From: a virus
Virus record (IMG/VR): IMGVR_UViG_3300037488_001108
Coordinates: 1 to 51,194 of that record
DNA: 51,194 nucleotides
Direction: 5' to 3' (one strand)
Part shown: positions 1 through 51,194 of the stretch, in pieces
Numbering within the stretch: the stretch's first letter is position 1
Layout: every line of letters begins with the position of its first letter
The notes under the pieces: generated by a model
The model's database searches: none
What the model was told of the DNA's origin: nothing
What the model saw: the letters and a program-made list of their open reading frames with translations, nothing else
Translations under genes and position numbers: made by a program

Positions 1-153
1 GTAAAAATCCTCCTCCCACTTTAAAAACTCCTCCACTGACTTGAAGGATGTGTGTGATTGTGCCTGAACTCCATCACAATCTTGCGACCAAACATTTATG
101 AAGGCTACTCCATCCCGAAGTATTGCCTCCTGAATTTGCTCCACGCTACACAT
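1..153 (-). CDS. Hypothetical protein, 3' part cut by window edge
   Basis: An ATG at 153 opens a frame that stays open for 51 codons to the first base of the window, so only the N-terminal part is visible. It begins MCSVEQIQEAILRDG and is rich in Glu, Gln and Trp. I do not recognise a family. The start codon overlaps the stop of the preceding minus-strand gene within ATGTGTAG, the tight coupling expected in an operon. The gene is last in the leftward operon as far as can be seen, downstream of both hammerhead ribozymes. Confidence 0.6.
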   Translation of the reverse strand, partial: MCSVEQIQEAILRDGVAFINVWSQDCDGVQAQSHTSFKSVEEFLKWEEDFY

Positions 154-292
154 TTTCAATCACGATTAAAATTGCTCTGTCCATTCTGCGGGTATCTGCC
201 ATATAGATATTCCCCATTTTTTCTAACCACTCATAAAAATCTGTGGCTCTTCTGTGCTGTTCTTTGGCTCTCGCCTTGTTTTGATTGCTCAT
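146..292 (-). CDS. Small basic hypothetical protein (48 aa)
   Basis: The protein begins MSNQNKARAKEQHRR and is basic in its first half, with a hydrophobic end (AILIVIENV). No family is recognised. I prefer the ATG at 292 to the longer frame starting at 400. The longer version would run through a complete hammerhead ribozyme (315-361) and the palindrome (365-380), whereas the shorter one starts 22 nt after the ribozyme. The 63-aa gene upstream has the same spacing to its own ribozyme. The first four residues, MSNQ, match the start of the amidoligase gene in the same operon. Confidence 0.6.
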   Translation of the reverse strand: MSNQNKARAKEQHRRATDFYEWLEKMGNIYMADTRRMDRAILIVIENV

Positions 293-314
293 AACTTTTT
301 GATTTATCGGTTTC

Positions 315-361
315 CGTTTCGTTCTTTTGAACTCATCAGCAAGGACACTCATCCTTGTACG
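315..361 (-). ncRNA. Type III hammerhead ribozyme, copy B
   Basis: Read on the minus strand. Stem III 5' strand CGU is 361-359 and the cleavage nucleotide A is 358 (triplet GUA). Stem I is CAAGGA/UCCUUG (357-352 with 345-340), loop UGAGUG. Core CUGAUGA is 339-333. Stem II is GUUC/GAAC (332-329 with 324-321), loop AAAA. Core GAA is 320-318. Stem III 3' strand ACG is 317-315. All invariant hammerhead core bases are present; cleavage is predicted between 358 and 357. Stem III has only 3 bp, so activity may be weaker than copy A. The element lies between a 63-aa and a 48-aa gene, 22 nt before the latter's start. Confidence 0.86.
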
Positions 362-364
362 TGA

Positions 365-380
365 GTGTCTTTGAAGACAC
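365..380. repeat. Dispersed palindrome GTGTCTT-NN-AAGACAC, copy 1
   Basis: The sequence is GTGTCTTTGAAGACAC; the arms extend by two further pairs to 363-382. It is intergenic. In the minus-strand transcript it would form a hairpin just 5' of hammerhead copy B. Confidence 0.9.
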
Positions 381-412
381 TCCCCGCATTTAATCGCCAC
401 CCTCTCACGCTA

Positions 413-604
413 TCATCGCTTTACTTTGATTGAAGCGATTAGACAAAGCAAGCCCGCACTCCCGCAAAGGACACACATAAAAATCTCGCTGTCAACTGAA
501 TTGAATTTAATCAACTCCTGAACTTTCCCGCTTGTAAGGGCTACAGCTAAGGACAAATAAACTACCGCTAAGGCAAACGATTTTAAACAAACTTCTAATT
601 TCAT
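413..604 (-). CDS. Small membrane protein (63 aa)
   Basis: Two hydrophobic segments are visible, about residues 8-25 (FALAVVYLSLAVALTSG) and 42-59 (FMCVLCGSAGLLCLIASI), joined by a short polar stretch and followed by a basic tail KVKR. This suggests a two-pass inner-membrane protein; the role is unknown. The start codon at 604 lies 19 nt downstream of hammerhead copy A, so ribozyme cleavage would give this gene its own 5' end. Its stop is followed by the palindrome and by hammerhead copy B. A holin-like role is possible from the topology but unsupported. Confidence 0.65.
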   Translation of the reverse strand: MKLEVCLKSFALAVVYLSLAVALTSGKVQELIKFNSVDSEIFMCVLCGSAGLLCLIASIKVKR

Positions 605-623
605 AACTCATAAATTTTTGTTA

Positions 624-674
624 GCTGTTTCGCCATTTGTGGCTCATCAGTGCGGACACTCATCCGCATACAGC
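624..674 (-). ncRNA. Type III hammerhead ribozyme, copy A
   Basis: Read on the minus strand. Stem III is GCUGU (674-670) with ACAGC (628-624), 5 perfect pairs. The cleavage nucleotide A is 669 (triplet GUA). Stem I is UGCGGA/UCCGCA (668-663 with 656-651), loop UGAGUG. Core CUGAUGA is 650-644. Stem II is GCCA/UGGC (643-640 with 635-632), loop CAAA. Core GAA is 631-629. Every conserved core base and all three helices are present; self-cleavage is predicted between 669 and 668. Compared with copy B, three pairs of stem I and three of stem II differ with pairing kept. It lies between the amidoligase stop and a 63-aa gene. Confidence 0.94.
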
Positions 675-692
675 GGAGCGGTTTCCCGCTCC
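675..692 (-). other. GNRA-capped hairpin abutting hammerhead A
   Basis: On the minus strand GGAGCGG (692-686), loop GAAA (685-682) and CCGCUCC (681-675) form a 7-bp GC-rich hairpin with a GNRA tetraloop. It begins 8 nt after the amidoligase stop and ends exactly where stem III of hammerhead A begins, so the helices could stack. After cleavage it would cap the 3' end of the amidoligase mRNA fragment. No U-tract follows, so it is not a typical terminator. Confidence 0.75.
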
Positions 693-700
693 TTTGCTTG

Positions 701-1612
701 CTAAAGGTACATTGCGATGTCTTGATGAATTTCGCCCTTTACGATGAACTTTTGGAAGTGTCTCGCTAATTTCAAAATTTCCTCAGCCTTGGCTGTGTCT
801 CCGTTATACATTGACACGATGATTGGCGTGATGGTTTTCAAAAACTTTTCGTGTGTGCCTCTCGGATTGTTCACGCTGTAGTTAACCAACTCGTAAAACA
901 ATTCGTATCGTCTCATCATTTGTTTAACGCTCTCGAATTTACTCGGGATTCTAAACTCCAAACAACTACCTTTTACAAGGGCTGTTTGATATTTGTGATG
1001 CCATCCCGTACTGCTGTAGTGGTAGCCATCAGTAGAATTATATCGGCTCTCATACTCGGGCTGTAGCCTACGATTTGCCCCGCAATATGTGTTTTTCAAT
1101 CTCTTGCGAAACAAGGCTAAGATGATGCCCGCATTTTTGCGAACTAAGGCGTTCAATTCAACCCCATTTAAACCATCACAGCCTATTGTAATGTGCCCGC
1201 CACATCTTCTGTCGCTTGGGCTGTGGCTGTCATCGATGATTCGCTCCGCTTTGTACATCATATCGTAAACTTTCGTTCTCCATTGCCCCGCAGGTAACAA
1301 AGGTAAAATGTGCGTTACAGCCTCATAGCCACAACTTGAGTCCGTTTCAAACCCGCAAAACAATTCGTACTCTCTCACAGCGTTACGGCTAAGTTGATTT
1401 TTTTCAACCTCGAAGCCTATTGTAAATTTGCTCTCGTACTCTCTACCATCAAATTTGATGGCGGTTCTTTGCTCGATGGCTTTTAGCCCCGCAACATCAA
1501 CCCTATGGGCTGTTTTGTTTAAAAAATTAGGGCTTGGTTTGCTGTGGTATCCCGCAACTTGACCTCTTCTTGATTCCCCTGTAGTAGTGTAAACGATTCC
1601 TTGATTGCTCAT
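701..1612 (-). CDS. Amidoligase-like (COOH-NH2 ligase) protein
   Basis: The 303-aa protein shows motifs of the amidoligase family (glutamine-synthetase/ATP-grasp-like COOH-NH2 ligases): GFEVE at 66-70, ETDSSCGYEAVT at 89-100, CGGHITIG at 137-144 and CLEFRIPS at 217-224. These fit the family's metal/ATP-binding acidic residues, the Gly-Gly-His strand and the E-x-R strand. Known relatives are proposed to form amide or peptide bonds, for example on peptides or cell-wall material; the substrate here cannot be told. It lies mid-operon on the minus strand, with hammerhead A right after its stop, and starts with MSNQ like the small gene at 146-292. Family call is by motif only. Confidence 0.75.
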   Translation of the reverse strand: MSNQGIVYTTTGESRRGQVAGYHSKPSPNFLNKTAHRVDVAGLKAIEQRTAIKFDGREYESKFTIGFEVEKNQLSRNAVREYELFCGFETDSSCGYEAVTHILPLLPAGQWRTKVYDMMYKAERIIDDSHSPSDRRCGGHITIGCDGLNGVELNALVRKNAGIILALFRKRLKNTYCGANRRLQPEYESRYNSTDGYHYSSTGWHHKYQTALVKGSCLEFRIPSKFESVKQMMRRYELFYELVNYSVNNPRGTHEKFLKTITPIIVSMYNGDTAKAEEILKLARHFQKFIVKGEIHQDIAMYL

Positions 1613-1631
1613 AAAAAATTGGTTTTAGTTT

Positions 1632-1647
1632 GTGTCTTTAAAGACAC
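1632..1647. repeat. Dispersed palindrome, copy 2 (perfect)
   Basis: GTGTCTTTAAAGACAC, a perfect 16-bp palindrome in the gap between the 212-aa gene and the amidoligase gene, 20 bp upstream of the amidoligase start. Confidence 0.9.
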
Positions 1648-1649
1648 TA

Positions 1650-2288
1650 TTATTGATTAATTGAATTAGTTAGAAAAGCTATAGCCTCCAAAATTTCTTC
1701 GGTGCTGTTTGTGGTTGCAATTGCACCCGCCTCATTGATACGGATTGAAACATTTTTTGCACCACCTTTGTAGGTCATTGTGAAAATTGTAGGGATGCGA
1801 ATTTCAACCCCGATTTCCCCGCTCTCTTCGGTCTCTTCGCCATCTTCGGATGCTCCACCATCTTCGGCTGTAGCTCCACCACCTAAGCGAGCAAATTTAA
1901 GCAAGCCCTCTAAAGTTCTGTTTGGCTCTTCGCCTCTCGCTTCGGCTTCATCACATAGGCTATTGAATTGCTCCACTTTGGTAGCCTCCAATTTCCCCGC
2001 CTTGATTACTTTGTAGAAGTACGATTTTTGCCATCCAAAAACTTTGTTTCCGATTTGCTCATTAGTCCAATAGATACCCGCTTCGGCTGTAGCTGTTTTG
2101 CCCTCTTCGGATGTAAACCAATTTACAGCCTCCACCACCTTAGCGGATAGTTCCAAAGTTTGTGCAAATTTCTTTTTTTGTCCATTTGCAAGTGTTCTTT
2201 GCAAGCCTCTGATTCCTCTCAGGTCGATAGCTGTTTGGATGTTTGTTTGGCTTAAAAAAGCCGCCTCGATTGTTAAAAGTGTACTCAT
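1650..2288 (-). CDS. Hypothetical protein, possible DNA-binding N-terminal half (212 aa)
   Basis: First gene of the leftward operon, 82 nt downstream of a good minus-strand promoter. The N-terminal half (to about residue 125) is helical, with a stretch around 72-100 (YWTNEQIGNKVFGWQKSYF) that could be a helix-turn-helix. A Gly/Glu-rich linker (about 130-157) follows, then a compact C-terminal part with alternating hydrophobic residues that looks like beta structure. I do not recognise a family. Being promoter-proximal and possibly DNA-binding, it could be a regulator or replication accessory protein, but that is inference. Confidence 0.6.
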   Translation of the reverse strand: MSTLLTIEAAFLSQTNIQTAIDLRGIRGLQRTLANGQKKKFAQTLELSAKVVEAVNWFTSEEGKTATAEAGIYWTNEQIGNKVFGWQKSYFYKVIKAGKLEATKVEQFNSLCDEAEARGEEPNRTLEGLLKFARLGGGATAEDGGASEDGEETEESGEIGVEIRIPTIFTMTYKGGAKNVSIRINEAGAIATTNSTEEILEAIAFLTNSINQ

Positions 2289-2369
2289 AATTCCTAAAAT
2301 TTAATGTTAATTAATTGATTTTCAGTTAGTTAGCTCGAAATGTCTCTCATTCCTCGTTCTTTCTGAGTT

Positions 2370-2401
2370 CAAATTTAGTCTATTAGTACATTACCACCAA
2401 A
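2370..2401 (-). promoter_or_regulatory. Bacteroidota-type promoter for the leftward operon
   Basis: On the minus strand a -33 TTTG (2401-2398) and a -7 TAAATTTG (2377-2370) are separated by 20 nt, matching the Bacteroidota vegetative consensus (TTTG, 19-21 nt, TAnnTTTG). It drives the operon starting at 2288. Confidence 0.72.
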
Positions 2402-2545
2402 CATTTTTTCATCTTTTTTTCAAAAAATATCATTTTCTCAATGTTTACGGGGCTTCACAGAGGGCAAATTCCCGTAGTTTATACAGCGATTTATTCATCG
2501 GAGGGGCTTAACCCTTTGTTAGCAAGGGCTCGCAAGGTTTTTAAA

Positions 2546-2561
2546 GTGTCTTTAAAGACAC
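2546..2561. repeat. Dispersed palindrome, copy 3 (perfect)
   Basis: GTGTCTTTAAAGACAC in the divergent control region, directly left of the GCGGG/CTGTAG repeat array. Confidence 0.9.
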
Positions 2562-2740
2562 AAAAGCGGGAGCTCACAGCGGGGCTGTTGATGTTGATGT
2601 TGGTACACTATAGGAGCGGGAGGCTGTAGCTGTGGCGAAGCGGAGCGGGTCGCTGTAGCGGGGCTGTAATGTATGCGGGAGCGGGGCTGTAGCTGTAGCT
2701 GTAGAGCGGGGCTGTGGGCTGTAGGCTGTAGCAAAAAGCC
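2560..2740. repeat. GCGGG / CTGTAG short-repeat array
   Basis: Interspersed copies of GCGGGAG, AGCGGGGCTGT and GGCTGTAGC, with a run of CTGTAG units near 2690-2730. The array is noncoding and compositionally unlike the AT-rich surroundings. Confidence 0.7.
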
Positions 2741-2871
2741 TAAAAAATCCGAGAGTTTTTTGGGAAACGCCCCCCCACCCCTCCAAAATAATCCGACTTT
2801 CCTGCCGGGGGTCGGCTCGCCAAACCGCTATACTACCCAAACACTATATGAACCTGATAATAAAAAATACC

Positions 2872-2879
2872 TATCTTTG
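2872..2879 (+). promoter_or_regulatory. Promoter -7 box TATCTTTG
   Basis: TATCTTTG matches TAnnTTTG and lies 25 nt before the ATG at 2905. No clear -33 TTTG is visible. Confidence 0.5.
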
Positions 2880-2904
2880 TAGTGAACTTTTAAAATTTCG
2901 CAAA

Positions 2905-3141
2905 ATGAAACAACCTTTAAATTTAAGAAACAGTATTTACCAACAGAAGAACGTAGGGTCTTTTGAGGGGTTGACTGTAAAAGATGGTATGTTGATTAAC
3001 AACAGACCTGATGGACAGAGTGGTATTGCACAGGCTGCTCAAGTAAGAAAAGCTATGAAGACTGCTGAGAAAATTTCTATTGTAGCAAGAGGAAATGCTA
3101 TGGCTGAGATGATGGAGAGTGAAGATAGCTGTGATATGTAG
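2905..3141 (+). CDS. Small hypothetical protein (78 aa)
   Basis: First rightward gene after the control region. I start it at MKQPLNLRNSIYQ (ATG 2905) rather than the upstream ATG at 2848, because the promoter -7 box lies between the two. The protein is basic in the middle (QVRKAMKTAEK) with an acidic end (MMESEDSCDM). The family is unknown. It appears to be a single-gene unit: a promoter precedes it and a hairpin with a T-tract follows. Confidence 0.6.
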   Translation: MKQPLNLRNSIYQQKNVGSFEGLTVKDGMLINNRPDGQSGIAQAAQVRKAMKTAEKISIVARGNAMAEMMESEDSCDM

Positions 3142-3162
3142 TCAAAACTCAATCTAAGAAAT

Positions 3163-3195
3163 AGAGAGATTCGTAAGTTTCTCTCTTTTTTTTTT
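3163..3195 (+). terminator. Rho-independent terminator
   Basis: A 7-bp stem AGAGAGA/TCTCTCT (3163-3169 with 3180-3186), 10-nt loop, then an uninterrupted T run to 3195, just after the 78-aa gene. Confidence 0.75.
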
Positions 3196-3392
3196 GATAA
3201 TCGACATAACCGGTTATATTTTCTGTTGTTTTTGCGACAACTTAATTTTCATAACTAATTGATTATTAACTCTTTATTCTTTTAATGTCGATAATGTCAA
3301 AAAAGAGTAAGTTTTATAGTCAGAAAAAATATATATATAGTAGTATTTCCTAAGAGAGAGTAGGGAAAATCAAAAATCGACATTCCGACACG

Positions 3393-3506
3393 ATGACATA
3401 TTCAAACGAACCTGAAAATAACAACAACACTATTATAATAGTGTTAGTTTTGTACATAATTATTGTTTTGCTAACGCATATTTTTTTCAAAAGAGGTATT
3501 AATTAA
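3393..3506 (+). CDS. Single-pass membrane micropeptide (37 aa)
   Basis: ATG at 3393 to TAA at 3504-3506. A polar, Asn-rich N-terminus (MTYSNEPENNNN) is followed by one strong hydrophobic segment (about residues 13-30, TIIIVLVLYIIIVLL) and a basic C-terminus (FKRGIN), the layout of a small bitopic membrane protein. Function is unknown. It lies just upstream of the groEL promoter, which begins 12 nt after its stop. A 20-bp perfect palindrome overlaps its codons 12-18. Confidence 0.5.
   Translation: MTYSNEPENNNNTIIIVLVLYIIIVLLTHIFFKRGIN
3426..3445. repeat. 20-bp perfect palindrome upstream of groEL
   Basis: AACACTATTATAATAGTGTT is self-complementary over all 20 bases. It lies inside the micropeptide gene and 73 bp before the groEL -7 box. 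It could be an operator or a weak hairpin. Confidence 0.7.
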
Positions 3507-3518
3507 CTTTTATTGTAC

Positions 3519-3526
3519 TATATTTG
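3519..3526 (+). promoter_or_regulatory. groEL promoter -7 box TATATTTG
   Basis: TATATTTG fits TAnnTTTG and sits 26 nt before the groEL ATG; the leader between them is A-rich (AAATCAAATCAAATG). Confidence 0.65.
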
Positions 3527-3552
3527 CACGTAACAATTAAAAATCAAATCAA

Positions 3553-5169
3553 ATGTTAGAAAATCAAGGTTATTCTCCCAAAGATTTATGTTTTGGGGAG
3601 ATAGGTAGAAAGAAATTAGTCAGTGGCGTTACTAAAATGTCCAAGGCTGTAAAGAGTACATTGGGTCCGGGAGGAAATCCTGTGCTAATTGAATCCCCAA
3701 ACCACACACACGGTATTACTGTAACCAAAGATGGTGTAACTGTTGCCAAATCAATTGACTTATTGGACCCAAGTGAGAACCTTGCGGTTAAGATGATGAA
3801 GGAAGCTGCCGAGAGGACTGCTACCGCAGCAGGAGATGGTACAACAACTGCTATTGTCCTTACTGAGGGGTTAGTTATTAACGGTCTTGGTCTTATTAGT
3901 GAGACTATGAACCGGACAGAGGTGCTAAGAAGTATGGTGGAGATAAGCGACAAGGTGGTGGACAAGTTACGAAGACGAAGTAAGAGAGTTACAAGTACAA
4001 TGCTTACAGATGTGGCGAGTATATCGGCAAATAACGATAGGGAGATAGGGAAGATTATAGCTGAGGTGTACAAAGATGTGGGTAAGACCGGGATTGTTAC
4101 AGTTGAGAAGAGTCAGACTGATGAAACTTATGCTGAGACCACGTTAGGATTGAAATTTGACAGAGGTTACTTGAGTCCTATGTTTATAAATGACTCCAAG
4201 AAGGATGAATGTGTCTTTGAAGACACTATGGTATTGGTTGCTGATATGGAGATTACAAATATTCTTCAGATTGAGAGCGTATTGAAACCAATTGTTAGTG
4301 AAGCTAAGAAGTTGCTAATCATTTCTCCTTGTGGTCAGAACTTAATCAATAGTTTGGCGGCAAATGTTGTCAAAGGAAACATAAAAGTATGTGCAGTTCC
4401 TCCTCCGAGCTTCGGATACAAGCAGCACGAGCTGATGCAAGACATCGCAATCAGTGTTGGTGCTACATATTTCAGTGAAAAGACCGGGGATGACCTAAGT
4501 ATTATCAATTATGGAGACCTTGGGCACGCTGCTAAGGTAATTGTGAGCAAGGATAAGACCGTTATCATCAAGTCAGACCTGAAATTAGACCAAGATGCTA
4601 TCTTGGAGAGGGTAAATCAGCTATGGGATGCCCATAAAAACGCTATAAAGAAGCACGATAAGGACTTTATTTTGGAAAGAATAGCGTCATTAACGGGTGG
4701 AATTGGGGTAATTTTTGTAGGTGGTCAGACAGATTTGGAACAGAAAGAGTTATTTGATAGAGTCGATGATGCTGTTTGTGCAGTACGTTCTGCACTCGAG
4801 GAAGGGATTCTTCCGGGTGCAGGAAAGGCTCTTCTTGAAGAATCGGCAGCTTTAGAGATTGATAAGACTAAAAGCGATGAGTATAATGCAGCTGTGATGA
4901 TTTTGAAAGGAGCACTTATGGCTCCGTTCTTACAGATACTTGAGAACGCAGGACTAAAGGCATCAGACATTTACAAGAATGGAGTTGCTGAAGGTCAAGG
5001 TTACAACTTGAAGACAAGAGAGTTTGGAGACCTGATTAAGATGGGAGTAATAGACCCACTGAAAGTAACACGTTCAGCATTGCAGAATGCAGTGAGTGTA
5101 GCTGTAACAATCTTGAGCACTAACGCCATAATTACGTTAGCTCGTTCTTATGTGCAGGCTGAAGACTAA
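3553..5169 (+). CDS. groEL: Phage GroEL-type chaperonin
   Basis: The 538-aa protein is a full-length group I chaperonin. Visible signatures are TLGPGG (36-41), the nucleotide-binding GDGTTT (94-99), the apical-domain entry DRGYLSP (203-209), the distal acidic ATPase residue region RVDDAV (about 395-400) and the C-terminal equatorial VIDPLKVTRSAL. It ends LARSYVQAED and lacks the Gly-Gly-Met tail of cellular GroEL. It would fold phage proteins, with the capsid protein an obvious candidate client, together with the GroES encoded 660 bp downstream. The protein is divergent from cellular GroEL but keeps its catalytic positions. Codons 220-225 carry palindrome copy 4 without a gap relative to E. 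coli GroEL as I align it. Confidence 0.96.
   Translation: MLENQGYSPKDLCFGEIGRKKLVSGVTKMSKAVKSTLGPGGNPVLIESPNHTHGITVTKDGVTVAKSIDLLDPSENLAVKMMKEAAERTATAAGDGTTTAIVLTEGLVINGLGLISETMNRTEVLRSMVEISDKVVDKLRRRSKRVTSTMLTDVASISANNDREIGKIIAEVYKDVGKTGIVTVEKSQTDETYAETTLGLKFDRGYLSPMFINDSKKDECVFEDTMVLVADMEITNILQIESVLKPIVSEAKKLLIISPCGQNLINSLAANVVKGNIKVCAVPPPSFGYKQHELMQDIAISVGATYFSEKTGDDLSIINYGDLGHAAKVIVSKDKTVIIKSDLKLDQDAILERVNQLWDAHKNAIKKHDKDFILERIASLTGGIGVIFVGGQTDLEQKELFDRVDDAVCAVRSALEEGILPGAGKALLEESAALEIDKTKSDEYNAAVMILKGALMAPFLQILENAGLKASDIYKNGVAEGQGYNLKTREFGDLIKMGVIDPLKVTRSALQNAVSVAVTILSTNAIITLARSYVQAED
4211..4226. repeat. Dispersed palindrome, copy 4
   Basis: GTGTCTTTGAAGACAC inside groEL, read as C-V-F-E-D-T in the apical domain. 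Confidence 0.9.
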
Positions 5170-5371
5170 AAGGTTCATAAGATTTACTGTGATATGGGTG
5201 GCGTGTAACCTATCAATACCATTTTGGATGGTAGGGCACGTACACCTAACGGTAAATCTCTATGAGGACTTTATTGAGATAGTAGCATCAATGGGAATGA
5301 ATATAATAGTTGCCATTGGTTTTTGGTTAAATTGGAAAGACGAATCGAAAAATTATGATAAGAGGGATTGA
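5150..5371 (+). CDS. Small membrane protein (73 aa)
   Basis: The start overlaps the end of groEL by 20 nt. Two hydrophobic segments are visible, about residues 9-28 (FTVIWVACNLSIPFWMVG) and 42-59 (IVASMGMNIIVAIGFWLNW), ending in a charged tail (KDESKNYDKRD). A two-pass membrane protein of unknown function is likely. It overlaps the next gene by 17 nt. Confidence 0.55.
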   Translation: MCRLKTKRFIRFTVIWVACNLSIPFWMVGHVHLTVNLYEDFIEIVASMGMNIIVAIGFWLNWKDESKNYDKRD

Positions 5372-5585
5372 TTATATTACGATAGAAGTTTATGGATTAG
5401 TAGAATCCGGGAATGCGAGTTTATATGAATGTCAAGTAGCATTAGATAATAATCCAAGATTTGATAAGTTCGTAGCGGAAGCATTGAATCATAGAAGGGG
5501 AACCGGATATGTAGATGTAGCATTGTACCCTAAGGATGGGGATAAAAGAAAGTTTATACAAGACATAAAAGAGATGGGGCTATGA
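5355..5585 (+). CDS. Hypothetical protein (76 aa)
   Basis: Mixed alpha/beta composition, no recognised motif; contains NHRRGTGYVDVALYP. It overlaps both neighbours by a few nucleotides in the groEL-groES operon, supporting its reality. Function is unknown. Confidence 0.55.
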   Translation: MIRGIDYITIEVYGLVESGNASLYECQVALDNNPRFDKFVAEALNHRRGTGYVDVALYPKDGDKRKFIQDIKEMGL

Positions 5586-5824
5586 ATATACTAAGTAAAA
5601 TATTAGATGAGTACCCTGATGAAGGGTTATTAAAAATTGATGGATTTAATGATGCTATTATCGGAGTCTCCTCTGACATTAGGATTGTATATTCTATTGA
5701 TAAGATTATTGATATTCTAAAAGAAGATATGACTGAGGATGAAGCGATTGAATTTTTTGAGTTCAATATTGAATCTGCACACATTGGAGATAAAACACCT
5801 ATTTACGTAAAAATAATAAATTAA
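5582..5824 (+). CDS. Acidic hypothetical protein (80 aa)
   Basis: An acidic protein rich in Ile and Asp (IIDILKEDMTEDEAIEFFEF). The start overlaps the upstream stop (ATGA at 5582) and its stop lies 5 nt before groES. The 'TEDEAIEFFEFNI' stretch resembles C-terminal ends of small phage accessory proteins, but no function can be assigned. Confidence 0.58.
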   Translation: MNILSKILDEYPDEGLLKIDGFNDAIIGVSSDIRIVYSIDKIIDILKEDMTEDEAIEFFEFNIESAHIGDKTPIYVKIIN

Positions 5825-5829
5825 ATCAA

Positions 5830-6087
5830 ATGAAACCAATTGGAAAATACATTGTCATCAAGACTATTGATGAAGAGTTGAAAACAGAATCAGGATTGTT
5901 TCTCTCAGGAGAGGATATGAATCAGATGCGTTACAAACGTGGGTTAGTAATAGAAAGCGGCACTGATGTGCCACACATCAAAAAAGACGATGACATCTAC
6001 TACGATAAGGCTCACGGATTTACAATGATAATTGATGACAAGCAGTACACGATTATTACCGAGAGGGATGTCGTTGTTGTTTTATAA
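5830..6087 (+). CDS. groES: Phage GroES-type co-chaperonin
   Basis: The 85-aa protein has the GroES layout: KPIGKYIVIK at the N-terminus, a mobile-loop region (about 17-32) with the hydrophobic tripeptide LFL in ESGLFLSGED, the turn to RGLVIESG, the KKDDDIYY strand and the final ITERDVVVVL strand. It would cap the phage GroEL ring. It is slightly shorter than bacterial GroES (about 95 aa). The leader is AAATCAAATG. The last 32 nt overlap the 3' end of the convergent gene. Confidence 0.88.
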   Translation: MKPIGKYIVIKTIDEELKTESGLFLSGEDMNQMRYKRGLVIESGTDVPHIKKDDDIYYDKAHGFTMIIDDKQYTIITERDVVVVL

Positions 6088-6502
6088 TCTTATTCATTTC
6101 AATAATCATATTTTTATAAACCTTGTCTGAGTAAGACAGTTGTCGTTGAAACATTTTATTGTAAGATTCACTAACGGGGATTTCTTCCCCGCTTAGTTTT
6201 CTATAGATTGACTGAATCATCGCATTGGATTTTATTGATAATTGATACATAGCTTTTCTACCACCGGGTGTCATAGGACTTCTGAATACCTGAATCCACC
6301 CTTCTTTTCTTAGCCTTTCAAATCTGTGTTTATCCCATCCAAGCAAGGTATCAAACTCTATAAATTTATCCCTATCGAAATATTTTTCAGAGTATAGGAA
6401 CAATAACATATCTAAGTCAGCTTGAGTTAGTTCGTATTTTATCTTTACGAATTGGCGAATGACTCTCCAATATTTTAGGTAGTCGTGTTGATTTGATTTC
6501 AT
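6056..6502 (-). CDS. Hypothetical protein, possible winged-helix DNA-binding (148 aa)
   Basis: A lone minus-strand gene in a rightward region. The order of helices (LTQADLDMLLFLYSE, FDTLLGWDKHRFERLRKEGWIQVF, GRKAMYQLS) resembles a MarR-like winged helix with a recognition helix near 55-68 and a wing near 70-85, then a basic helical tail. A regulator is plausible, possibly acting on the overlapping divergent promoter region at 6518-6535. The assignment is by secondary-structure pattern only. Confidence 0.62.
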   Translation of the reverse strand: MKSNQHDYLKYWRVIRQFVKIKYELTQADLDMLLFLYSEKYFDRDKFIEFDTLLGWDKHRFERLRKEGWIQVFRSPMTPGGRKAMYQLSIKSNAMIQSIYRKLSGEEIPVSESYNKMFQRQLSYSDKVYKNMIIEMNKIIKQQRHPSR

Positions 6503-6517
6503 TTAATTTTTTTTTAT

Positions 6518-6535
6518 TACATTTGTACAAAGTTA
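6518..6535. promoter_or_regulatory. Mirror-image -7 boxes, bidirectional promoter
   Basis: The plus strand reads TACATTTG (6518-6525), the minus strand TAACTTTG (6535-6528), two bases apart, making a near-palindrome around TTTGTACAAA. The plus box serves the small-protein operon (start 6565), the minus box the gene starting at 6502. Upstream -33 TTTG candidates exist at 6492-6495 (plus, 22-nt spacing) and 6555-6552 (minus, 16-nt spacing); neither spacing is ideal. Confidence 0.55.
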
Positions 6536-6564
6536 TTGATTATTAATTTAACAAATTAGAAATT

Positions 6565-6888
6565 ATGCCTGATTTGAGACCCGGACAATACAAAAGAATT
6601 GGAAGAATATCTGAGAAGAATCCTGAAAGAGCACTTGCAGTTTCCGAAAGAATGGAAAAAAGAGCATCTCGTGAAGAGAGAGGAAAAGAATTTGTAAAGG
6701 ATAAACCTGCTCGTGAAAAAATTAAAAGTGATTTTGCACAAGGTGTAGCTCGACTATACGATGGTGGAGGAAAATCGTTATTAAGAGGAGAAGAAAATCC
6801 TCGTGCAAAAAAAGATGCTGTTAAAAAAATTACAAGCAGAGACATTCCATTAGCTCCAACTCCTGAACCATTATTTAGTAGAAGATAA
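6565..6888 (+). CDS. Small basic protein with C-terminal DTPLA-type tag (107 aa)
   Basis: A highly charged, Arg/Lys/Glu-rich protein without hydrophobic core, probably disordered or extended helix. Residues 94-102 (DIPLAPTPEP region) carry at the C-terminus the same tag that four other small proteins carry at the N-terminus. It is first in an operon of such proteins. The function is unknown; the tag could direct these proteins to a common partner. Confidence 0.7.
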   Translation: MPDLRPGQYKRIGRISEKNPERALAVSERMEKRASREERGKEFVKDKPAREKIKSDFAQGVARLYDGGGKSLLRGEENPRAKKDAVKKITSRDIPLAPTPEPLFSRR

Positions 6889-6890
6889 TT

Positions 6891-7127
6891 ATGAAACAGC
6901 AAGCACAAAGACCTGACACACCGTTAGCGGCTACACCGGAACCACAGCCTGTTAGTTCAGGATTGCAAGCTGCTCCGCAAATAGCAGGAAAAGCACCTCA
7001 GCAAAGAGCTGCAACTAAGTATGAGCAAACTGCAAATAATGCTATACAGCAAATTAATGTAATGTCTCAAATGAAGATGGCTCAAACAGCACCACCTCCT
7101 GAAGCGGCACAACCACCTCAACAATAA
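6891..7127 (+). CDS. Small Gln/Ala/Pro-rich protein with DTPLA-type tag (78 aa)
   Basis: Near the N-terminus it has RPDTPLAATPEPQP; the rest is Gln-, Ala- and Pro-rich (QQRAATKYEQ, PPPEAAQPPQQ) and probably disordered. It starts 2 nt after the previous gene. No enzyme motif. The tag is shared with the genes at 6565, 7133, 13308 and 13742. Confidence 0.68.
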   Translation: MKQQAQRPDTPLAATPEPQPVSSGLQAAPQIAGKAPQQRAATKYEQTANNAIQQINVMSQMKMAQTAPPPEAAQPPQQ

Positions 7128-7132
7128 TAGTT

Positions 7133-7708
7133 ATGGCAATTAATAGAAAAGATACACCATTAGCGACTACATCAGAGCCTAAAGCAATAGACCCTGTTGT
7201 AAAAAAGACACAATCTGTTGACCCTGATACGGGTGGTACTGTGTATAAACATACGTGGAGTAATACTTATGGTAAAAAATCATCAAAACCTACAACTAAA
7301 ACAACAACACCTTTAGTTAAAAGAGAAACTACTCCTGTTAAAAAACAAAGTAGTGCACCTGTTAAAAAAGAAAGTAGTGGAACAAGTTCAGGAGAGAGGT
7401 CATTTACATCTTTACCAAGACTTACTCCTGCGGGTAGAACGGATGACACAAAGCCAAAAGCTAACATCCCTACTGAAACTCAATTATCTAAAAATACTAA
7501 AACAAAAACAGATAGATATAGAGCGGTAAATAACCCGGGTTACGAAACAAGAAAAGATAAAAGTCAAACTTTCGACCAATGGGATAAATCTGAAAAAGAA
7601 AGAACTCAAAAAAATTCAGCTAAAAATAGAAGATGGGATTTTCTTAAAGGCAATGGAGGTAATGGAGAAATGGATAAAAATAAAAGCGGAGGTTGTACTA
7701 ACTGTTAA
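7133..7708 (+). CDS. Basic disordered protein with N-terminal DTPLA-type tag (191 aa)
   Basis: Starts MAINRKDTPLATTSEP, the tag in a slightly diverged form. A Lys/Thr/Ser/Pro-rich stretch follows (TTKTTTPLVKRETTPVKKQ), typical of disordered DNA- or capsid-associated proteins, and the protein ends in a Gly- and Cys-containing tail SGGCTNC. The net charge is strongly positive. Function is unknown; association with packaged DNA or the virion interior is a reasonable guess. Confidence 0.68.
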   Translation: MAINRKDTPLATTSEPKAIDPVVKKTQSVDPDTGGTVYKHTWSNTYGKKSSKPTTKTTTPLVKRETTPVKKQSSAPVKKESSGTSSGERSFTSLPRLTPAGRTDDTKPKANIPTETQLSKNTKTKTDRYRAVNNPGYETRKDKSQTFDQWDKSEKERTQKNSAKNRRWDFLKGNGGNGEMDKNKSGGCTNC

Positions 7709-7718
7709 TATATAAATT

Positions 7719-8018
7719 ATGACACCAAATAAAAAATCTCCTACTCCTGTTAAAGAGGTAAAGAAAGAAGAAAAAACTACTAAGGTAAAATCGTCTGAAA
7801 CAGTTGAGTCGAAAGTTACTGATGTAGGTACTGCATTAGCTGATATTCAAAAAAGAGCAGATGCAAGAAAAAAAATTGTTGACGAAGGTCAAAAAAAACT
7901 TAACGATGCTCGAAGAGCTGTAAAGGAAAGAGGTAGTACTCAAACCGGGTCAGGCAAACTTCAAGGATTAGCAAGTTTGAAAAACACTTTGGGAACTCAG
8001 TATTTAAAAGAAACATAA
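7719..8018 (+). CDS. Small charged coiled-coil protein (99 aa)
   Basis: Lys/Glu-rich throughout, with a helical stretch (about 45-75, ALADIQKRADARKKIVDEGQ) likely to form a coiled coil. It begins MTPNKKSPTPVKEV and lacks the exact DTPLA tag. It belongs to the same operon of small basic proteins by spacing (10 nt). Confidence 0.6.
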   Translation: MTPNKKSPTPVKEVKKEEKTTKVKSSETVESKVTDVGTALADIQKRADARKKIVDEGQKKLNDARRAVKERGSTQTGSGKLQGLASLKNTLGTQYLKET

Positions 8019-8037
8019 ACAACTAAATTTAAAAAAA

Positions 8038-8184
8038 ATGGCAAAAGCAACACCAAACTTACCTGCATCATCAAGAATGAAGATGCCAATGGCAGCAAAC
8101 AAGCCTGCTATCAAAAATGCACTTAAAGGACCTTCCAAAGCGGCAGGAGTGAAATCAGTGAAAACTGCAATCAAAAAGAAATAA
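8038..8184 (+). CDS. Small basic protein with TPNLP-SSRM motif (48 aa)
   Basis: ATG at 8038, preceded by an A-rich leader. It starts MAKATPNLPASSRMKMP and ends in Lys-rich VKTAIKKK. The N-terminal motif TPNLPxSSRMxMP recurs in the next gene, whose ATG overlaps this gene's stop by one base (TAATG). Very basic, no hydrophobic core; a DNA- or capsid-associated peptide is plausible. Confidence 0.6.
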   Translation: MAKATPNLPASSRMKMPMAANKPAIKNALKGPSKAAGVKSVKTAIKKK

Positions 8185-8384
8185 TGGCTAAAGAAAAAGA
8201 CACTCCGAACTTACCGGGTTCATCTCGTATGCAGATGCCAAGCACCGGTGGAAATGGTACTAACGGGTTAATTCAAGAACACGGTGGTATGGCAAACAGC
8301 AGCAAAGGCGTAACTAAAAGAATTTTAACCGCTGCAAAAGGAACAGGAATGAAAGGAAAAAATCCTTACGGAAGTATTTGTTAA
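8184..8384 (+). CDS. Small Gly-rich basic protein with TPNLP-SSRM motif (66 aa)
   Basis: Starts MAKEKDTPNLPGSSRMQMP, sharing TPNLPxSSRMxMP with the previous protein, and DTP with the DTPLA-tagged family. The middle is Gly/Asn-rich and the end is NPYGSIC, another Cys terminus. Probably a disordered small virion-related protein; the function is unknown. Confidence 0.6.
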   Translation: MAKEKDTPNLPGSSRMQMPSTGGNGTNGLIQEHGGMANSSKGVTKRILTAAKGTGMKGKNPYGSIC

Positions 8385-8402
8385 TCATTAAATTTAAAAA
8401 AA

Positions 8403-8612
8403 ATGGGAAGACCTAAAAAAATATCTGATGCTGAGGCAGAAGTAATTAAAGATGCAATCATTGATGCATTAGAGAATAACGAAGAGGTAGCAACTGAAGA
8501 GGTAGCAACTGAAGAGGTAGAACAAGAAGTTCCGCTAAATCCTGAAACGCAGCCTGTTCCTGAAGTAACTCCTGCCGGACATCCAAGTAGAGACTTTCAC
8601 AGTCCTGTTTAA
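8403..8612 (+). CDS. Acidic small protein with EEVAT repeats (69 aa)
   Basis: Begins MGRPKKISDAEAE, then residues 30-42 contain EEVAT twice plus EEVEQ, encoded by a 15-nt tandem repeat (GAAGAGGTAGCAACT), and a Pro-rich end (PVPEVTPAGHPSRDFHSPV). The N-terminal GRPKK looks like an AT-hook-like motif. Function is unknown. It is the last gene before a strong terminator. Confidence 0.58.
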   Translation: MGRPKKISDAEAEVIKDAIIDALENNEEVATEEVATEEVEQEVPLNPETQPVPEVTPAGHPSRDFHSPV

Positions 8613-8619
8613 TAAAAAC

Positions 8620-8664
8620 AAACCAAGGTTACTAATAACATTTTATTAGTAACCTTGGTTTTTA
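8620..8664 (+). terminator. Strong rho-independent terminator
   Basis: A 19-bp perfect stem (8620-8638 with 8643-8661) with a CATT loop, followed by TT and an AT-rich stretch; its right arm already ends in TTT. It closes the operon of small basic proteins, 8 nt after the last stop. It is nearly symmetrical and may work in both directions. Confidence 0.8.
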
Positions 8665-8675
8665 AATTTAATAAG

Positions 8676-8795
8676 ATGAAAAAAGTAATTGAAAAAGCAA
8701 AGCAATACGAGTCTAAAAAATCATTGGATGGCAAGATGAAATTCCTAAAAGGAAATATCAGTAAATTGCCTGTTCAAAAAAATAAAAAAAAGTAA
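8676..8795 (+). CDS. Small Lys-rich peptide (39 aa)
   Basis: ATG at 8676, begins MKKVIEKAKQYESKKS and ends VQKNKKK; about a third Lys. Placed directly after the terminator. Probably nucleic-acid binding or structural; no family recognised. Its reality rests on the open frame, composition like its neighbours and position. Confidence 0.5.
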   Translation: MKKVIEKAKQYESKKSLDGKMKFLKGNISKLPVQKNKKK

Positions 8796-8807
8796 TATCT
8801 TTACAAA

Positions 8808-8981
8808 ATGAAATCACAAGGATTAGGAGATACAATTGAAAAAATAACTACTGCAACAGGAATTAAGTATGCAGTAGATGCTATTTCTAAAGCAACAGGG
8901 AAGGATTGCGGATGCCCTGAAAGGAAAGTCGCTATGAATAATCCAAAGTTATTAATAAACAAAACATTTTATAAAATATAG
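8808..8981 (+). CDS. Small conserved-looking phage protein with CGCPERK motif (57 aa)
   Basis: ATG at 8808. The sequence GDTIEKITTATGIK followed by DCGCPERK resembles a short protein common in Bacteroidota phages, where a helical N-terminus leads to a Cys-Gly-Cys motif. The Cys pair could bind metal. It lies immediately upstream of structural genes. The function is unknown. Confidence 0.6.
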   Translation: MKSQGLGDTIEKITTATGIKYAVDAISKATGKDCGCPERKVAMNNPKLLINKTFYKI

Positions 8982-8986
8982 AAATT

Positions 8987-9472
8987 ATGCCAACACCAAA
9001 ATTACAACCATCAAGAGCAATAATCGCTCATAAATCAGATAATGCTGATATTGCATATCCTAACCAAAACGCAGCAGGAACAAACACTTCTGTAGTTGCT
9101 TTTAAATTAATTAATTCATTTGCAAAGTATGTTACAAAAAATATAAAGACAGGAGATGTCGTTCATAATGACGTAGCAGGAACAGCAGCAACTGTAGTTT
9201 CTGTTCAAAGTGAGACTGAACTTACATTAAATGCAAACATATTTACTTCTACCGGTCAAGGGTATGCTATATATGCAATGTCTCCTCAGACAAGTTTGGG
9301 TAATCAAGGGTGTGTTCTTTATGTGGGAACAGGAGGAAATGTAAGAGTAACCACAAGTGGTAACGACATACTTACTTTTATTAATGTTCAAGATGGAACA
9401 TTTTTTCCTATAAATGTAATTAAATTATGGTCATCAGGAACTACTGCTACTAACATTATAGGTCTTTGGTAA
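8987..9472 (+). CDS. Virion beta-rich protein, possible decoration or fibre component (161 aa)
   Basis: Beta-rich with many Thr, Val and Gly. Residues 52-95 (GDVVHNDVAGTAATVV ... NIFTSTGQGYAIY) form a small module that recurs in the neck-gene product at 27079. No signal peptide or membrane segment. It precedes a fibre protein and probably belongs to the virion surface or tail. Family-level assignment is not possible from the sequence alone. Confidence 0.55.
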   Translation: MPTPKLQPSRAIIAHKSDNADIAYPNQNAAGTNTSVVAFKLINSFAKYVTKNIKTGDVVHNDVAGTAATVVSVQSETELTLNANIFTSTGQGYAIYAMSPQTSLGNQGCVLYVGTGGNVRVTTSGNDILTFINVQDGTFFPINVIKLWSSGTTATNIIGLW

Positions 9473-9473
9473 T

Positions 9474-11423
9474 ATGCAAATATCAGTAGCAATATTAGTA
9501 ACAGTCAATAGGGCAAAAGGCTATATTGAAAAAATAATAAAATCTTTTATTGCAAGAGTAAATTCACTTGGAGGTATATTTGAAGCAAAACAGTGTTTAA
9601 CAACAGCATTAAGGAAATTAAATACTATAGGATTACTTAGCAAGGCTTCATTGGTTATAACTCCTAATGCCTATTTCATTGGTGTTATATATGATGTAGT
9701 TCCAAATACATCTCTTGGAGATTTGACTGTAGAAAGAGCAACATTAGGCTCAAGAGTAAATAGAACAGGATTAATTCAAACTGAAGGTCTTAATGTTCCA
9801 AGATTAGATTATTCACAAGGAACTTGTCCAAATTGGCTGATAGAGCCACAAAAAACTAATCTATTTTTTTATTCAGAACAGTTTGATAATCCATTTTGGC
9901 AAAAAGGAGAATTAGGGGGAGTAGCACTTCCAATTGTTACACCAAACCAAGACGTTGCTCCTAATGGAACATTTGTTGCTGACCAAGTTAATTTTCCAAG
10001 CATAGGTGCAGGTCAAACATCTATAATATTTGTTCCATTTTCAACTGCAACTACTGAAAATTACACTCAAAGTTTTTACATCAAAGGGTTGTTAGGTACT
10101 GAAGTAATTTGGATTACTTATACAACTGATGGCGTTAACTTTTTAACTAAGGCTTGTAATTTAACAACAGGTTGGCAAAGATTTGATTTGACTCTTTTAA
10201 ATTTTCTTGGTGGTAATAATATTAGTATTGGTGTTGATACAAGAGACCCTTTGCAAACCGCAAGACCTGCTCAAACTATATTTTTGTGGGGCGGTCAATT
10301 AGAATTAAATACATACGCCACATCATATATCCAAACTGTAGCAACTACGGTTACAAGGAATTTCGATAAGATTAGTAAAGTTGGAATAAATAGTTTATTA
10401 AACCCAAGTGAAGGAGTATTTTATATTGAAGCATCTGCACTTAATCAATTGGATGCAGATTCAAGGACTTTTGGTATAAATGATATAATAGGAGATAATT
10501 ATATTGCAGTTCAATATCAAGCAGATGGAGATTTAAGATTTGATGTAAGGTCAGGTGTAAATATAAATAGACTTAATTTATCTATTGGAAGTATTACTAA
10601 CTTTAATAAATTTGCTATATCTTGGGGTCCATCAGGCATATTTGGATACTTAAATGGTGTTAAATATGTAATTCCACAATTTCAAGGAACTATACCTTCA
10701 ATACCTGTTACTTTAACAAGAATATCTTTTTTTAGAGGTTCTTCGACAAATATTGCGAACTCATATTTAAAAGAGTCGGTTGTATTTAAAACTCAATTAA
10801 CTGATGCCGAGTGTATTTTATTAACAACTAAAGCACCATCAACTGTTGTAATTGGAACTCAAACTTGGACAACAGAGAACCTTCAAGTAGAACATTATCG
10901 TAATGGAGATGTTATACCGCAAGCAATTACTAATGCTGATTGGTTGAATAATGGCATAAATGGAATAGGGTCTTGGTGTTATTATGATAATAATCAATTA
11001 AATGGGGCTGTTTATGGGAAACTATATAATTGGCACGCTGTTAATGACCCAAGAGGGTTAGCACCTGAAGGATTTCATATACCAAATACAGCAGAGTATA
11101 ATACATTGCAGTCTTATTTAGGTGGACAATTTGTTGCAGGAGGAAAAATGAAAGAAATTGGTAGTACATTATTAGGCGATGGACTTTGGAAAAACCCAAA
11201 TGATGGTGCAACAAATGAGAGTGGTTTTACAGCTATTCCGGGAGGTTTTAGAAACGAATTTCCGTCATTCCTTAATATTCAAGAAGTCTGTTATTTATGG
11301 AGTGCTACAGATAGTTTATTTGGTGCTGATAGATTTGGAATGACTTATACTGCAACTTCTTTTGGTAGTGTAAGCCAATCTGTAATCCAAGGTTGTTCAG
11401 TAAGATTAATAAAAAATTCATAA
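9474..11423 (+). CDS. Tail/fibre protein with LamG-like region and C-terminal FISUMP domain (649 aa)
   Basis: Starts one base after the upstream stop. The N-terminal region has phage-fibre features (RVNRTGLIQ, NVPRLDYSQGTCPNWLIEP, then KTNLFFYSEQFDN). A concanavalin/LamG-like middle follows (about 290-440). The C-terminus from about residue 455 is a FISUMP domain (Fibrobacter succinogenes major paralogous domain): IGTQTWTTENLQ, GSWCYYDNN, YGKLYNWHAVNDPRGLAP, and the end GCSVRLIKN. It is probably a receptor-binding or adhesive fibre. A second FISUMP protein lies at 33832. Confidence 0.8.
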   Translation: MQISVAILVTVNRAKGYIEKIIKSFIARVNSLGGIFEAKQCLTTALRKLNTIGLLSKASLVITPNAYFIGVIYDVVPNTSLGDLTVERATLGSRVNRTGLIQTEGLNVPRLDYSQGTCPNWLIEPQKTNLFFYSEQFDNPFWQKGELGGVALPIVTPNQDVAPNGTFVADQVNFPSIGAGQTSIIFVPFSTATTENYTQSFYIKGLLGTEVIWITYTTDGVNFLTKACNLTTGWQRFDLTLLNFLGGNNISIGVDTRDPLQTARPAQTIFLWGGQLELNTYATSYIQTVATTVTRNFDKISKVGINSLLNPSEGVFYIEASALNQLDADSRTFGINDIIGDNYIAVQYQADGDLRFDVRSGVNINRLNLSIGSITNFNKFAISWGPSGIFGYLNGVKYVIPQFQGTIPSIPVTLTRISFFRGSSTNIANSYLKESVVFKTQLTDAECILLTTKAPSTVVIGTQTWTTENLQVEHYRNGDVIPQAITNADWLNNGINGIGSWCYYDNNQLNGAVYGKLYNWHAVNDPRGLAPEGFHIPNTAEYNTLQSYLGGQFVAGGKMKEIGSTLLGDGLWKNPNDGATNESGFTAIPGGFRNEFPSFLNIQEVCYLWSATDSLFGADRFGMTYTATSFGSVSQSVIQGCSVRLIKNS

Positions 11424-11424
11424 G

Positions 11425-11760
11425 ATGGAAATATATAAACTAAATTATACAGACAAAGAAACTGCAATAGCTGATTTATTAGCAAAAGGAGTTTATGTAG
11501 AAGTAGTCTTTGAAGAAGAAACATATTTAGAATATGGAGAAGGAATAGAGTCAGTCGTTGAGATAGGAAAGATAATTAAAGTTCCGGGCACTTACGATGT
11601 TAACTTTAATGTAATTACACCTCCAATCTATTATGATGGATATGCTTATGATGTAATGTGTCAACAAAAGATTATCTTTGAAAGCGAAATATTCCCTGTG
11701 GATTGTAAACATAGTTTTATGGGTTATCCTGAAAATGCGGATGGACCTGTATCTGAATAA
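11425..11760 (+). CDS. Hypothetical protein, possibly fibre accessory (111 aa)
   Basis: Acidic (about 25 Asp/Glu), starting one base after the FISUMP gene, so probably co-translated with it. Contains YTDKETAIADLLAKGVYVE and CKHSFMGYPENADGPVSE. This type of small gene often follows fibre genes in Bacteroidota phages; a chaperone or capping role is possible but unproven. Confidence 0.55.
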   Translation: MEIYKLNYTDKETAIADLLAKGVYVEVVFEEETYLEYGEGIESVVEIGKIIKVPGTYDVNFNVITPPIYYDGYAYDVMCQQKIIFESEIFPVDCKHSFMGYPENADGPVSE

Positions 11761-11779
11761 TTAAATATAGTAAGTTAAA

Positions 11780-11914
11780 ATGGCAAAGGTTAAACAACAA
11801 GAGAGTGCTTATCAGCCTAAACCTAAAAAAACAGGTGTAGCAGCAAAGACAAAAACGAGCACACTAAAATCGAGTAAGAATTACGTTAAGTCGTACAAAG
11901 GACAAGGAAGATAA
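11780..11914 (+). CDS. Small basic protein ending YVKSYKGQGR (44 aa)
   Basis: ATG at 11780, starting MAKVKQQESAYQPK, with Lys/Thr-rich middle and a C-terminus KNYVKSYKGQGR. The stop overlaps the holin ATG (TAATG), supporting translation. Strongly basic. Function is unknown. Confidence 0.55.
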   Translation: MAKVKQQESAYQPKPKKTGVAAKTKTSTLKSSKNYVKSYKGQGR

Positions 11915-12348
11915 TGAAATATTTAAACTACATAGCGTCATCGTTAATATTATTATTTGTGCCTATACAAGGGCTTTTAATAGCTGTAGCTTCTGCAATA
12001 GCACTTGACACATTTACAGGAATTTTTAAAAGTGTAAAGTTAAAAGGTTGGTGCAGTATTCGGAGCCGAGTTTTATCAAATATAATTTCCAAGATGGCAT
12101 TATATGAGATATGTATAATGGTTCTTTATGTAATTGATAAATACCTTTTGAATGAATTTATTCAAGTTGCATTTGGCTTCACATATATGTTTACTAAAAT
12201 ATGTGCGATACTTTTAATATTTATAGAGTTAGTTTCAATAAAAGAGAACATAGAGGCTACATTTAATGTTGACCTTTGGAAATTACTCAAAAAAGCATTT
12301 CTAAGAGCAAAAGAATTAAAAACTGATATAGAAGATATAAAAGAATAA
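11914..12348 (+). CDS. Phage holin, family 4-like (144 aa)
   Basis: Hydrophobic segments at about 5-32 (ASSLILLFVPIQGLLIAVASAIA), 55-80 (MALYEICIMVLYVID) and 85-108 (AFGFTYMFTKICAILLIFIELVS), with DTFTGIFKS after the first, typical of the phage_holin_4 family, and a charged C-terminal tail. It permeabilises the inner membrane for lysis. The stop overlaps the ATG of the peptidase gene (TAATG), giving a lysis cassette. Confidence 0.82.
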   Translation: MKYLNYIASSLILLFVPIQGLLIAVASAIALDTFTGIFKSVKLKGWCSIRSRVLSNIISKMALYEICIMVLYVIDKYLLNEFIQVAFGFTYMFTKICAILLIFIELVSIKENIEATFNVDLWKLLKKAFLRAKELKTDIEDIKE

Positions 12349-12851
12349 TGGAAGATAAAATAACAATTGATAGAATCAAAGAAGCACATCCAAGACTTAG
12401 AGATAAAATGCTTCAAGATTATAGAGAAGCTAATAATCTTTTAGGAAAAGGAGCTCGATTGAGATTTGCTTATGTATTTAGAAGCAATGCTCTTCAGGAC
12501 AAGCTATATAATCAAAGACCAAAGATTACTAATGCAAAAGGAGGTCAGTCAATTCATAATTACGGATTGGCATTTGATATTGTATTGCTTTATGATAATG
12601 ATGGAAATGGAACATTTGAAGAAGCAAGTTATTCTCAAATTAAAGATTTTGACAAAGACTCAATAGCTGATTGGAAAGAAGTTACTGATTTTTTTAAATC
12701 AAAAGGTTGGGAGTGCGGAGCAGATTGGAAGACTTTTAAAGATGCACCTCACTTTCAACACGATTATGGATTTGATTGGAAGGCTCTAAAAGCAAGAGTT
12801 GATAAAGGAATTATTATTATAGACAACGGAATTACTTATCCAAAAATATAA
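12348..12851 (+). CDS. M15-family peptidase endolysin (167 aa)
   Basis: The zinc ligands of an M15C-type D-Ala-D-Ala / L-Ala-D-Glu peptidase are seen: S-x-H-x6-D in SIHNYGLAFD (H70, D77) and H135 in DAPHFQ. Length fits phage M15 endolysins. It would cleave peptidoglycan cross-links at lysis and lies directly behind the holin with overlapping start. No signal peptide, so export depends on the holin. Confidence 0.88.
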   Translation: MEDKITIDRIKEAHPRLRDKMLQDYREANNLLGKGARLRFAYVFRSNALQDKLYNQRPKITNAKGGQSIHNYGLAFDIVLLYDNDGNGTFEEASYSQIKDFDKDSIADWKEVTDFFKSKGWECGADWKTFKDAPHFQHDYGFDWKALKARVDKGIIIIDNGITYPKI

Positions 12852-12856
12852 TTAAA

Positions 12857-13129
12857 ATGGCAAAGACAGCAGCTTGGACAAGAAAAGAAGGAAAGTCTGA
12901 AACAGGAGGTTTGAATGCTAAAGGAGTTGCAAGTTATAGAGCTGCTAATCCGGGAAGCAAATTAAAGATGGCTGTAACAACAAAGCCTTCTAAGTTAAAG
13001 GCAGGAAGCAAAGATGCTAATAGACGAAAATCTTTCTGTGCTCGTATGGGAGGAATGGAAGGTGCAATGAAGAAGCCAAATGGAGAACCAACAAGAAAAG
13101 CATTAGCCTTAAAAAAATGGAACTGTTAA
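12857..13129 (+). CDS. Conserved phage protein, DUF6321-like (90 aa)
   Basis: Starts MAKTAAWTRKEGKSETGGLN, then ANPGSKLK and RRKSFCARMGGM, ending LKKWNC. This pattern (AWxRKEG, GGLN, RKSFCARM, KWNC) is a small protein widespread in marine and Bacteroidota phages (DUF6321-type). It is very basic and probably binds DNA or is packaged; no activity is established that I can cite. One of three small proteins here ending in Cys. Confidence 0.72.
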   Translation: MAKTAAWTRKEGKSETGGLNAKGVASYRAANPGSKLKMAVTTKPSKLKAGSKDANRRKSFCARMGGMEGAMKKPNGEPTRKALALKKWNC

Positions 13130-13140
13130 AAAACAATAAT

Positions 13141-13305
13141 ATGAACAACATCCCCGACCCGATTAAGAAAGCATTAGATTCATCTGCACAAAAGTATGCG
13201 GAAAGCCCATCTACAACTAACGCAGGATTCATTTTGCGATTGGTATGTAAATTCATTAAACCGAGCACTATTATCAAAATGTTTGCTCATAAACTAAGCA
13301 AGTAA
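13141..13305 (+). CDS. Small hypothetical protein (54 aa)
   Basis: I start it at MNNIPDPIKKALDSS (13141). An alternative ATG at 13117 would overlap the previous gene. The protein is helical with a moderately hydrophobic C-terminal half (AGFILRLVCKFIKPSTIIKMFAHKL). It could be a peripheral membrane peptide. Function is unknown. Confidence 0.5.
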   Translation: MNNIPDPIKKALDSSAQKYAESPSTTNAGFILRLVCKFIKPSTIIKMFAHKLSK

Positions 13306-13307
13306 TT

Positions 13308-13736
13308 ATGGCAATTAAAAGACCTGATACCCCATTAGCACCAACTCCTGAGCCTACTTTTTCTTTAACTCCAAAATTTGATAAAGTAAAGAAAAATCAA
13401 GATACAAATGAAAAAGCAGGTAAGACTCCATCAGGATTGAATGTAAAAGATGGCGTAGCTACAGCTAAACCATACGAGAAAAAATTTATCTCTGCTTCTG
13501 ATAGAAAAAGTGATGCTTCTATTGTAGATGGAGGAAACAAAACGGTTAAAACTTCTGTTTCAGGTTCTAAAAAAAGTAGAGAGAATTTAAGAAGAGAATA
13601 TGTAAAGGATAGCACCGATACAATGGACCGTAGAAATAAAAATGCAAACTATTACAATGTAACATCAGGAAGTAAAAAAAATCTAACTGATGCTGACAAA
13701 AAAGGATTAATATCTCTCGGTAAAGCAAAAAATTAG
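13308..13736 (+). CDS. Basic disordered protein with N-terminal DTPLA tag (142 aa)
   Basis: Starts MAIKRPDTPLAPTPEP, identical over 16 residues to the next gene. The rest is Lys/Ser/Asn-rich and probably disordered (KNQDTNEKAGKTPSG, GSKKSRENLRREY). No enzyme motif. Four of the 16 tag codons differ from the next gene and all four changes are silent, which points to selection on the tag peptide. Confidence 0.7.
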   Translation: MAIKRPDTPLAPTPEPTFSLTPKFDKVKKNQDTNEKAGKTPSGLNVKDGVATAKPYEKKFISASDRKSDASIVDGGNKTVKTSVSGSKKSRENLRREYVKDSTDTMDRRNKNANYYNVTSGSKKNLTDADKKGLISLGKAKN

Positions 13737-13741
13737 TAATT

Positions 13742-14104
13742 ATGGCAATTAAAAGACCCGATACACCGTTAGCACCAACCCCTGAGCCTATTAGTGGTAT
13801 TGCTAAAAGCAAATCTACATCTAATGAAAAACAAAAAGATGGTAAGTATTCTGCTTCTCATACTTCGTATTCAAGTTTCACGAAGGAAGATGGTTCTTCT
13901 ATGAATACTTTTGCCAAGCAAAAGGAAAAAGAAAATGGTAAGATTAAATACAAATCTTATGATGTAGCTACTGACGAAAGTGGAAAGCCTACGATGTTAC
14001 AAATAACTCGTAAAACTAATACCGGAAACGATAGAACAAGGGTTATTACAAATCCTGAAAAAATAAAACGTAAAATGGAAAGAGTAACAAAAAGAAATGA
14101 ATAG
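13742..14104 (+). CDS. Basic disordered protein with N-terminal DTPLA tag (120 aa)
   Basis: Starts MAIKRPDTPLAPTPEP and then diverges into a Lys/Ser/Thr-rich body ending VTKRNE. It is paired with the preceding gene by tag, spacing (5 nt) and composition. A short basic protein of unknown function, likely virion- or DNA-associated. Confidence 0.7.
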   Translation: MAIKRPDTPLAPTPEPISGIAKSKSTSNEKQKDGKYSASHTSYSSFTKEDGSSMNTFAKQKEKENGKIKYKSYDVATDESGKPTMLQITRKTNTGNDRTRVITNPEKIKRKMERVTKRNE

Positions 14105-14115
14105 TAATTTTTTCA

Positions 14116-14123
14116 TATCTTTG
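14116..14123 (+). promoter_or_regulatory. Promoter -7 box TATCTTTG
   Basis: TATCTTTG, 32 nt before the ATG at 14156, followed by an A-rich leader AAATTAAATCAAAATG. It probably starts a new late transcript covering the fibre genes. Confidence 0.6.
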
Positions 14124-14155
14124 TATAATTAATAATCAAATAAAATTAAATCAAA

Positions 14156-14392
14156 ATGGCAAACGAACAAGTAACACAGGAAGAATTAACAAAAATTCAA
14201 GAATTAAACTCAGAGTTTAATAAAGCAAAAATGGCTATTGGAGATGTAGAGTTACAAAAACTACAAATCCTAAACCACATCGAAGGATTGAAGATTCAGT
14301 TTTCAGCACACGAAAAAGAATTAATTGAAAAGTATGGTGCAGATGCAGTCATTAACATTCAAACAGGAGAAGTAACTCATAAAACAGACTAA
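14156..14392 (+). CDS. Coiled-coil small protein (78 aa)
   Basis: Glu/Lys/Leu-rich with heptad-like spacing over residues 8-58 (ELTKIQELNSEFNKAK, LQKLQILNHIEGL), so a coiled coil. It ends INIQTGEVTHKTD. Similar small coiled-coil proteins precede fibre genes in flavobacterial phages; an assembly role is inferred only from position. Confidence 0.6.
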   Translation: MANEQVTQEELTKIQELNSEFNKAKMAIGDVELQKLQILNHIEGLKIQFSAHEKELIEKYGADAVINIQTGEVTHKTD

Positions 14393-14397
14393 AAAAA

Positions 14398-15789
14398 ATG
14401 GCAAAGATTAGTACATACCCGCAACCAACTCCTCCACAATTAGGAGATTATGTTATTGGAACAGACATCAGTGATTTGTTAATGACAAAGAATTATCTTT
14501 TATCAGATATAATCACTCTTGCTACTACTACTAATCAATTTGTAACAATTGTTGGAGCACAGACAATAACCGGTTCAAAGACATTTGACTACGGTACTAC
14601 AACGGGTGTGAATGCTCCTGTAATAATTAATTTGCCGGCTCAAACTCAGTCTATCTCTCCTGATGGATTGCAAATTTATATAAATGGTCAAGTACCAACA
14701 AGTACACCCGGGTTTATTGCAGGTGTTAATGTTCAAGCAAACTTTCTTGATAATATATGTTATTTCGGAACTTTATACGGAAATGCAGGAGCTTCAACAG
14801 GTATTGTAATAGAAAGTTTAGATGCTCATAGCGGAAACTTTTTAGAATTTAAAAAAGGAGTATCATCAGTTTTTACTACTAAATTTAGTGTGGCAAATAA
14901 TGGAGATACAACTGCAAATTCATTTATAAAAGACGGAGGAACAAATGTTCAGTTCTTAATGGCAGATGGCTCAATATCTACAAGTCCAATTTTAGGAACG
15001 GGAACAACTAACTTTTTACCAAAGTTTACAGGAGCCACTACTCTTGGAGATAGTTTAATATTTAGTGATAACAATCAAGTTTTAATTGGCACAACTACGA
15101 CAGGCACACCTACTTTTGGTATAGCACCAAAAATAGTGGTTGCAGATATTGCAGGTGGTGTTATCGAGTTAAGAAGTCTTGATACAAACATAGCACCCGG
15201 TTCTTTATTTGGTAGATTACAATTTTCAGGAAAAGATGATACAACGGTTGCTTATGCTACCGCAGCTATCGAAGCTGTATCACAAACTTTTGCAGGTACA
15301 GGTAATGGAGGTGGTGGAATATTAAAGTTTATGACTGCTCCGCAGCTAACCGGTGGCTCTCCTACTGAACGTATGCGAATTAACCAAGAAGGTAAAGTAG
15401 GTGTAGGAACAACTGTTCCAACATCACAGTTGCACTCTGTTGCATCTTTATTCGGACCAATTTCTTATGATGCTCGTTGTGCTGTGTTTGGATATAATAC
15501 AAGTACAGAGACTCTTTATAATAATCCTGTAGGAATAGCAGGAAGAGTGCTTACCTCAGGTGGTTTTGCTGTATATGGAGATGCACAAACCGGAGGTGGA
15601 TGGGCAGGTTATTTTGATGGTAAAGGATATTTTAAAGACAACTTAGGAATAGGAACCATAGGTACTCCTACATCGAAACTTCAAGTTGTAGGATTAGTAA
15701 GTTATGCAGATAATGCAGCAGCACTTGCAGGAGGTTTAACATTAGGTGCTTTTTATCATACAGCAGGAGTGGTTAAAGTAGTAATATAA
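14398..15789 (+). CDS. Fibre protein with MAKISTYP N-terminus (463 aa)
   Basis: Begins MAKISTYPQPTPPQLGDYVIGTD, a virion-anchoring N-terminus shared with the next gene. A repetitive beta-rich Gly/Thr/Asn body follows, with SKLQVVGLVSYADNAAALAGG and GAFYHTAGVVKVV at the end, a C-terminal pattern common in Bacteroidota phage fibres. It probably forms trimeric fibres on head or tail. Confidence 0.72.
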   Translation: MAKISTYPQPTPPQLGDYVIGTDISDLLMTKNYLLSDIITLATTTNQFVTIVGAQTITGSKTFDYGTTTGVNAPVIINLPAQTQSISPDGLQIYINGQVPTSTPGFIAGVNVQANFLDNICYFGTLYGNAGASTGIVIESLDAHSGNFLEFKKGVSSVFTTKFSVANNGDTTANSFIKDGGTNVQFLMADGSISTSPILGTGTTNFLPKFTGATTLGDSLIFSDNNQVLIGTTTTGTPTFGIAPKIVVADIAGGVIELRSLDTNIAPGSLFGRLQFSGKDDTTVAYATAAIEAVSQTFAGTGNGGGGILKFMTAPQLTGGSPTERMRINQEGKVGVGTTVPTSQLHSVASLFGPISYDARCAVFGYNTSTETLYNNPVGIAGRVLTSGGFAVYGDAQTGGGWAGYFDGKGYFKDNLGIGTIGTPTSKLQVVGLVSYADNAAALAGGLTLGAFYHTAGVVKVVI

Positions 15790-15804
15790 TTAAGATAAAA
15801 TGAA

Positions 15805-17250
15805 ATGGCAAAAATATCTACTTACCCATCAGCGGATAACCCCTTATTATTAAGTGATAGGCTGATAGGTACAGAAGCTATTAGACCTGTACCATCTCCG
15901 ACTCCGCTTGCGACTAAAAACTTTTCGTTAGCGGATTTGTTACAATTATTCTCTGCTAACTTTCCTGCTCCATCACTTCAATCTGTACTTAACACAGGTA
16001 ATACTGCTACTCAGAATATTACACTTACAGGAACTATTAATACCACATTAATTAAGCCTATAAATATTGAAGATACAAGTGGAAGTCAGGGTACTGTTTT
16101 TCAGGTTCTTAGTAAAGGTGCTGTAAGTATTACTTGGGCTAATGTGCCTATAGATAATCTTCAGGCTGTATTGAATGCAGGCAATACTGCAACTCAAAAC
16201 ATTACTCTTATTGGAGATATTACCTCAACAAAAATAATTCCCGGAAATATTCAAGATGATACATCGGCTATTGGAACGACAGGACAATTCCTTTCTAAAA
16301 CAATATCCGGCATAAGATGGGTAAATGCTCCTGTAGCAATAACACCTACTTTAGGAGATGTTGTAGCTGTAGGAGATACTGCCAATCAAGATATTTTCAT
16401 AAATACTTTAAGGCTTGGTAAGGGAACAGGAACCGGGTCTAATAATACAGCATTAGGATATTTAACATTAGGAGTAAATACTACAGGATTTGCTAATTTA
16501 GGCGTAGGAGCTTTTACTTTAGCAGGTAATACAACAGCATCAAGAAATACTGCTGTTGGATATGCTGCATTATATACTAATATAAGTGGAAATCTAAATG
16601 TTGCAGTTGGTGGATTTTCACAATATCTTTCAACGACAGGTATTGCAAATGTATCTTTAGGATATGGAACATTGCAAAACAATGTAATTGGTAATTTTAA
16701 TACAGTAGTAGGATATAGAACCTTATTGAACAGTAAGTCAGATAAGAATACTGCGATTGGAGCTGAAACAATGTTTATTAATCAAACAGGTACATTCAAC
16801 ACTGTTGTTGGTCAAGAAGCATTGAGAGCAAGTGTTGCAGGAAGTTTTAATTCAATAGTTGGTTGTTTTGCAATATTAAATGCTGAGGCAAGTTATGTAG
16901 CAGCTTTAGGTAGAGATGCCGGAAGATTTTCTTCAGCAGGAAATTTACTCACAGCAAACGAAAGTATATTCATAGGATTCAACTCAAAATCACTAAACAC
17001 ATCTTCAATAAATGAAATTGTGATTGGTGCAAATGCTGTTGGTTTGGGAGACAATACATCTGTAATAGGAAATTTATCTACAACTATTACCGGAATTTAT
17101 GGAAACATTAGGTTAGTTAGTGGAATGGCTACAGCACCTGCTTCTGCAACTTCAGTAGGTACTATAGGAGATATTAGAGTTACATCAGGATTTATATATG
17201 TATGTATTGCAACAAATACTTGGGTAAGAACACAGTTAACAACTTGGTAA
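15805..17250 (+). CDS. Fibre protein with beta-roll repeats (481 aa)
   Basis: Starts MAKISTYPSADNPLLLSDRLIGTE, like the preceding gene. Residues about 205-345 contain repeats of the type NTALGY, NLGVGA, NTAVGY, NVAVGG, NTVVGY, NTAIGA, the beta-roll pattern seen in YadA/Hep-Hag-like adhesin heads. The body is Gly/Asn/Thr-rich. A trimeric adhesive fibre is the most likely role. Confidence 0.75.
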   Translation: MAKISTYPSADNPLLLSDRLIGTEAIRPVPSPTPLATKNFSLADLLQLFSANFPAPSLQSVLNTGNTATQNITLTGTINTTLIKPINIEDTSGSQGTVFQVLSKGAVSITWANVPIDNLQAVLNAGNTATQNITLIGDITSTKIIPGNIQDDTSAIGTTGQFLSKTISGIRWVNAPVAITPTLGDVVAVGDTANQDIFINTLRLGKGTGTGSNNTALGYLTLGVNTTGFANLGVGAFTLAGNTTASRNTAVGYAALYTNISGNLNVAVGGFSQYLSTTGIANVSLGYGTLQNNVIGNFNTVVGYRTLLNSKSDKNTAIGAETMFINQTGTFNTVVGQEALRASVAGSFNSIVGCFAILNAEASYVAALGRDAGRFSSAGNLLTANESIFIGFNSKSLNTSSINEIVIGANAVGLGDNTSVIGNLSTTITGIYGNIRLVSGMATAPASATSVGTIGDIRVTSGFIYVCIATNTWVRTQLTTW

Positions 17251-17265
17251 ATATAATTAAATCAA

Positions 17266-17493
17266 ATGGATATAAGAAAAATATCAATCGGACCTGACTA
17301 TAAAAGTGGTGCAATGCACTACATAATAGGTCAAAAAATTCTCGGAGATTCAAACGAGATTCATCATATTAAACGACAATTAGAAACGGGGAACGTATTG
17401 ATTTACATTATTAATAAAAAAGAAGAGGTAGTTCTATGGAAAGAGTTTACCTTTACAATTCCAATTTCAATCGAATTTAATATAGACTTTTAA
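17266..17493 (+). CDS. Conserved small phage protein (75 aa)
   Basis: Starts MDIRKISIGPDYKSGAMHY and has alternating hydrophobic strands (VLIYIINKKEEVVLW). The ISIGPDYKSGAMHY pattern recurs in my memory of Bacteroidota phages, but I cannot name a function. Its stop overlaps the next start. Confidence 0.6.
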   Translation: MDIRKISIGPDYKSGAMHYIIGQKILGDSNEIHHIKRQLETGNVLIYIINKKEEVVLWKEFTFTIPISIEFNIDF

Positions 17494-18056
17494 TGAAATC
17501 TCCATTCTACTTCATAGTAAAACCTATGAATGGAAAGCGGTATGACAACACAAAAGACATAGGAGTAACTGATTTTATAGTTAGTACTTCAGAAGAAGAC
17601 CATAAGTTTTCTAATAGATATGCAGATGTTATCGAGCTTCCCATAGGTTATAGTGGTCCTATATCAATAGGAGATACCCTTCTTGTACACCACAACGCAT
17701 TCAAGTATTATAATGATATGAGAGGTCGTCAAAAAAGTGGCAAGAGTTTCTTTAAAGATGACTTATTCTTTATAGACACAGACCAATTCTTTATGTATAA
17801 AAAAGGTTCTACTTGGAGTGCTTATGATAAGTATTGCTTTGTTAGACCTATTTCTGCTACAGAATATTACATAGAGAAATTTTGTGCTGAAGAACCCTTA
17901 ATGGGGCAAATGGTATATCCAAACGAATATCTTTTAGGTAAAGGAATTAAAGAAGGAGATTATGTTTGTTTTTCTCCCGATAGTGAATATGAATTTACTA
18001 TTGAAGGAGAGAAGCTGTATCGTATGTATGACCACCAAATAACAATGAAGCTATGA
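17493..18056 (+). CDS. Putative tandem GroES-like protein (187 aa)
   Basis: Two similar halves are visible. Half 1 (about 5-102) has FYFIVKP, then NRYADVIELPIGYSGPISIGD, LLVHHNAFK and DLFFIDTDQFF. Half 2 (114-187) has YCFVRPI, MGQMVYPN, GIKEGDYVCFSPDSEYEF and GEKLYRMYDHQITMKL. Each follows the GroES order of VKP strand, a long loop, (G/A)xV strand, a GD-(T/Y) turn and a closing strand. I infer two GroES-like folds in one chain. It overlaps both neighbours, including the oxygenase. This could be a second co-chaperonin-like partner or a divergent structural protein. Confidence 0.55.
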   Translation: MKSPFYFIVKPMNGKRYDNTKDIGVTDFIVSTSEEDHKFSNRYADVIELPIGYSGPISIGDTLLVHHNAFKYYNDMRGRQKSGKSFFKDDLFFIDTDQFFMYKKGSTWSAYDKYCFVRPISATEYYIEKFCAEEPLMGQMVYPNEYLLGKGIKEGDYVCFSPDSEYEFTIEGEKLYRMYDHQITMKL

Positions 18057-18619
18057 TAAATATTATAGATGATTTTTTGGAACCAAATGTTTATAAAGAG
18101 GTTTACGATAATTTATTTCATAATCAATTTCAAGAAGTTGAAGTTGGAGATAAAAAGTTTTGGGTTCAGTATAGCAACAAAGACTTTGACGAATATATTG
18201 TTGGAAAGCTGTCTGCTATAGATGGAATACAGCGGGAATGTTTATTAGGATTCTTTAGGGTAGCAACCGAAGAGTTCGATACTGATTGGAGAATCCACGC
18301 AGACTCAAAAGTAGGCGATATTAGACCCGAAAGAGCACTTGTGCTATACATATCTCCATCAACAAAAGAAGGGCTCCACGGAACCGCTTTTTGGAGACAT
18401 AAAGATGTAGGCTACGAGATGCCTTTAGATGTATCTAACGAAGAAGCTGATAGGTTTCTTTCAGACGAAGCAAATAACTTAGATAATTGGGATTTACACT
18501 CTGTAGTAGGATATAGACCTAATCGTGCCCTTATGTATCCTTCTAATTACTTTCATAGTAAATATCCAAACACAGGTTGGAAAGAAGGTAGAATGGTGTA
18601 TGTAATGTTTTATAGATAA
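18053..18619 (+). CDS. 2OG-Fe(II)-dependent oxygenase-like protein (188 aa)
   Basis: A double-stranded beta-helix pattern with HxD in RIHADS (about residues 80-85), the distal His in FHSKYP (about 167) and a following Arg in EGRMVYVMF (about 181), the three-ligand plus 2OG-binding set. The family hydroxylates proteins, nucleic acids or small molecules; the substrate here is unknown. It overlaps the tandem GroES-like gene by 4 nt (ATGA), so the two may act together. Confidence 0.8.
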   Translation: MINIIDDFLEPNVYKEVYDNLFHNQFQEVEVGDKKFWVQYSNKDFDEYIVGKLSAIDGIQRECLLGFFRVATEEFDTDWRIHADSKVGDIRPERALVLYISPSTKEGLHGTAFWRHKDVGYEMPLDVSNEEADRFLSDEANNLDNWDLHSVVGYRPNRALMYPSNYFHSKYPNTGWKEGRMVYVMFYR

Positions 18620-18623
18620 CGAT

Positions 18624-18908
18624 ATGACAGCTAAAGAAACAAAATTAAAAATTATTGCTGCCGGTCATAAAGCAGTATTGGAACTTATAAAAGTTGCCGA
18701 AGAATCTATCTTGAATCCTGATATGGAAGGAGATGACTTAGCTGCCGATAAGTTAAAAAATGCAGCAGCTACAAAAAAGTTAGCTATATTTGATGCATTT
18801 GAGATTCTAAACAGAATAGAAGCTGAAAAAGAAAGCATTGAAATGTCTGAAAAAGGAGTAAATAAAACTGATACAAAACAAGGATTTGCAGAAAGAAGGT
18901 CTAAATAG
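18624..18908 (+). CDS. Putative terminase small subunit (94 aa)
   Basis: A small helical protein (HKAVLELIKVAEESILNPDM ... KLKNAAATKKLAIFDAFEILNRIEAEKES) immediately upstream of and overlapping the large terminase gene. Position, size and helical character suit a small terminase subunit, which recognises phage DNA for packaging. No helix-turn-helix is obvious at the N-terminus, so the assignment is mainly by context. Confidence 0.6.
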   Translation: MTAKETKLKIIAAGHKAVLELIKVAEESILNPDMEGDDLAADKLKNAAATKKLAIFDAFEILNRIEAEKESIEMSEKGVNKTDTKQGFAERRSK

Positions 18909-21132
18909 TTTATATACTGTAGTCAAGGATTACATACCTGCCCATTCTATTACTAAGAAGAATGGCAATAAGTCTTGGCTATATGGCTACAACGACCAAT
19001 ATGATGTAACAATAATTTCTAAAACAGGACAAATAGGAGAGATTGTAAATATTGCAGGTCTATATATTGCATTACCTCCTGCTCCAAAAAAGTGTCTTCA
19101 AAGACACAATTCAAGTCCTGAACAGTATTGGGAAAGAGAGCCGCTACCAAGACAGCTTGCAAGAATACAATCAATATTCCAATGGAATGAAATGCCATCT
19201 GATTTTAAAAACAGATGGGTTGATTATATTGAAGGAGAGTTTGACCATAGAGAGCAAGGTTTTTGGTTTATGAATAATGGAGTTCCTACTTACATAACGG
19301 GGTCTCATTATATGTACCTTCAATGGTCAAGCATTGATATTGGTTATCCCGATTTTCGTGAGGCTAATAGAATCTATTGGATTTTTTGGGAAGCCTGCCG
19401 AGCAGACTCAAGAAGTTTCGGAATGATATACTTAAAAATCAGGCGTTCAGGATTCTCTTTTATGTCTTCATCTGAATGTGTGAATGTAGGTACTCTTGCT
19501 CGAGATGCAAGGATTGGAATCTTGTCAAAAACAGGTTCGGATGCTAAGAAGATGTTTACTGATAAAGTAGTTCCAATAAATAGCAGACTTCCATTTTTCT
19601 TTAAACCTATTATGGATGGTATGGATAAGCCAAAAACAGAGTTGGCTTTCCGTGTACCGGCATCTAAGATTACAAAGAAAAATATGTATGAAACCGAGAA
19701 TGAAATCATAGAGGGATTAGATACATCAATAGATTGGAAGAATACAGACGACAACTCTTATGATGGAGAAAAGTTATTGTTTTTAGCTCACGATGAGTCA
19801 GGTAAATGGACTAAGCCTTTTAATATAAAAGAGAATTGGCGAGTAACCAAAACGTGTCTTAGGTTAGGTTCTAAAATCATTGGTAAGTGTATGATGGGGT
19901 CAACCTCAAACGCATTATCTAAAGGGGGTCAGAACTATAAAGATATGTTTGAGGATTCAGATGTAAAGCATCGTAATGCCAATGGTCAAACAAAAAGCGG
20001 ATTATACTCCTTGTTTATCCCTATGGAATGGAATATGGAAGGCTTTATCGATAGATACGGTATGCCTGTTTTTCACAAACCTGATGAACCTGTTATGGGT
20101 GTTGATGGTATGATGATAAAAAATGGAGCTATAAACTATTGGGAAAACGAAGTTGAATCACTTAAAAATGATGCTGATGCATTGAATGAATTTTATCGTC
20201 AGTTTCCAAGAACAGAATCACACGCATTTAGAGATGAAAGTAAACAGTCTTTATTTAGCCTTACAAAAATATATCAACAGATAGACTATAACGATAGCCT
20301 TATAAAAGAACACTATACTACTCGTGGAACTCTTCATTGGAGAGATGGAATGAAAGACACTCAAGTTGTATTTACTCCTGACCCAAGAGGAAGATTCTTA
20401 GTTAGTTGGACACCTGCAAAACATTTGCAAAATAATGTGCATACAAGAAACGGAGTTAAATACCCCGGTAATGAACATATTGGGTCTTTTGGATGCGATA
20501 GCTATGATATATCAGCAGTAGTTGGAGGTAGAGGGTCTAATGGTTCTTTGCACGGTCTCACTAAATTCAATATGGATGATGCTCCTTCAAATGAATTTTT
20601 TTTAGAATACATAGCAAGACCTCAGACTGCTGAGATATTTTTTGAAGAAGTATTAATGGCTTGTGTGTTTTATGGTATGCCAATTCTAATCGAGAACAAT
20701 AAACCTCGACTACTTTATCATTTTAAAAATAGAGGGTATAGACACTACTGTCTAAATAGACCTGACAAACAATATAATAAACTAACAAAAACTGAACGTG
20801 AACTTGGAGGAATCCCTAACTCATCTGAAGATGTAAAACAATCTCACGCATCCGCAATTGAATCTTACATAGAGAAATATGTTGGAATAGATTTTACAGG
20901 AGATTATAGAGATGGAGGAGATATGGGTACTATGCCTTTTACACGTACATTAGAGGATTGGGCGAAATTTGATATAAACGATAGAACTAAATTTGATGCA
21001 TCCATAAGCTCGGGATTAGCCATTATGGCTAACCAAAAGCATTTATATATGCCGGAGAAAAAAGATTCAAAAATAAGTATTAACTTCGCAAGGTATTCTA
21101 ATGATGGTTCAACAAGTCAATTAATCAAATGA
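18886..21132 (+). CDS. terL: Terminase large subunit (TerL)
   Basis: The 748-aa protein has a non-canonical P-loop region around RRSGFSFMSSS (about 186-195), Walker B LFLAHDES (about 298-305) and nuclease-domain acidic residues in SFGCDSYDIS (about 533-541) and ILIENNK (about 600). The stretch KIIGKCMMGSTSNALSKGG fits the coupling region of Bacteroidota-phage TerL. It packages DNA and cuts concatemers. The only plausible full-length start is TTG at 18886, overlapping the small subunit gene by 23 nt; the next in-frame ATG is about 100 codons in. Palindrome copy 5 lies inside the gene. Confidence 0.9.
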   Translation: MQKEGLNSLYTVVKDYIPAHSITKKNGNKSWLYGYNDQYDVTIISKTGQIGEIVNIAGLYIALPPAPKKCLQRHNSSPEQYWEREPLPRQLARIQSIFQWNEMPSDFKNRWVDYIEGEFDHREQGFWFMNNGVPTYITGSHYMYLQWSSIDIGYPDFREANRIYWIFWEACRADSRSFGMIYLKIRRSGFSFMSSSECVNVGTLARDARIGILSKTGSDAKKMFTDKVVPINSRLPFFFKPIMDGMDKPKTELAFRVPASKITKKNMYETENEIIEGLDTSIDWKNTDDNSYDGEKLLFLAHDESGKWTKPFNIKENWRVTKTCLRLGSKIIGKCMMGSTSNALSKGGQNYKDMFEDSDVKHRNANGQTKSGLYSLFIPMEWNMEGFIDRYGMPVFHKPDEPVMGVDGMMIKNGAINYWENEVESLKNDADALNEFYRQFPRTESHAFRDESKQSLFSLTKIYQQIDYNDSLIKEHYTTRGTLHWRDGMKDTQVVFTPDPRGRFLVSWTPAKHLQNNVHTRNGVKYPGNEHIGSFGCDSYDISAVVGGRGSNGSLHGLTKFNMDDAPSNEFFLEYIARPQTAEIFFEEVLMACVFYGMPILIENNKPRLLYHFKNRGYRHYCLNRPDKQYNKLTKTERELGGIPNSSEDVKQSHASAIESYIEKYVGIDFTGDYRDGGDMGTMPFTRTLEDWAKFDINDRTKFDASISSGLAIMANQKHLYMPEKKDSKISINFARYSNDGSTSQLIK
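19092..19107. repeat. Dispersed palindrome, copy 5
   Basis: GTGTCTTCAAAGACAC inside terL, read in a different codon phase (C-L-Q-R-H) from the groEL copy. Confidence 0.9.
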
Positions 21133-23564
21133 AAAACGTAACAATAGATATTACATCGTCAGCCTTTCCAAGTCAGTTAGCTACTGATGCGGAAAAAGCA
21201 TCCGAACAATTCGGGCTACAAGTTGGTCAAGCTATTCAATATGAATGGTTCAGAAAGGATGGAAATAATTGCAGATATTATGGTCAATGGAAAGAATTTC
21301 ATAGACTAAGGTTATATGCGAGAGGAGAGCAAGGAGTTGGTAAGTATAAGAATGAATTAGCTATTGATGGCGATTTATCATATTTAAACTTAGATTGGAC
21401 TCCCGTGCCTATTATACCAAAATTTGTTGACATAGTTGTCAACGGTATGTCTGAAAGATTATTTAAGGTTAAAGCATACGCACAAGATGCTATGTCTCAA
21501 GCTAAAAGAAATAAATACCAAGAGATGATGGAGTCTCAAATGGCAGGGAAAGAAATCTTAACAAAGATTAAAGACCTATCAGGAGCTGACCCATTTGTTA
21601 TGGACCCTGAAGAATTACCAAATACCGATGAAGAGCTGTCATTGTATATGCAGTTAAACTATAAACCGGCTATTGAAATTGCCGAAGAAGAAGCTCTAAA
21701 TACAATGTTTGATGTTAATCATTATGATGACATCCGTAAAAGACTTGACTATGATGCTACAGTTCTTGGTATATCTATAGCTAAGCACGAATTTCTTCAA
21801 GGAGCAGGAGTTAAAATATCTTATGTTGACCCTGCAAATATTGTTTATAGTTATACTGAAGACCCTTATTTTAGAGATTGTTTCTATTGGGGAGAAATTA
21901 AAACTATGGCAATAACTGAGTTGATGAAGATTGACCAAAGCCTTACCAAAGAAGATTTACAAGAAATAACTCAATACAGCCAAGGTTGGTATGATTATTT
22001 TAATGTAGCTCAATTCTATGAGAATAGTGTATTTTCAAGAGATACTTGCACTTTGATGTACTTCAATTATAAAACTACCAAAAAAATAGTTTACAAAAAG
22101 AAAATACTTGAAAATGGTGGTTCAAGAATTATTGAAAAAGATGACACCTTTAATCCTCCTACAGATATGATGGAAGAGGGTAACTTTGAGAAGATAGAGA
22201 AAACTATTGATGTATGGTATGAAGGTATTATGGTTATGGGAACTAATATTCTTTTGCAATGGAAAATGTCTTCAAATATGGTTAGACCAAAATCAGCATC
22301 ACAACACGCATTACCGAACTATATAGCTTGTGCACCAAGAATGTACAAAGGAGCTATAGAGTCTTTAGTTCGTAGAATGATACCTTTTGCTGACCTAATT
22401 CAAATTACGCATTTAAAGTTACAACAAGTAATCAATAGAGTTGTGCCTGATGGAGTATTCATTGATGCCGATGGTCTTAATGAAGTTGACTTAGGTAATG
22501 GTGCAGCTTATAATCCTGAAGATGCATTAAGATTATACTTCCAAACAGGTTCTGTTGTAGGTAGAAGTTTTACGCAAGATGGAGATTTCAATAATGCTAA
22601 GGTTCCTATTACTCAGTTAAATTCAAATGCAGGAACAGGTAAGACTCAGATGCTTATTACTAATTATAATCACTATATGGATATGATTAGAACTGTAACA
22701 GGTCTTAATGAAGCGAGAGATGGTTCTACTCCTGACCCTAACTCATTAGTTGGGTTACAAAAATTAGCCGCACTAAACTCAAACACAGCTACTCGACATA
22801 TACTTGATGGTGGATTATACATCTACCGCTCAATGTCAGAAGCATTGACTTATAGAATTGCAGATATTTTAGAGTACTCTGATTTCAAAGATGAGTTCAT
22901 AAACCAAATAGGTAGATACAATGTATCTATATTAGGAGATATAGCAGACCTTTATATTTATGACTTTGGTATTTTTATTGAGGTTGCACCTGATGAAGAA
23001 CAAAAAGCACAACTTGAAGCCAATATTAATATGGCATTATCTAAAGGAGATATTAATCTTGAAGATGCCATTGACATACGTGAGCTTAGAAATCTTAAAC
23101 TTGCAAATCAATTATTGAAACAAAAGAGAGTTAAGAAACAAGATAGAGAAGAAAAGTTAGAAATGCAAAAACAGGCTATGACTTCTCAACAACAAATGCA
23201 ATCTCAGCAATTGGCGGCACAAACAGCTATGCAGAATATGCAAGGTCAATTGCAAATGAAAATGCAATTAAAACAAATGGAGACCGAGTATAATATTAAG
23301 ACTATGCAAGTAGAGGCTGAGCTAAAATCTCATTTAATGGCTGAGGAGTTTAATTACAATTTAGAATTAAATAATATGGAAATTGGTAAAATATCTCAAA
23401 GAGACCAATTAAAAGAAGATGCTAAAGATAAGCGTGTTAGCCTTCAAAACACTCAACAGTCTCAACTTTTAAATCAAAGAAAAAACAATCTACCTCCATT
23501 AAATTTTGAATCAAATGAGGATAGCTTAGATGGCTTTGATTTAGGAGAATTTGACCCACGTTAA
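21129..23564 (+). CDS. Portal protein (811 aa)
   Basis: Follows TerL with overlapping ATGA. The size, the helical wing/stem region (EEEALNTMFDVNHYDDIRKRLDYD; IADILEYSDFKDE) and a long Gln/Lys-rich coiled-coil C-terminus (about 660-775, KQAMTSQQQMQSQQLAAQ) match portals of large Bacteroidota podoviruses such as crAss-like phages. The portal dodecamer is the DNA entry vertex and docks the terminase. No other portal candidate is present. Confidence 0.82.
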   Translation: MKNVTIDITSSAFPSQLATDAEKASEQFGLQVGQAIQYEWFRKDGNNCRYYGQWKEFHRLRLYARGEQGVGKYKNELAIDGDLSYLNLDWTPVPIIPKFVDIVVNGMSERLFKVKAYAQDAMSQAKRNKYQEMMESQMAGKEILTKIKDLSGADPFVMDPEELPNTDEELSLYMQLNYKPAIEIAEEEALNTMFDVNHYDDIRKRLDYDATVLGISIAKHEFLQGAGVKISYVDPANIVYSYTEDPYFRDCFYWGEIKTMAITELMKIDQSLTKEDLQEITQYSQGWYDYFNVAQFYENSVFSRDTCTLMYFNYKTTKKIVYKKKILENGGSRIIEKDDTFNPPTDMMEEGNFEKIEKTIDVWYEGIMVMGTNILLQWKMSSNMVRPKSASQHALPNYIACAPRMYKGAIESLVRRMIPFADLIQITHLKLQQVINRVVPDGVFIDADGLNEVDLGNGAAYNPEDALRLYFQTGSVVGRSFTQDGDFNNAKVPITQLNSNAGTGKTQMLITNYNHYMDMIRTVTGLNEARDGSTPDPNSLVGLQKLAALNSNTATRHILDGGLYIYRSMSEALTYRIADILEYSDFKDEFINQIGRYNVSILGDIADLYIYDFGIFIEVAPDEEQKAQLEANINMALSKGDINLEDAIDIRELRNLKLANQLLKQKRVKKQDREEKLEMQKQAMTSQQQMQSQQLAAQTAMQNMQGQLQMKMQLKQMETEYNIKTMQVEAELKSHLMAEEFNYNLELNNMEIGKISQRDQLKEDAKDKRVSLQNTQQSQLLNQRKNNLPPLNFESNEDSLDGFDLGEFDPR

Positions 23565-23583
23565 AAATGTCAAATATTTTGTA

Positions 23584-23591
23584 TAGCTTTG
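23584..23591 (+). promoter_or_regulatory. Promoter -7 box TAGCTTTG
   Basis: TAGCTTTG matches TAnnTTTG, 21 nt before the scaffold ATG at 23613, with leader AAATTAAATCAAATCAAATG. It would supply extra transcript for scaffold and capsid. Confidence 0.55.
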
Positions 23592-23612
23592 TAAAAAATT
23601 AAATCAAATCAA

Positions 23613-24719
23613 ATGGAAATGAAAGTAAGATTATTAGATGGTACAGAAGAAAAAAGTGTTGCTCAAGTAGAACAAGAATTACTTGAAAAACACGAACAAC
23701 AATTTTCTGATGTTAAAATTCCCGGGCAAGATGCCCCTGTAGTAGATACTGTTATAGTAGATGCTCCTGTGTTAGATGCTGACAACGAGTTAAGTGAAGA
23801 ACAAGTTCTTTCATATATTGGAAAAAGATATAATAAGCAGATTAATTCATTAGATGAATTAACAGCTCAAAGGGAAGAAGCTGAGGCTTTACCTGAGGAT
23901 GTTGCTGCTTATATGAAATACAAAAAGGAAACAGGAAGAGGATTCGATGATTTTTTAAGTCTTAAAAAAGATTTTGACTCAATGGACCCTGAAAGTTTAC
24001 TTAAAAATTATTTATCAGCAACTCAAGAAGGACTTGATGCTGATGATATTGATTCTTTAATGGATGATTATCGTTACGATGAAGATATTGATGACGAATC
24101 ACACATTAAAAGAGTTAAGATTACAACAAAAAAGGCAATTGCCGAAGCTAAAAAGTTTTTTAATAATCAGAAAGAACAATATAAAGTGCCACTTGAGTCA
24201 AGTGCGGCATTTGTTTCTGATGAGGAAAAAGAAATTTACGAAAGCTATAAGCAATATACCAAGCAAGCGAGGACTATTGAAGAGGAGAATGAAAGAAAAA
24301 GAAGTTGGTTTAACCAAAAGACTGAGGAGATATTTAATGGAGAGTTCAAAGGTTTTGAGTTCAATGTTAATGACAAGCGAATCACTTTCAATCCCGGAGA
24401 TGCTAAAGAATTAAAGAAAGCTCAAGCTACACCTAACAACTTTATAAACAAGTTTTTAGATGAGCAAGGTTTAATTAAGGATGCGGCAGGTTATCATAGG
24501 TCGTTAGCAGTTGCTATGAATCCTGAGAGGTTTGCAAAGTTCTTTTACGAACAAGGTCAGGCTGATGCAATTGATGGAACAATGAAAGGCATTAAAAACA
24601 TTCAAATGTCTGAAAACAAAGTTCCTGAAATTACAAAATCAACGGAAGGAATGCAGGTAAAAGCGATAAATCCTGATTCAGGTAGAAGTCTAAAAATTCG
24701 CAGTATAAAAAGAGTATAA
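23613..24719 (+). CDS. Putative capsid scaffolding protein (368 aa)
   Basis: Acidic and helical (LTAQREEAEALPEDVAAYMKYKK, IKRVKITTKKAIAEAKKFFNN), with a basic C-terminus (SGRSLKIRSIKRV). It lies between portal and capsid genes, where scaffolds sit. No protease motif was seen. The basic end is a typical capsid-contact feature of scaffolds. The assignment is by composition and position. Confidence 0.65.
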   Translation: MEMKVRLLDGTEEKSVAQVEQELLEKHEQQFSDVKIPGQDAPVVDTVIVDAPVLDADNELSEEQVLSYIGKRYNKQINSLDELTAQREEAEALPEDVAAYMKYKKETGRGFDDFLSLKKDFDSMDPESLLKNYLSATQEGLDADDIDSLMDDYRYDEDIDDESHIKRVKITTKKAIAEAKKFFNNQKEQYKVPLESSAAFVSDEEKEIYESYKQYTKQARTIEEENERKRSWFNQKTEEIFNGEFKGFEFNVNDKRITFNPGDAKELKKAQATPNNFINKFLDEQGLIKDAAGYHRSLAVAMNPERFAKFFYEQGQADAIDGTMKGIKNIQMSENKVPEITKSTEGMQVKAINPDSGRSLKIRSIKRV

Positions 24720-24737
24720 ATTTTAAATTAAGAAAAA

Positions 24738-26168
24738 ATGGCAAGTGCATTATTAGCAAATCCTACTTATCAACTACAGCCAAGTGCTGAACAAGTAGCA
24801 TTACAGACCAACTATATTACCAACTTTAACTTTTTGAATCAGTATCTTCCTGATACTTACGAAAAAGAATTTGAGCGTTATGGTAATAGAACCATCGCAT
24901 CATTCTTGAGAATGGTAGGTGCAGAGATGCCTTCTAATTCTGACCAAATCAAATGGGCAGAACAAGGTCGTCTTCACATTAAATACACGAACATCACTTC
25001 AAATGCAGCAATTAACGCTAACACAGCAACTTTCACAGTAGCTGATACAGGTGTTACTTACATCGCAATTAGAGTAAATCAAACTGTGATGATTCAGAAC
25101 AACACTACAGGTGTTTTCAACAAAGCAATCGTTACTGCGGTTCCTTCTGCAACTACTTTTACAGTAGCTTACTATGAAACAACAGGACAAGCATTTGCTG
25201 TATCTACTCAATGTACTGTATTCATTTACGGTTCAGAGTTCAAAAAAGGAACTAACGGAATGGTTGGTTCTTTAGAAGCAGAGGATGAAATCTACTCTAA
25301 CAAGCCTATTATCTTAAAAGATAAATATGCTGTTAACGGGTCTGATATGGCTCAAATCGGATGGGTTGAAGTTACTACTGAGAATGGTGCGACAGGTTAC
25401 TTGTGGTATTTGAAATCAGAGCACGAAACTCGTTTACGTTTTGAAGACTACATCGAAACTGCAATGATTGAAGCGGTTCCTGCTCAAACAGGTTCAGGTG
25501 CTTCTACTTACCTTGGTGGTACAGGTCAAGGTGGTTCTGAAGGTATCTTCTACGTTGTAAACAACAGAGGAAACGTATGGGGTGGTGGTACACCAACTAC
25601 TTTACCTGATTGGGATACAATCGTTTCTCGTTTGGACAAACAAGGAGCTATTGAAGAAAACGTGATATTCGTTAACCGTGGATTGTCTTTTGACATCGAC
25701 AATATGTTAGCTACATTGAACGGTTATAACGGAGCAGCTGTAGGTCAAGCAGCATCATTCGGTTTATTCGATAATGATGTTGATATGGCGTTGAACTTAG
25801 GTTTCACAGGATTCCGTAGAGGTTACGATTTCTACAAATCTGATTGGAAATACCTAAACGACCCAACTATGAGAGGTGGATTGAACAATGCCGCTGCAAC
25901 AGCAACAGGTACAATTACAGGTCTTATGGTTCCTGCCGGTTCTACTTCAGTGTATGACCAAATTATGGGTAAAAACGCTAAGAGACCTTTCTTACACGTT
26001 AGATACCGTGCTTCAGAAGCTGAAGACCGTAGATACAAAACGTGGATTACAGGTTCTGCCGGTGGTGCTCAAACATCTGACTTAGATGCAATGGAGGTTA
26101 ACTTCTTGTCTGAAAGATGTGTATGTACTTTAGGTGCGAACAACTTCGTATTATTCCGTTTCGGATAA
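24738..26168 (+). CDS. Major capsid protein (476 aa)
   Basis: Starts MASALLANPTYQLQPSAEQ, has GAEMPSNSDQIKWAEQGR and an internal beta-barrel-like region (about 80-165). Its position after scaffold, length and soluble beta/alpha mix fit an HK97-fold capsid protein of the crAss-like/flavophage type. Codon use is unusually GC-ending (ACTTAC, TACATC) compared with its neighbours, as expected of a highly expressed gene. A terminator follows it. Confidence 0.82.
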   Translation: MASALLANPTYQLQPSAEQVALQTNYITNFNFLNQYLPDTYEKEFERYGNRTIASFLRMVGAEMPSNSDQIKWAEQGRLHIKYTNITSNAAINANTATFTVADTGVTYIAIRVNQTVMIQNNTTGVFNKAIVTAVPSATTFTVAYYETTGQAFAVSTQCTVFIYGSEFKKGTNGMVGSLEAEDEIYSNKPIILKDKYAVNGSDMAQIGWVEVTTENGATGYLWYLKSEHETRLRFEDYIETAMIEAVPAQTGSGASTYLGGTGQGGSEGIFYVVNNRGNVWGGGTPTTLPDWDTIVSRLDKQGAIEENVIFVNRGLSFDIDNMLATLNGYNGAAVGQAASFGLFDNDVDMALNLGFTGFRRGYDFYKSDWKYLNDPTMRGGLNNAAATATGTITGLMVPAGSTSVYDQIMGKNAKRPFLHVRYRASEAEDRRYKTWITGSAGGAQTSDLDAMEVNFLSERCVCTLGANNFVLFRFG

Positions 26169-26181
26169 TATATACTAAAAC

Positions 26182-26212
26182 GGGGAGTGTCTTTAAAGAC
26201 ACTCTCCTTTTT
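26182..26212 (+). terminator. Terminator built from palindrome copy 6
   Basis: GGGG before and CTCC after the palindrome extend its arms (with one G-U pair) to a long stem, followed by TTTTTAT. It lies 13 nt after the capsid stop. Confidence 0.72.
26187..26202. repeat. Dispersed palindrome, copy 6 (perfect)
   Basis: GTGTCTTTAAAGACAC, forming the core of the hairpin after the capsid gene. Confidence 0.9.
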
Positions 26213-26252
26213 ATATTTTAAAAAATTAAATCAAATTAAATCATTATTAAAA

Positions 26253-26996
26253 ATGGCAACAATAGTTTCAGTAAACAAAGTTTACAAATTGACAATAGGT
26301 AATCCACTTTCCTATAGTTTAGCATCAAGAAATCATCCAAGATTCCCACTAATGTGGTTTGATGAAAAAAAGAATCAAAACAGAGCTTTAAGATATGCAA
26401 TAAACCAAAAGTCTCCTTTCGAGGATGAGCAAGATGGTAACGCAATTGTTGAGCCAATTATGTTTGAGGATGGCTTTTTAAGCGTTCCAAGAACAAACCC
26501 TGTACTGCAAGAGTTCTTGCACTATCATCCTTTAAACGGAAGAATATTTGTTGAAGTAGATGATGAAAAAGATGCTGCTGACGAGGTTGAAGATTTAGAT
26601 ATTGAAATCGATGCATTAGTTGAGGCGAGAAAACTTTCGCTTGAACAAATTGAAACTCTTACAAGAGTTATGTTCGGGAAAGACCCTTCAACAATTTCAA
26701 CAGCAGAATTAAAGCGAGACATATTAGTGTTTGCTAAAAATGACCCAAGAGGATTTTTATCTACATTGAATGACCCTGAGCTACAGTTTCAAGCTAAGAT
26801 TCGTTTATTCTTTGAAGAAAAATTATTAGCATTACGCAATGGAGAAAAAGAGGTTTGGTTTAATACACCAACTAACAAAAAGAAAATGTTATCAGTTCCA
26901 TTTGGGGAAGACCCTTATGATATGGTAGCCGGATTCTTATCAAGCGATGAAGGTATTGATTCGCTTAAAATGTTAGAGGCAAACTTACCTCAATAA
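26253..26996 (+). CDS. Putative head-associated virion protein (247 aa)
   Basis: I start it at MATIVSVNKVYKLTIGNP (26253), after the capsid terminator and the A-rich leader (AAATTAAATC); an upstream in-frame ATG at 26187 lies inside the terminator hairpin. It contains a coiled-coil stretch (about 105-145, DAADEVEDLDIEIDALVEAR) and a helical C-terminus. Genes in this position in related phages encode head or auxiliary virion proteins. No enzymatic motif is seen. Confidence 0.62.
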   Translation: MATIVSVNKVYKLTIGNPLSYSLASRNHPRFPLMWFDEKKNQNRALRYAINQKSPFEDEQDGNAIVEPIMFEDGFLSVPRTNPVLQEFLHYHPLNGRIFVEVDDEKDAADEVEDLDIEIDALVEARKLSLEQIETLTRVMFGKDPSTISTAELKRDILVFAKNDPRGFLSTLNDPELQFQAKIRLFFEEKLLALRNGEKEVWFNTPTNKKKMLSVPFGEDPYDMVAGFLSSDEGIDSLKMLEANLPQ

Positions 26997-27022
26997 TAAA
27001 TACAACGCATTATTTGAAAATT

Positions 27023-27050
27023 AGCACAGAATTATTTCTGTGCTTTTTTT
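27023..27050 (+). terminator. Rho-independent terminator
   Basis: A 9-bp stem AGCACAGAA/TTCTGTGCT (27023-27031 with 27036-27044), TTAT loop, then a T run to 27051. It closes the head-associated gene. Confidence 0.82.
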
Positions 27051-27054
27051 TATG

Positions 27055-27062
27055 TATATTTG
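27055..27062 (+). promoter_or_regulatory. Promoter -7 box TATATTTG
   Basis: TATATTTG just after the terminator's T run, 16 nt before the ATG at 27079. It begins the neck-tail transcript. Confidence 0.62.
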
Positions 27063-27078
27063 TAAAAAGATTTAAAAA

Positions 27079-28011
27079 ATGATAAACGAAGTTAGAAATA
27101 CAGTACTATCCGTATTGAATAAAAATAATTATGGATATATTTCTCCATCAGATTTTAATTTATTTGCTGAAAATGCACAAATGGAGATATTTGAAGATTA
27201 CTTCAAAAATTATAATAAGGCTATAAATGCTGAAAATTTACGCACAGCCGGAAGTGATTATGCTGAAATTGAAGGTCCTATAGCTGAAACTCTCGAAGGT
27301 TTTTTAGTTACAAATTATTTAGCACATTTAGGCTCAAATAGATACTCAGCACCATCTCTTACTACAACAGGAGACGATGATTATTATATTTTAAAAATGC
27401 TTTGTCATACAAAAAAATTGACATCAGGATTAACTACAGCAGCAGGTGCAAATACACTTGTAAATTCTACAGCGACATTTTTATCTGATGGGTTAACAGC
27501 AGGAGACATTGTTGTAAATGGAAATACAGGAGCTGTAGCTACAATAACACTCGTTCTTAATAATACTACGTTAGTATTAACTTCAAATATTTTTACAGCA
27601 GCAGGTCAGCTTTATAATATCTACTCAAAAGCAGTAAAAGAAGCAGATAAAGTAAGTGTTGGAAAAATAACAATGCTTAATGCATCGAGCTTAACAAGTC
27701 CAACTGAATTTTATCCATCATACACTCTTGAGGAAGAAACAATTAAGTTATTTCCCGACACTATAAATGCTAAAGGAAAAGTTGAATGTGTTTATTTTAG
27801 ATACCCTAAAGTTCCAAAATGGACTTATATTACTTTGGTAAGTGGGGAACCGGCTTTTGACCAAACACAACCCGATTATCAAGACTTTGAACTTCCTTTT
27901 TCGGATAATTATGGATTAGTAATGAAGATACTTCAATATTGCGGTATTTCAATTCGTGAAACTGAAGTTGCTCAATTTGGTATGGTTCAAGAACAACAAA
28001 ATAATCAATAA
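27079..28011 (+). CDS. Neck/ring-type virion protein (310 aa)
   Basis: Helical N-terminus (LFAENAQMEIFEDYFKNYNK), then a beta module at about 120-185 (GDIVVNGNTGAVATI ... NIFTAAGQLYNIY) resembling that in the gene at 8987. In position it matches the neck or ring proteins that connect portal to tail in podoviruses. Precise role unknown. Confidence 0.6.
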   Translation: MINEVRNTVLSVLNKNNYGYISPSDFNLFAENAQMEIFEDYFKNYNKAINAENLRTAGSDYAEIEGPIAETLEGFLVTNYLAHLGSNRYSAPSLTTTGDDDYYILKMLCHTKKLTSGLTTAAGANTLVNSTATFLSDGLTAGDIVVNGNTGAVATITLVLNNTTLVLTSNIFTAAGQLYNIYSKAVKEADKVSVGKITMLNASSLTSPTEFYPSYTLEEETIKLFPDTINAKGKVECVYFRYPKVPKWTYITLVSGEPAFDQTQPDYQDFELPFSDNYGLVMKILQYCGISIRETEVAQFGMVQEQQNNQ

Positions 28012-28026
28012 TAAAAATAACGAGAA

Positions 28027-28950
28027 ATGGCATATATATCGCAATACGAATATTACGACAATAATGGTAATACACCTCAAGATGCAAATTGGGGTTCGTA
28101 TCAATACGTTAGTTTAGATGATATAGTCAATAATTTTTTATTGATGTATTCAGGAAACCATTCATTAATAAATAACGAAGAGAGATACAAAATAATCTTT
28201 CACGCAAAAAGAGCTATACAAGAGCTTAACTATGATGCGTTTAAGGAAATCAAGATATTAGAGTTAAGTGTAGCAGATTCGTTAAGATATGTGCTTCCAT
28301 CGGACTATGTGAATTGGGTTCGTATTTCTTTATACAAAGATGGTTGGTTAAGACCTTTGACTGAAAATATTCAAGCAATATCTTCTAATGCTTATCTTCA
28401 AGACCAACAAGGAAACATATTGTTTGACCAAAACGGAAATATTCTTAGACCACAATATTCTGATATTGATTACGATAGATTGATGAGGTTAAAGAAAAGC
28501 ATTTACTTGAACCAAGGTAATCAATTCCACGGTCAAGCAGGATGGTGTATGGATGGTATGTGGTATTTTGACTATAATGTAGGTACGCCTTTTGGATTAA
28601 ATACCGAAACAGCAAACTTTAATCCTACTTTTAAAATTGATAAAAAAGCAGGGGTCATAAACTTTGATTCAAGTATGGCAGGAGAGCTTTGTATTCTTGA
28701 GTATGTATCAGATGGTATGGAAAATGGAGATAACTCTTTAATCACAGTTAATAAGTTATTTGAATCCTATATTTATGCTGCAATTGAATATGAGCTATTA
28801 AGCTCTAAATTCAATGTTCAGGAATACGTTATTAATCGTTGTCGTAAAAAGAGAAAGGCTTTGTTAGGAAATGCAAGAATAAGAATTAGTAACATTCATC
28901 CGGGAAGACTCTTAATGAATTTAAGAGGTATGGACAAGATAATAAAGTAA
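28027..28950 (+). CDS. Neck/tail-connector virion protein (307 aa)
   Basis: Helical N-terminal part (NNFLLMYSGNHSLINNEERYKIIFHAKR) and an extended beta C-terminal half (GMWYFDYNVG; ELCILEYVSDGMENG), an arrangement seen in gp11/tail-tubular-A-like adaptor proteins. It immediately precedes the nozzle-type gene by 1 nt. I infer a ring or adaptor role. Confidence 0.6.
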   Translation: MAYISQYEYYDNNGNTPQDANWGSYQYVSLDDIVNNFLLMYSGNHSLINNEERYKIIFHAKRAIQELNYDAFKEIKILELSVADSLRYVLPSDYVNWVRISLYKDGWLRPLTENIQAISSNAYLQDQQGNILFDQNGNILRPQYSDIDYDRLMRLKKSIYLNQGNQFHGQAGWCMDGMWYFDYNVGTPFGLNTETANFNPTFKIDKKAGVINFDSSMAGELCILEYVSDGMENGDNSLITVNKLFESYIYAAIEYELLSSKFNVQEYVINRCRKKRKALLGNARIRISNIHPGRLLMNLRGMDKIIK

Positions 28951-28951
28951 T

Positions 28952-31900
28952 ATGGCAAACGTAACAAGAAATTTTTTAGCGGGAAGAATGAACAAAGTCG
29001 TTGACCAACGATTGCTTCCTGATGGCGAATATGTTGATGCTATGAATGTTAGAATGGGTTCAACAGAGATGGCTGAAGTAGGGGTTATTACTAATACAAA
29101 AGGTAATTTATTTTTAACCTCATTAGCCTATATTAACGGAACGCCATTAAGTACTCAAGCAAGATGTATCGGAGCTATACAAGATAGTGCTAATGAAACA
29201 ATATATTGGTTTGTACACGACCCTGCATTCCCTGTTGGAGCTACAGGTAAACTTGATTTAATTGTGTCTTTCAATGTACTAAACAATACATTGACCTATC
29301 ACGTTATTAGTATAAATGATGGTGGAGGTATAAATACTACATTGAATTTTAATCCTACTTATCTTATTACAGGAGTAAATTTAATTGAAAATTTGATATT
29401 TTTTACAGATGATTATAATGCTCCAAGATTTATAAATATAAACCCTCCAACAAATAGATACCCTAATCCTATTGCTAATATTGACCAAATTAGTGCTGAG
29501 TCTTTACTTGTAATAAAAAAACCACCAACGGAGTCTCCAACTGTAACTCCTGTTATAACAAGTGGTCAAGAAAACTTTTTAGAAACAAGATTTATATGTT
29601 TTGCTTATAGATATAAATATGTTGATGGAGAATATTCTGCTACTTCTCAATGGTCAGAACCTGCATTTGTACCTCAACCTTTTCAGTTTAGCAGTAACAG
29701 TATGCTGAATGAAGGTATGGTAAATTCTTGTAATACTGCAATAATTGAATATAACTCAGGAGGACCTCTTGTAGTTGAAGTAGATTTGTTATTTAAAGAA
29801 TCAAATAAAAATATAATTAAAATTATTGAAAAACTTAATAAGGCAGAGGATTTAGGAGGTGTGAATAATCAAGTTTTACAATATTCATTCAATAATAGTA
29901 AAATATTTACAGTATTAAATGAAGCTGAAATTTTAAGACTTTACGACAATGTTCCTCGTTATGCTAAGGCTCAAACAATAATGGGCAATAGATTAATGTA
30001 TGGTAATTATGTGGAAGGGTATGATTTAATTGATAAAAATGGTCAGCCTACTAAGTTTGAATACTTAACACAATTATTATCTGAATCGATAGGACAGACT
30101 TCTCTTGTTGACGCTACAGGTAATGGCGTTTATAACATAGACCCAACATCAACAGGAGAAGTTATTGCTTCTTCTATTGTAACATTTAATTTAGCAGGAA
30201 TAACTTTATCAGAAGGCTCTTCTATAACTCTAAATATGACAATAGTACATTCGGATTTTACAGGAGCACTTCCTTTTCCTGCCGAAACAACTGATTTTAT
30301 AGATTTAGATTTTATATTTACTTTAACAACAAGCTACCCATCTGTATATGCATTGGCTACAAGCACTGAATTTCAACAAGCTATAGGAACAATAGCTAAT
30401 ATAAAACCTGTGTATAGTGCTACTCCGGGGGCTGAAACTTCTTGTGATGGTACTACGTTTACTGACCAATTAAACTGTTTGTTGCCTAACAACTTAGATG
30501 CTCTTATAAAATATGGGAGTGGTATAAATGCTATATTACAACCAATAAAAATAATTTCAACTCCTGCAAGTACTATAATTGGATTACAACTTATTGCTAT
30601 GGAGTATGTTAACTCTGTAACAACACCTACTCAAAGAGTTTACGAATATTATAACTTTACATTTGCAAGAGCTATATTTCAAGAAATATCAAACCCTTCA
30701 AGTCTGCATAGCAATAGAGGTTATGAAGTTGGTATTGTATATATGGATGAATTTAATCGTTCAACTACAGCTTTAGTAAGTCTTAATAATACAGTATTTG
30801 TACCTTGTGGATATTCTGCAAGTAAAAATACAATTCAAATTACAATACCTAAAGAACAAAGAGCTCCTAAATGGGCTAAAAGGTATAAGTTTGTAATAAA
30901 ACCTGATGCAGAAAATTACGAAACAATATATGCAAATATATTTTTTACTGACCCTGATTCAAATGATGTTTATTTTCTTCTTGAAGGAGATAATATGCGA
31001 AAAGTTGAAGATGGAGACAGACTAATTGTTAAGGCAGATACCTCAGGTCCTACTACAAATTGTACATACGCTACAGTTCTTGAAAAAAATGCTCAAGCAG
31101 CTGATTTTATTATTCCAAAAGAAGGAACGGAAGCACTTGCAGGTCTTTATATGAAAATGAATCCAAATTCTTTTAATCTTGTAGTTGACCCCGATGCAAT
31201 TATAAATCCGGGAATGCGTTCTGCTTTTACAGGTATTTCAAATCGAACTAATTGTGCGGTAATACAATATCCTATGAACCTTTTACGTGCAGCGGGATAT
31301 GACCCTTCAAATCCAAGTTGGACTTATGAAGATTATACCGTTCCTTCCGGTAGTAGAATAAAAATTTACGCAAAAGGAAATCGTTCAGGAGGTAGTGGTG
31401 GTTGTGAATGTAATGGAACTTTATGGGAAGTAACTTTTACATCATCAAGAGATTATGATAATATGTATGATTGGTGGAACGGAGATAACGTATCAGCTGT
31501 ATTAGATAATCCTAATATTTCACAATGTGGAGGGGCAACTCTTGTATATGAAACAGGATTAGGACAACCAACCTGTAATTTTAATATACAAAAATTTAGA
31601 TTTAATAGAGATGTTACTACTAACAGGCTTTGGCTTAATTATAGTGCCGGATGGGCTTGTTCAGGAGTAGGTGCTAACTATAGAAGATACTTTATAGACC
31701 TTGAGGTTACAGTATTTAGAGCTTTAAATACTATTATATGGGAAACACAACCTCAAGATTCTTTACCTGATGTATTCTTTGAAAATAATTTATCATTCGC
31801 TATTGATGTCGATGGTAATCACGCAGGTAATGTTCAAAATCAAAATATTGCAACAGGAACTCCTGCTATAATAGATACAGGTTTTTATAATTGCTATGCT

Positions 31901-33817
31901 TTTGGAAACGGAGCAGAAAGTTATAAAATACGTGATTCATTAATTGGTAAATCTTTTAATTTTGGAGAAAGAGTAACCACAGTTGCGGCTCAGGATTACA
32001 AAGCTGCCGATAGGTTTTCTGATATTACATATAGTGGTATTTACAATGGAGAGTCAAATATCAATAAACTAAATGAATTTAATGCAGGTTTGTCTAATTT
32101 TAAACATTGTGAGTCTTCTTTTGGACCGATACAATTATTAGATGGTAGAAATACAGATGTTCTTACTTTGCAAGAAGATAAAATATCTTACGTTTTAGCT
32201 GAGAAAAATTTATTATCGGATGCAAGTGCCGGAGGTATTATTACAGCTACTCCTGAGGTCTTAGGAACTCAAATAGCCCGTACTGAAAAGTATGGTATTA
32301 GTTTTAATCCTGAGAGTTATGTTCAATGGGGATTTGATAGATTTTTTGCAGATGCAAAACGTGGAGCTGTCATTCAATTAAAAGGAGGCGATAGTCAAAA
32401 TGAGCAGTTAGTAGTTATATCAGAGCAAAGTATGAGAACTTGGTTTAGAGATAAATTTAATGCTTCATTTAATTTTCAAAAACTTGGAGGATTTGACCCT
32501 TATATGAACGAGTATGTATTGGCAATGAATGACCAACAATTACCTTTAAACCCTCAATGTTTAGCTTGTGGTACTTCTCAAACATTTACATTATCTGTTG
32601 GTACAGAAGTTTCAAAAACATTTGAGTATTGCGTTGATTTAGGTCCTCTTGTGGGTACTTCTGAGATAACTTGGGCTTTTGTAAATATAGACCCGGGGGC
32701 AACTTTAAATGTAAGTGTAAATTATAATGGAACTGTTGTAACTTCAGGACCAACAAATGTAAATGGAAGTATTTTCTTTGATAAGAATAATATATTGGTT
32801 GAAACAGCAGACATAACTCTTACATATACGGGAGATATGGTTGTAGATGTACTTGCTGATTGTTGTCAAGCTGAACCAATGACTATAGTTGAAGTTGTTA
32901 TAACAAACAATTCAGAGGCGGGGCAAACAATCCATACTCAATACAGATACACTAATGGAGCTTTTATAGGACCTCTTCTTTCTAACTTAGTTTTATTTGG
33001 AAGTGGAACAGCAAGCCCTCTTGTATCAAGATATAACACAAGTTCAGGATTTGTAGGTTCAGGTGCTTTTCCTCCTGAAGGAAGTACTATGAGATTATCA
33101 ACAAATGCAATATCTCCTGATAGTTTTGTGTTTAATATAGCTCAAGATAAATTTAGATATTTAAGAAGTTCTACGTTGTACAATAATACCAATATAGATA
33201 TGAACGCATTATTGGTAGCTTCTACGTTAGCCACCCCTAATGCAGGTTCAGCTCCATTGTACTATGCGGACTTTACGGTTCCTTTAAGTTCACTTGGGGA
33301 TTATCTATATTTGATATGGGATTTAAGAGATGCTATACCTGCTGAATTATGTTTTGGAGGAACTCTTAATGACTCTTGCTGTAATTGTGTTCCGGGTAAT
33401 TACTATCTAAATGCATCTTTTTCTACAGCTACAGCTATATTTAACGACATTAACTTGTCTATACCTGCAACTGATGGATTCTATTCAACAGGAGGAATTG
33501 TTAGAGAATTAGTAAGCGGAGTTTTATTACCTGCTCAACCTTGTAGTTCTTGCGGTGTTGAAGTATCTTTGTGTTTCGGAACAAGTGCTGTAGATGTATG
33601 TTGTAATTGCGATTTAACGTGTACAAGCTCTTACAATTACTATGAAGTACAGAATAATGAAACTTTTAATGCAACACTTTATTATTACAACGAAAATGGA
33701 ATACTTATAAGTGATACTATATTGGCTTCACAAACAGCAGTATGGTGCTCTGTTGGAGCACCTTTCTCCGACTCAAGCATAACTATTGTTGATGTCCAAT
33801 GCGATTGTGTAATATAA
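28952..33817 (+). CDS. Nozzle/muzzle-like tail protein (1621 aa)
   Basis: Begins with a phage signature, NFLAGRMNKVVDQRLLPDGE followed by YVDAMNVRMGS and EVGVITNTKGN, typical of T7 gp12-like nozzle and crAss-like muzzle proteins, which form the tail tube end of podoviruses. The body is beta-rich. The C-terminal 350 residues hold Cys-rich repeats (CSSCG, CCNC, CNC) and a module (TATAIFNDINLSIPATDGFY ... LPAQPC) shared with the N-terminus of the next gene. It probably organises the tail tip and anchors fibres. Confidence 0.75.
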   Translation: MANVTRNFLAGRMNKVVDQRLLPDGEYVDAMNVRMGSTEMAEVGVITNTKGNLFLTSLAYINGTPLSTQARCIGAIQDSANETIYWFVHDPAFPVGATGKLDLIVSFNVLNNTLTYHVISINDGGGINTTLNFNPTYLITGVNLIENLIFFTDDYNAPRFININPPTNRYPNPIANIDQISAESLLVIKKPPTESPTVTPVITSGQENFLETRFICFAYRYKYVDGEYSATSQWSEPAFVPQPFQFSSNSMLNEGMVNSCNTAIIEYNSGGPLVVEVDLLFKESNKNIIKIIEKLNKAEDLGGVNNQVLQYSFNNSKIFTVLNEAEILRLYDNVPRYAKAQTIMGNRLMYGNYVEGYDLIDKNGQPTKFEYLTQLLSESIGQTSLVDATGNGVYNIDPTSTGEVIASSIVTFNLAGITLSEGSSITLNMTIVHSDFTGALPFPAETTDFIDLDFIFTLTTSYPSVYALATSTEFQQAIGTIANIKPVYSATPGAETSCDGTTFTDQLNCLLPNNLDALIKYGSGINAILQPIKIISTPASTIIGLQLIAMEYVNSVTTPTQRVYEYYNFTFARAIFQEISNPSSLHSNRGYEVGIVYMDEFNRSTTALVSLNNTVFVPCGYSASKNTIQITIPKEQRAPKWAKRYKFVIKPDAENYETIYANIFFTDPDSNDVYFLLEGDNMRKVEDGDRLIVKADTSGPTTNCTYATVLEKNAQAADFIIPKEGTEALAGLYMKMNPNSFNLVVDPDAIINPGMRSAFTGISNRTNCAVIQYPMNLLRAAGYDPSNPSWTYEDYTVPSGSRIKIYAKGNRSGGSGGCECNGTLWEVTFTSSRDYDNMYDWWNGDNVSAVLDNPNISQCGGATLVYETGLGQPTCNFNIQKFRFNRDVTTNRLWLNYSAGWACSGVGANYRRYFIDLEVTVFRALNTIIWETQPQDSLPDVFFENNLSFAIDVDGNHAGNVQNQNIATGTPAIIDTGFYNCYAFGNGAESYKIRDSLIGKSFNFGERVTTVAAQDYKAADRFSDITYSGIYNGESNINKLNEFNAGLSNFKHCESSFGPIQLLDGRNTDVLTLQEDKISYVLAEKNLLSDASAGGIITATPEVLGTQIARTEKYGISFNPESYVQWGFDRFFADAKRGAVIQLKGGDSQNEQLVVISEQSMRTWFRDKFNASFNFQKLGGFDPYMNEYVLAMNDQQLPLNPQCLACGTSQTFTLSVGTEVSKTFEYCVDLGPLVGTSEITWAFVNIDPGATLNVSVNYNGTVVTSGPTNVNGSIFFDKNNILVETADITLTYTGDMVVDVLADCCQAEPMTIVEVVITNNSEAGQTIHTQYRYTNGAFIGPLLSNLVLFGSGTASPLVSRYNTSSGFVGSGAFPPEGSTMRLSTNAISPDSFVFNIAQDKFRYLRSSTLYNNTNIDMNALLVASTLATPNAGSAPLYYADFTVPLSSLGDYLYLIWDLRDAIPAELCFGGTLNDSCCNCVPGNYYLNASFSTATAIFNDINLSIPATDGFYSTGGIVRELVSGVLLPAQPCSSCGVEVSLCFGTSAVDVCCNCDLTCTSSYNYYEVQNNETFNATLYYYNENGILISDTILASQTAVWCSVGAPFSDSSITIVDVQCDCVI

Positions 33818-33831
33818 TTTAATTAAAGAAT

Positions 33832-35706
33832 ATGGCAATAAATTCTCCTTTTTTCTTAGATGCCGCTGATTTAGCTACAGCTACAGCGGTATATTTAGAT
33901 TTAGCATTAACAAACATAGCTCCTGATGGATTCTATGGAGATGGAACAATAACAAGAGAGCAGTCATCAGGAATACTTTTGACTGCCGAGGCTTGTGCTA
34001 CGTGTGGAACTCCTTGTGGAAGTTCTATTTCAGGAAGTGGGGGTCAAGGTATTTATCTTGTAAACTTAGATACAGGAACTATTGATACAGGAGCTATAAT
34101 AATTAGATTTTTTCCTCAAAATATACCTGATGGTATTAGAGTTACTTATGATGGAGTTGTATATAATAAATTATCTTCTCCTGCATTTGGAGAATTACAA
34201 AGTCCAAATTATGGACATTATACAATAGTAGGAGCATCAAGCTCTGTATCAACTTGTTCTTCTTGGTATCCATCAGGAGGCACATTACCATCTTTAACTG
34301 AGTATTTATGGAATGGAACTTCATTTATTTCTACAGGAAATACTCAATCAGTTACTATAGATGTTGCAGATATTTTATTAACCACTACATCTCCTTTATT
34401 TTGTGTGATGGTAATACCAAAACCTACAGGCACTCCTAACAATGTGCTTCTCGAAATGCTTGGTCCTTGTTCAGGAACTGCTTGGGATTTAACAGCAGTT
34501 TGTCCTGTGGCTTTACCTTCATTTTTAAGTTCAATAGAATATGAATCTTCATTTATATCTTGTGCTGCACCTTTAACTCAGACTTACTATTTTGCAAGTG
34601 TACAAAATACTCCGGCAGCTACTGTTGAATTGTATGATTATGTATTTTCAGATGCTAATGGAGAGTTTCCTTTAGTTAATGGTTTCTATCTTACTAATAA
34701 TGTTGCTGTTCCAAATAAAGTAATAGAAGTAAATAACGGAATAATAGTAGCAATAACAGCTTGTAATACTGCCTGTTTAGATTGTGTACCGGGTACAGAA
34801 GTTACAATTGGAACTCAAGAATGGACTGTTTGTAATTTAGATGTAACAACTTATAGTAACGGAGACACAATACCCGAAGTAACTGACGCAACTACTTGGG
34901 ATAATCTAACAACCGGGGCTTGGTGTTATTACGATAATGACCCTCTAAATGGTCCGACCTATGGTAAATTATATAATGGATATGCTGTAAATGACCCAAG
35001 AGGGTTAGCACCTATTGGGTATCATATTCCAACAGATGCAGAATGGACAACATTAGCTAATACAGTAAATGCTTTAGTACCTATAGGAAATGTTGGTGGT
35101 AAAATGAAAGAAACAGGTCTGTGTCATTGGGATAGCCCTAATACAGATGCTACTAATTTAAGTGGTTTTACAGCTCTTCCGGGAGGTTGTCGTGGCGATT
35201 TTGGCTTGTTCGTACATCTTGGTGCTAACGGAGATTGGTGGAGCAGAACCAATAATGGAGTAGGACTTAATTATATTCGCTATCTAAACTCCTTTAATGG
35301 CGTATTAAACAGCGGTTCATACACTCCAAATTATGGATTCTCAGTAAGATTAATACAAGACACAACTCCTCTTGTGCAGTTAGATTGGAGTTTTGTAGAA
35401 ACTTCAGCAAATGGCGTAATGGTTATATATGTAGAGGGTAATTCTGTTATAACAAGAAATGTTTCAGACATTGGTACATACTTTGTTAATGTAGGAGATG
35501 TAATAGGTGTAACTGTAAGTTGTACAGCTTGTTCCGCTCCGAATGATAAAGCAAACGTATCTTGCACAGGAATAATAAATGACCTCACTTGTGTATCTAT
35601 TAGTGCGAGTATTAATAATTATTCCGGTTATACAGTAACAAGTGGAGATGTAGGAACAATCTTAACTTTAGATACATTTGCACAATGTACAAATATTTGC
35701 TTATAA
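33832..35706 (+). CDS. Tail fibre with second FISUMP domain (624 aa)
   Basis: The N-terminal module (TATAVYLDLALTNIAPDGFY ... LTAEACATCG) resembles the C-terminus of the preceding protein. Residues about 325-510 form a FISUMP domain (IGTQEWTVCNLD, GAWCYYDND, YGKLYNGYAVNDPRGLAP, SVRLIQD). The C-terminal ~110 residues are beta-rich and Cys-containing. Likely a receptor-binding fibre attached by the shared module. Confidence 0.78.
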   Translation: MAINSPFFLDAADLATATAVYLDLALTNIAPDGFYGDGTITREQSSGILLTAEACATCGTPCGSSISGSGGQGIYLVNLDTGTIDTGAIIIRFFPQNIPDGIRVTYDGVVYNKLSSPAFGELQSPNYGHYTIVGASSSVSTCSSWYPSGGTLPSLTEYLWNGTSFISTGNTQSVTIDVADILLTTTSPLFCVMVIPKPTGTPNNVLLEMLGPCSGTAWDLTAVCPVALPSFLSSIEYESSFISCAAPLTQTYYFASVQNTPAATVELYDYVFSDANGEFPLVNGFYLTNNVAVPNKVIEVNNGIIVAITACNTACLDCVPGTEVTIGTQEWTVCNLDVTTYSNGDTIPEVTDATTWDNLTTGAWCYYDNDPLNGPTYGKLYNGYAVNDPRGLAPIGYHIPTDAEWTTLANTVNALVPIGNVGGKMKETGLCHWDSPNTDATNLSGFTALPGGCRGDFGLFVHLGANGDWWSRTNNGVGLNYIRYLNSFNGVLNSGSYTPNYGFSVRLIQDTTPLVQLDWSFVETSANGVMVIYVEGNSVITRNVSDIGTYFVNVGDVIGVTVSCTACSAPNDKANVSCTGIINDLTCVSISASINNYSGYTVTSGDVGTILTLDTFAQCTNICL

Positions 35707-35719
35707 AATTAATAAGATT

Positions 35720-36532
35720 ATGAATTATACATTATCATATAGCGAAGGAGTTGCCGGTTGGGTGTCTTTCTATTCTTATTATCCTGATTGGATGATTGGA
35801 ATGAACAATTATTTCTATACTTTTAAAGGTGGGAATCTTTACAAGCACAATGTAAATAATTTAAGAAATACATTTTATCAACCTTGGTGGACTCAGTATG
35901 GTCAGCCTGCAAATGCTTTCACATCAACATCTATTCAAACAGTATTTAATACTGCTGCTCTTGAAAATAAATTATTTAAAACTATAAACATAGAAGGAGA
36001 TGCCCCTTGGGGAGCAGCTTTAGAAACTGATTTACAGGTTTCAGGATTTATAGACCAAGGTTGGTTTGAGAAAAAAGAAGCGGCTTATTTTGCGTTTGTT
36101 AGAAACAATAGTATTGGAGAATTTGCACTTAGAAGTTTAAATGGTATTGGAAGAAGTTTCCAAGTTACCGGGGGTGTTGTAATTAAGTTCTCAATTAACC
36201 CATTAATCTCTATAGGAAACATAATTAGTATTGGAGATTTAATTTATTTCTTTCAACCTCCTGCAAATACGCCTTTGCTTGCAGGAAAGGTAACAGCGGT
36301 TACAGTTGACTATCCAAATAACTTAAACCAAATAACAATAACAACCGTAGTTCCGGGAGCTATAGTAACTCCAATAACTACGCAGAACGCTTATTTCTTG
36401 TACGTTAAAAATTCTGTAGCTGAATCTCACGGTGTTTTAGGACACTATTGTACAACTACATTATCTAATAATTACAATAGTAAAATTGAATTATTTGCAG
36501 TTGAAGCTAATGTAATGAAAAGTTTCCCTTAA
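35720..36532 (+). CDS. Virion structural protein, distal tail (270 aa)
   Basis: I start it at MNYTLSYSEGVAGWVSFYS (35720), 14 nt after the previous stop; an upstream ATG at 35678 would overlap the fibre gene. Aromatic, beta-rich (YYPDWMIGMNNYFYTFKGG). The GWVSFYSYYPDWM pattern appears in Bacteroidota-phage tail proteins I recall, without an assigned function. Probably a tail or fibre-accessory protein. Confidence 0.6.
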   Translation: MNYTLSYSEGVAGWVSFYSYYPDWMIGMNNYFYTFKGGNLYKHNVNNLRNTFYQPWWTQYGQPANAFTSTSIQTVFNTAALENKLFKTINIEGDAPWGAALETDLQVSGFIDQGWFEKKEAAYFAFVRNNSIGEFALRSLNGIGRSFQVTGGVVIKFSINPLISIGNIISIGDLIYFFQPPANTPLLAGKVTAVTVDYPNNLNQITITTVVPGAIVTPITTQNAYFLYVKNSVAESHGVLGHYCTTTLSNNYNSKIELFAVEANVMKSFP

Positions 36533-36538
36533 ATTTAA

Positions 36539-36546
36539 TATCTTTG
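36539..36546 (+). promoter_or_regulatory. Promoter -7 box TATCTTTG, near-leaderless
   Basis: TATCTTTG ends 7 nt before the ATG at 36554, so transcription would start at or just before the start codon. Confidence 0.55.
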
Positions 36547-36553
36547 TATCAAT

Positions 36554-36964
36554 ATGGAATTAGAAATTAGAAATCTTAACGACACTGATTACGAAGAAAT
36601 TCTTATAGAATGGTGGAAACAATGGAATTGGGAACCACCTGCTAAAGATTTTTTACCTGAAGATGGCAAAGGTGGTATAATTGTTTATGATGGAGATACT
36701 CCAATTTGTGCAGGATTTATATACGTTACAAATTCAAAAGTTGCTTGGGTAGATTGGATTATATCAAATAAAGAATACAGAATAAAAGAAAAAAGAAGAG
36801 AAGCAATTAAATTATTAATAGAGTCTCTTACAAATATTTGCAAAAATACAGGAAGTAAATATGGTTACGCATTGATTAAAAATCCAAGTTTAGTCCAAAC
36901 CTATAAAGACCTTGGTTGGTCTAAAGGAGAAGGATATACAAGTGAAATGATAAAAATACTATAA
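36554..36964 (+). CDS. GNAT-like acetyltransferase (136 aa)
   Basis: The fold order of a GNAT N-acetyltransferase is suggested: LEIRNLND..., GGIIVYDGDTPICAGFIYV, KVAWVDWIISNKEYR, then helix and KYGYALIKNPSLVQTYKDLGW, a typical GNAT C-terminal stretch. The acetyl-CoA-binding loop (RIKEKRREA) is degenerate, so activity is uncertain. Such proteins are common next to ejection genes in Bacteroidota phages. It starts with its own promoter box. Confidence 0.65.
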   Translation: MELEIRNLNDTDYEEILIEWWKQWNWEPPAKDFLPEDGKGGIIVYDGDTPICAGFIYVTNSKVAWVDWIISNKEYRIKEKRREAIKLLIESLTNICKNTGSKYGYALIKNPSLVQTYKDLGWSKGEGYTSEMIKIL

Positions 36965-36965
36965 A

Positions 36966-37751
36966 ATGGGAGTAGCAACAGCAGTGGCAATAGGTGGATT
37001 AGCAATATCAGCAGGCACAACAGCAATGTCTTTTGTTCAAGCAGGAGAGCAAAAATCAAAACAAAGAAATGCAGAAGCTAAAGCAGCAGCAGCAATGGCA
37101 GAAGCACGTAAAAAACTTGAAATTAATTTTACGGATAAAATGGCTATAAAGAAAGAGCCTTATGAACTTCAGAGAGAAGCAATGCTTTCAGCAGGAGCTC
37201 AAGCTATTCAAGCAGGTGTTGAATCCGAAAGAGGAGCAGCTACTACAGCAGGTAAAGTTATGATGGCTCAAAACGAAGCTCAAGGAGCTATCCGTACAGC
37301 TATGGGTGCTGAACTAACAGACATCGAAAACAAACAAATAGCAGAACAAAGTCGTTTAAGAGATTTAGGGGTTCAGTTAGATTTGGGAGAAGTAGAAGGT
37401 GCTCAGCAGGCAGCAGCAGATGCAGAAAGAGCAGCCGCTCAATCAACAGCTGAAGGCTTTCAAGGACTATCATCAACTCTTCAACAAGGGTTGGCTATGG
37501 TTCCTTTATTTGCTAAATCAGGCTCAGCTAAAGCGTTTGGTAAAATTGAAGGCGAAATGACAAAAGGAGGGGTTTCCCAAGCTGATTTTCAAAATAAAGT
37601 AGCAGGCTTATCTACACAGTCAGGGTATGGTAATTTATCAGGTGTAGGAGGAATGAAAGGAGCTGACTTTACTGATTTTATGTCAGGACTACCAAAAGAC
37701 CAATTAAACAACATCTATGGCTCATTATTTCCTAAAGTAAAAACTCCTTAA
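36966..37751 (+). CDS. Internal virion/ejection protein 1 (261 aa)
   Basis: Starts MGVATAVAIGGLAISAGTTA with a membrane-active N-terminal segment, then Ala/Glu/Gln-rich helices (RNAEAKAAAAMAEARKK). Size, Ala-rich helix content and place ahead of two larger proteins match T7 gp14-like ejection proteins that form part of a channel across the envelope. Assignment by analogy. Confidence 0.65.
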   Translation: MGVATAVAIGGLAISAGTTAMSFVQAGEQKSKQRNAEAKAAAAMAEARKKLEINFTDKMAIKKEPYELQREAMLSAGAQAIQAGVESERGAATTAGKVMMAQNEAQGAIRTAMGAELTDIENKQIAEQSRLRDLGVQLDLGEVEGAQQAAADAERAAAQSTAEGFQGLSSTLQQGLAMVPLFAKSGSAKAFGKIEGEMTKGGVSQADFQNKVAGLSTQSGYGNLSGVGGMKGADFTDFMSGLPKDQLNNIYGSLFPKVKTP

Positions 37752-37753
37752 AA

Positions 37754-39535
37754 ATGGCAACATACTATAAATATGCAGAGCGGGAAGCGGACTCGCAGGT
37801 AAATTGGGCAGAGGTCGGTAAGAATATGAGCGATATGCTTGCCGAAACTAACCGTGTTAGGGAAGAAAAGAAAGCAGCAATAGACCAAGCCACTCGTGAT
37901 ACAATGAACGAGTTGGCAACATCTCCTAATGGAGAACATACAGGAGCAAGACAGGCAGCATTAGAATTTGCAAACAACGCATCAAACTACGTTAGAATAC
38001 AAGACAACCTCTTAAAAAGAGGTCAAATATCATTAAAAGAATATACCGTAAATAGACAAAATCTAAATGATGGTACTGACTTAGCGTTTAACGCATTGAA
38101 AGCCTATCAAGCTAATTATGGTAATACAATGCAAAGATATAGAGATGGAAAGGCTTCTTTATATGAGACTCGTCAAAGACAAAAAGCAGAAGGTTTTGGA
38201 AATTTTAATAAAGCAGCTTTATATATTAATCCTACTAATGGTAAGGTTATGTCTGCTATGAAGACTGAAAAAGTTGTCGATGGTAAAACAGTCTATACTA
38301 TGGATGATACACCCGGTAAAATGGCAAGTGTTGACCAAATAAATACTATGATTGTAGGAGAGTGGGATAAATACGACTACGAGACACCTATAAAAGGATT
38401 TGTTGATGCATTAGGAGAAGAGAAGACAACTGCGGTAATACTTGGAGGTATTACAAAACAAGGTAAAATAACAAGTATTGAAGATATTACAAAAAGAACA
38501 GATATAATTGAGGATGATAAACAAAAATTATATAAATTTATTAATTCTGAAAACGGAATGATTGAAACCATTATAGGACCGCCTATTAATAAATTGCGTG
38601 TACTTATGGACTCTATCCCTGTAGCCCCAAATGGAAAGCCTTACGATATAACAGATGACCCTGAAGAGGCTAAGAAAAACCCTAATTTAATATTAGAAAT
38701 AATAAATCCGAGTACAGGTCAAGCCGACCCTGTATTTACTGATGAGCAAACTCAAGATGCTGAAGAGTTTATTAGAAACCAAATGAGGTCTCAATACGAC
38801 TATAAAGAAGAAGGTCAAGCTGTTGGGGCTGTATCAAGAGATGAAGAGTCTCCTGAAGCAAAAGCAGGAAGAGATAAAGATAAAGAACTTGTAAACACAG
38901 CTCAAATGATTGGTACTCTTTGGGGAGGAGCTAACGGAGCGACTATCGCTAAAGCTACTACAGCATTTAGAGATATTAACCCTAATATAGAGAAAGTAGA
39001 TAGAACCGTAAAAGGTGTAACTGTTACTCTAAAAGGTCCTGATGGAAAACTACAGAAAAGAGAACTTCCTTTCTATGGTACAGATGGAAAATTAATGACT
39101 CAAGAACAATTTATTTTATCGGCAGGTCCATTATTAGGTGGTAATGCAGATTATCTATCAGCAGTTAAAAAAGGTGGATACATTAAAAATGCCAAATTTA
39201 ATGACAGAGACGAAGAGTTTTCTGAAGTAACACGTGAAGCTCCTCCTGTAAAAGCTAAAACAGTAAATGTATCAGATGACTTATTTACAGACTCAGATGA
39301 AGAAGATTCTGCAACTTTGATAACACAAAAATTAAGAGGAGCAGGATTGCCTATCGGTAAAGTTGGAGAGGCAAACAAATGGACTGTGGACCCTACAGGA
39401 GGATATGATGATGAGGTTACTATAACTGCTCCAAGTGGAGATACATACACCTATAGCTCTGATGGAAATGTAGAAAAAAGAGCAGCTGATAAAGCAGGAC
39501 TTGCTAAATTTATAGAAGAACAACAAGCACCATAA
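37754..39535 (+). CDS. Internal virion/ejection protein 2 (593 aa)
   Basis: A soluble, helical, charged protein (READSQVNWAEVGKNMSDML; ASNYVRIQDNLLKRGQ) between the small Ala-rich protein and the giant one, as T7 gp15 sits between gp14 and gp16. No enzymatic motif. Likely ejected with the genome; by analogy only. Confidence 0.6.
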   Translation: MATYYKYAEREADSQVNWAEVGKNMSDMLAETNRVREEKKAAIDQATRDTMNELATSPNGEHTGARQAALEFANNASNYVRIQDNLLKRGQISLKEYTVNRQNLNDGTDLAFNALKAYQANYGNTMQRYRDGKASLYETRQRQKAEGFGNFNKAALYINPTNGKVMSAMKTEKVVDGKTVYTMDDTPGKMASVDQINTMIVGEWDKYDYETPIKGFVDALGEEKTTAVILGGITKQGKITSIEDITKRTDIIEDDKQKLYKFINSENGMIETIIGPPINKLRVLMDSIPVAPNGKPYDITDDPEEAKKNPNLILEIINPSTGQADPVFTDEQTQDAEEFIRNQMRSQYDYKEEGQAVGAVSRDEESPEAKAGRDKDKELVNTAQMIGTLWGGANGATIAKATTAFRDINPNIEKVDRTVKGVTVTLKGPDGKLQKRELPFYGTDGKLMTQEQFILSAGPLLGGNADYLSAVKKGGYIKNAKFNDRDEEFSEVTREAPPVKAKTVNVSDDLFTDSDEEDSATLITQKLRGAGLPIGKVGEANKWTVDPTGGYDDEVTITAPSGDTYTYSSDGNVEKRAADKAGLAKFIEEQQAP

Positions 39536-39546
39536 AATAAATCAAT

Positions 39547-42500
39547 ATGAACGAGCAATATTTTCAAGACTTATATGCTTTGATAAAAGGAAAAGATTCT
39601 TCTTATGAAGGAAGATACTCTTATGACCAATTCAAAACAAAAATTCAAGATGAAGCTTATGCTGAACAAATGCATAATTGGCTTTCAAAGAGAGACGAGT
39701 CTTTTAAGAATAAATCTTTAGAGGCATTTGTTGGAGAGGTAAAAGGTGTTTCTACAAAAACAAAACCTGTTGCAGCTCAAAAAAAAAAGTTTTCATTGGA
39801 CTCAGAAGAGCGTCAACAGAAAGAAGCAGCTTCTACGGGATTGTCATTGGGAGGTGGTTCTTCGGCTACTCAACCTACTAAAAGAACAGCCTCAACTTTT
39901 GGAGATGAGGTAAGAGAGGCAATGCCTCAAATGAGAACTCTTACTGCGGCTGATTTAAAAGGTGTAAACTTTAAGAAAACAGACCAACAAAGATTTATTG
40001 AAGAGCAACAGAGAAAATTCAAAGAATCTGTTGCTATGAAGCAAGAAACAAAAAGAAGACAAGGATTAGATGCTGTAGAAGAAGCTAAACAACAGAAAGA
40101 AAAAAAGTCTTTAAATAAAGTAGCGAAATCAGTTCCTGAGTTTTTAAAATCACTTAATGCAATAGACTCTAATCTTACAGCAAAAACTGAAGAAGAAGCT
40201 ATAGTTACATTAAGAACTAAGTTTGCTAAGTTTGGAATTAACTTTGAAGAAACCGGTTTTGGTACTGACAAGATTATTGCTAAAACTTTAGATGGTAAAA
40301 AATCTATAGAAATTGACTTAGACAATTGGAGTTCAGGAGGGGATGTAGAAGCCTCGAATAAATTAAAATCATTTATAAGTGATAACGCTGTTCCTATAAA
40401 CGCACCTATAACAGGGGATTTATTGACGAAATCAGTTCAAGCACAAAAACTTCGTAAAAATGGTAGATTAAATCCTGATGGAACTTTATCTACTGTTAAG
40501 TTTACCTCTTTTGAAGAAGATGGCAAGTACAAAGTTATACCTACTTTATTTCCTAAAGACCCAAACAATTATTCTTCGGACCCAAAAACTTGGGAAGAAC
40601 TTCCATTTAAAGAAGCCATTAAAAGAGCAAAAGAAAGAGGAGAAGTTTTTGACTTCAACACAGACAAAGAAGCAAAGGCTTTTGCTAAGGGCTCTTGGAA
40701 AGATGTTAGTAAAATAGATGTTGAAGCTGATAAATTCTATAAATCACGTGGCGTTGATTATATGTCTAATAAAAAGACATACGATGAGTATATCAAAGTT
40801 AGAGATATGGTTGACTTCTTACAAGAAGGAGATGGAGGAAGTGCTGAAGCAAAAAAATACCCAAATCTTGTTATTAACGGTAAAATGCGTTTAGATGCTG
40901 ATAAATTATTAGAAAAATATAAGAAACAAGAGGAAGTATTACGAGGACAAGTTTTTGATTCAGGATTTATTAATGAAGGAAAAATTGAAAAAACAAGAGA
41001 AGACTTTGACCTTTATTTAGATAAAAAATCAAATTTAGTAGCACAAGAAGCTGCAAAAATAAACAATAAAGCGAAACAAGAAAAAGCAATAGTAGATGAG
41101 CAATCTATAAAGTTTTTCAATATTCCTATTGATAAACTTCCTTCTTACCAACCTAAAAACGATAGAGAGCAGTTTCAGAAAAGCAACCTTATAAAACAAT
41201 ATCAGGAAGTTAAACTAACTCAAAACTACGCTGCAAAAAAATACGAAGATGCTAAAACATATTTTGATGCAAAAATAAACAAACAAATACAGGGGGAGTT
41301 TGATGATAATTGGTCAGGATTCTCTAACGCTGTAAGCGATGCCTACAAAAATGGTAAAGCAGCACAACAAATATTAGCTTTTACATTAGGAATAAAAGAT
41401 GTAGATAGTAAAACAGATAAAGAAGAAGCCTCTCGAATTATTGTTGATAATCTAACTAATCAATCAGGTAAAACAAGTAGAGTAATGTCTCGTTGGCAAC
41501 AAGCCTCAGGAGTAGCAGAATCATTTGATGCATTTTTAGATAACCCTTTTGAATTGGCTTTGACTTTGGCAGGAACAAGTCTTAGTCAAATATTACCTTA
41601 CGGTATGAAGATAGTAGCCGGTACTACAGCGGTTGGAACAGGAACAGGAGCCGCTATTGGAGCAACAGGTTTTCTTGCGGGTCCAACAGGTATCGTATCT
41701 ACTCCTGCCGGAGCTATTACAGGAGGAGTTCAAGGTTTTAGAGTAGGTATGGCAGCTACGAGTTTTGCTATGGAATATACAAATTCTGTACTTGATGTAA
41801 TGAGAGAAAAAGGTTATGATGTAAATGACCCTAATCAAGTTGCAGAAGGTCTTAGCAATCAATCAGTATGGGATGAAGGAGGTAAAAGAGGTCTTGAAAG
41901 AGGTCTTCCAATTGCAATAGTTGACTATTTATCAGCAGGTCTTGCAGGTAAAGTATTTAAACCAACAAGTGTACTTGCAAGTACAACAAGAAAAGTAGGC
42001 ACTCAGATAGCGGAACGTGCTGTATTTGACCCTTTAGCAGAAGCTACAGGAGAACTTGCTGCACAAGTGAATGCAGGTCAAGAAATTGATTGGAAGGAAA
42101 TTTCTGCTGAGGCATTAGGAGGTATAGGGAATAACAGCTCTAATATGGCTATCAATACTTACAGAGGAATTAAAAACAACTCAAATATAGAAATAGCAAA
42201 TAAACTTACTGATGTGAGTTTTGTAGGCACAGAGTCAGCTTCTGATTCAAGAATATCATCTTGGGCTAATAATATGCACCAACTTGGTAAAATTGATGCT
42301 GATATGAACCAAAGAATACAAGAGAACGTAGGTTTAAAAAGAGATGCAAGAGAGGCTTTGTCTGTAGGAGAAAACAAAAATAAAATCAAACCTACCGTAT
42401 TGGCAAGAACTATGGAGTTGATGTCAGCTAAAGAAGAGCTTACCTCATCAACTAATAGAAGAGAAATATATTCAGACAAGATAAAAGAAATAAATCAAGA

Positions 42501-45500
42501 GTTAGCAGTTATTGCTGAAACAAAAGAGTTAGCTCCTGAAGAGGCTTCAGTTGACCTAAGCAAAACTTTAGGAACAACTAAGAAAGGAATTGCTCAATAT
42601 ATGATTGATGGTGTAAGATATACCAAAGAACAATTTGTTGAGAAGACTGAGGGTATGACTGCAAGAAGACTTTTACGTTCTGCACTTGGTGTAAAAAATG
42701 ACGAAGAGACAGGAGTAAAAGTACAGGAGATTATAAAAGAGAAAACAAACTCTCAGCTATCGGCAGACGAGTTGACTTCCCTTTTAGACTTAGAAGAAGA
42801 TGAAGATGTTGTCGAAACGCCAACCGAAAGTTCGACTTCTGAAACTATCATCAATACAACAGCACAACCTGCTGTAGATTTAGACTTAACAGTTCCTGAA
42901 AACAAAGACAATATTATTGTTGCTGATTCATCTAATGGATTTATTTTAGTTGACTCAGATACCAATACCCCTATTGAAGTTTTCAATGATAATGCAGGAG
43001 AAAACTCAGGTATCTCTAAGCCATACGCTACTCAAGAAGAAGCACAGGCAAGGATAGAAGAGCTTAAAGCAGAACCTGCTCAAGAAATAAATTTAGGAAT
43101 AGATATTCCTGAGAATCCATTAATGGATGTATCAAGTACATCAACTGCCTTAGGAAATGCTTATTATGAAGAAAGAAAGTATGATGAATACAAAGAAATT
43201 AGAAAAATAGCAGGGGTAAAGGATACAGGTACGTTTACTGAAATTTCAAAAGCATATCACGAAGCTAAGGTAGATGGAAGCAATCCTGAATTAGTAAAAG
43301 CAGTAGAAAATTTATTAGTGTCTTCAAAGACACAGCCAATATCTCAAGAGGACTTAGAGATAACTGAAAGCGAAGATGGATTTAAGATTTTTAATAATAA
43401 AACCAATCTTTATGAAGAAGGAACAGATGAGCAAGGTATTGCACCATCTTATGCTACAAGAGAAGAGGCACAAACTAAATTAGATGAAATAGTGTCTTCA
43501 AAGACACAACCAACAACTCAAACTCAAACAAATGAAACAACAACAGAACAACCAACAGGACCTGTCGCAGGCAACAGACTCTTCAACAAGCCTCTCACGG
43601 AGGTTAAGAAAATCGCTGATAGATATTACGAAAGAGTTTTTGGAAGAAAAAGAGCCGAGTTCAACGGAACAAGAAAACTTGACAAAGAAAGAGCAAAACG
43701 TATAAGCGATGCCTTCAAAGAAATGAAGCACGACCCTAACAATCCTGAAGTTAAAGCAGCTTATGAGGCTTTGGCAAAAGAAACTCTTGACCAATATCAA
43801 GACTTTTTAGATGCAGGATATAGAGTCGAAATAAATAATGAGGAGCCATACGCTAACTCTGAAGAGGTAATTGAAGACCTTAGAAAAAATAAGAGAATTA
43901 AAATATTCTCTACTGAGTCAGGATTTGGAACCCATAAGATTAGTAAGATTCAAAGAAGAGAAAATCCTTTACTTAGAGATTCAGGATTTAAAGATGTAAA
44001 TGGTAAAGAATTACTTATCAATGATGTGTTCCGTGCTGTTCACGATTTCTTTGGACACGCAGAATTAGGAAACTCTTTTGGACCTATAGGGGAAGAGAAT
44101 GCTTGGAATGTACACGCAAGAATGTACTCTGACCTTGCACGTAAAGCTGTTACCACTGAAACACGTGGTCAAAACTCTTTTGTAAACTTCTCAGGAATAA
44201 ACGAAGAGGTTGATGCTATGAGAGCAGAAGCTCGTAAATTACGTGAAGCAGGAGACGAACAAGGTGCTCAAGAGATAGTAAATGAAATTTACAATAAAAC
44301 AGAATTTGCGTATCAAAAAGTTGGAATACTTCCTGAGGAGTTCCATAATTTTGATGTTGAAGACGAAGGAGATACTAACTTAAATCCACAGGGATTAAAT
44401 ATTAGAGAAGAAGTTGCACCTGAAGAATTAGGCACTCAAGGATTGTCCGAAGCTGAACTTTCGGGATATGACCGAATGATGGGGATAGTTGATGGTATAA
44501 CTCAAAAGGTGCTTAAAGAAAGAGGAGGAACAAATGAAAGGGCATTTCAAGCAGCTCTTGATTATCTTCAACAAGACTCTAAAGTTTACGAGAATGCCAC
44601 AGATGTTCAGAGAGAGGCTTTGGTTCGCCAATTGCGTAATCAATTTGGTATTAAAGAAAAGAGAGCTCCTTCAGCAGCAAGAATACTTGGTAAGTTGAAA
44701 GACATTAGAAAGGTAATAATGACTGAAAGAGTTGCACTTAATAAGCAATTTAAAGACCAAATTAGAGGTGGTAAATATGCTGTGAAGGCTGTTAAAGAAG
44801 CTACTAAAGAACTAATAAAAGAGGTAAGAGAACTAAGAAAGTCAGGTAAAATAAACAAGATTCAAGAGCAAGCCATTCTTAATAGATTAGGAAATACAAA
44901 TGTGCTTAGTGAAAAATCTACAAGAAGATTTATTGAATATGCAACAAAGGTATATAACAATGCTGACTACGCTCAGAAGTTAACTGATGCTCAAAAATTA
45001 AGAAAGAAAATCAGAAGTTTATCTCGTGATAAAACAAAAGATGCTAACCTACGTGATTTAGCTGCTAAATTTGGAAAATTAGACCCCTCTATTGCAAAAA
45101 GCATTGAAGTCTATAATGATATGGCGACTAAAATAAAAGATGCTGTAGATGGCTCTAAAATAAGCGGTCAGAAAGTAAGGTTTGCAAATACAGTAAACAT
45201 TCAAGATGCCACTGAATATATTAATGTAGAAGAGAAATCTCAAGCAGATATAATCCGTGATGAAAGAATTGCTGATTTACAAGACTTGATGGGGGTAGAT
45301 GCTTCTGCCTTTACTGAGGCTGAAATGATGGCTCTGTTGGAGGAAGATAAACCAATGACAGATAAAAACGAGGGCATAGTAAGAGATACCATCAACACAG
45401 CTTTTGAGATTTATTCTGCAATGATACAGAACAGTATCGATACCGGAGTAGATGCGTTCACAGGGGAAGATGTTGAATATACTAAGAGAGAGAAAGAAAT

Positions 45501-48435
45501 TATCTCTAAGTTTATGGCTATGGACCCTAAAAATATGACTACTAAAAATGCTCTTGCAGCAGTTGATGCACTTGCTAACTTCATAGAGAACAAGTCAACA
45601 GCTTCTATGGATGCTGTTACAGCTACATACGAAGGAGACCAAAACGCTAAAATTGTTTTAAGAAAAGGAATTAAAGCTATTCAACTTAAAAAATATTTTT
45701 CTAAGCAACTTGGTAGAACTTTCGCAGAACAAACTACCAACTTAAATATTGTTTTTGAAAAAATGTTTAAAGGGTTTAATCGTGGTGGTGTAGTTCAAGA
45801 TTTGATGGGATTAACAAAATTGATTAACAAAAAAGCATTTGCACAAACCCAATCAAATAACATTATAAATGATTACGTTAAGGCGTTTTACAATAAAGAT
45901 GTGAGACCAAACGGACAGAAGTTTAATACAGCAGAGAATAATACCGAAAGAGGTATGGCTGCGTTTATGCTTAGAAATGTTATTGGAACTGAGCAAGAAA
46001 TGCAAATCGAGTTCGGAAGAAGAAAAGGATTAATAGAGCAATCTATCGCAGCTTTAAGAAAAGGAAACGAACAAGAGCAAAAGAAAGCAGAGCTATACCA
46101 AAAGGTGTATGAGAAGGTAATTGGTAATTCAGCAGATATTCAAGACATAAAAGACAATACTGACCCTAAAAACTTAGAGGCTATTGACTTTTGGCACAAA
46201 CAATGGGATAATCAATTTGATAGATTGTCAGATGTAGCTCTTAATGTTTATAACAAAACTTTAGATAGAGACTTAAATTACTCTCCTGATAAATACGTTA
46301 GAATGGATAGTGCTCCACAAGATGTTGATTTAACAAATAGCGATTCAGCATTTATAAATAATACAAATGGTGTATTGTACAATAAAAAAACAGGAGTATT
46401 AGAAGATACGACAGGTACAAAAAATCTTCCAATGAATGCGAAGAAAGATGTATTGAGTTATATTGACTTATCTTTTGATAAAAACAACTCTAACTCTATG
46501 TACGATGCCCTTGTAGATATTGAGACCGCAGCCCCAATTAGACAAGTACAGGCATTTTTAAATTCTGATAGCTTTAGTAAAATAGTTCCAAATCCTGAGG
46601 ATGCAAAACTACTTACGAATAGAGTTCAACTATACGTTGCTAACACAAGAAATAAAAATCCATACTCAAATGACGAGCTTTCTAAGGCAGTCAGAAGATT
46701 AAATAAAATAGCAACCCTTGGTGTTGGACAAGCATTAGGAGGACCGACTCAGGTCTTCAAACAGTTTGTTCCGGTAGCTATGAACACTTGGGTAAATGCG
46801 GGAACTTTTAGTTTAACAGCATCTTATAACTCTGATTTTAATAATTGGATTTCTCAGTCAGGATATGCCATTGCTAATAGAGGTATTGAGTCTCAAGCAG
46901 AAGTTGAATCAATCAACAAGTTAATTGAAGAAGCAGCAAACTCTAATGCAAAAAAAGCAATGGAGCTTATTGAAGAGGCAAATAGAAAATGGTTAAAAAC
47001 ATTCTTAGTTAGACCCGATGTTGCAGTAGCGAGAGCTTCTTTCAAGGCTTACTATGAAAAATCTTTGAAGCAACAAGGCAAAGACTATAAGAATATTGAC
47101 TACTCTAACCATCCGTTAAATGAGACAGCAGCAAACTATGCTCAAAGAATGGTAGATAGACAGCAAAACGTATCTGACCACGATTTAGCAGGAAGTTTAT
47201 TTTCTTCTAAAGAAACAGGTAAGCAAGTGCTTACTAAAATATTTATGGCTTTTGCAAGTTTCAGGATGAACCAAGCATCAAGATTAGGTGCTGACCTTTC
47301 AACATTAGGATATTGGGGAGTTTCTACTAAAGAAGACAAGGTTATTGCAGCAAGGTCTTTAGCGGGTTACGCAGCGGAGATGGCTACTTTTAGAATGATG
47401 TCAGCAGGAATTACTATACTAACAGGTTATGCCGCTGCATCTATGATGGGTAAAGGAGAAACTGAAGATGAAGAAGATAAAAGAATTGATGGGGTATTAA
47501 AAGGTCAAGCTACATCTGTAGTTACAGATATTTTTTCTCCTCTACCTATTCTTGATAAACTTGTTCAAACAGGAGCTGCAAATTTCTTAGCAGAGGTTCA
47601 GGATGCTTTAGATATGGATGAAGAAGATAGATTGTCTTTGTACTCAGCCAAGCCTGAGGAGTTTATAAAATACCTTGGGATGTATGGTATAGCTCCTGAT
47701 AGAGCTATGCAATTTTTCGGAATGGTAAAATTATGGGCTACAGGAAAATATAAAGATGATTTTAATAAAGAACACGAAATATCTGAACAAGATAGAAAAG
47801 CAGTAGGAGTTTTATTAGGTCCTGCTTTCTTGACAAATATTGGAATACTCCCTCCCGAAGTAGCAGGTGCTATCAGAGGCTCTATAAAAATGGCTAAGAA
47901 GAGCCAAACATCATACGAGGACAAACAAGCTAAAGAGGATAAGAGGATTAAGAAAGAAGAAGAAGATGCTCAAGAAGTAAAAATACTTGAGGAAATAAGT
48001 ATGGATACCTCAGACCCTGAAAAACTTTCTTTAATACAAGACCAAATTAGAAGACTTTCTAATGAATCAGAAATTGAAGCTGACCAAAGAAAAGCAAGGA
48101 ACAAAGAAATAAAGGAGGAAAAAGCTAAGCTTTTAGGAGAATACGCCAACGAAACTCAAATGAAAAGGTATGACCGAGCACTGTGGGAAGAAACTTTTGG
48201 AGAAAACTCTGAATGGTATAATGAATACAGAGAAGAAAAGTTACTTCAAAAAGAAGTAGATGATGCAACGCAAAAAATTGAAGATGAAAAGAGAAATTAC
48301 ACTCCTGTAGGCAAAGAAAAATATCAGTTCGGACCTCAAAGTAAAAAATCTAAAAGTAAAAAATTTGGATTTGGACCTCAAAGTTTTAATAGCCAAGACT
48401 CAGATAGTGATTATAAATTCGGACCTCAGAAATAA
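39547..48435 (+). CDS. Giant polyvalent ejection protein (2962 aa)
   Basis: At 8.9 kb the largest gene. In order: an N-terminal helical region; a domain with LNPDGTLSTVKFTSFEEDGK at about 308-390, common in phage polyvalent proteins; a Gly-rich hydrophobic stretch (about 685-730); two YATxEEAQ modules (about 1125-1172 and 1272-1312); a domain with FRAVHDFFGHAELG and TTETRGQNSFVNFSG (about 1490-1550) seen in large phage polyvalent proteins; long helical regions; a further hydrophobic segment near 2620; and an FGPQ-repeat tail (three copies). It is the gp16-like or crAss-cargo-like ejection protein by position. No polymerase or muramidase motif was found. Confidence 0.75.
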   Translation: MNEQYFQDLYALIKGKDSSYEGRYSYDQFKTKIQDEAYAEQMHNWLSKRDESFKNKSLEAFVGEVKGVSTKTKPVAAQKKKFSLDSEERQQKEAASTGLSLGGGSSATQPTKRTASTFGDEVREAMPQMRTLTAADLKGVNFKKTDQQRFIEEQQRKFKESVAMKQETKRRQGLDAVEEAKQQKEKKSLNKVAKSVPEFLKSLNAIDSNLTAKTEEEAIVTLRTKFAKFGINFEETGFGTDKIIAKTLDGKKSIEIDLDNWSSGGDVEASNKLKSFISDNAVPINAPITGDLLTKSVQAQKLRKNGRLNPDGTLSTVKFTSFEEDGKYKVIPTLFPKDPNNYSSDPKTWEELPFKEAIKRAKERGEVFDFNTDKEAKAFAKGSWKDVSKIDVEADKFYKSRGVDYMSNKKTYDEYIKVRDMVDFLQEGDGGSAEAKKYPNLVINGKMRLDADKLLEKYKKQEEVLRGQVFDSGFINEGKIEKTREDFDLYLDKKSNLVAQEAAKINNKAKQEKAIVDEQSIKFFNIPIDKLPSYQPKNDREQFQKSNLIKQYQEVKLTQNYAAKKYEDAKTYFDAKINKQIQGEFDDNWSGFSNAVSDAYKNGKAAQQILAFTLGIKDVDSKTDKEEASRIIVDNLTNQSGKTSRVMSRWQQASGVAESFDAFLDNPFELALTLAGTSLSQILPYGMKIVAGTTAVGTGTGAAIGATGFLAGPTGIVSTPAGAITGGVQGFRVGMAATSFAMEYTNSVLDVMREKGYDVNDPNQVAEGLSNQSVWDEGGKRGLERGLPIAIVDYLSAGLAGKVFKPTSVLASTTRKVGTQIAERAVFDPLAEATGELAAQVNAGQEIDWKEISAEALGGIGNNSSNMAINTYRGIKNNSNIEIANKLTDVSFVGTESASDSRISSWANNMHQLGKIDADMNQRIQENVGLKRDAREALSVGENKNKIKPTVLARTMELMSAKEELTSSTNRREIYSDKIKEINQELAVIAETKELAPEEASVDLSKTLGTTKKGIAQYMIDGVRYTKEQFVEKTEGMTARRLLRSALGVKNDEETGVKVQEIIKEKTNSQLSADELTSLLDLEEDEDVVETPTESSTSETIINTTAQPAVDLDLTVPENKDNIIVADSSNGFILVDSDTNTPIEVFNDNAGENSGISKPYATQEEAQARIEELKAEPAQEINLGIDIPENPLMDVSSTSTALGNAYYEERKYDEYKEIRKIAGVKDTGTFTEISKAYHEAKVDGSNPELVKAVENLLVSSKTQPISQEDLEITESEDGFKIFNNKTNLYEEGTDEQGIAPSYATREEAQTKLDEIVSSKTQPTTQTQTNETTTEQPTGPVAGNRLFNKPLTEVKKIADRYYERVFGRKRAEFNGTRKLDKERAKRISDAFKEMKHDPNNPEVKAAYEALAKETLDQYQDFLDAGYRVEINNEEPYANSEEVIEDLRKNKRIKIFSTESGFGTHKISKIQRRENPLLRDSGFKDVNGKELLINDVFRAVHDFFGHAELGNSFGPIGEENAWNVHARMYSDLARKAVTTETRGQNSFVNFSGINEEVDAMRAEARKLREAGDEQGAQEIVNEIYNKTEFAYQKVGILPEEFHNFDVEDEGDTNLNPQGLNIREEVAPEELGTQGLSEAELSGYDRMMGIVDGITQKVLKERGGTNERAFQAALDYLQQDSKVYENATDVQREALVRQLRNQFGIKEKRAPSAARILGKLKDIRKVIMTERVALNKQFKDQIRGGKYAVKAVKEATKELIKEVRELRKSGKINKIQEQAILNRLGNTNVLSEKSTRRFIEYATKVYNNADYAQKLTDAQKLRKKIRSLSRDKTKDANLRDLAAKFGKLDPSIAKSIEVYNDMATKIKDAVDGSKISGQKVRFANTVNIQDATEYINVEEKSQADIIRDERIADLQDLMGVDASAFTEAEMMALLEEDKPMTDKNEGIVRDTINTAFEIYSAMIQNSIDTGVDAFTGEDVEYTKREKEIISKFMAMDPKNMTTKNALAAVDALANFIENKSTASMDAVTATYEGDQNAKIVLRKGIKAIQLKKYFSKQLGRTFAEQTTNLNIVFEKMFKGFNRGGVVQDLMGLTKLINKKAFAQTQSNNIINDYVKAFYNKDVRPNGQKFNTAENNTERGMAAFMLRNVIGTEQEMQIEFGRRKGLIEQSIAALRKGNEQEQKKAELYQKVYEKVIGNSADIQDIKDNTDPKNLEAIDFWHKQWDNQFDRLSDVALNVYNKTLDRDLNYSPDKYVRMDSAPQDVDLTNSDSAFINNTNGVLYNKKTGVLEDTTGTKNLPMNAKKDVLSYIDLSFDKNNSNSMYDALVDIETAAPIRQVQAFLNSDSFSKIVPNPEDAKLLTNRVQLYVANTRNKNPYSNDELSKAVRRLNKIATLGVGQALGGPTQVFKQFVPVAMNTWVNAGTFSLTASYNSDFNNWISQSGYAIANRGIESQAEVESINKLIEEAANSNAKKAMELIEEANRKWLKTFLVRPDVAVARASFKAYYEKSLKQQGKDYKNIDYSNHPLNETAANYAQRMVDRQQNVSDHDLAGSLFSSKETGKQVLTKIFMAFASFRMNQASRLGADLSTLGYWGVSTKEDKVIAARSLAGYAAEMATFRMMSAGITILTGYAAASMMGKGETEDEEDKRIDGVLKGQATSVVTDIFSPLPILDKLVQTGAANFLAEVQDALDMDEEDRLSLYSAKPEEFIKYLGMYGIAPDRAMQFFGMVKLWATGKYKDDFNKEHEISEQDRKAVGVLLGPAFLTNIGILPPEVAGAIRGSIKMAKKSQTSYEDKQAKEDKRIKKEEEDAQEVKILEEISMDTSDPEKLSLIQDQIRRLSNESEIEADQRKARNKEIKEEKAKLLGEYANETQMKRYDRALWEETFGENSEWYNEYREEKLLQKEVDDATQKIEDEKRNYTPVGKEKYQFGPQSKKSKSKKFGFGPQSFNSQDSDSDYKFGPQK
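43318..43333. repeat. Dispersed palindrome, copy 7
   Basis: GTGTCTTCAAAGACAC inside the giant gene, read as V-S-S-K-T-Q, 158 bp before copy 8. Confidence 0.9.
43492..43507. repeat. Dispersed palindrome, copy 8
   Basis: GTGTCTTCAAAGACAC, same phase and same peptide (VSSKTQP) as copy 7. The two bracket one YATxEEAQ module. Confidence 0.9.
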
Positions 48436-48849
48436 TTATACGAACCGAATATACTTTAGAGCTTTTTGTTTATCATAATAAATCATTAGCTCATCATCAT
48501 TAGAGGAGTTATCACGTGGGGGTCTTCCTCCCCACTTGATTTCTCCTTTTAATTTATCAATCTTTCCGTAAATTATACCATCTTCACACGACCATATTAT
48601 TACGGGATTAAGTCTTTTATCTACTAACTTTACAGCTTTTCTTGCTGCTACAGGTAAAGGGTATGCATTGTGCATAGTTCTTATTCTACCTTTTACCTCA
48701 GCGTATGCAATTAACTTACCTGCTTTATCAAAGACTTTGTAATCAATGTCGTATGGGTCGAGTTTTTGAAACGAACCTCCAAAAGTATTTACGAATGTAG
48801 TTATTGCTTTGTGTTCTCTTTTTAAATCTTGTTCTGTTTCAAAAGTCAT
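48436..48849 (-). CDS. Putative PD-(D/E)XK nuclease (137 aa)
   Basis: D-x(n)-ExK is visible: D36 in DIDYKVF and E51-V-K53 in AYAEVKGR, in the beta-strand context of a PD-(D/E)XK endonuclease core. It would act on DNA in replication or recombination. Its stop and that of the giant gene touch back to back (TAA then TTA) with no spacer. The motif is short, so the family call is moderate. Confidence 0.65.
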   Translation of the reverse strand: MTFETEQDLKREHKAITTFVNTFGGSFQKLDPYDIDYKVFDKAGKLIAYAEVKGRIRTMHNAYPLPVAARKAVKLVDKRLNPVIIWSCEDGIIYGKIDKLKGEIKWGGRPPRDNSSNDDELMIYYDKQKALKYIRFV

Positions 48850-49033
48850 CTTCTTCTGTTGATTTTAGTATGCATCTTAATTCCATAATTAGAAACTGTG
48901 CTTCTTTTCTAACTAACTTAAAATCACGGTCAACCAAGCCTTCATAGATACTATCTAATAGCGAATGGTATTCATTTGTTCGATACGCAATTCGGGAAGC
49001 TCTCTCGTCTTCACTATCTTTCTCTTGGTCCAT
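48839..49033 (-). CDS. Small acidic hypothetical protein (64 aa)
   Basis: Starts MDQEKDSEDERASRIAYRTNE and is helical and acidic; ends STEEDDF. It overlaps the nuclease-like gene by 11 nt. Function is unknown. Confidence 0.55.
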   Translation of the reverse strand: MDQEKDSEDERASRIAYRTNEYHSLLDSIYEGLVDRDFKLVRKEAQFLIMELRCILKSTEEDDF

Positions 49034-49042
49034 ACATTACTT

Positions 49043-49537
49043 TTACTTGTTAAACAATTGTAGTATATGATGTTTGCATTCGTAAGAATTTGGCAAACGA
49101 CCTGTTCTTTCTTCATAGTTCTGAATATAATTGAAAAACTCATCTAAAAGTTTTTCTTTAATTGCTACAGCTTCTTGAAGTTCGTTTGCTAATCTTACCA
49201 CAGTTACATATATATCTACATCTTTTTTTACTTGGTCTTTAATAGATTTTCTTTTTTTAATAAAAATATTTTTGCAAGCAACATATTTATCTCTTAGTAT
49301 TTGGTCATAAGTTAGTAAGTACTCTATGTTTTTTACATAATGGATTATAGTAGCGTGATTTTTATTTATTGTCTCTCCTATTAATTCGTAGCTATATCCA
49401 CTATCTCTTAGAATTTTAGAGTAAACTTTACGGGCATCAACTACTCCTCTTTTACTATCTTTAACTTCTATGTCAACTAAAAAAACATCGTTAACTATTT
49501 TCTTGAGCTCGTCTATTTCTTCTTGTCTTGATTGCAT
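49043..49537 (-). CDS. DnaA domain IV-like DNA-binding protein (164 aa)
   Basis: Residues 34-75 (DARKVYSKILRDSGYSYELI, then GETINKNHATIIHYVKNIE) match the DnaA domain IV pattern, including the HATIIHYVKxIE signature (DHTTVLHAVRKIE in bacteria). The AAA+ domain is absent, so it is a stand-alone origin-binding-type domain with a C-terminal helical extension. It may bind a DnaA-box-like site and act in replication or regulation. Confidence 0.78.
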   Translation of the reverse strand: MQSRQEEIDELKKIVNDVFLVDIEVKDSKRGVVDARKVYSKILRDSGYSYELIGETINKNHATIIHYVKNIEYLLTYDQILRDKYVACKNIFIKKRKSIKDQVKKDVDIYVTVVRLANELQEAVAIKEKLLDEFFNYIQNYEERTGRLPNSYECKHHILQLFNK

Positions 49538-49776
49538 AATGGTTTATAAATTTCAGCTTTTATACCGTGTTCTTTAAGTTCTTTTATTCTAAAATCTTGT
49601 AGGGGAGATGTTTTCCCATTTGGGGCTTTGACCTCAAAAAACTCAACATCTGAGTTAGGAGGAATAGCTATAAGGTCAGGAATACCATTCTTGTTGGTCT
49701 TAATCAACTTGATAACATAATATCCCTGAGCCTCGAGTTCCTTAATTTTTTTCGATTGTATTTGACTTTCCTTCAT
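49513..49776 (-). CDS. VRR-NUC domain nuclease (87 aa)
   Basis: VRR-NUC core: NGIPDLIAI (D34) and FFEVKAPNGKTSPLQ (E48, K50), the metal-binding residues of this nuclease family. Stand-alone phage VRR-NUC proteins are usually about this size and act on DNA junctions or ends. It overlaps the DnaA-like gene by 25 nt. Confidence 0.85.
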   Translation of the reverse strand: MKESQIQSKKIKELEAQGYYVIKLIKTNKNGIPDLIAIPPNSDVEFFEVKAPNGKTSPLQDFRIKELKEHGIKAEIYKPLCNQDKKK

Positions 49777-49780
49777 TTAC

Positions 49781-49820
49781 GTTTTTTACGGAATTGATAC
49801 GTTTTTTACGAAACTGATAC
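49781..49820 (-). repeat. Two tandem 20-bp direct repeats before the VRR-NUC gene
   Basis: GTTTTTTACGGAATTGATAC (49781-49800) and GTTTTTTACGAAACTGATAC (49801-49820), 18 of 20 identical, with a partial third (GTTT). They cover the end of the 102-aa gene and the leader of the nuclease gene. They may be an operator or protein-binding site. Confidence 0.75.
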
Positions 49821-50114
49821 GTTTGTCTCCTTCATCAACTCATTAACTGAAAAAGTAATGTGGTTGCACTCTTGAATAAACTCAATAAGTTTATCAAGGT
49901 CTTCTTGCCTAAACGCAAATCGGTTCGCAAGGAACCACGTGTAGGGGGAACAACTATCATCAAGGTCAATCTCGTTGAGCTGAAAGGCTAATTGCTTTTG
50001 AGGAAGTACAGTCATACTGAATAACAAAGTATATTCTGTACCTTTTTGTAACCATTTCTCATTTGGTATTTGAATTGGTTTGTTATTGTCATTTATGCAT
50101 AAACACTTTATCAT
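49806..50114 (-). CDS. Hypothetical protein (102 aa)
   Basis: Starts MIKCLCINDNNKPIQIPNE; mixed alpha/beta, containing YTLLFSMTVLPQKQLAFQLNE. The pattern of an N-terminal Cys-Leu-Cys strand followed by NEKWLQKGTEY resembles a small protein common in Bacteroidota phages, without known function. Overlaps the next gene by 4 nt. Confidence 0.55.
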   Translation of the reverse strand: MIKCLCINDNNKPIQIPNEKWLQKGTEYTLLFSMTVLPQKQLAFQLNEIDLDDSCSPYTWFLANRFAFRQEDLDKLIEFIQECNHITFSVNELMKETNVSVS

Positions 50115-50389
50115 TTCTTAGTTGATTTACCATTATGACCATTTCTTCCTCTGTTGGATTTCATATTCTCCTTGACAATAGTTCCAATTTTAGTATGGCT
50201 CATATCCAAGTTGTCATTATTTCCATAAGTACCGGCATCACGATTGGCTTTATTAAGCTCTACCCTGTAGTTCTTACGTTTTTCAGTAGCTTGATACTTC
50301 TTGTCATAAGCTAACTTTCTTTTTTTTTCCTCATTAGACATATCTAATTTGTCATAGGAAGGGTGTTTCCCCGCTAATTTGTTTCTCAT
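50111..50389 (-). CDS. Basic Asn/Lys-rich protein (92 aa)
   Basis: Starts MRNKLAGKHPSYDKLDMSNE and ends NRGRNGHNGKSTKK. The stretch AYDKKYQATEKRKNYRVELN and DAGTYGNNDNLDMSHTK recalls a DNA-metabolism-associated small protein in phages (HNH-adjacent type). Strongly basic, probably nucleic-acid binding; no catalytic motif. Confidence 0.6.
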   Translation of the reverse strand: MRNKLAGKHPSYDKLDMSNEEKKRKLAYDKKYQATEKRKNYRVELNKANRDAGTYGNNDNLDMSHTKIGTIVKENMKSNRGRNGHNGKSTKK

Positions 50390-50402
50390 CTTGATTGTTT
50401 AT

Positions 50403-50519
50403 TTAGTTGTCTCCTTCGTATGCTTTAGCACACTCTCTGTTACAAAATTCTCCTTCAGAGTCTTCTCCGCAATATCTGCAAGTACACTCTTTTTCTTCAG
50501 GTGGATAATCCCAATTCAT
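50403..50519 (-). CDS. Zinc-finger micropeptide (38 aa)
   Basis: ATG at 50519. Cys residues at 14, 17, 26 and 30 (CRYCGEDSEGEFCNREC), plus C12, form a treble-clef or zinc-ribbon-like knuckle. Small zinc-finger proteins with a CRYC...FCxxxC layout occur in Bacteroidota phages. It is probably a nucleic-acid-binding accessory. Its reality rests on the Cys spacing and the open frame. Confidence 0.6.
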   Translation of the reverse strand: MNWDYPPEEKECTCRYCGEDSEGEFCNRECAKAYEGDN

Positions 50520-50525
50520 AATTGT

Positions 50526-50609
50526 TTAGTTTAAAATTAATAATAAGCAACCGTATAAGGTAGCAAAAACTGCTACCCAAAATAATTTGTCAATAATTTT
50601 ATTTATCAT
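50526..50609 (-). CDS. Membrane micropeptide (27 aa)
   Basis: MINKIIDKLFWVAVFATLYGCLLLILN-type sequence: two Lys near the N-terminus, then one transmembrane segment (residues 9-26). The ATG overlaps the stop of the helicase gene as ATGA, indicating translational coupling. Only 27 aa, so confidence is limited. Its function is unknown. Confidence 0.45.
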   Translation of the reverse strand: MINKIIDKLFWVAVFATLYGCLLLILN

Positions 50610-51193
50610 AAGTAAAAATCTTTTTTAAAGTGAGCTAATGTGTAGTCCTTCTTTTTTGTTACTGCTTTATAAATTTGTTCTTCAATACCTCCCTTGGAGA
50701 AAATCCAAAACACTTCGTTCTTTGGTCTATCCTTGGTAGTCATCCTATCCTTAGATTGCCAATAGCTCGTAGCACTAAAATCAATATTGTAATACACGAG
50801 GTACTCTGCTTTCTTTAGCGATATTCCCTCACGCCCTGATACAATCTGTAATGCTATGTTTTTATAAGTGTCTTCAAAGACACTAAGCTCTGTCGTAAGT
50901 TCATCTCCGAATACCTGCTTCAAAGCCTCAAGCTCTTCTTTAAACTTATAGAAGATTCCAATCTGACAGCCCATCCATTGAGACTTAATAAACTCTGCTT
51001 TAGTGGTGTCTATTACCATAGACTTCCCGCTTTCAAACTTCACAGTTCCTGAGTATAGCTGATGCATTTTACTCATTAGCTTTACGGGAGTATCTCCTAA
51101 TATAACTTCTTCCTTTCCTTGAACAATTAAATCCCTGCTCAACTTTTTAATCAACTTGTAGGTTGATTCCTTTAGTTCGACCTCAAATACTTC
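50606..51193 (-). CDS. SNF2/DEAD-type helicase C-terminal part, 5' end beyond window
   Basis: The frame stays open to the right edge (EVFEVELKESTYK...), so the N-terminal helicase lobe lies outside the window. The visible part has helicase lobe 2 motifs: IVSGREGISLKKAEYLVYYN (motif V region) and QSKDRMTTKDRPK (motif VI region, with the second Arg). It is an SNF2-like ATPase of the phage replication type. It carries palindrome copy 9. Confidence 0.82.
   Translation of the reverse strand, partial: EVFEVELKESTYKLIKKLSRDLIVQGKEEVILGDTPVKLMSKMHQLYSGTVKFESGKSMVIDTTKAEFIKSQWMGCQIGIFYKFKEELEALKQVFGDELTTELSVFEDTYKNIALQIVSGREGISLKKAEYLVYYNIDFSATSYWQSKDRMTTKDRPKNEVFWIFSKGGIEEQIYKAVTKKKDYTLAHFKKDFYL
50868..50883. 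repeat. Dispersed palindrome, copy 9
   Basis: GTGTCTTCAAAGACAC; in the minus-strand helicase frame it encodes S-V-F-E-D-T, the same peptide context (VFEDT) as the groEL copy. Confidence 0.9.
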
Positions 51194-51194
51194 T

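Follow-up and report, generated by a model that had tools for sequence, protein, structure and literature searches.

Two hairpin-coupled hammerhead ribozymes at consecutive gene junctions of a Bacteroidota phage suggest a cassette for processing operon messages

Introduction

What does a hammerhead ribozyme (HHR) do between two genes of a phage? The question is raised by a viral genome fragment of 51,194 nt (IMG/VR record IMGVR_UViG_3300037488_001108; the whole stretch analysed is referred to here as the window), in which such a ribozyme lies on the minus strand just after the stop codon of an amidoligase-like gene. What hammerheads do in bacteria and phages has been described as unknown (PMC6155905; PMC10085705). 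In the available text of Perreault et al., 2011, clusters of hammerheads in phage DNA were found on either side of single genes or of short blocks of genes, and the processing of long transcripts was proposed, with the function of these gene-flanking ribozymes left open (PMC3088659). A preliminary description of the window had presented the ribozyme as a complete type III hammerhead that would split an operon mRNA, and had called such a site unusual for a phage of Bacteroidota.

Results

Two type III hammerheads flank a 63-aa gene

The ribozyme noticed first, HHR1, is built of three helices on the minus strand. Stem III pairs GCUGU (674–670) with ACAGC (628–624), stem I (668–651) comprises six Watson-Crick pairs and a closing U·G with the loop GAGU, and stem II (643–632) pairs GCCA with UGGC around the loop CAAA. 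The core is made up of CUGAUGA (650–644) and GAA (631–629), and residue H17 is A669, which places the predicted cut at 669|668; self-cleavage of HHR1 is a prediction from sequence. A second hammerhead, HHR2, is found on the same strand, and the two flank a 63-aa gene with their predicted cuts (358|357 in HHR2) 311 nt apart (Table 1). Both possess the core CUGANGA plus GAA, an A15.1-U16.1 pair, an H (not G) at position 17, and three helices of which stem III is open and stems I and II are closed by loops.

Table 1. Features of the two ribozyme junctions and of the dispersed palindrome (positions in the window).
Feature	Position	Strand	Remarks
HHR1, type III hammerhead	624..674	minus	predicted cut A669/U668; identified by RF00008, model R2 and anatomy
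HHR2, type III hammerhead	315..361	minus	short stem III (3 bp); predicted cut A358/C357; identified by RF00008, model R2 and anatomy
Hairpin GGAGCGG-GAAA-CCGCUCC	675..692	minus	7 bp, GC-rich, contiguous with HHR1 stem III
Hairpin GAGUGUCU-UCAA-AGACACUC	363..382	minus	8 bp, one base upstream of HHR2 stem III
303-aa upstream gene, amidoligase-like fold	701..1612	minus	stop codon 26 nt before HHR1
63-aa gene between HHR1 and HHR2	413..604	minus	hydrophobic product; start codon 19 nt after HHR1
48-aa downstream gene	146..292	minus	start codon 22 nt after HHR2
Palindrome GTGTCTTTAAAGACAC	1632..1647	.	junction before the amidoligase gene, without a hammerhead in the window
Copies of GTGTCTTYRAAGACAC	365, 1632, 2546, 4211, 19092, 26187, 43318, 43492, 50868		within and between genes

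An Infernal search with the Rfam models, suggested earlier as a check, gave significant RF00008 matches to HHR1 (43.5 bits, E = 2.8e-6) and HHR2 (31.6 bits, E = 0.0064) in a cmscan of the whole window, but both lie under the gathering score of 48.5. At that threshold no RF00008 match was obtained across the window, because phage hammerheads score under the cut-off; among 44 related records, the gathering score was reached in two. An independent covariance model derived from 30 phage hammerheads (R2), with no window sequence in its training set, scored HHR1 at 67.8 bits (E = 1e-19) and HHR2 at 63.6 bits (E = 2.6e-18). A strict type III finder that demands both the sequence pattern and the pairing returned two matches in the window and none in 100 dinucleotide shuffles. 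Together, anatomy, cmscan, model R2 and shuffles confirm to the base the earlier identification of a complete type III hammerhead with all core bases at 674–624. That description was correct for HHR1 and incomplete for the locus, as it had overlooked both the second hammerhead at 361–315 and a hairpin abutting each ribozyme. The two elements resemble the type III hammerhead of Rfam RF00008 in core, helices and open stem III, and they differ from it in a short stem III (3–5 bp) that abuts an external hairpin and in a score below the gathering cut-off.

Because stem III of HHR2 is only 3 bp long and an alternative fold is better by 4.8 kcal/mol, cleavage of HHR2 may be slow, and its predicted activity is less certain than that of HHR1. 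No third hammerhead was found in the window; a candidate at 30890 (15 bits, E = 0.03), with a broken core and inside a coding region, was taken as a chance match.

A hairpin abuts each ribozyme

The minimum free energy structure of positions 696–620 consists of exactly the upstream hairpin and HHR1 (−34.8 kcal/mol), and this hairpin carries a compensatory change in a relative (GGGGCGG/CCGCCCC in L273). The hairpin of HHR2 is built on a copy of a dispersed palindrome (365–380), described below. Folding of the 40 nt that would end at the predicted cut gives −18.0 kcal/mol for HHR1 and −14.7 kcal/mol for HHR2. We rejected the idea that these hairpins are intrinsic terminators, as each is followed, in the direction of transcription, by a hammerhead and not by a U tract; a terminator scan reported neither of them on the minus strand. 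Elsewhere in the window, a stretch after a structural protein gene (24738–26168) looks like an intrinsic terminator: on the plus strand, 26182–26210 contains the palindrome with extra G-C pairs, followed by a T run.

Genes around the two ribozymes

The 303-aa protein encoded upstream of HHR1, previously labeled an amidoligase, has no Pfam match, but the label is supported by its predicted fold. Its AlphaFold model has a pLDDT of 88, and Foldseek retrieved, with low TM-scores, phage proteins annotated as amidoligases (best such E = 6e-7) and glutamine synthetases (E = 1e-4), so that an amidoligase or glutamine-synthetase-like fold is supported at the level of the model. The gap of 19 nt between HHR1 and the ATG of the 63-aa gene (604) is as claimed. 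The product of this gene is probably a membrane protein, and homologues were found in only four IMG/VR records. Searches of Pfam and PHROGs with the small flanking genes gave no match. An alternative ORF of 84 aa (GTG at 400) would span HHR2; in relatives the start codon lies after the hammerhead. From the gene order and the short gaps, we infer that the operon would be transcribed as one RNA.

The attribution to a Bacteroidota phage agrees with the portal protein, whose best named relatives belong to Flavobacterium, Cellulophaga and Maribacter phages. The window also encodes a GroEL-like protein (538 aa) near a small GroES-like protein (85 aa) at 3553–6087. The phage genome looks incomplete, since the right end of the linear contig (50606–51194, minus strand) contains no more of a helicase-like gene than its C-terminal part. 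Further hammerheads may lie in the missing part; in one relative (L272), this operon contains four.

The hammerhead is conserved at the amidoligase junction

The view of this site as an unusual, isolated case was not borne out. Besides the two hammerheads in the window, RF00008 matches occur in 38 of 44 related records, most of which carry one to four hammerheads, and the available text of the 2011 report provides a published precedent (PMC3088659). We fetched amidoligase-junction loci solely by homology to the 303-aa upstream protein (n = 43). An intact hammerhead lies 21–96 nt past the amidoligase-gene stop codon in 36 of these loci, down to 40% protein identity, and its hairpin is kept while the hairpin sequence varies by locus. 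The hammerhead at this junction is not strictly essential, because seven of the 43 relatives are without it, three of them retaining a remnant of the core.

Beyond these loci, a pattern combining stem-loop I with the core was found in at least 12 further viral contigs, and a looser core pattern in at least 119 stretches in IMG/VR and at least 118 in GTDB genomes. The looser pattern does not demand pairing, and among the IMG/VR matches listed, 113 of the 114 distinct raw viral matches that it selected adopt a hammerhead fold, 98 of them that of type III and 15 that of type I. In an alignment of 46 type III elements, 98.4% of cells are paired and two-sided changes are present in 12 of 16 pairs. 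The covariation score was 0.842, compared with 0.226 for shuffled alignments (0/500) and 0.07–0.12 when the pairing partners were slid, in which case 30–43% of cells were paired. As for the bases of loops I and II that would make a putative tertiary contact, in alignment A1 U13 and A37–A39 are invariant and G14, G16 and U17 nearly so, a conservation partly imposed by the search pattern.

Among named phages, BLASTN of the composite element gave one weak, insignificant match only. The cultured Flavobacterium phage elemo possesses one hammerhead (NC_055855.1, 12321–12377; core CUGAAGA), located directly before gp27 and between the divergent genes gp26 and gp27, with no obvious adjacent hairpin. 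Of the other named phages that are nearest to the window, MW202828 and Maribacter phage Panino, neither was found to contain a hammerhead.

Placement and hairpin coupling extend across phage hammerheads

To describe placement more widely, we used 149 non-redundant phage type III hammerheads among the matches listed. The finder demands pairing, so that the helices in this sample cannot be counted as independent evidence; fairer tests are the pass rate of the raw pattern and the protein-anchored amidoligase loci given above. Among the matches listed, the start codon of an ORF lies within 150 nt downstream in 143 of the 149 (median 23 nt; 42 in the antisense control), and an ORF stop within 90 nt upstream in 129 (median 32; 33 in the control). 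Type I hammerheads of related phages, again among the matches listed, have a start codon downstream in 66 of 71 cases, with a median distance of 19 nt. Because of this placement of start and stop codons, phage hammerheads are, on the evidence of their sequence context, intercistronic. The earlier proposal of an intercistronic processing site is well supported both by this position, with a stop codon before and a start codon after almost every phage hammerhead, and by conservation.

The hairpin follows a similar rule. Among the matches listed, 77% of the 149 type III hammerheads are preceded by a perfect hairpin of 6 bp or more that ends no farther than 3 nt from stem III, compared with 10% for flanking sequence and 9% for shuffles; about a quarter of them are without a perfect adjacent hairpin. 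In type I hammerheads, the closed stem III itself is the hairpin. In type III, the 3'-terminal 40 nt of the predicted upstream product fold with a median energy of −16.5 kcal/mol, and in type I with one of −14.9 kcal/mol, whereas nearby 40-mers reach −4.9 and −4.8 kcal/mol, respectively. Because both types end the predicted upstream product in a strong fold, these two permuted topologies converge on a hairpin-capped upstream RNA, which we regard as the strongest pointer to function.

Several phage contigs carry arrays of type I hammerheads, many directly before a gene (eight in L104, six in L110, and L142). Type III hammerheads were also observed in many bacterial MAG contigs (L151–L268), mostly of Patescibacteria (CPR) and often two or three per contig (e.g. 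L188, L191, L192, L200, L224, L225). These lie before ordinary genes and, among the matches listed, have an adjacent hairpin in 42% vs 7–15%; the ribozyme is often followed, at a distance of about 3 nt, by a boxA-like GTTCTTTGA (GTTCTTT in 23 of 106, compared with 0 in controls). A literature search for Patescibacteria together with the hammerhead ribozyme returned no paper.

A dispersed palindrome is part of some hairpins

The 16-bp palindrome GTGTCTTYRAAGACAC occurs in nine copies in the window, against 0.57 expected, both within and between genes. Of the 32 records examined, 26 contain 3–13 copies, reversed-pattern controls contain none, and no copies were found in elemo, Panino or MW202828. 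Copies at hammerheads never have TG as their transcribed center and are lengthened by a mean of 4.1 flanking pairs, compared with a mean of 0.5 additional pairs at 169 other sites, many of them inside genes. We read GTGTCTTYRAAGACAC as a DNA site co-opted into an RNA hairpin at hammerhead junctions; it is possibly a candidate site for a phage DNA-binding protein. Two distant relatives, L309 and L310 (G046 and G047), have a different palindrome, GTCTGTTNNAACAGAC, in 15–16 copies each and also within hammerhead hairpins; which palindrome is used differs between clades.

Ahead of the 303-aa gene, the palindrome stands bare in 17 records, whereas three have a hairpin with a hammerhead at this junction, which is found there in two independent lineages of relatives; elements have thus been gained or lost in the course of time. 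In another relative (L291, 2827–2886), the usual palindrome serves as the closed stem III of a type I hammerhead, located at a junction that in relatives contains the palindrome alone. Such variable occupancy, together with the dispersed nature of the repeats, is what would be expected if the hammerheads were neutral or selfish modules spread by recombination at palindromes, with no role in expression. We consider this unlikely, as the catalytic core is intact and the helices covary, placement between stop and start is strict, the hairpin is coupled to the ribozyme also in phages that lack GTGTCTTYRAAGACAC, and a hammerhead persists at one junction across roughly 40–90% protein identity.

Discussion

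We favor the reading that the window contains two composite cis-acting RNA elements that cut the minus-strand operon message into separate, protected mRNAs, and on balance we think it probable. The repeated unit would be hairpin, type III hammerhead, leader of about 20 nt and start codon, present in two copies at consecutive junctions. It is established chemistry that a hammerhead generates a 2',3'-cyclic phosphate on one side of its cut and a 5'-OH on the other. Each ribozyme would fold behind the passing RNA polymerase and sever its own strand at the boundary of stems III and I. The cyclic phosphate at the 3' end of the upstream mRNA would then be preceded by a strong hairpin, which should stop exonucleases working 3' to 5', and the downstream mRNA would begin at a 5'-OH, with the stem I hairpin and then its own start site following. 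In this way a polycistronic message would become separate protected mRNAs, with the 63-aa gene released on a 311-nt RNA. While anatomy, covariation, placement, hairpin coupling and same-junction conservation can be read directly from sequence, we infer that cleavage is co-transcriptional in the infected cell, that the hairpin protects the upstream mRNA, that the downstream mRNA is released and that the phage benefits.

That the start codon follows so closely, at about 23 nt, could instead mean that the selected effect is downstream, with cleavage freeing the next start site and the hairpin merely aiding folding of the ribozyme. This seems improbable to us. Type I hammerheads need no helper hairpin, yet they end the upstream product in a strong one, and at the amidoligase junction the hammerhead is conserved whereas the downstream gene varies between relatives, a comparison that is suggestive only, as the loci were chosen by their upstream gene. 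About as improbable, finally, is the release and circularization of the 311-nt RNA with the 63-aa gene by the tandem hammerheads in the manner of retrozymes or viroid-like RNAs: two ribozymes of the same strand and type do flank a short unit, their spacing is kept in the close relative L004 (309 nt), and a hybrid stem III is possible in 35 of 57 neighboring phage hammerhead pairs, a pair-wide test that is not discriminating, but self-ligation is incompatible with the window, in which the 5' strand of HHR2 stem III and the 3' strand of HHR1 stem III make only 2 bp, many records have single or widely spaced hammerheads, and the tandem prophage arrays that cleaved in vitro, and for one set in E. 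coli, gave no circular product in the available text of that study (PMC3088659).

Intercistronic processing, the reading we prefer, has partial parallels in known systems. In its support, tandem hammerheads from other prophages were shown by Perreault et al. to cleave in vitro and, for one set, in E. coli. As in those prophage clusters, at least two hammerheads flank a gene in phage DNA, here HHR1 and HHR2 around the 63-aa gene; the fused hairpin, the fixed distance to the start codon and the hammerhead at an orthologous junction are not mentioned in the available text of that paper, whose cases are mostly prophages near integrases, whereas the window belongs to a clade related to Flavobacterium podoviruses (PMC3088659). 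In a search of open-licence papers, we found neither the hairpin rule nor an orthologous hammerhead junction described before. In the early transcript of T7, intergenic RNase III sites cut polycistronic RNA into mono- and dicistronic mRNAs (PMC4858673). This would be a functional parallel for processing between genes of a phage message, not a relative: the predicted cutter in the window is encoded in the RNA, no host enzyme would be needed, and the cyclic phosphate and 5'-OH ends differ. The theta (HDV-like) ribozymes of gut phages are likewise self-cleaving and are tied to tRNA-based recoding (PMC10879173). Their fold differs from that of the hammerhead, and since no tRNA was found in the window, a tRNA or theta-ribozyme setting was rejected.

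The ribozyme is therefore of a known kind and its use in processing had already been suggested, while the novelty appears to lie in the composite element and in its conservation; the case is less unusual than first claimed, yet more interesting for the features then overlooked. The resulting proposal is specific and testable: the ribozyme would make a hairpin-protected 3' end for the preceding gene and free the next mRNA. With a hammerhead in the cultured phage elemo, a phage-host pair is already available in which some of it, at least, can be tested. Whether hairpin plus hammerhead is more generally a protein-free device by which phages form mRNA 3' ends and separate operon messages, with type I and type III as interchangeable versions, is a proposition to which we give even weight for and against. 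Ribozyme insulators are in use in synthetic biology, and such a device would be a natural precedent for them. If true, this general reading would answer what phage and bacterial hammerheads are for.
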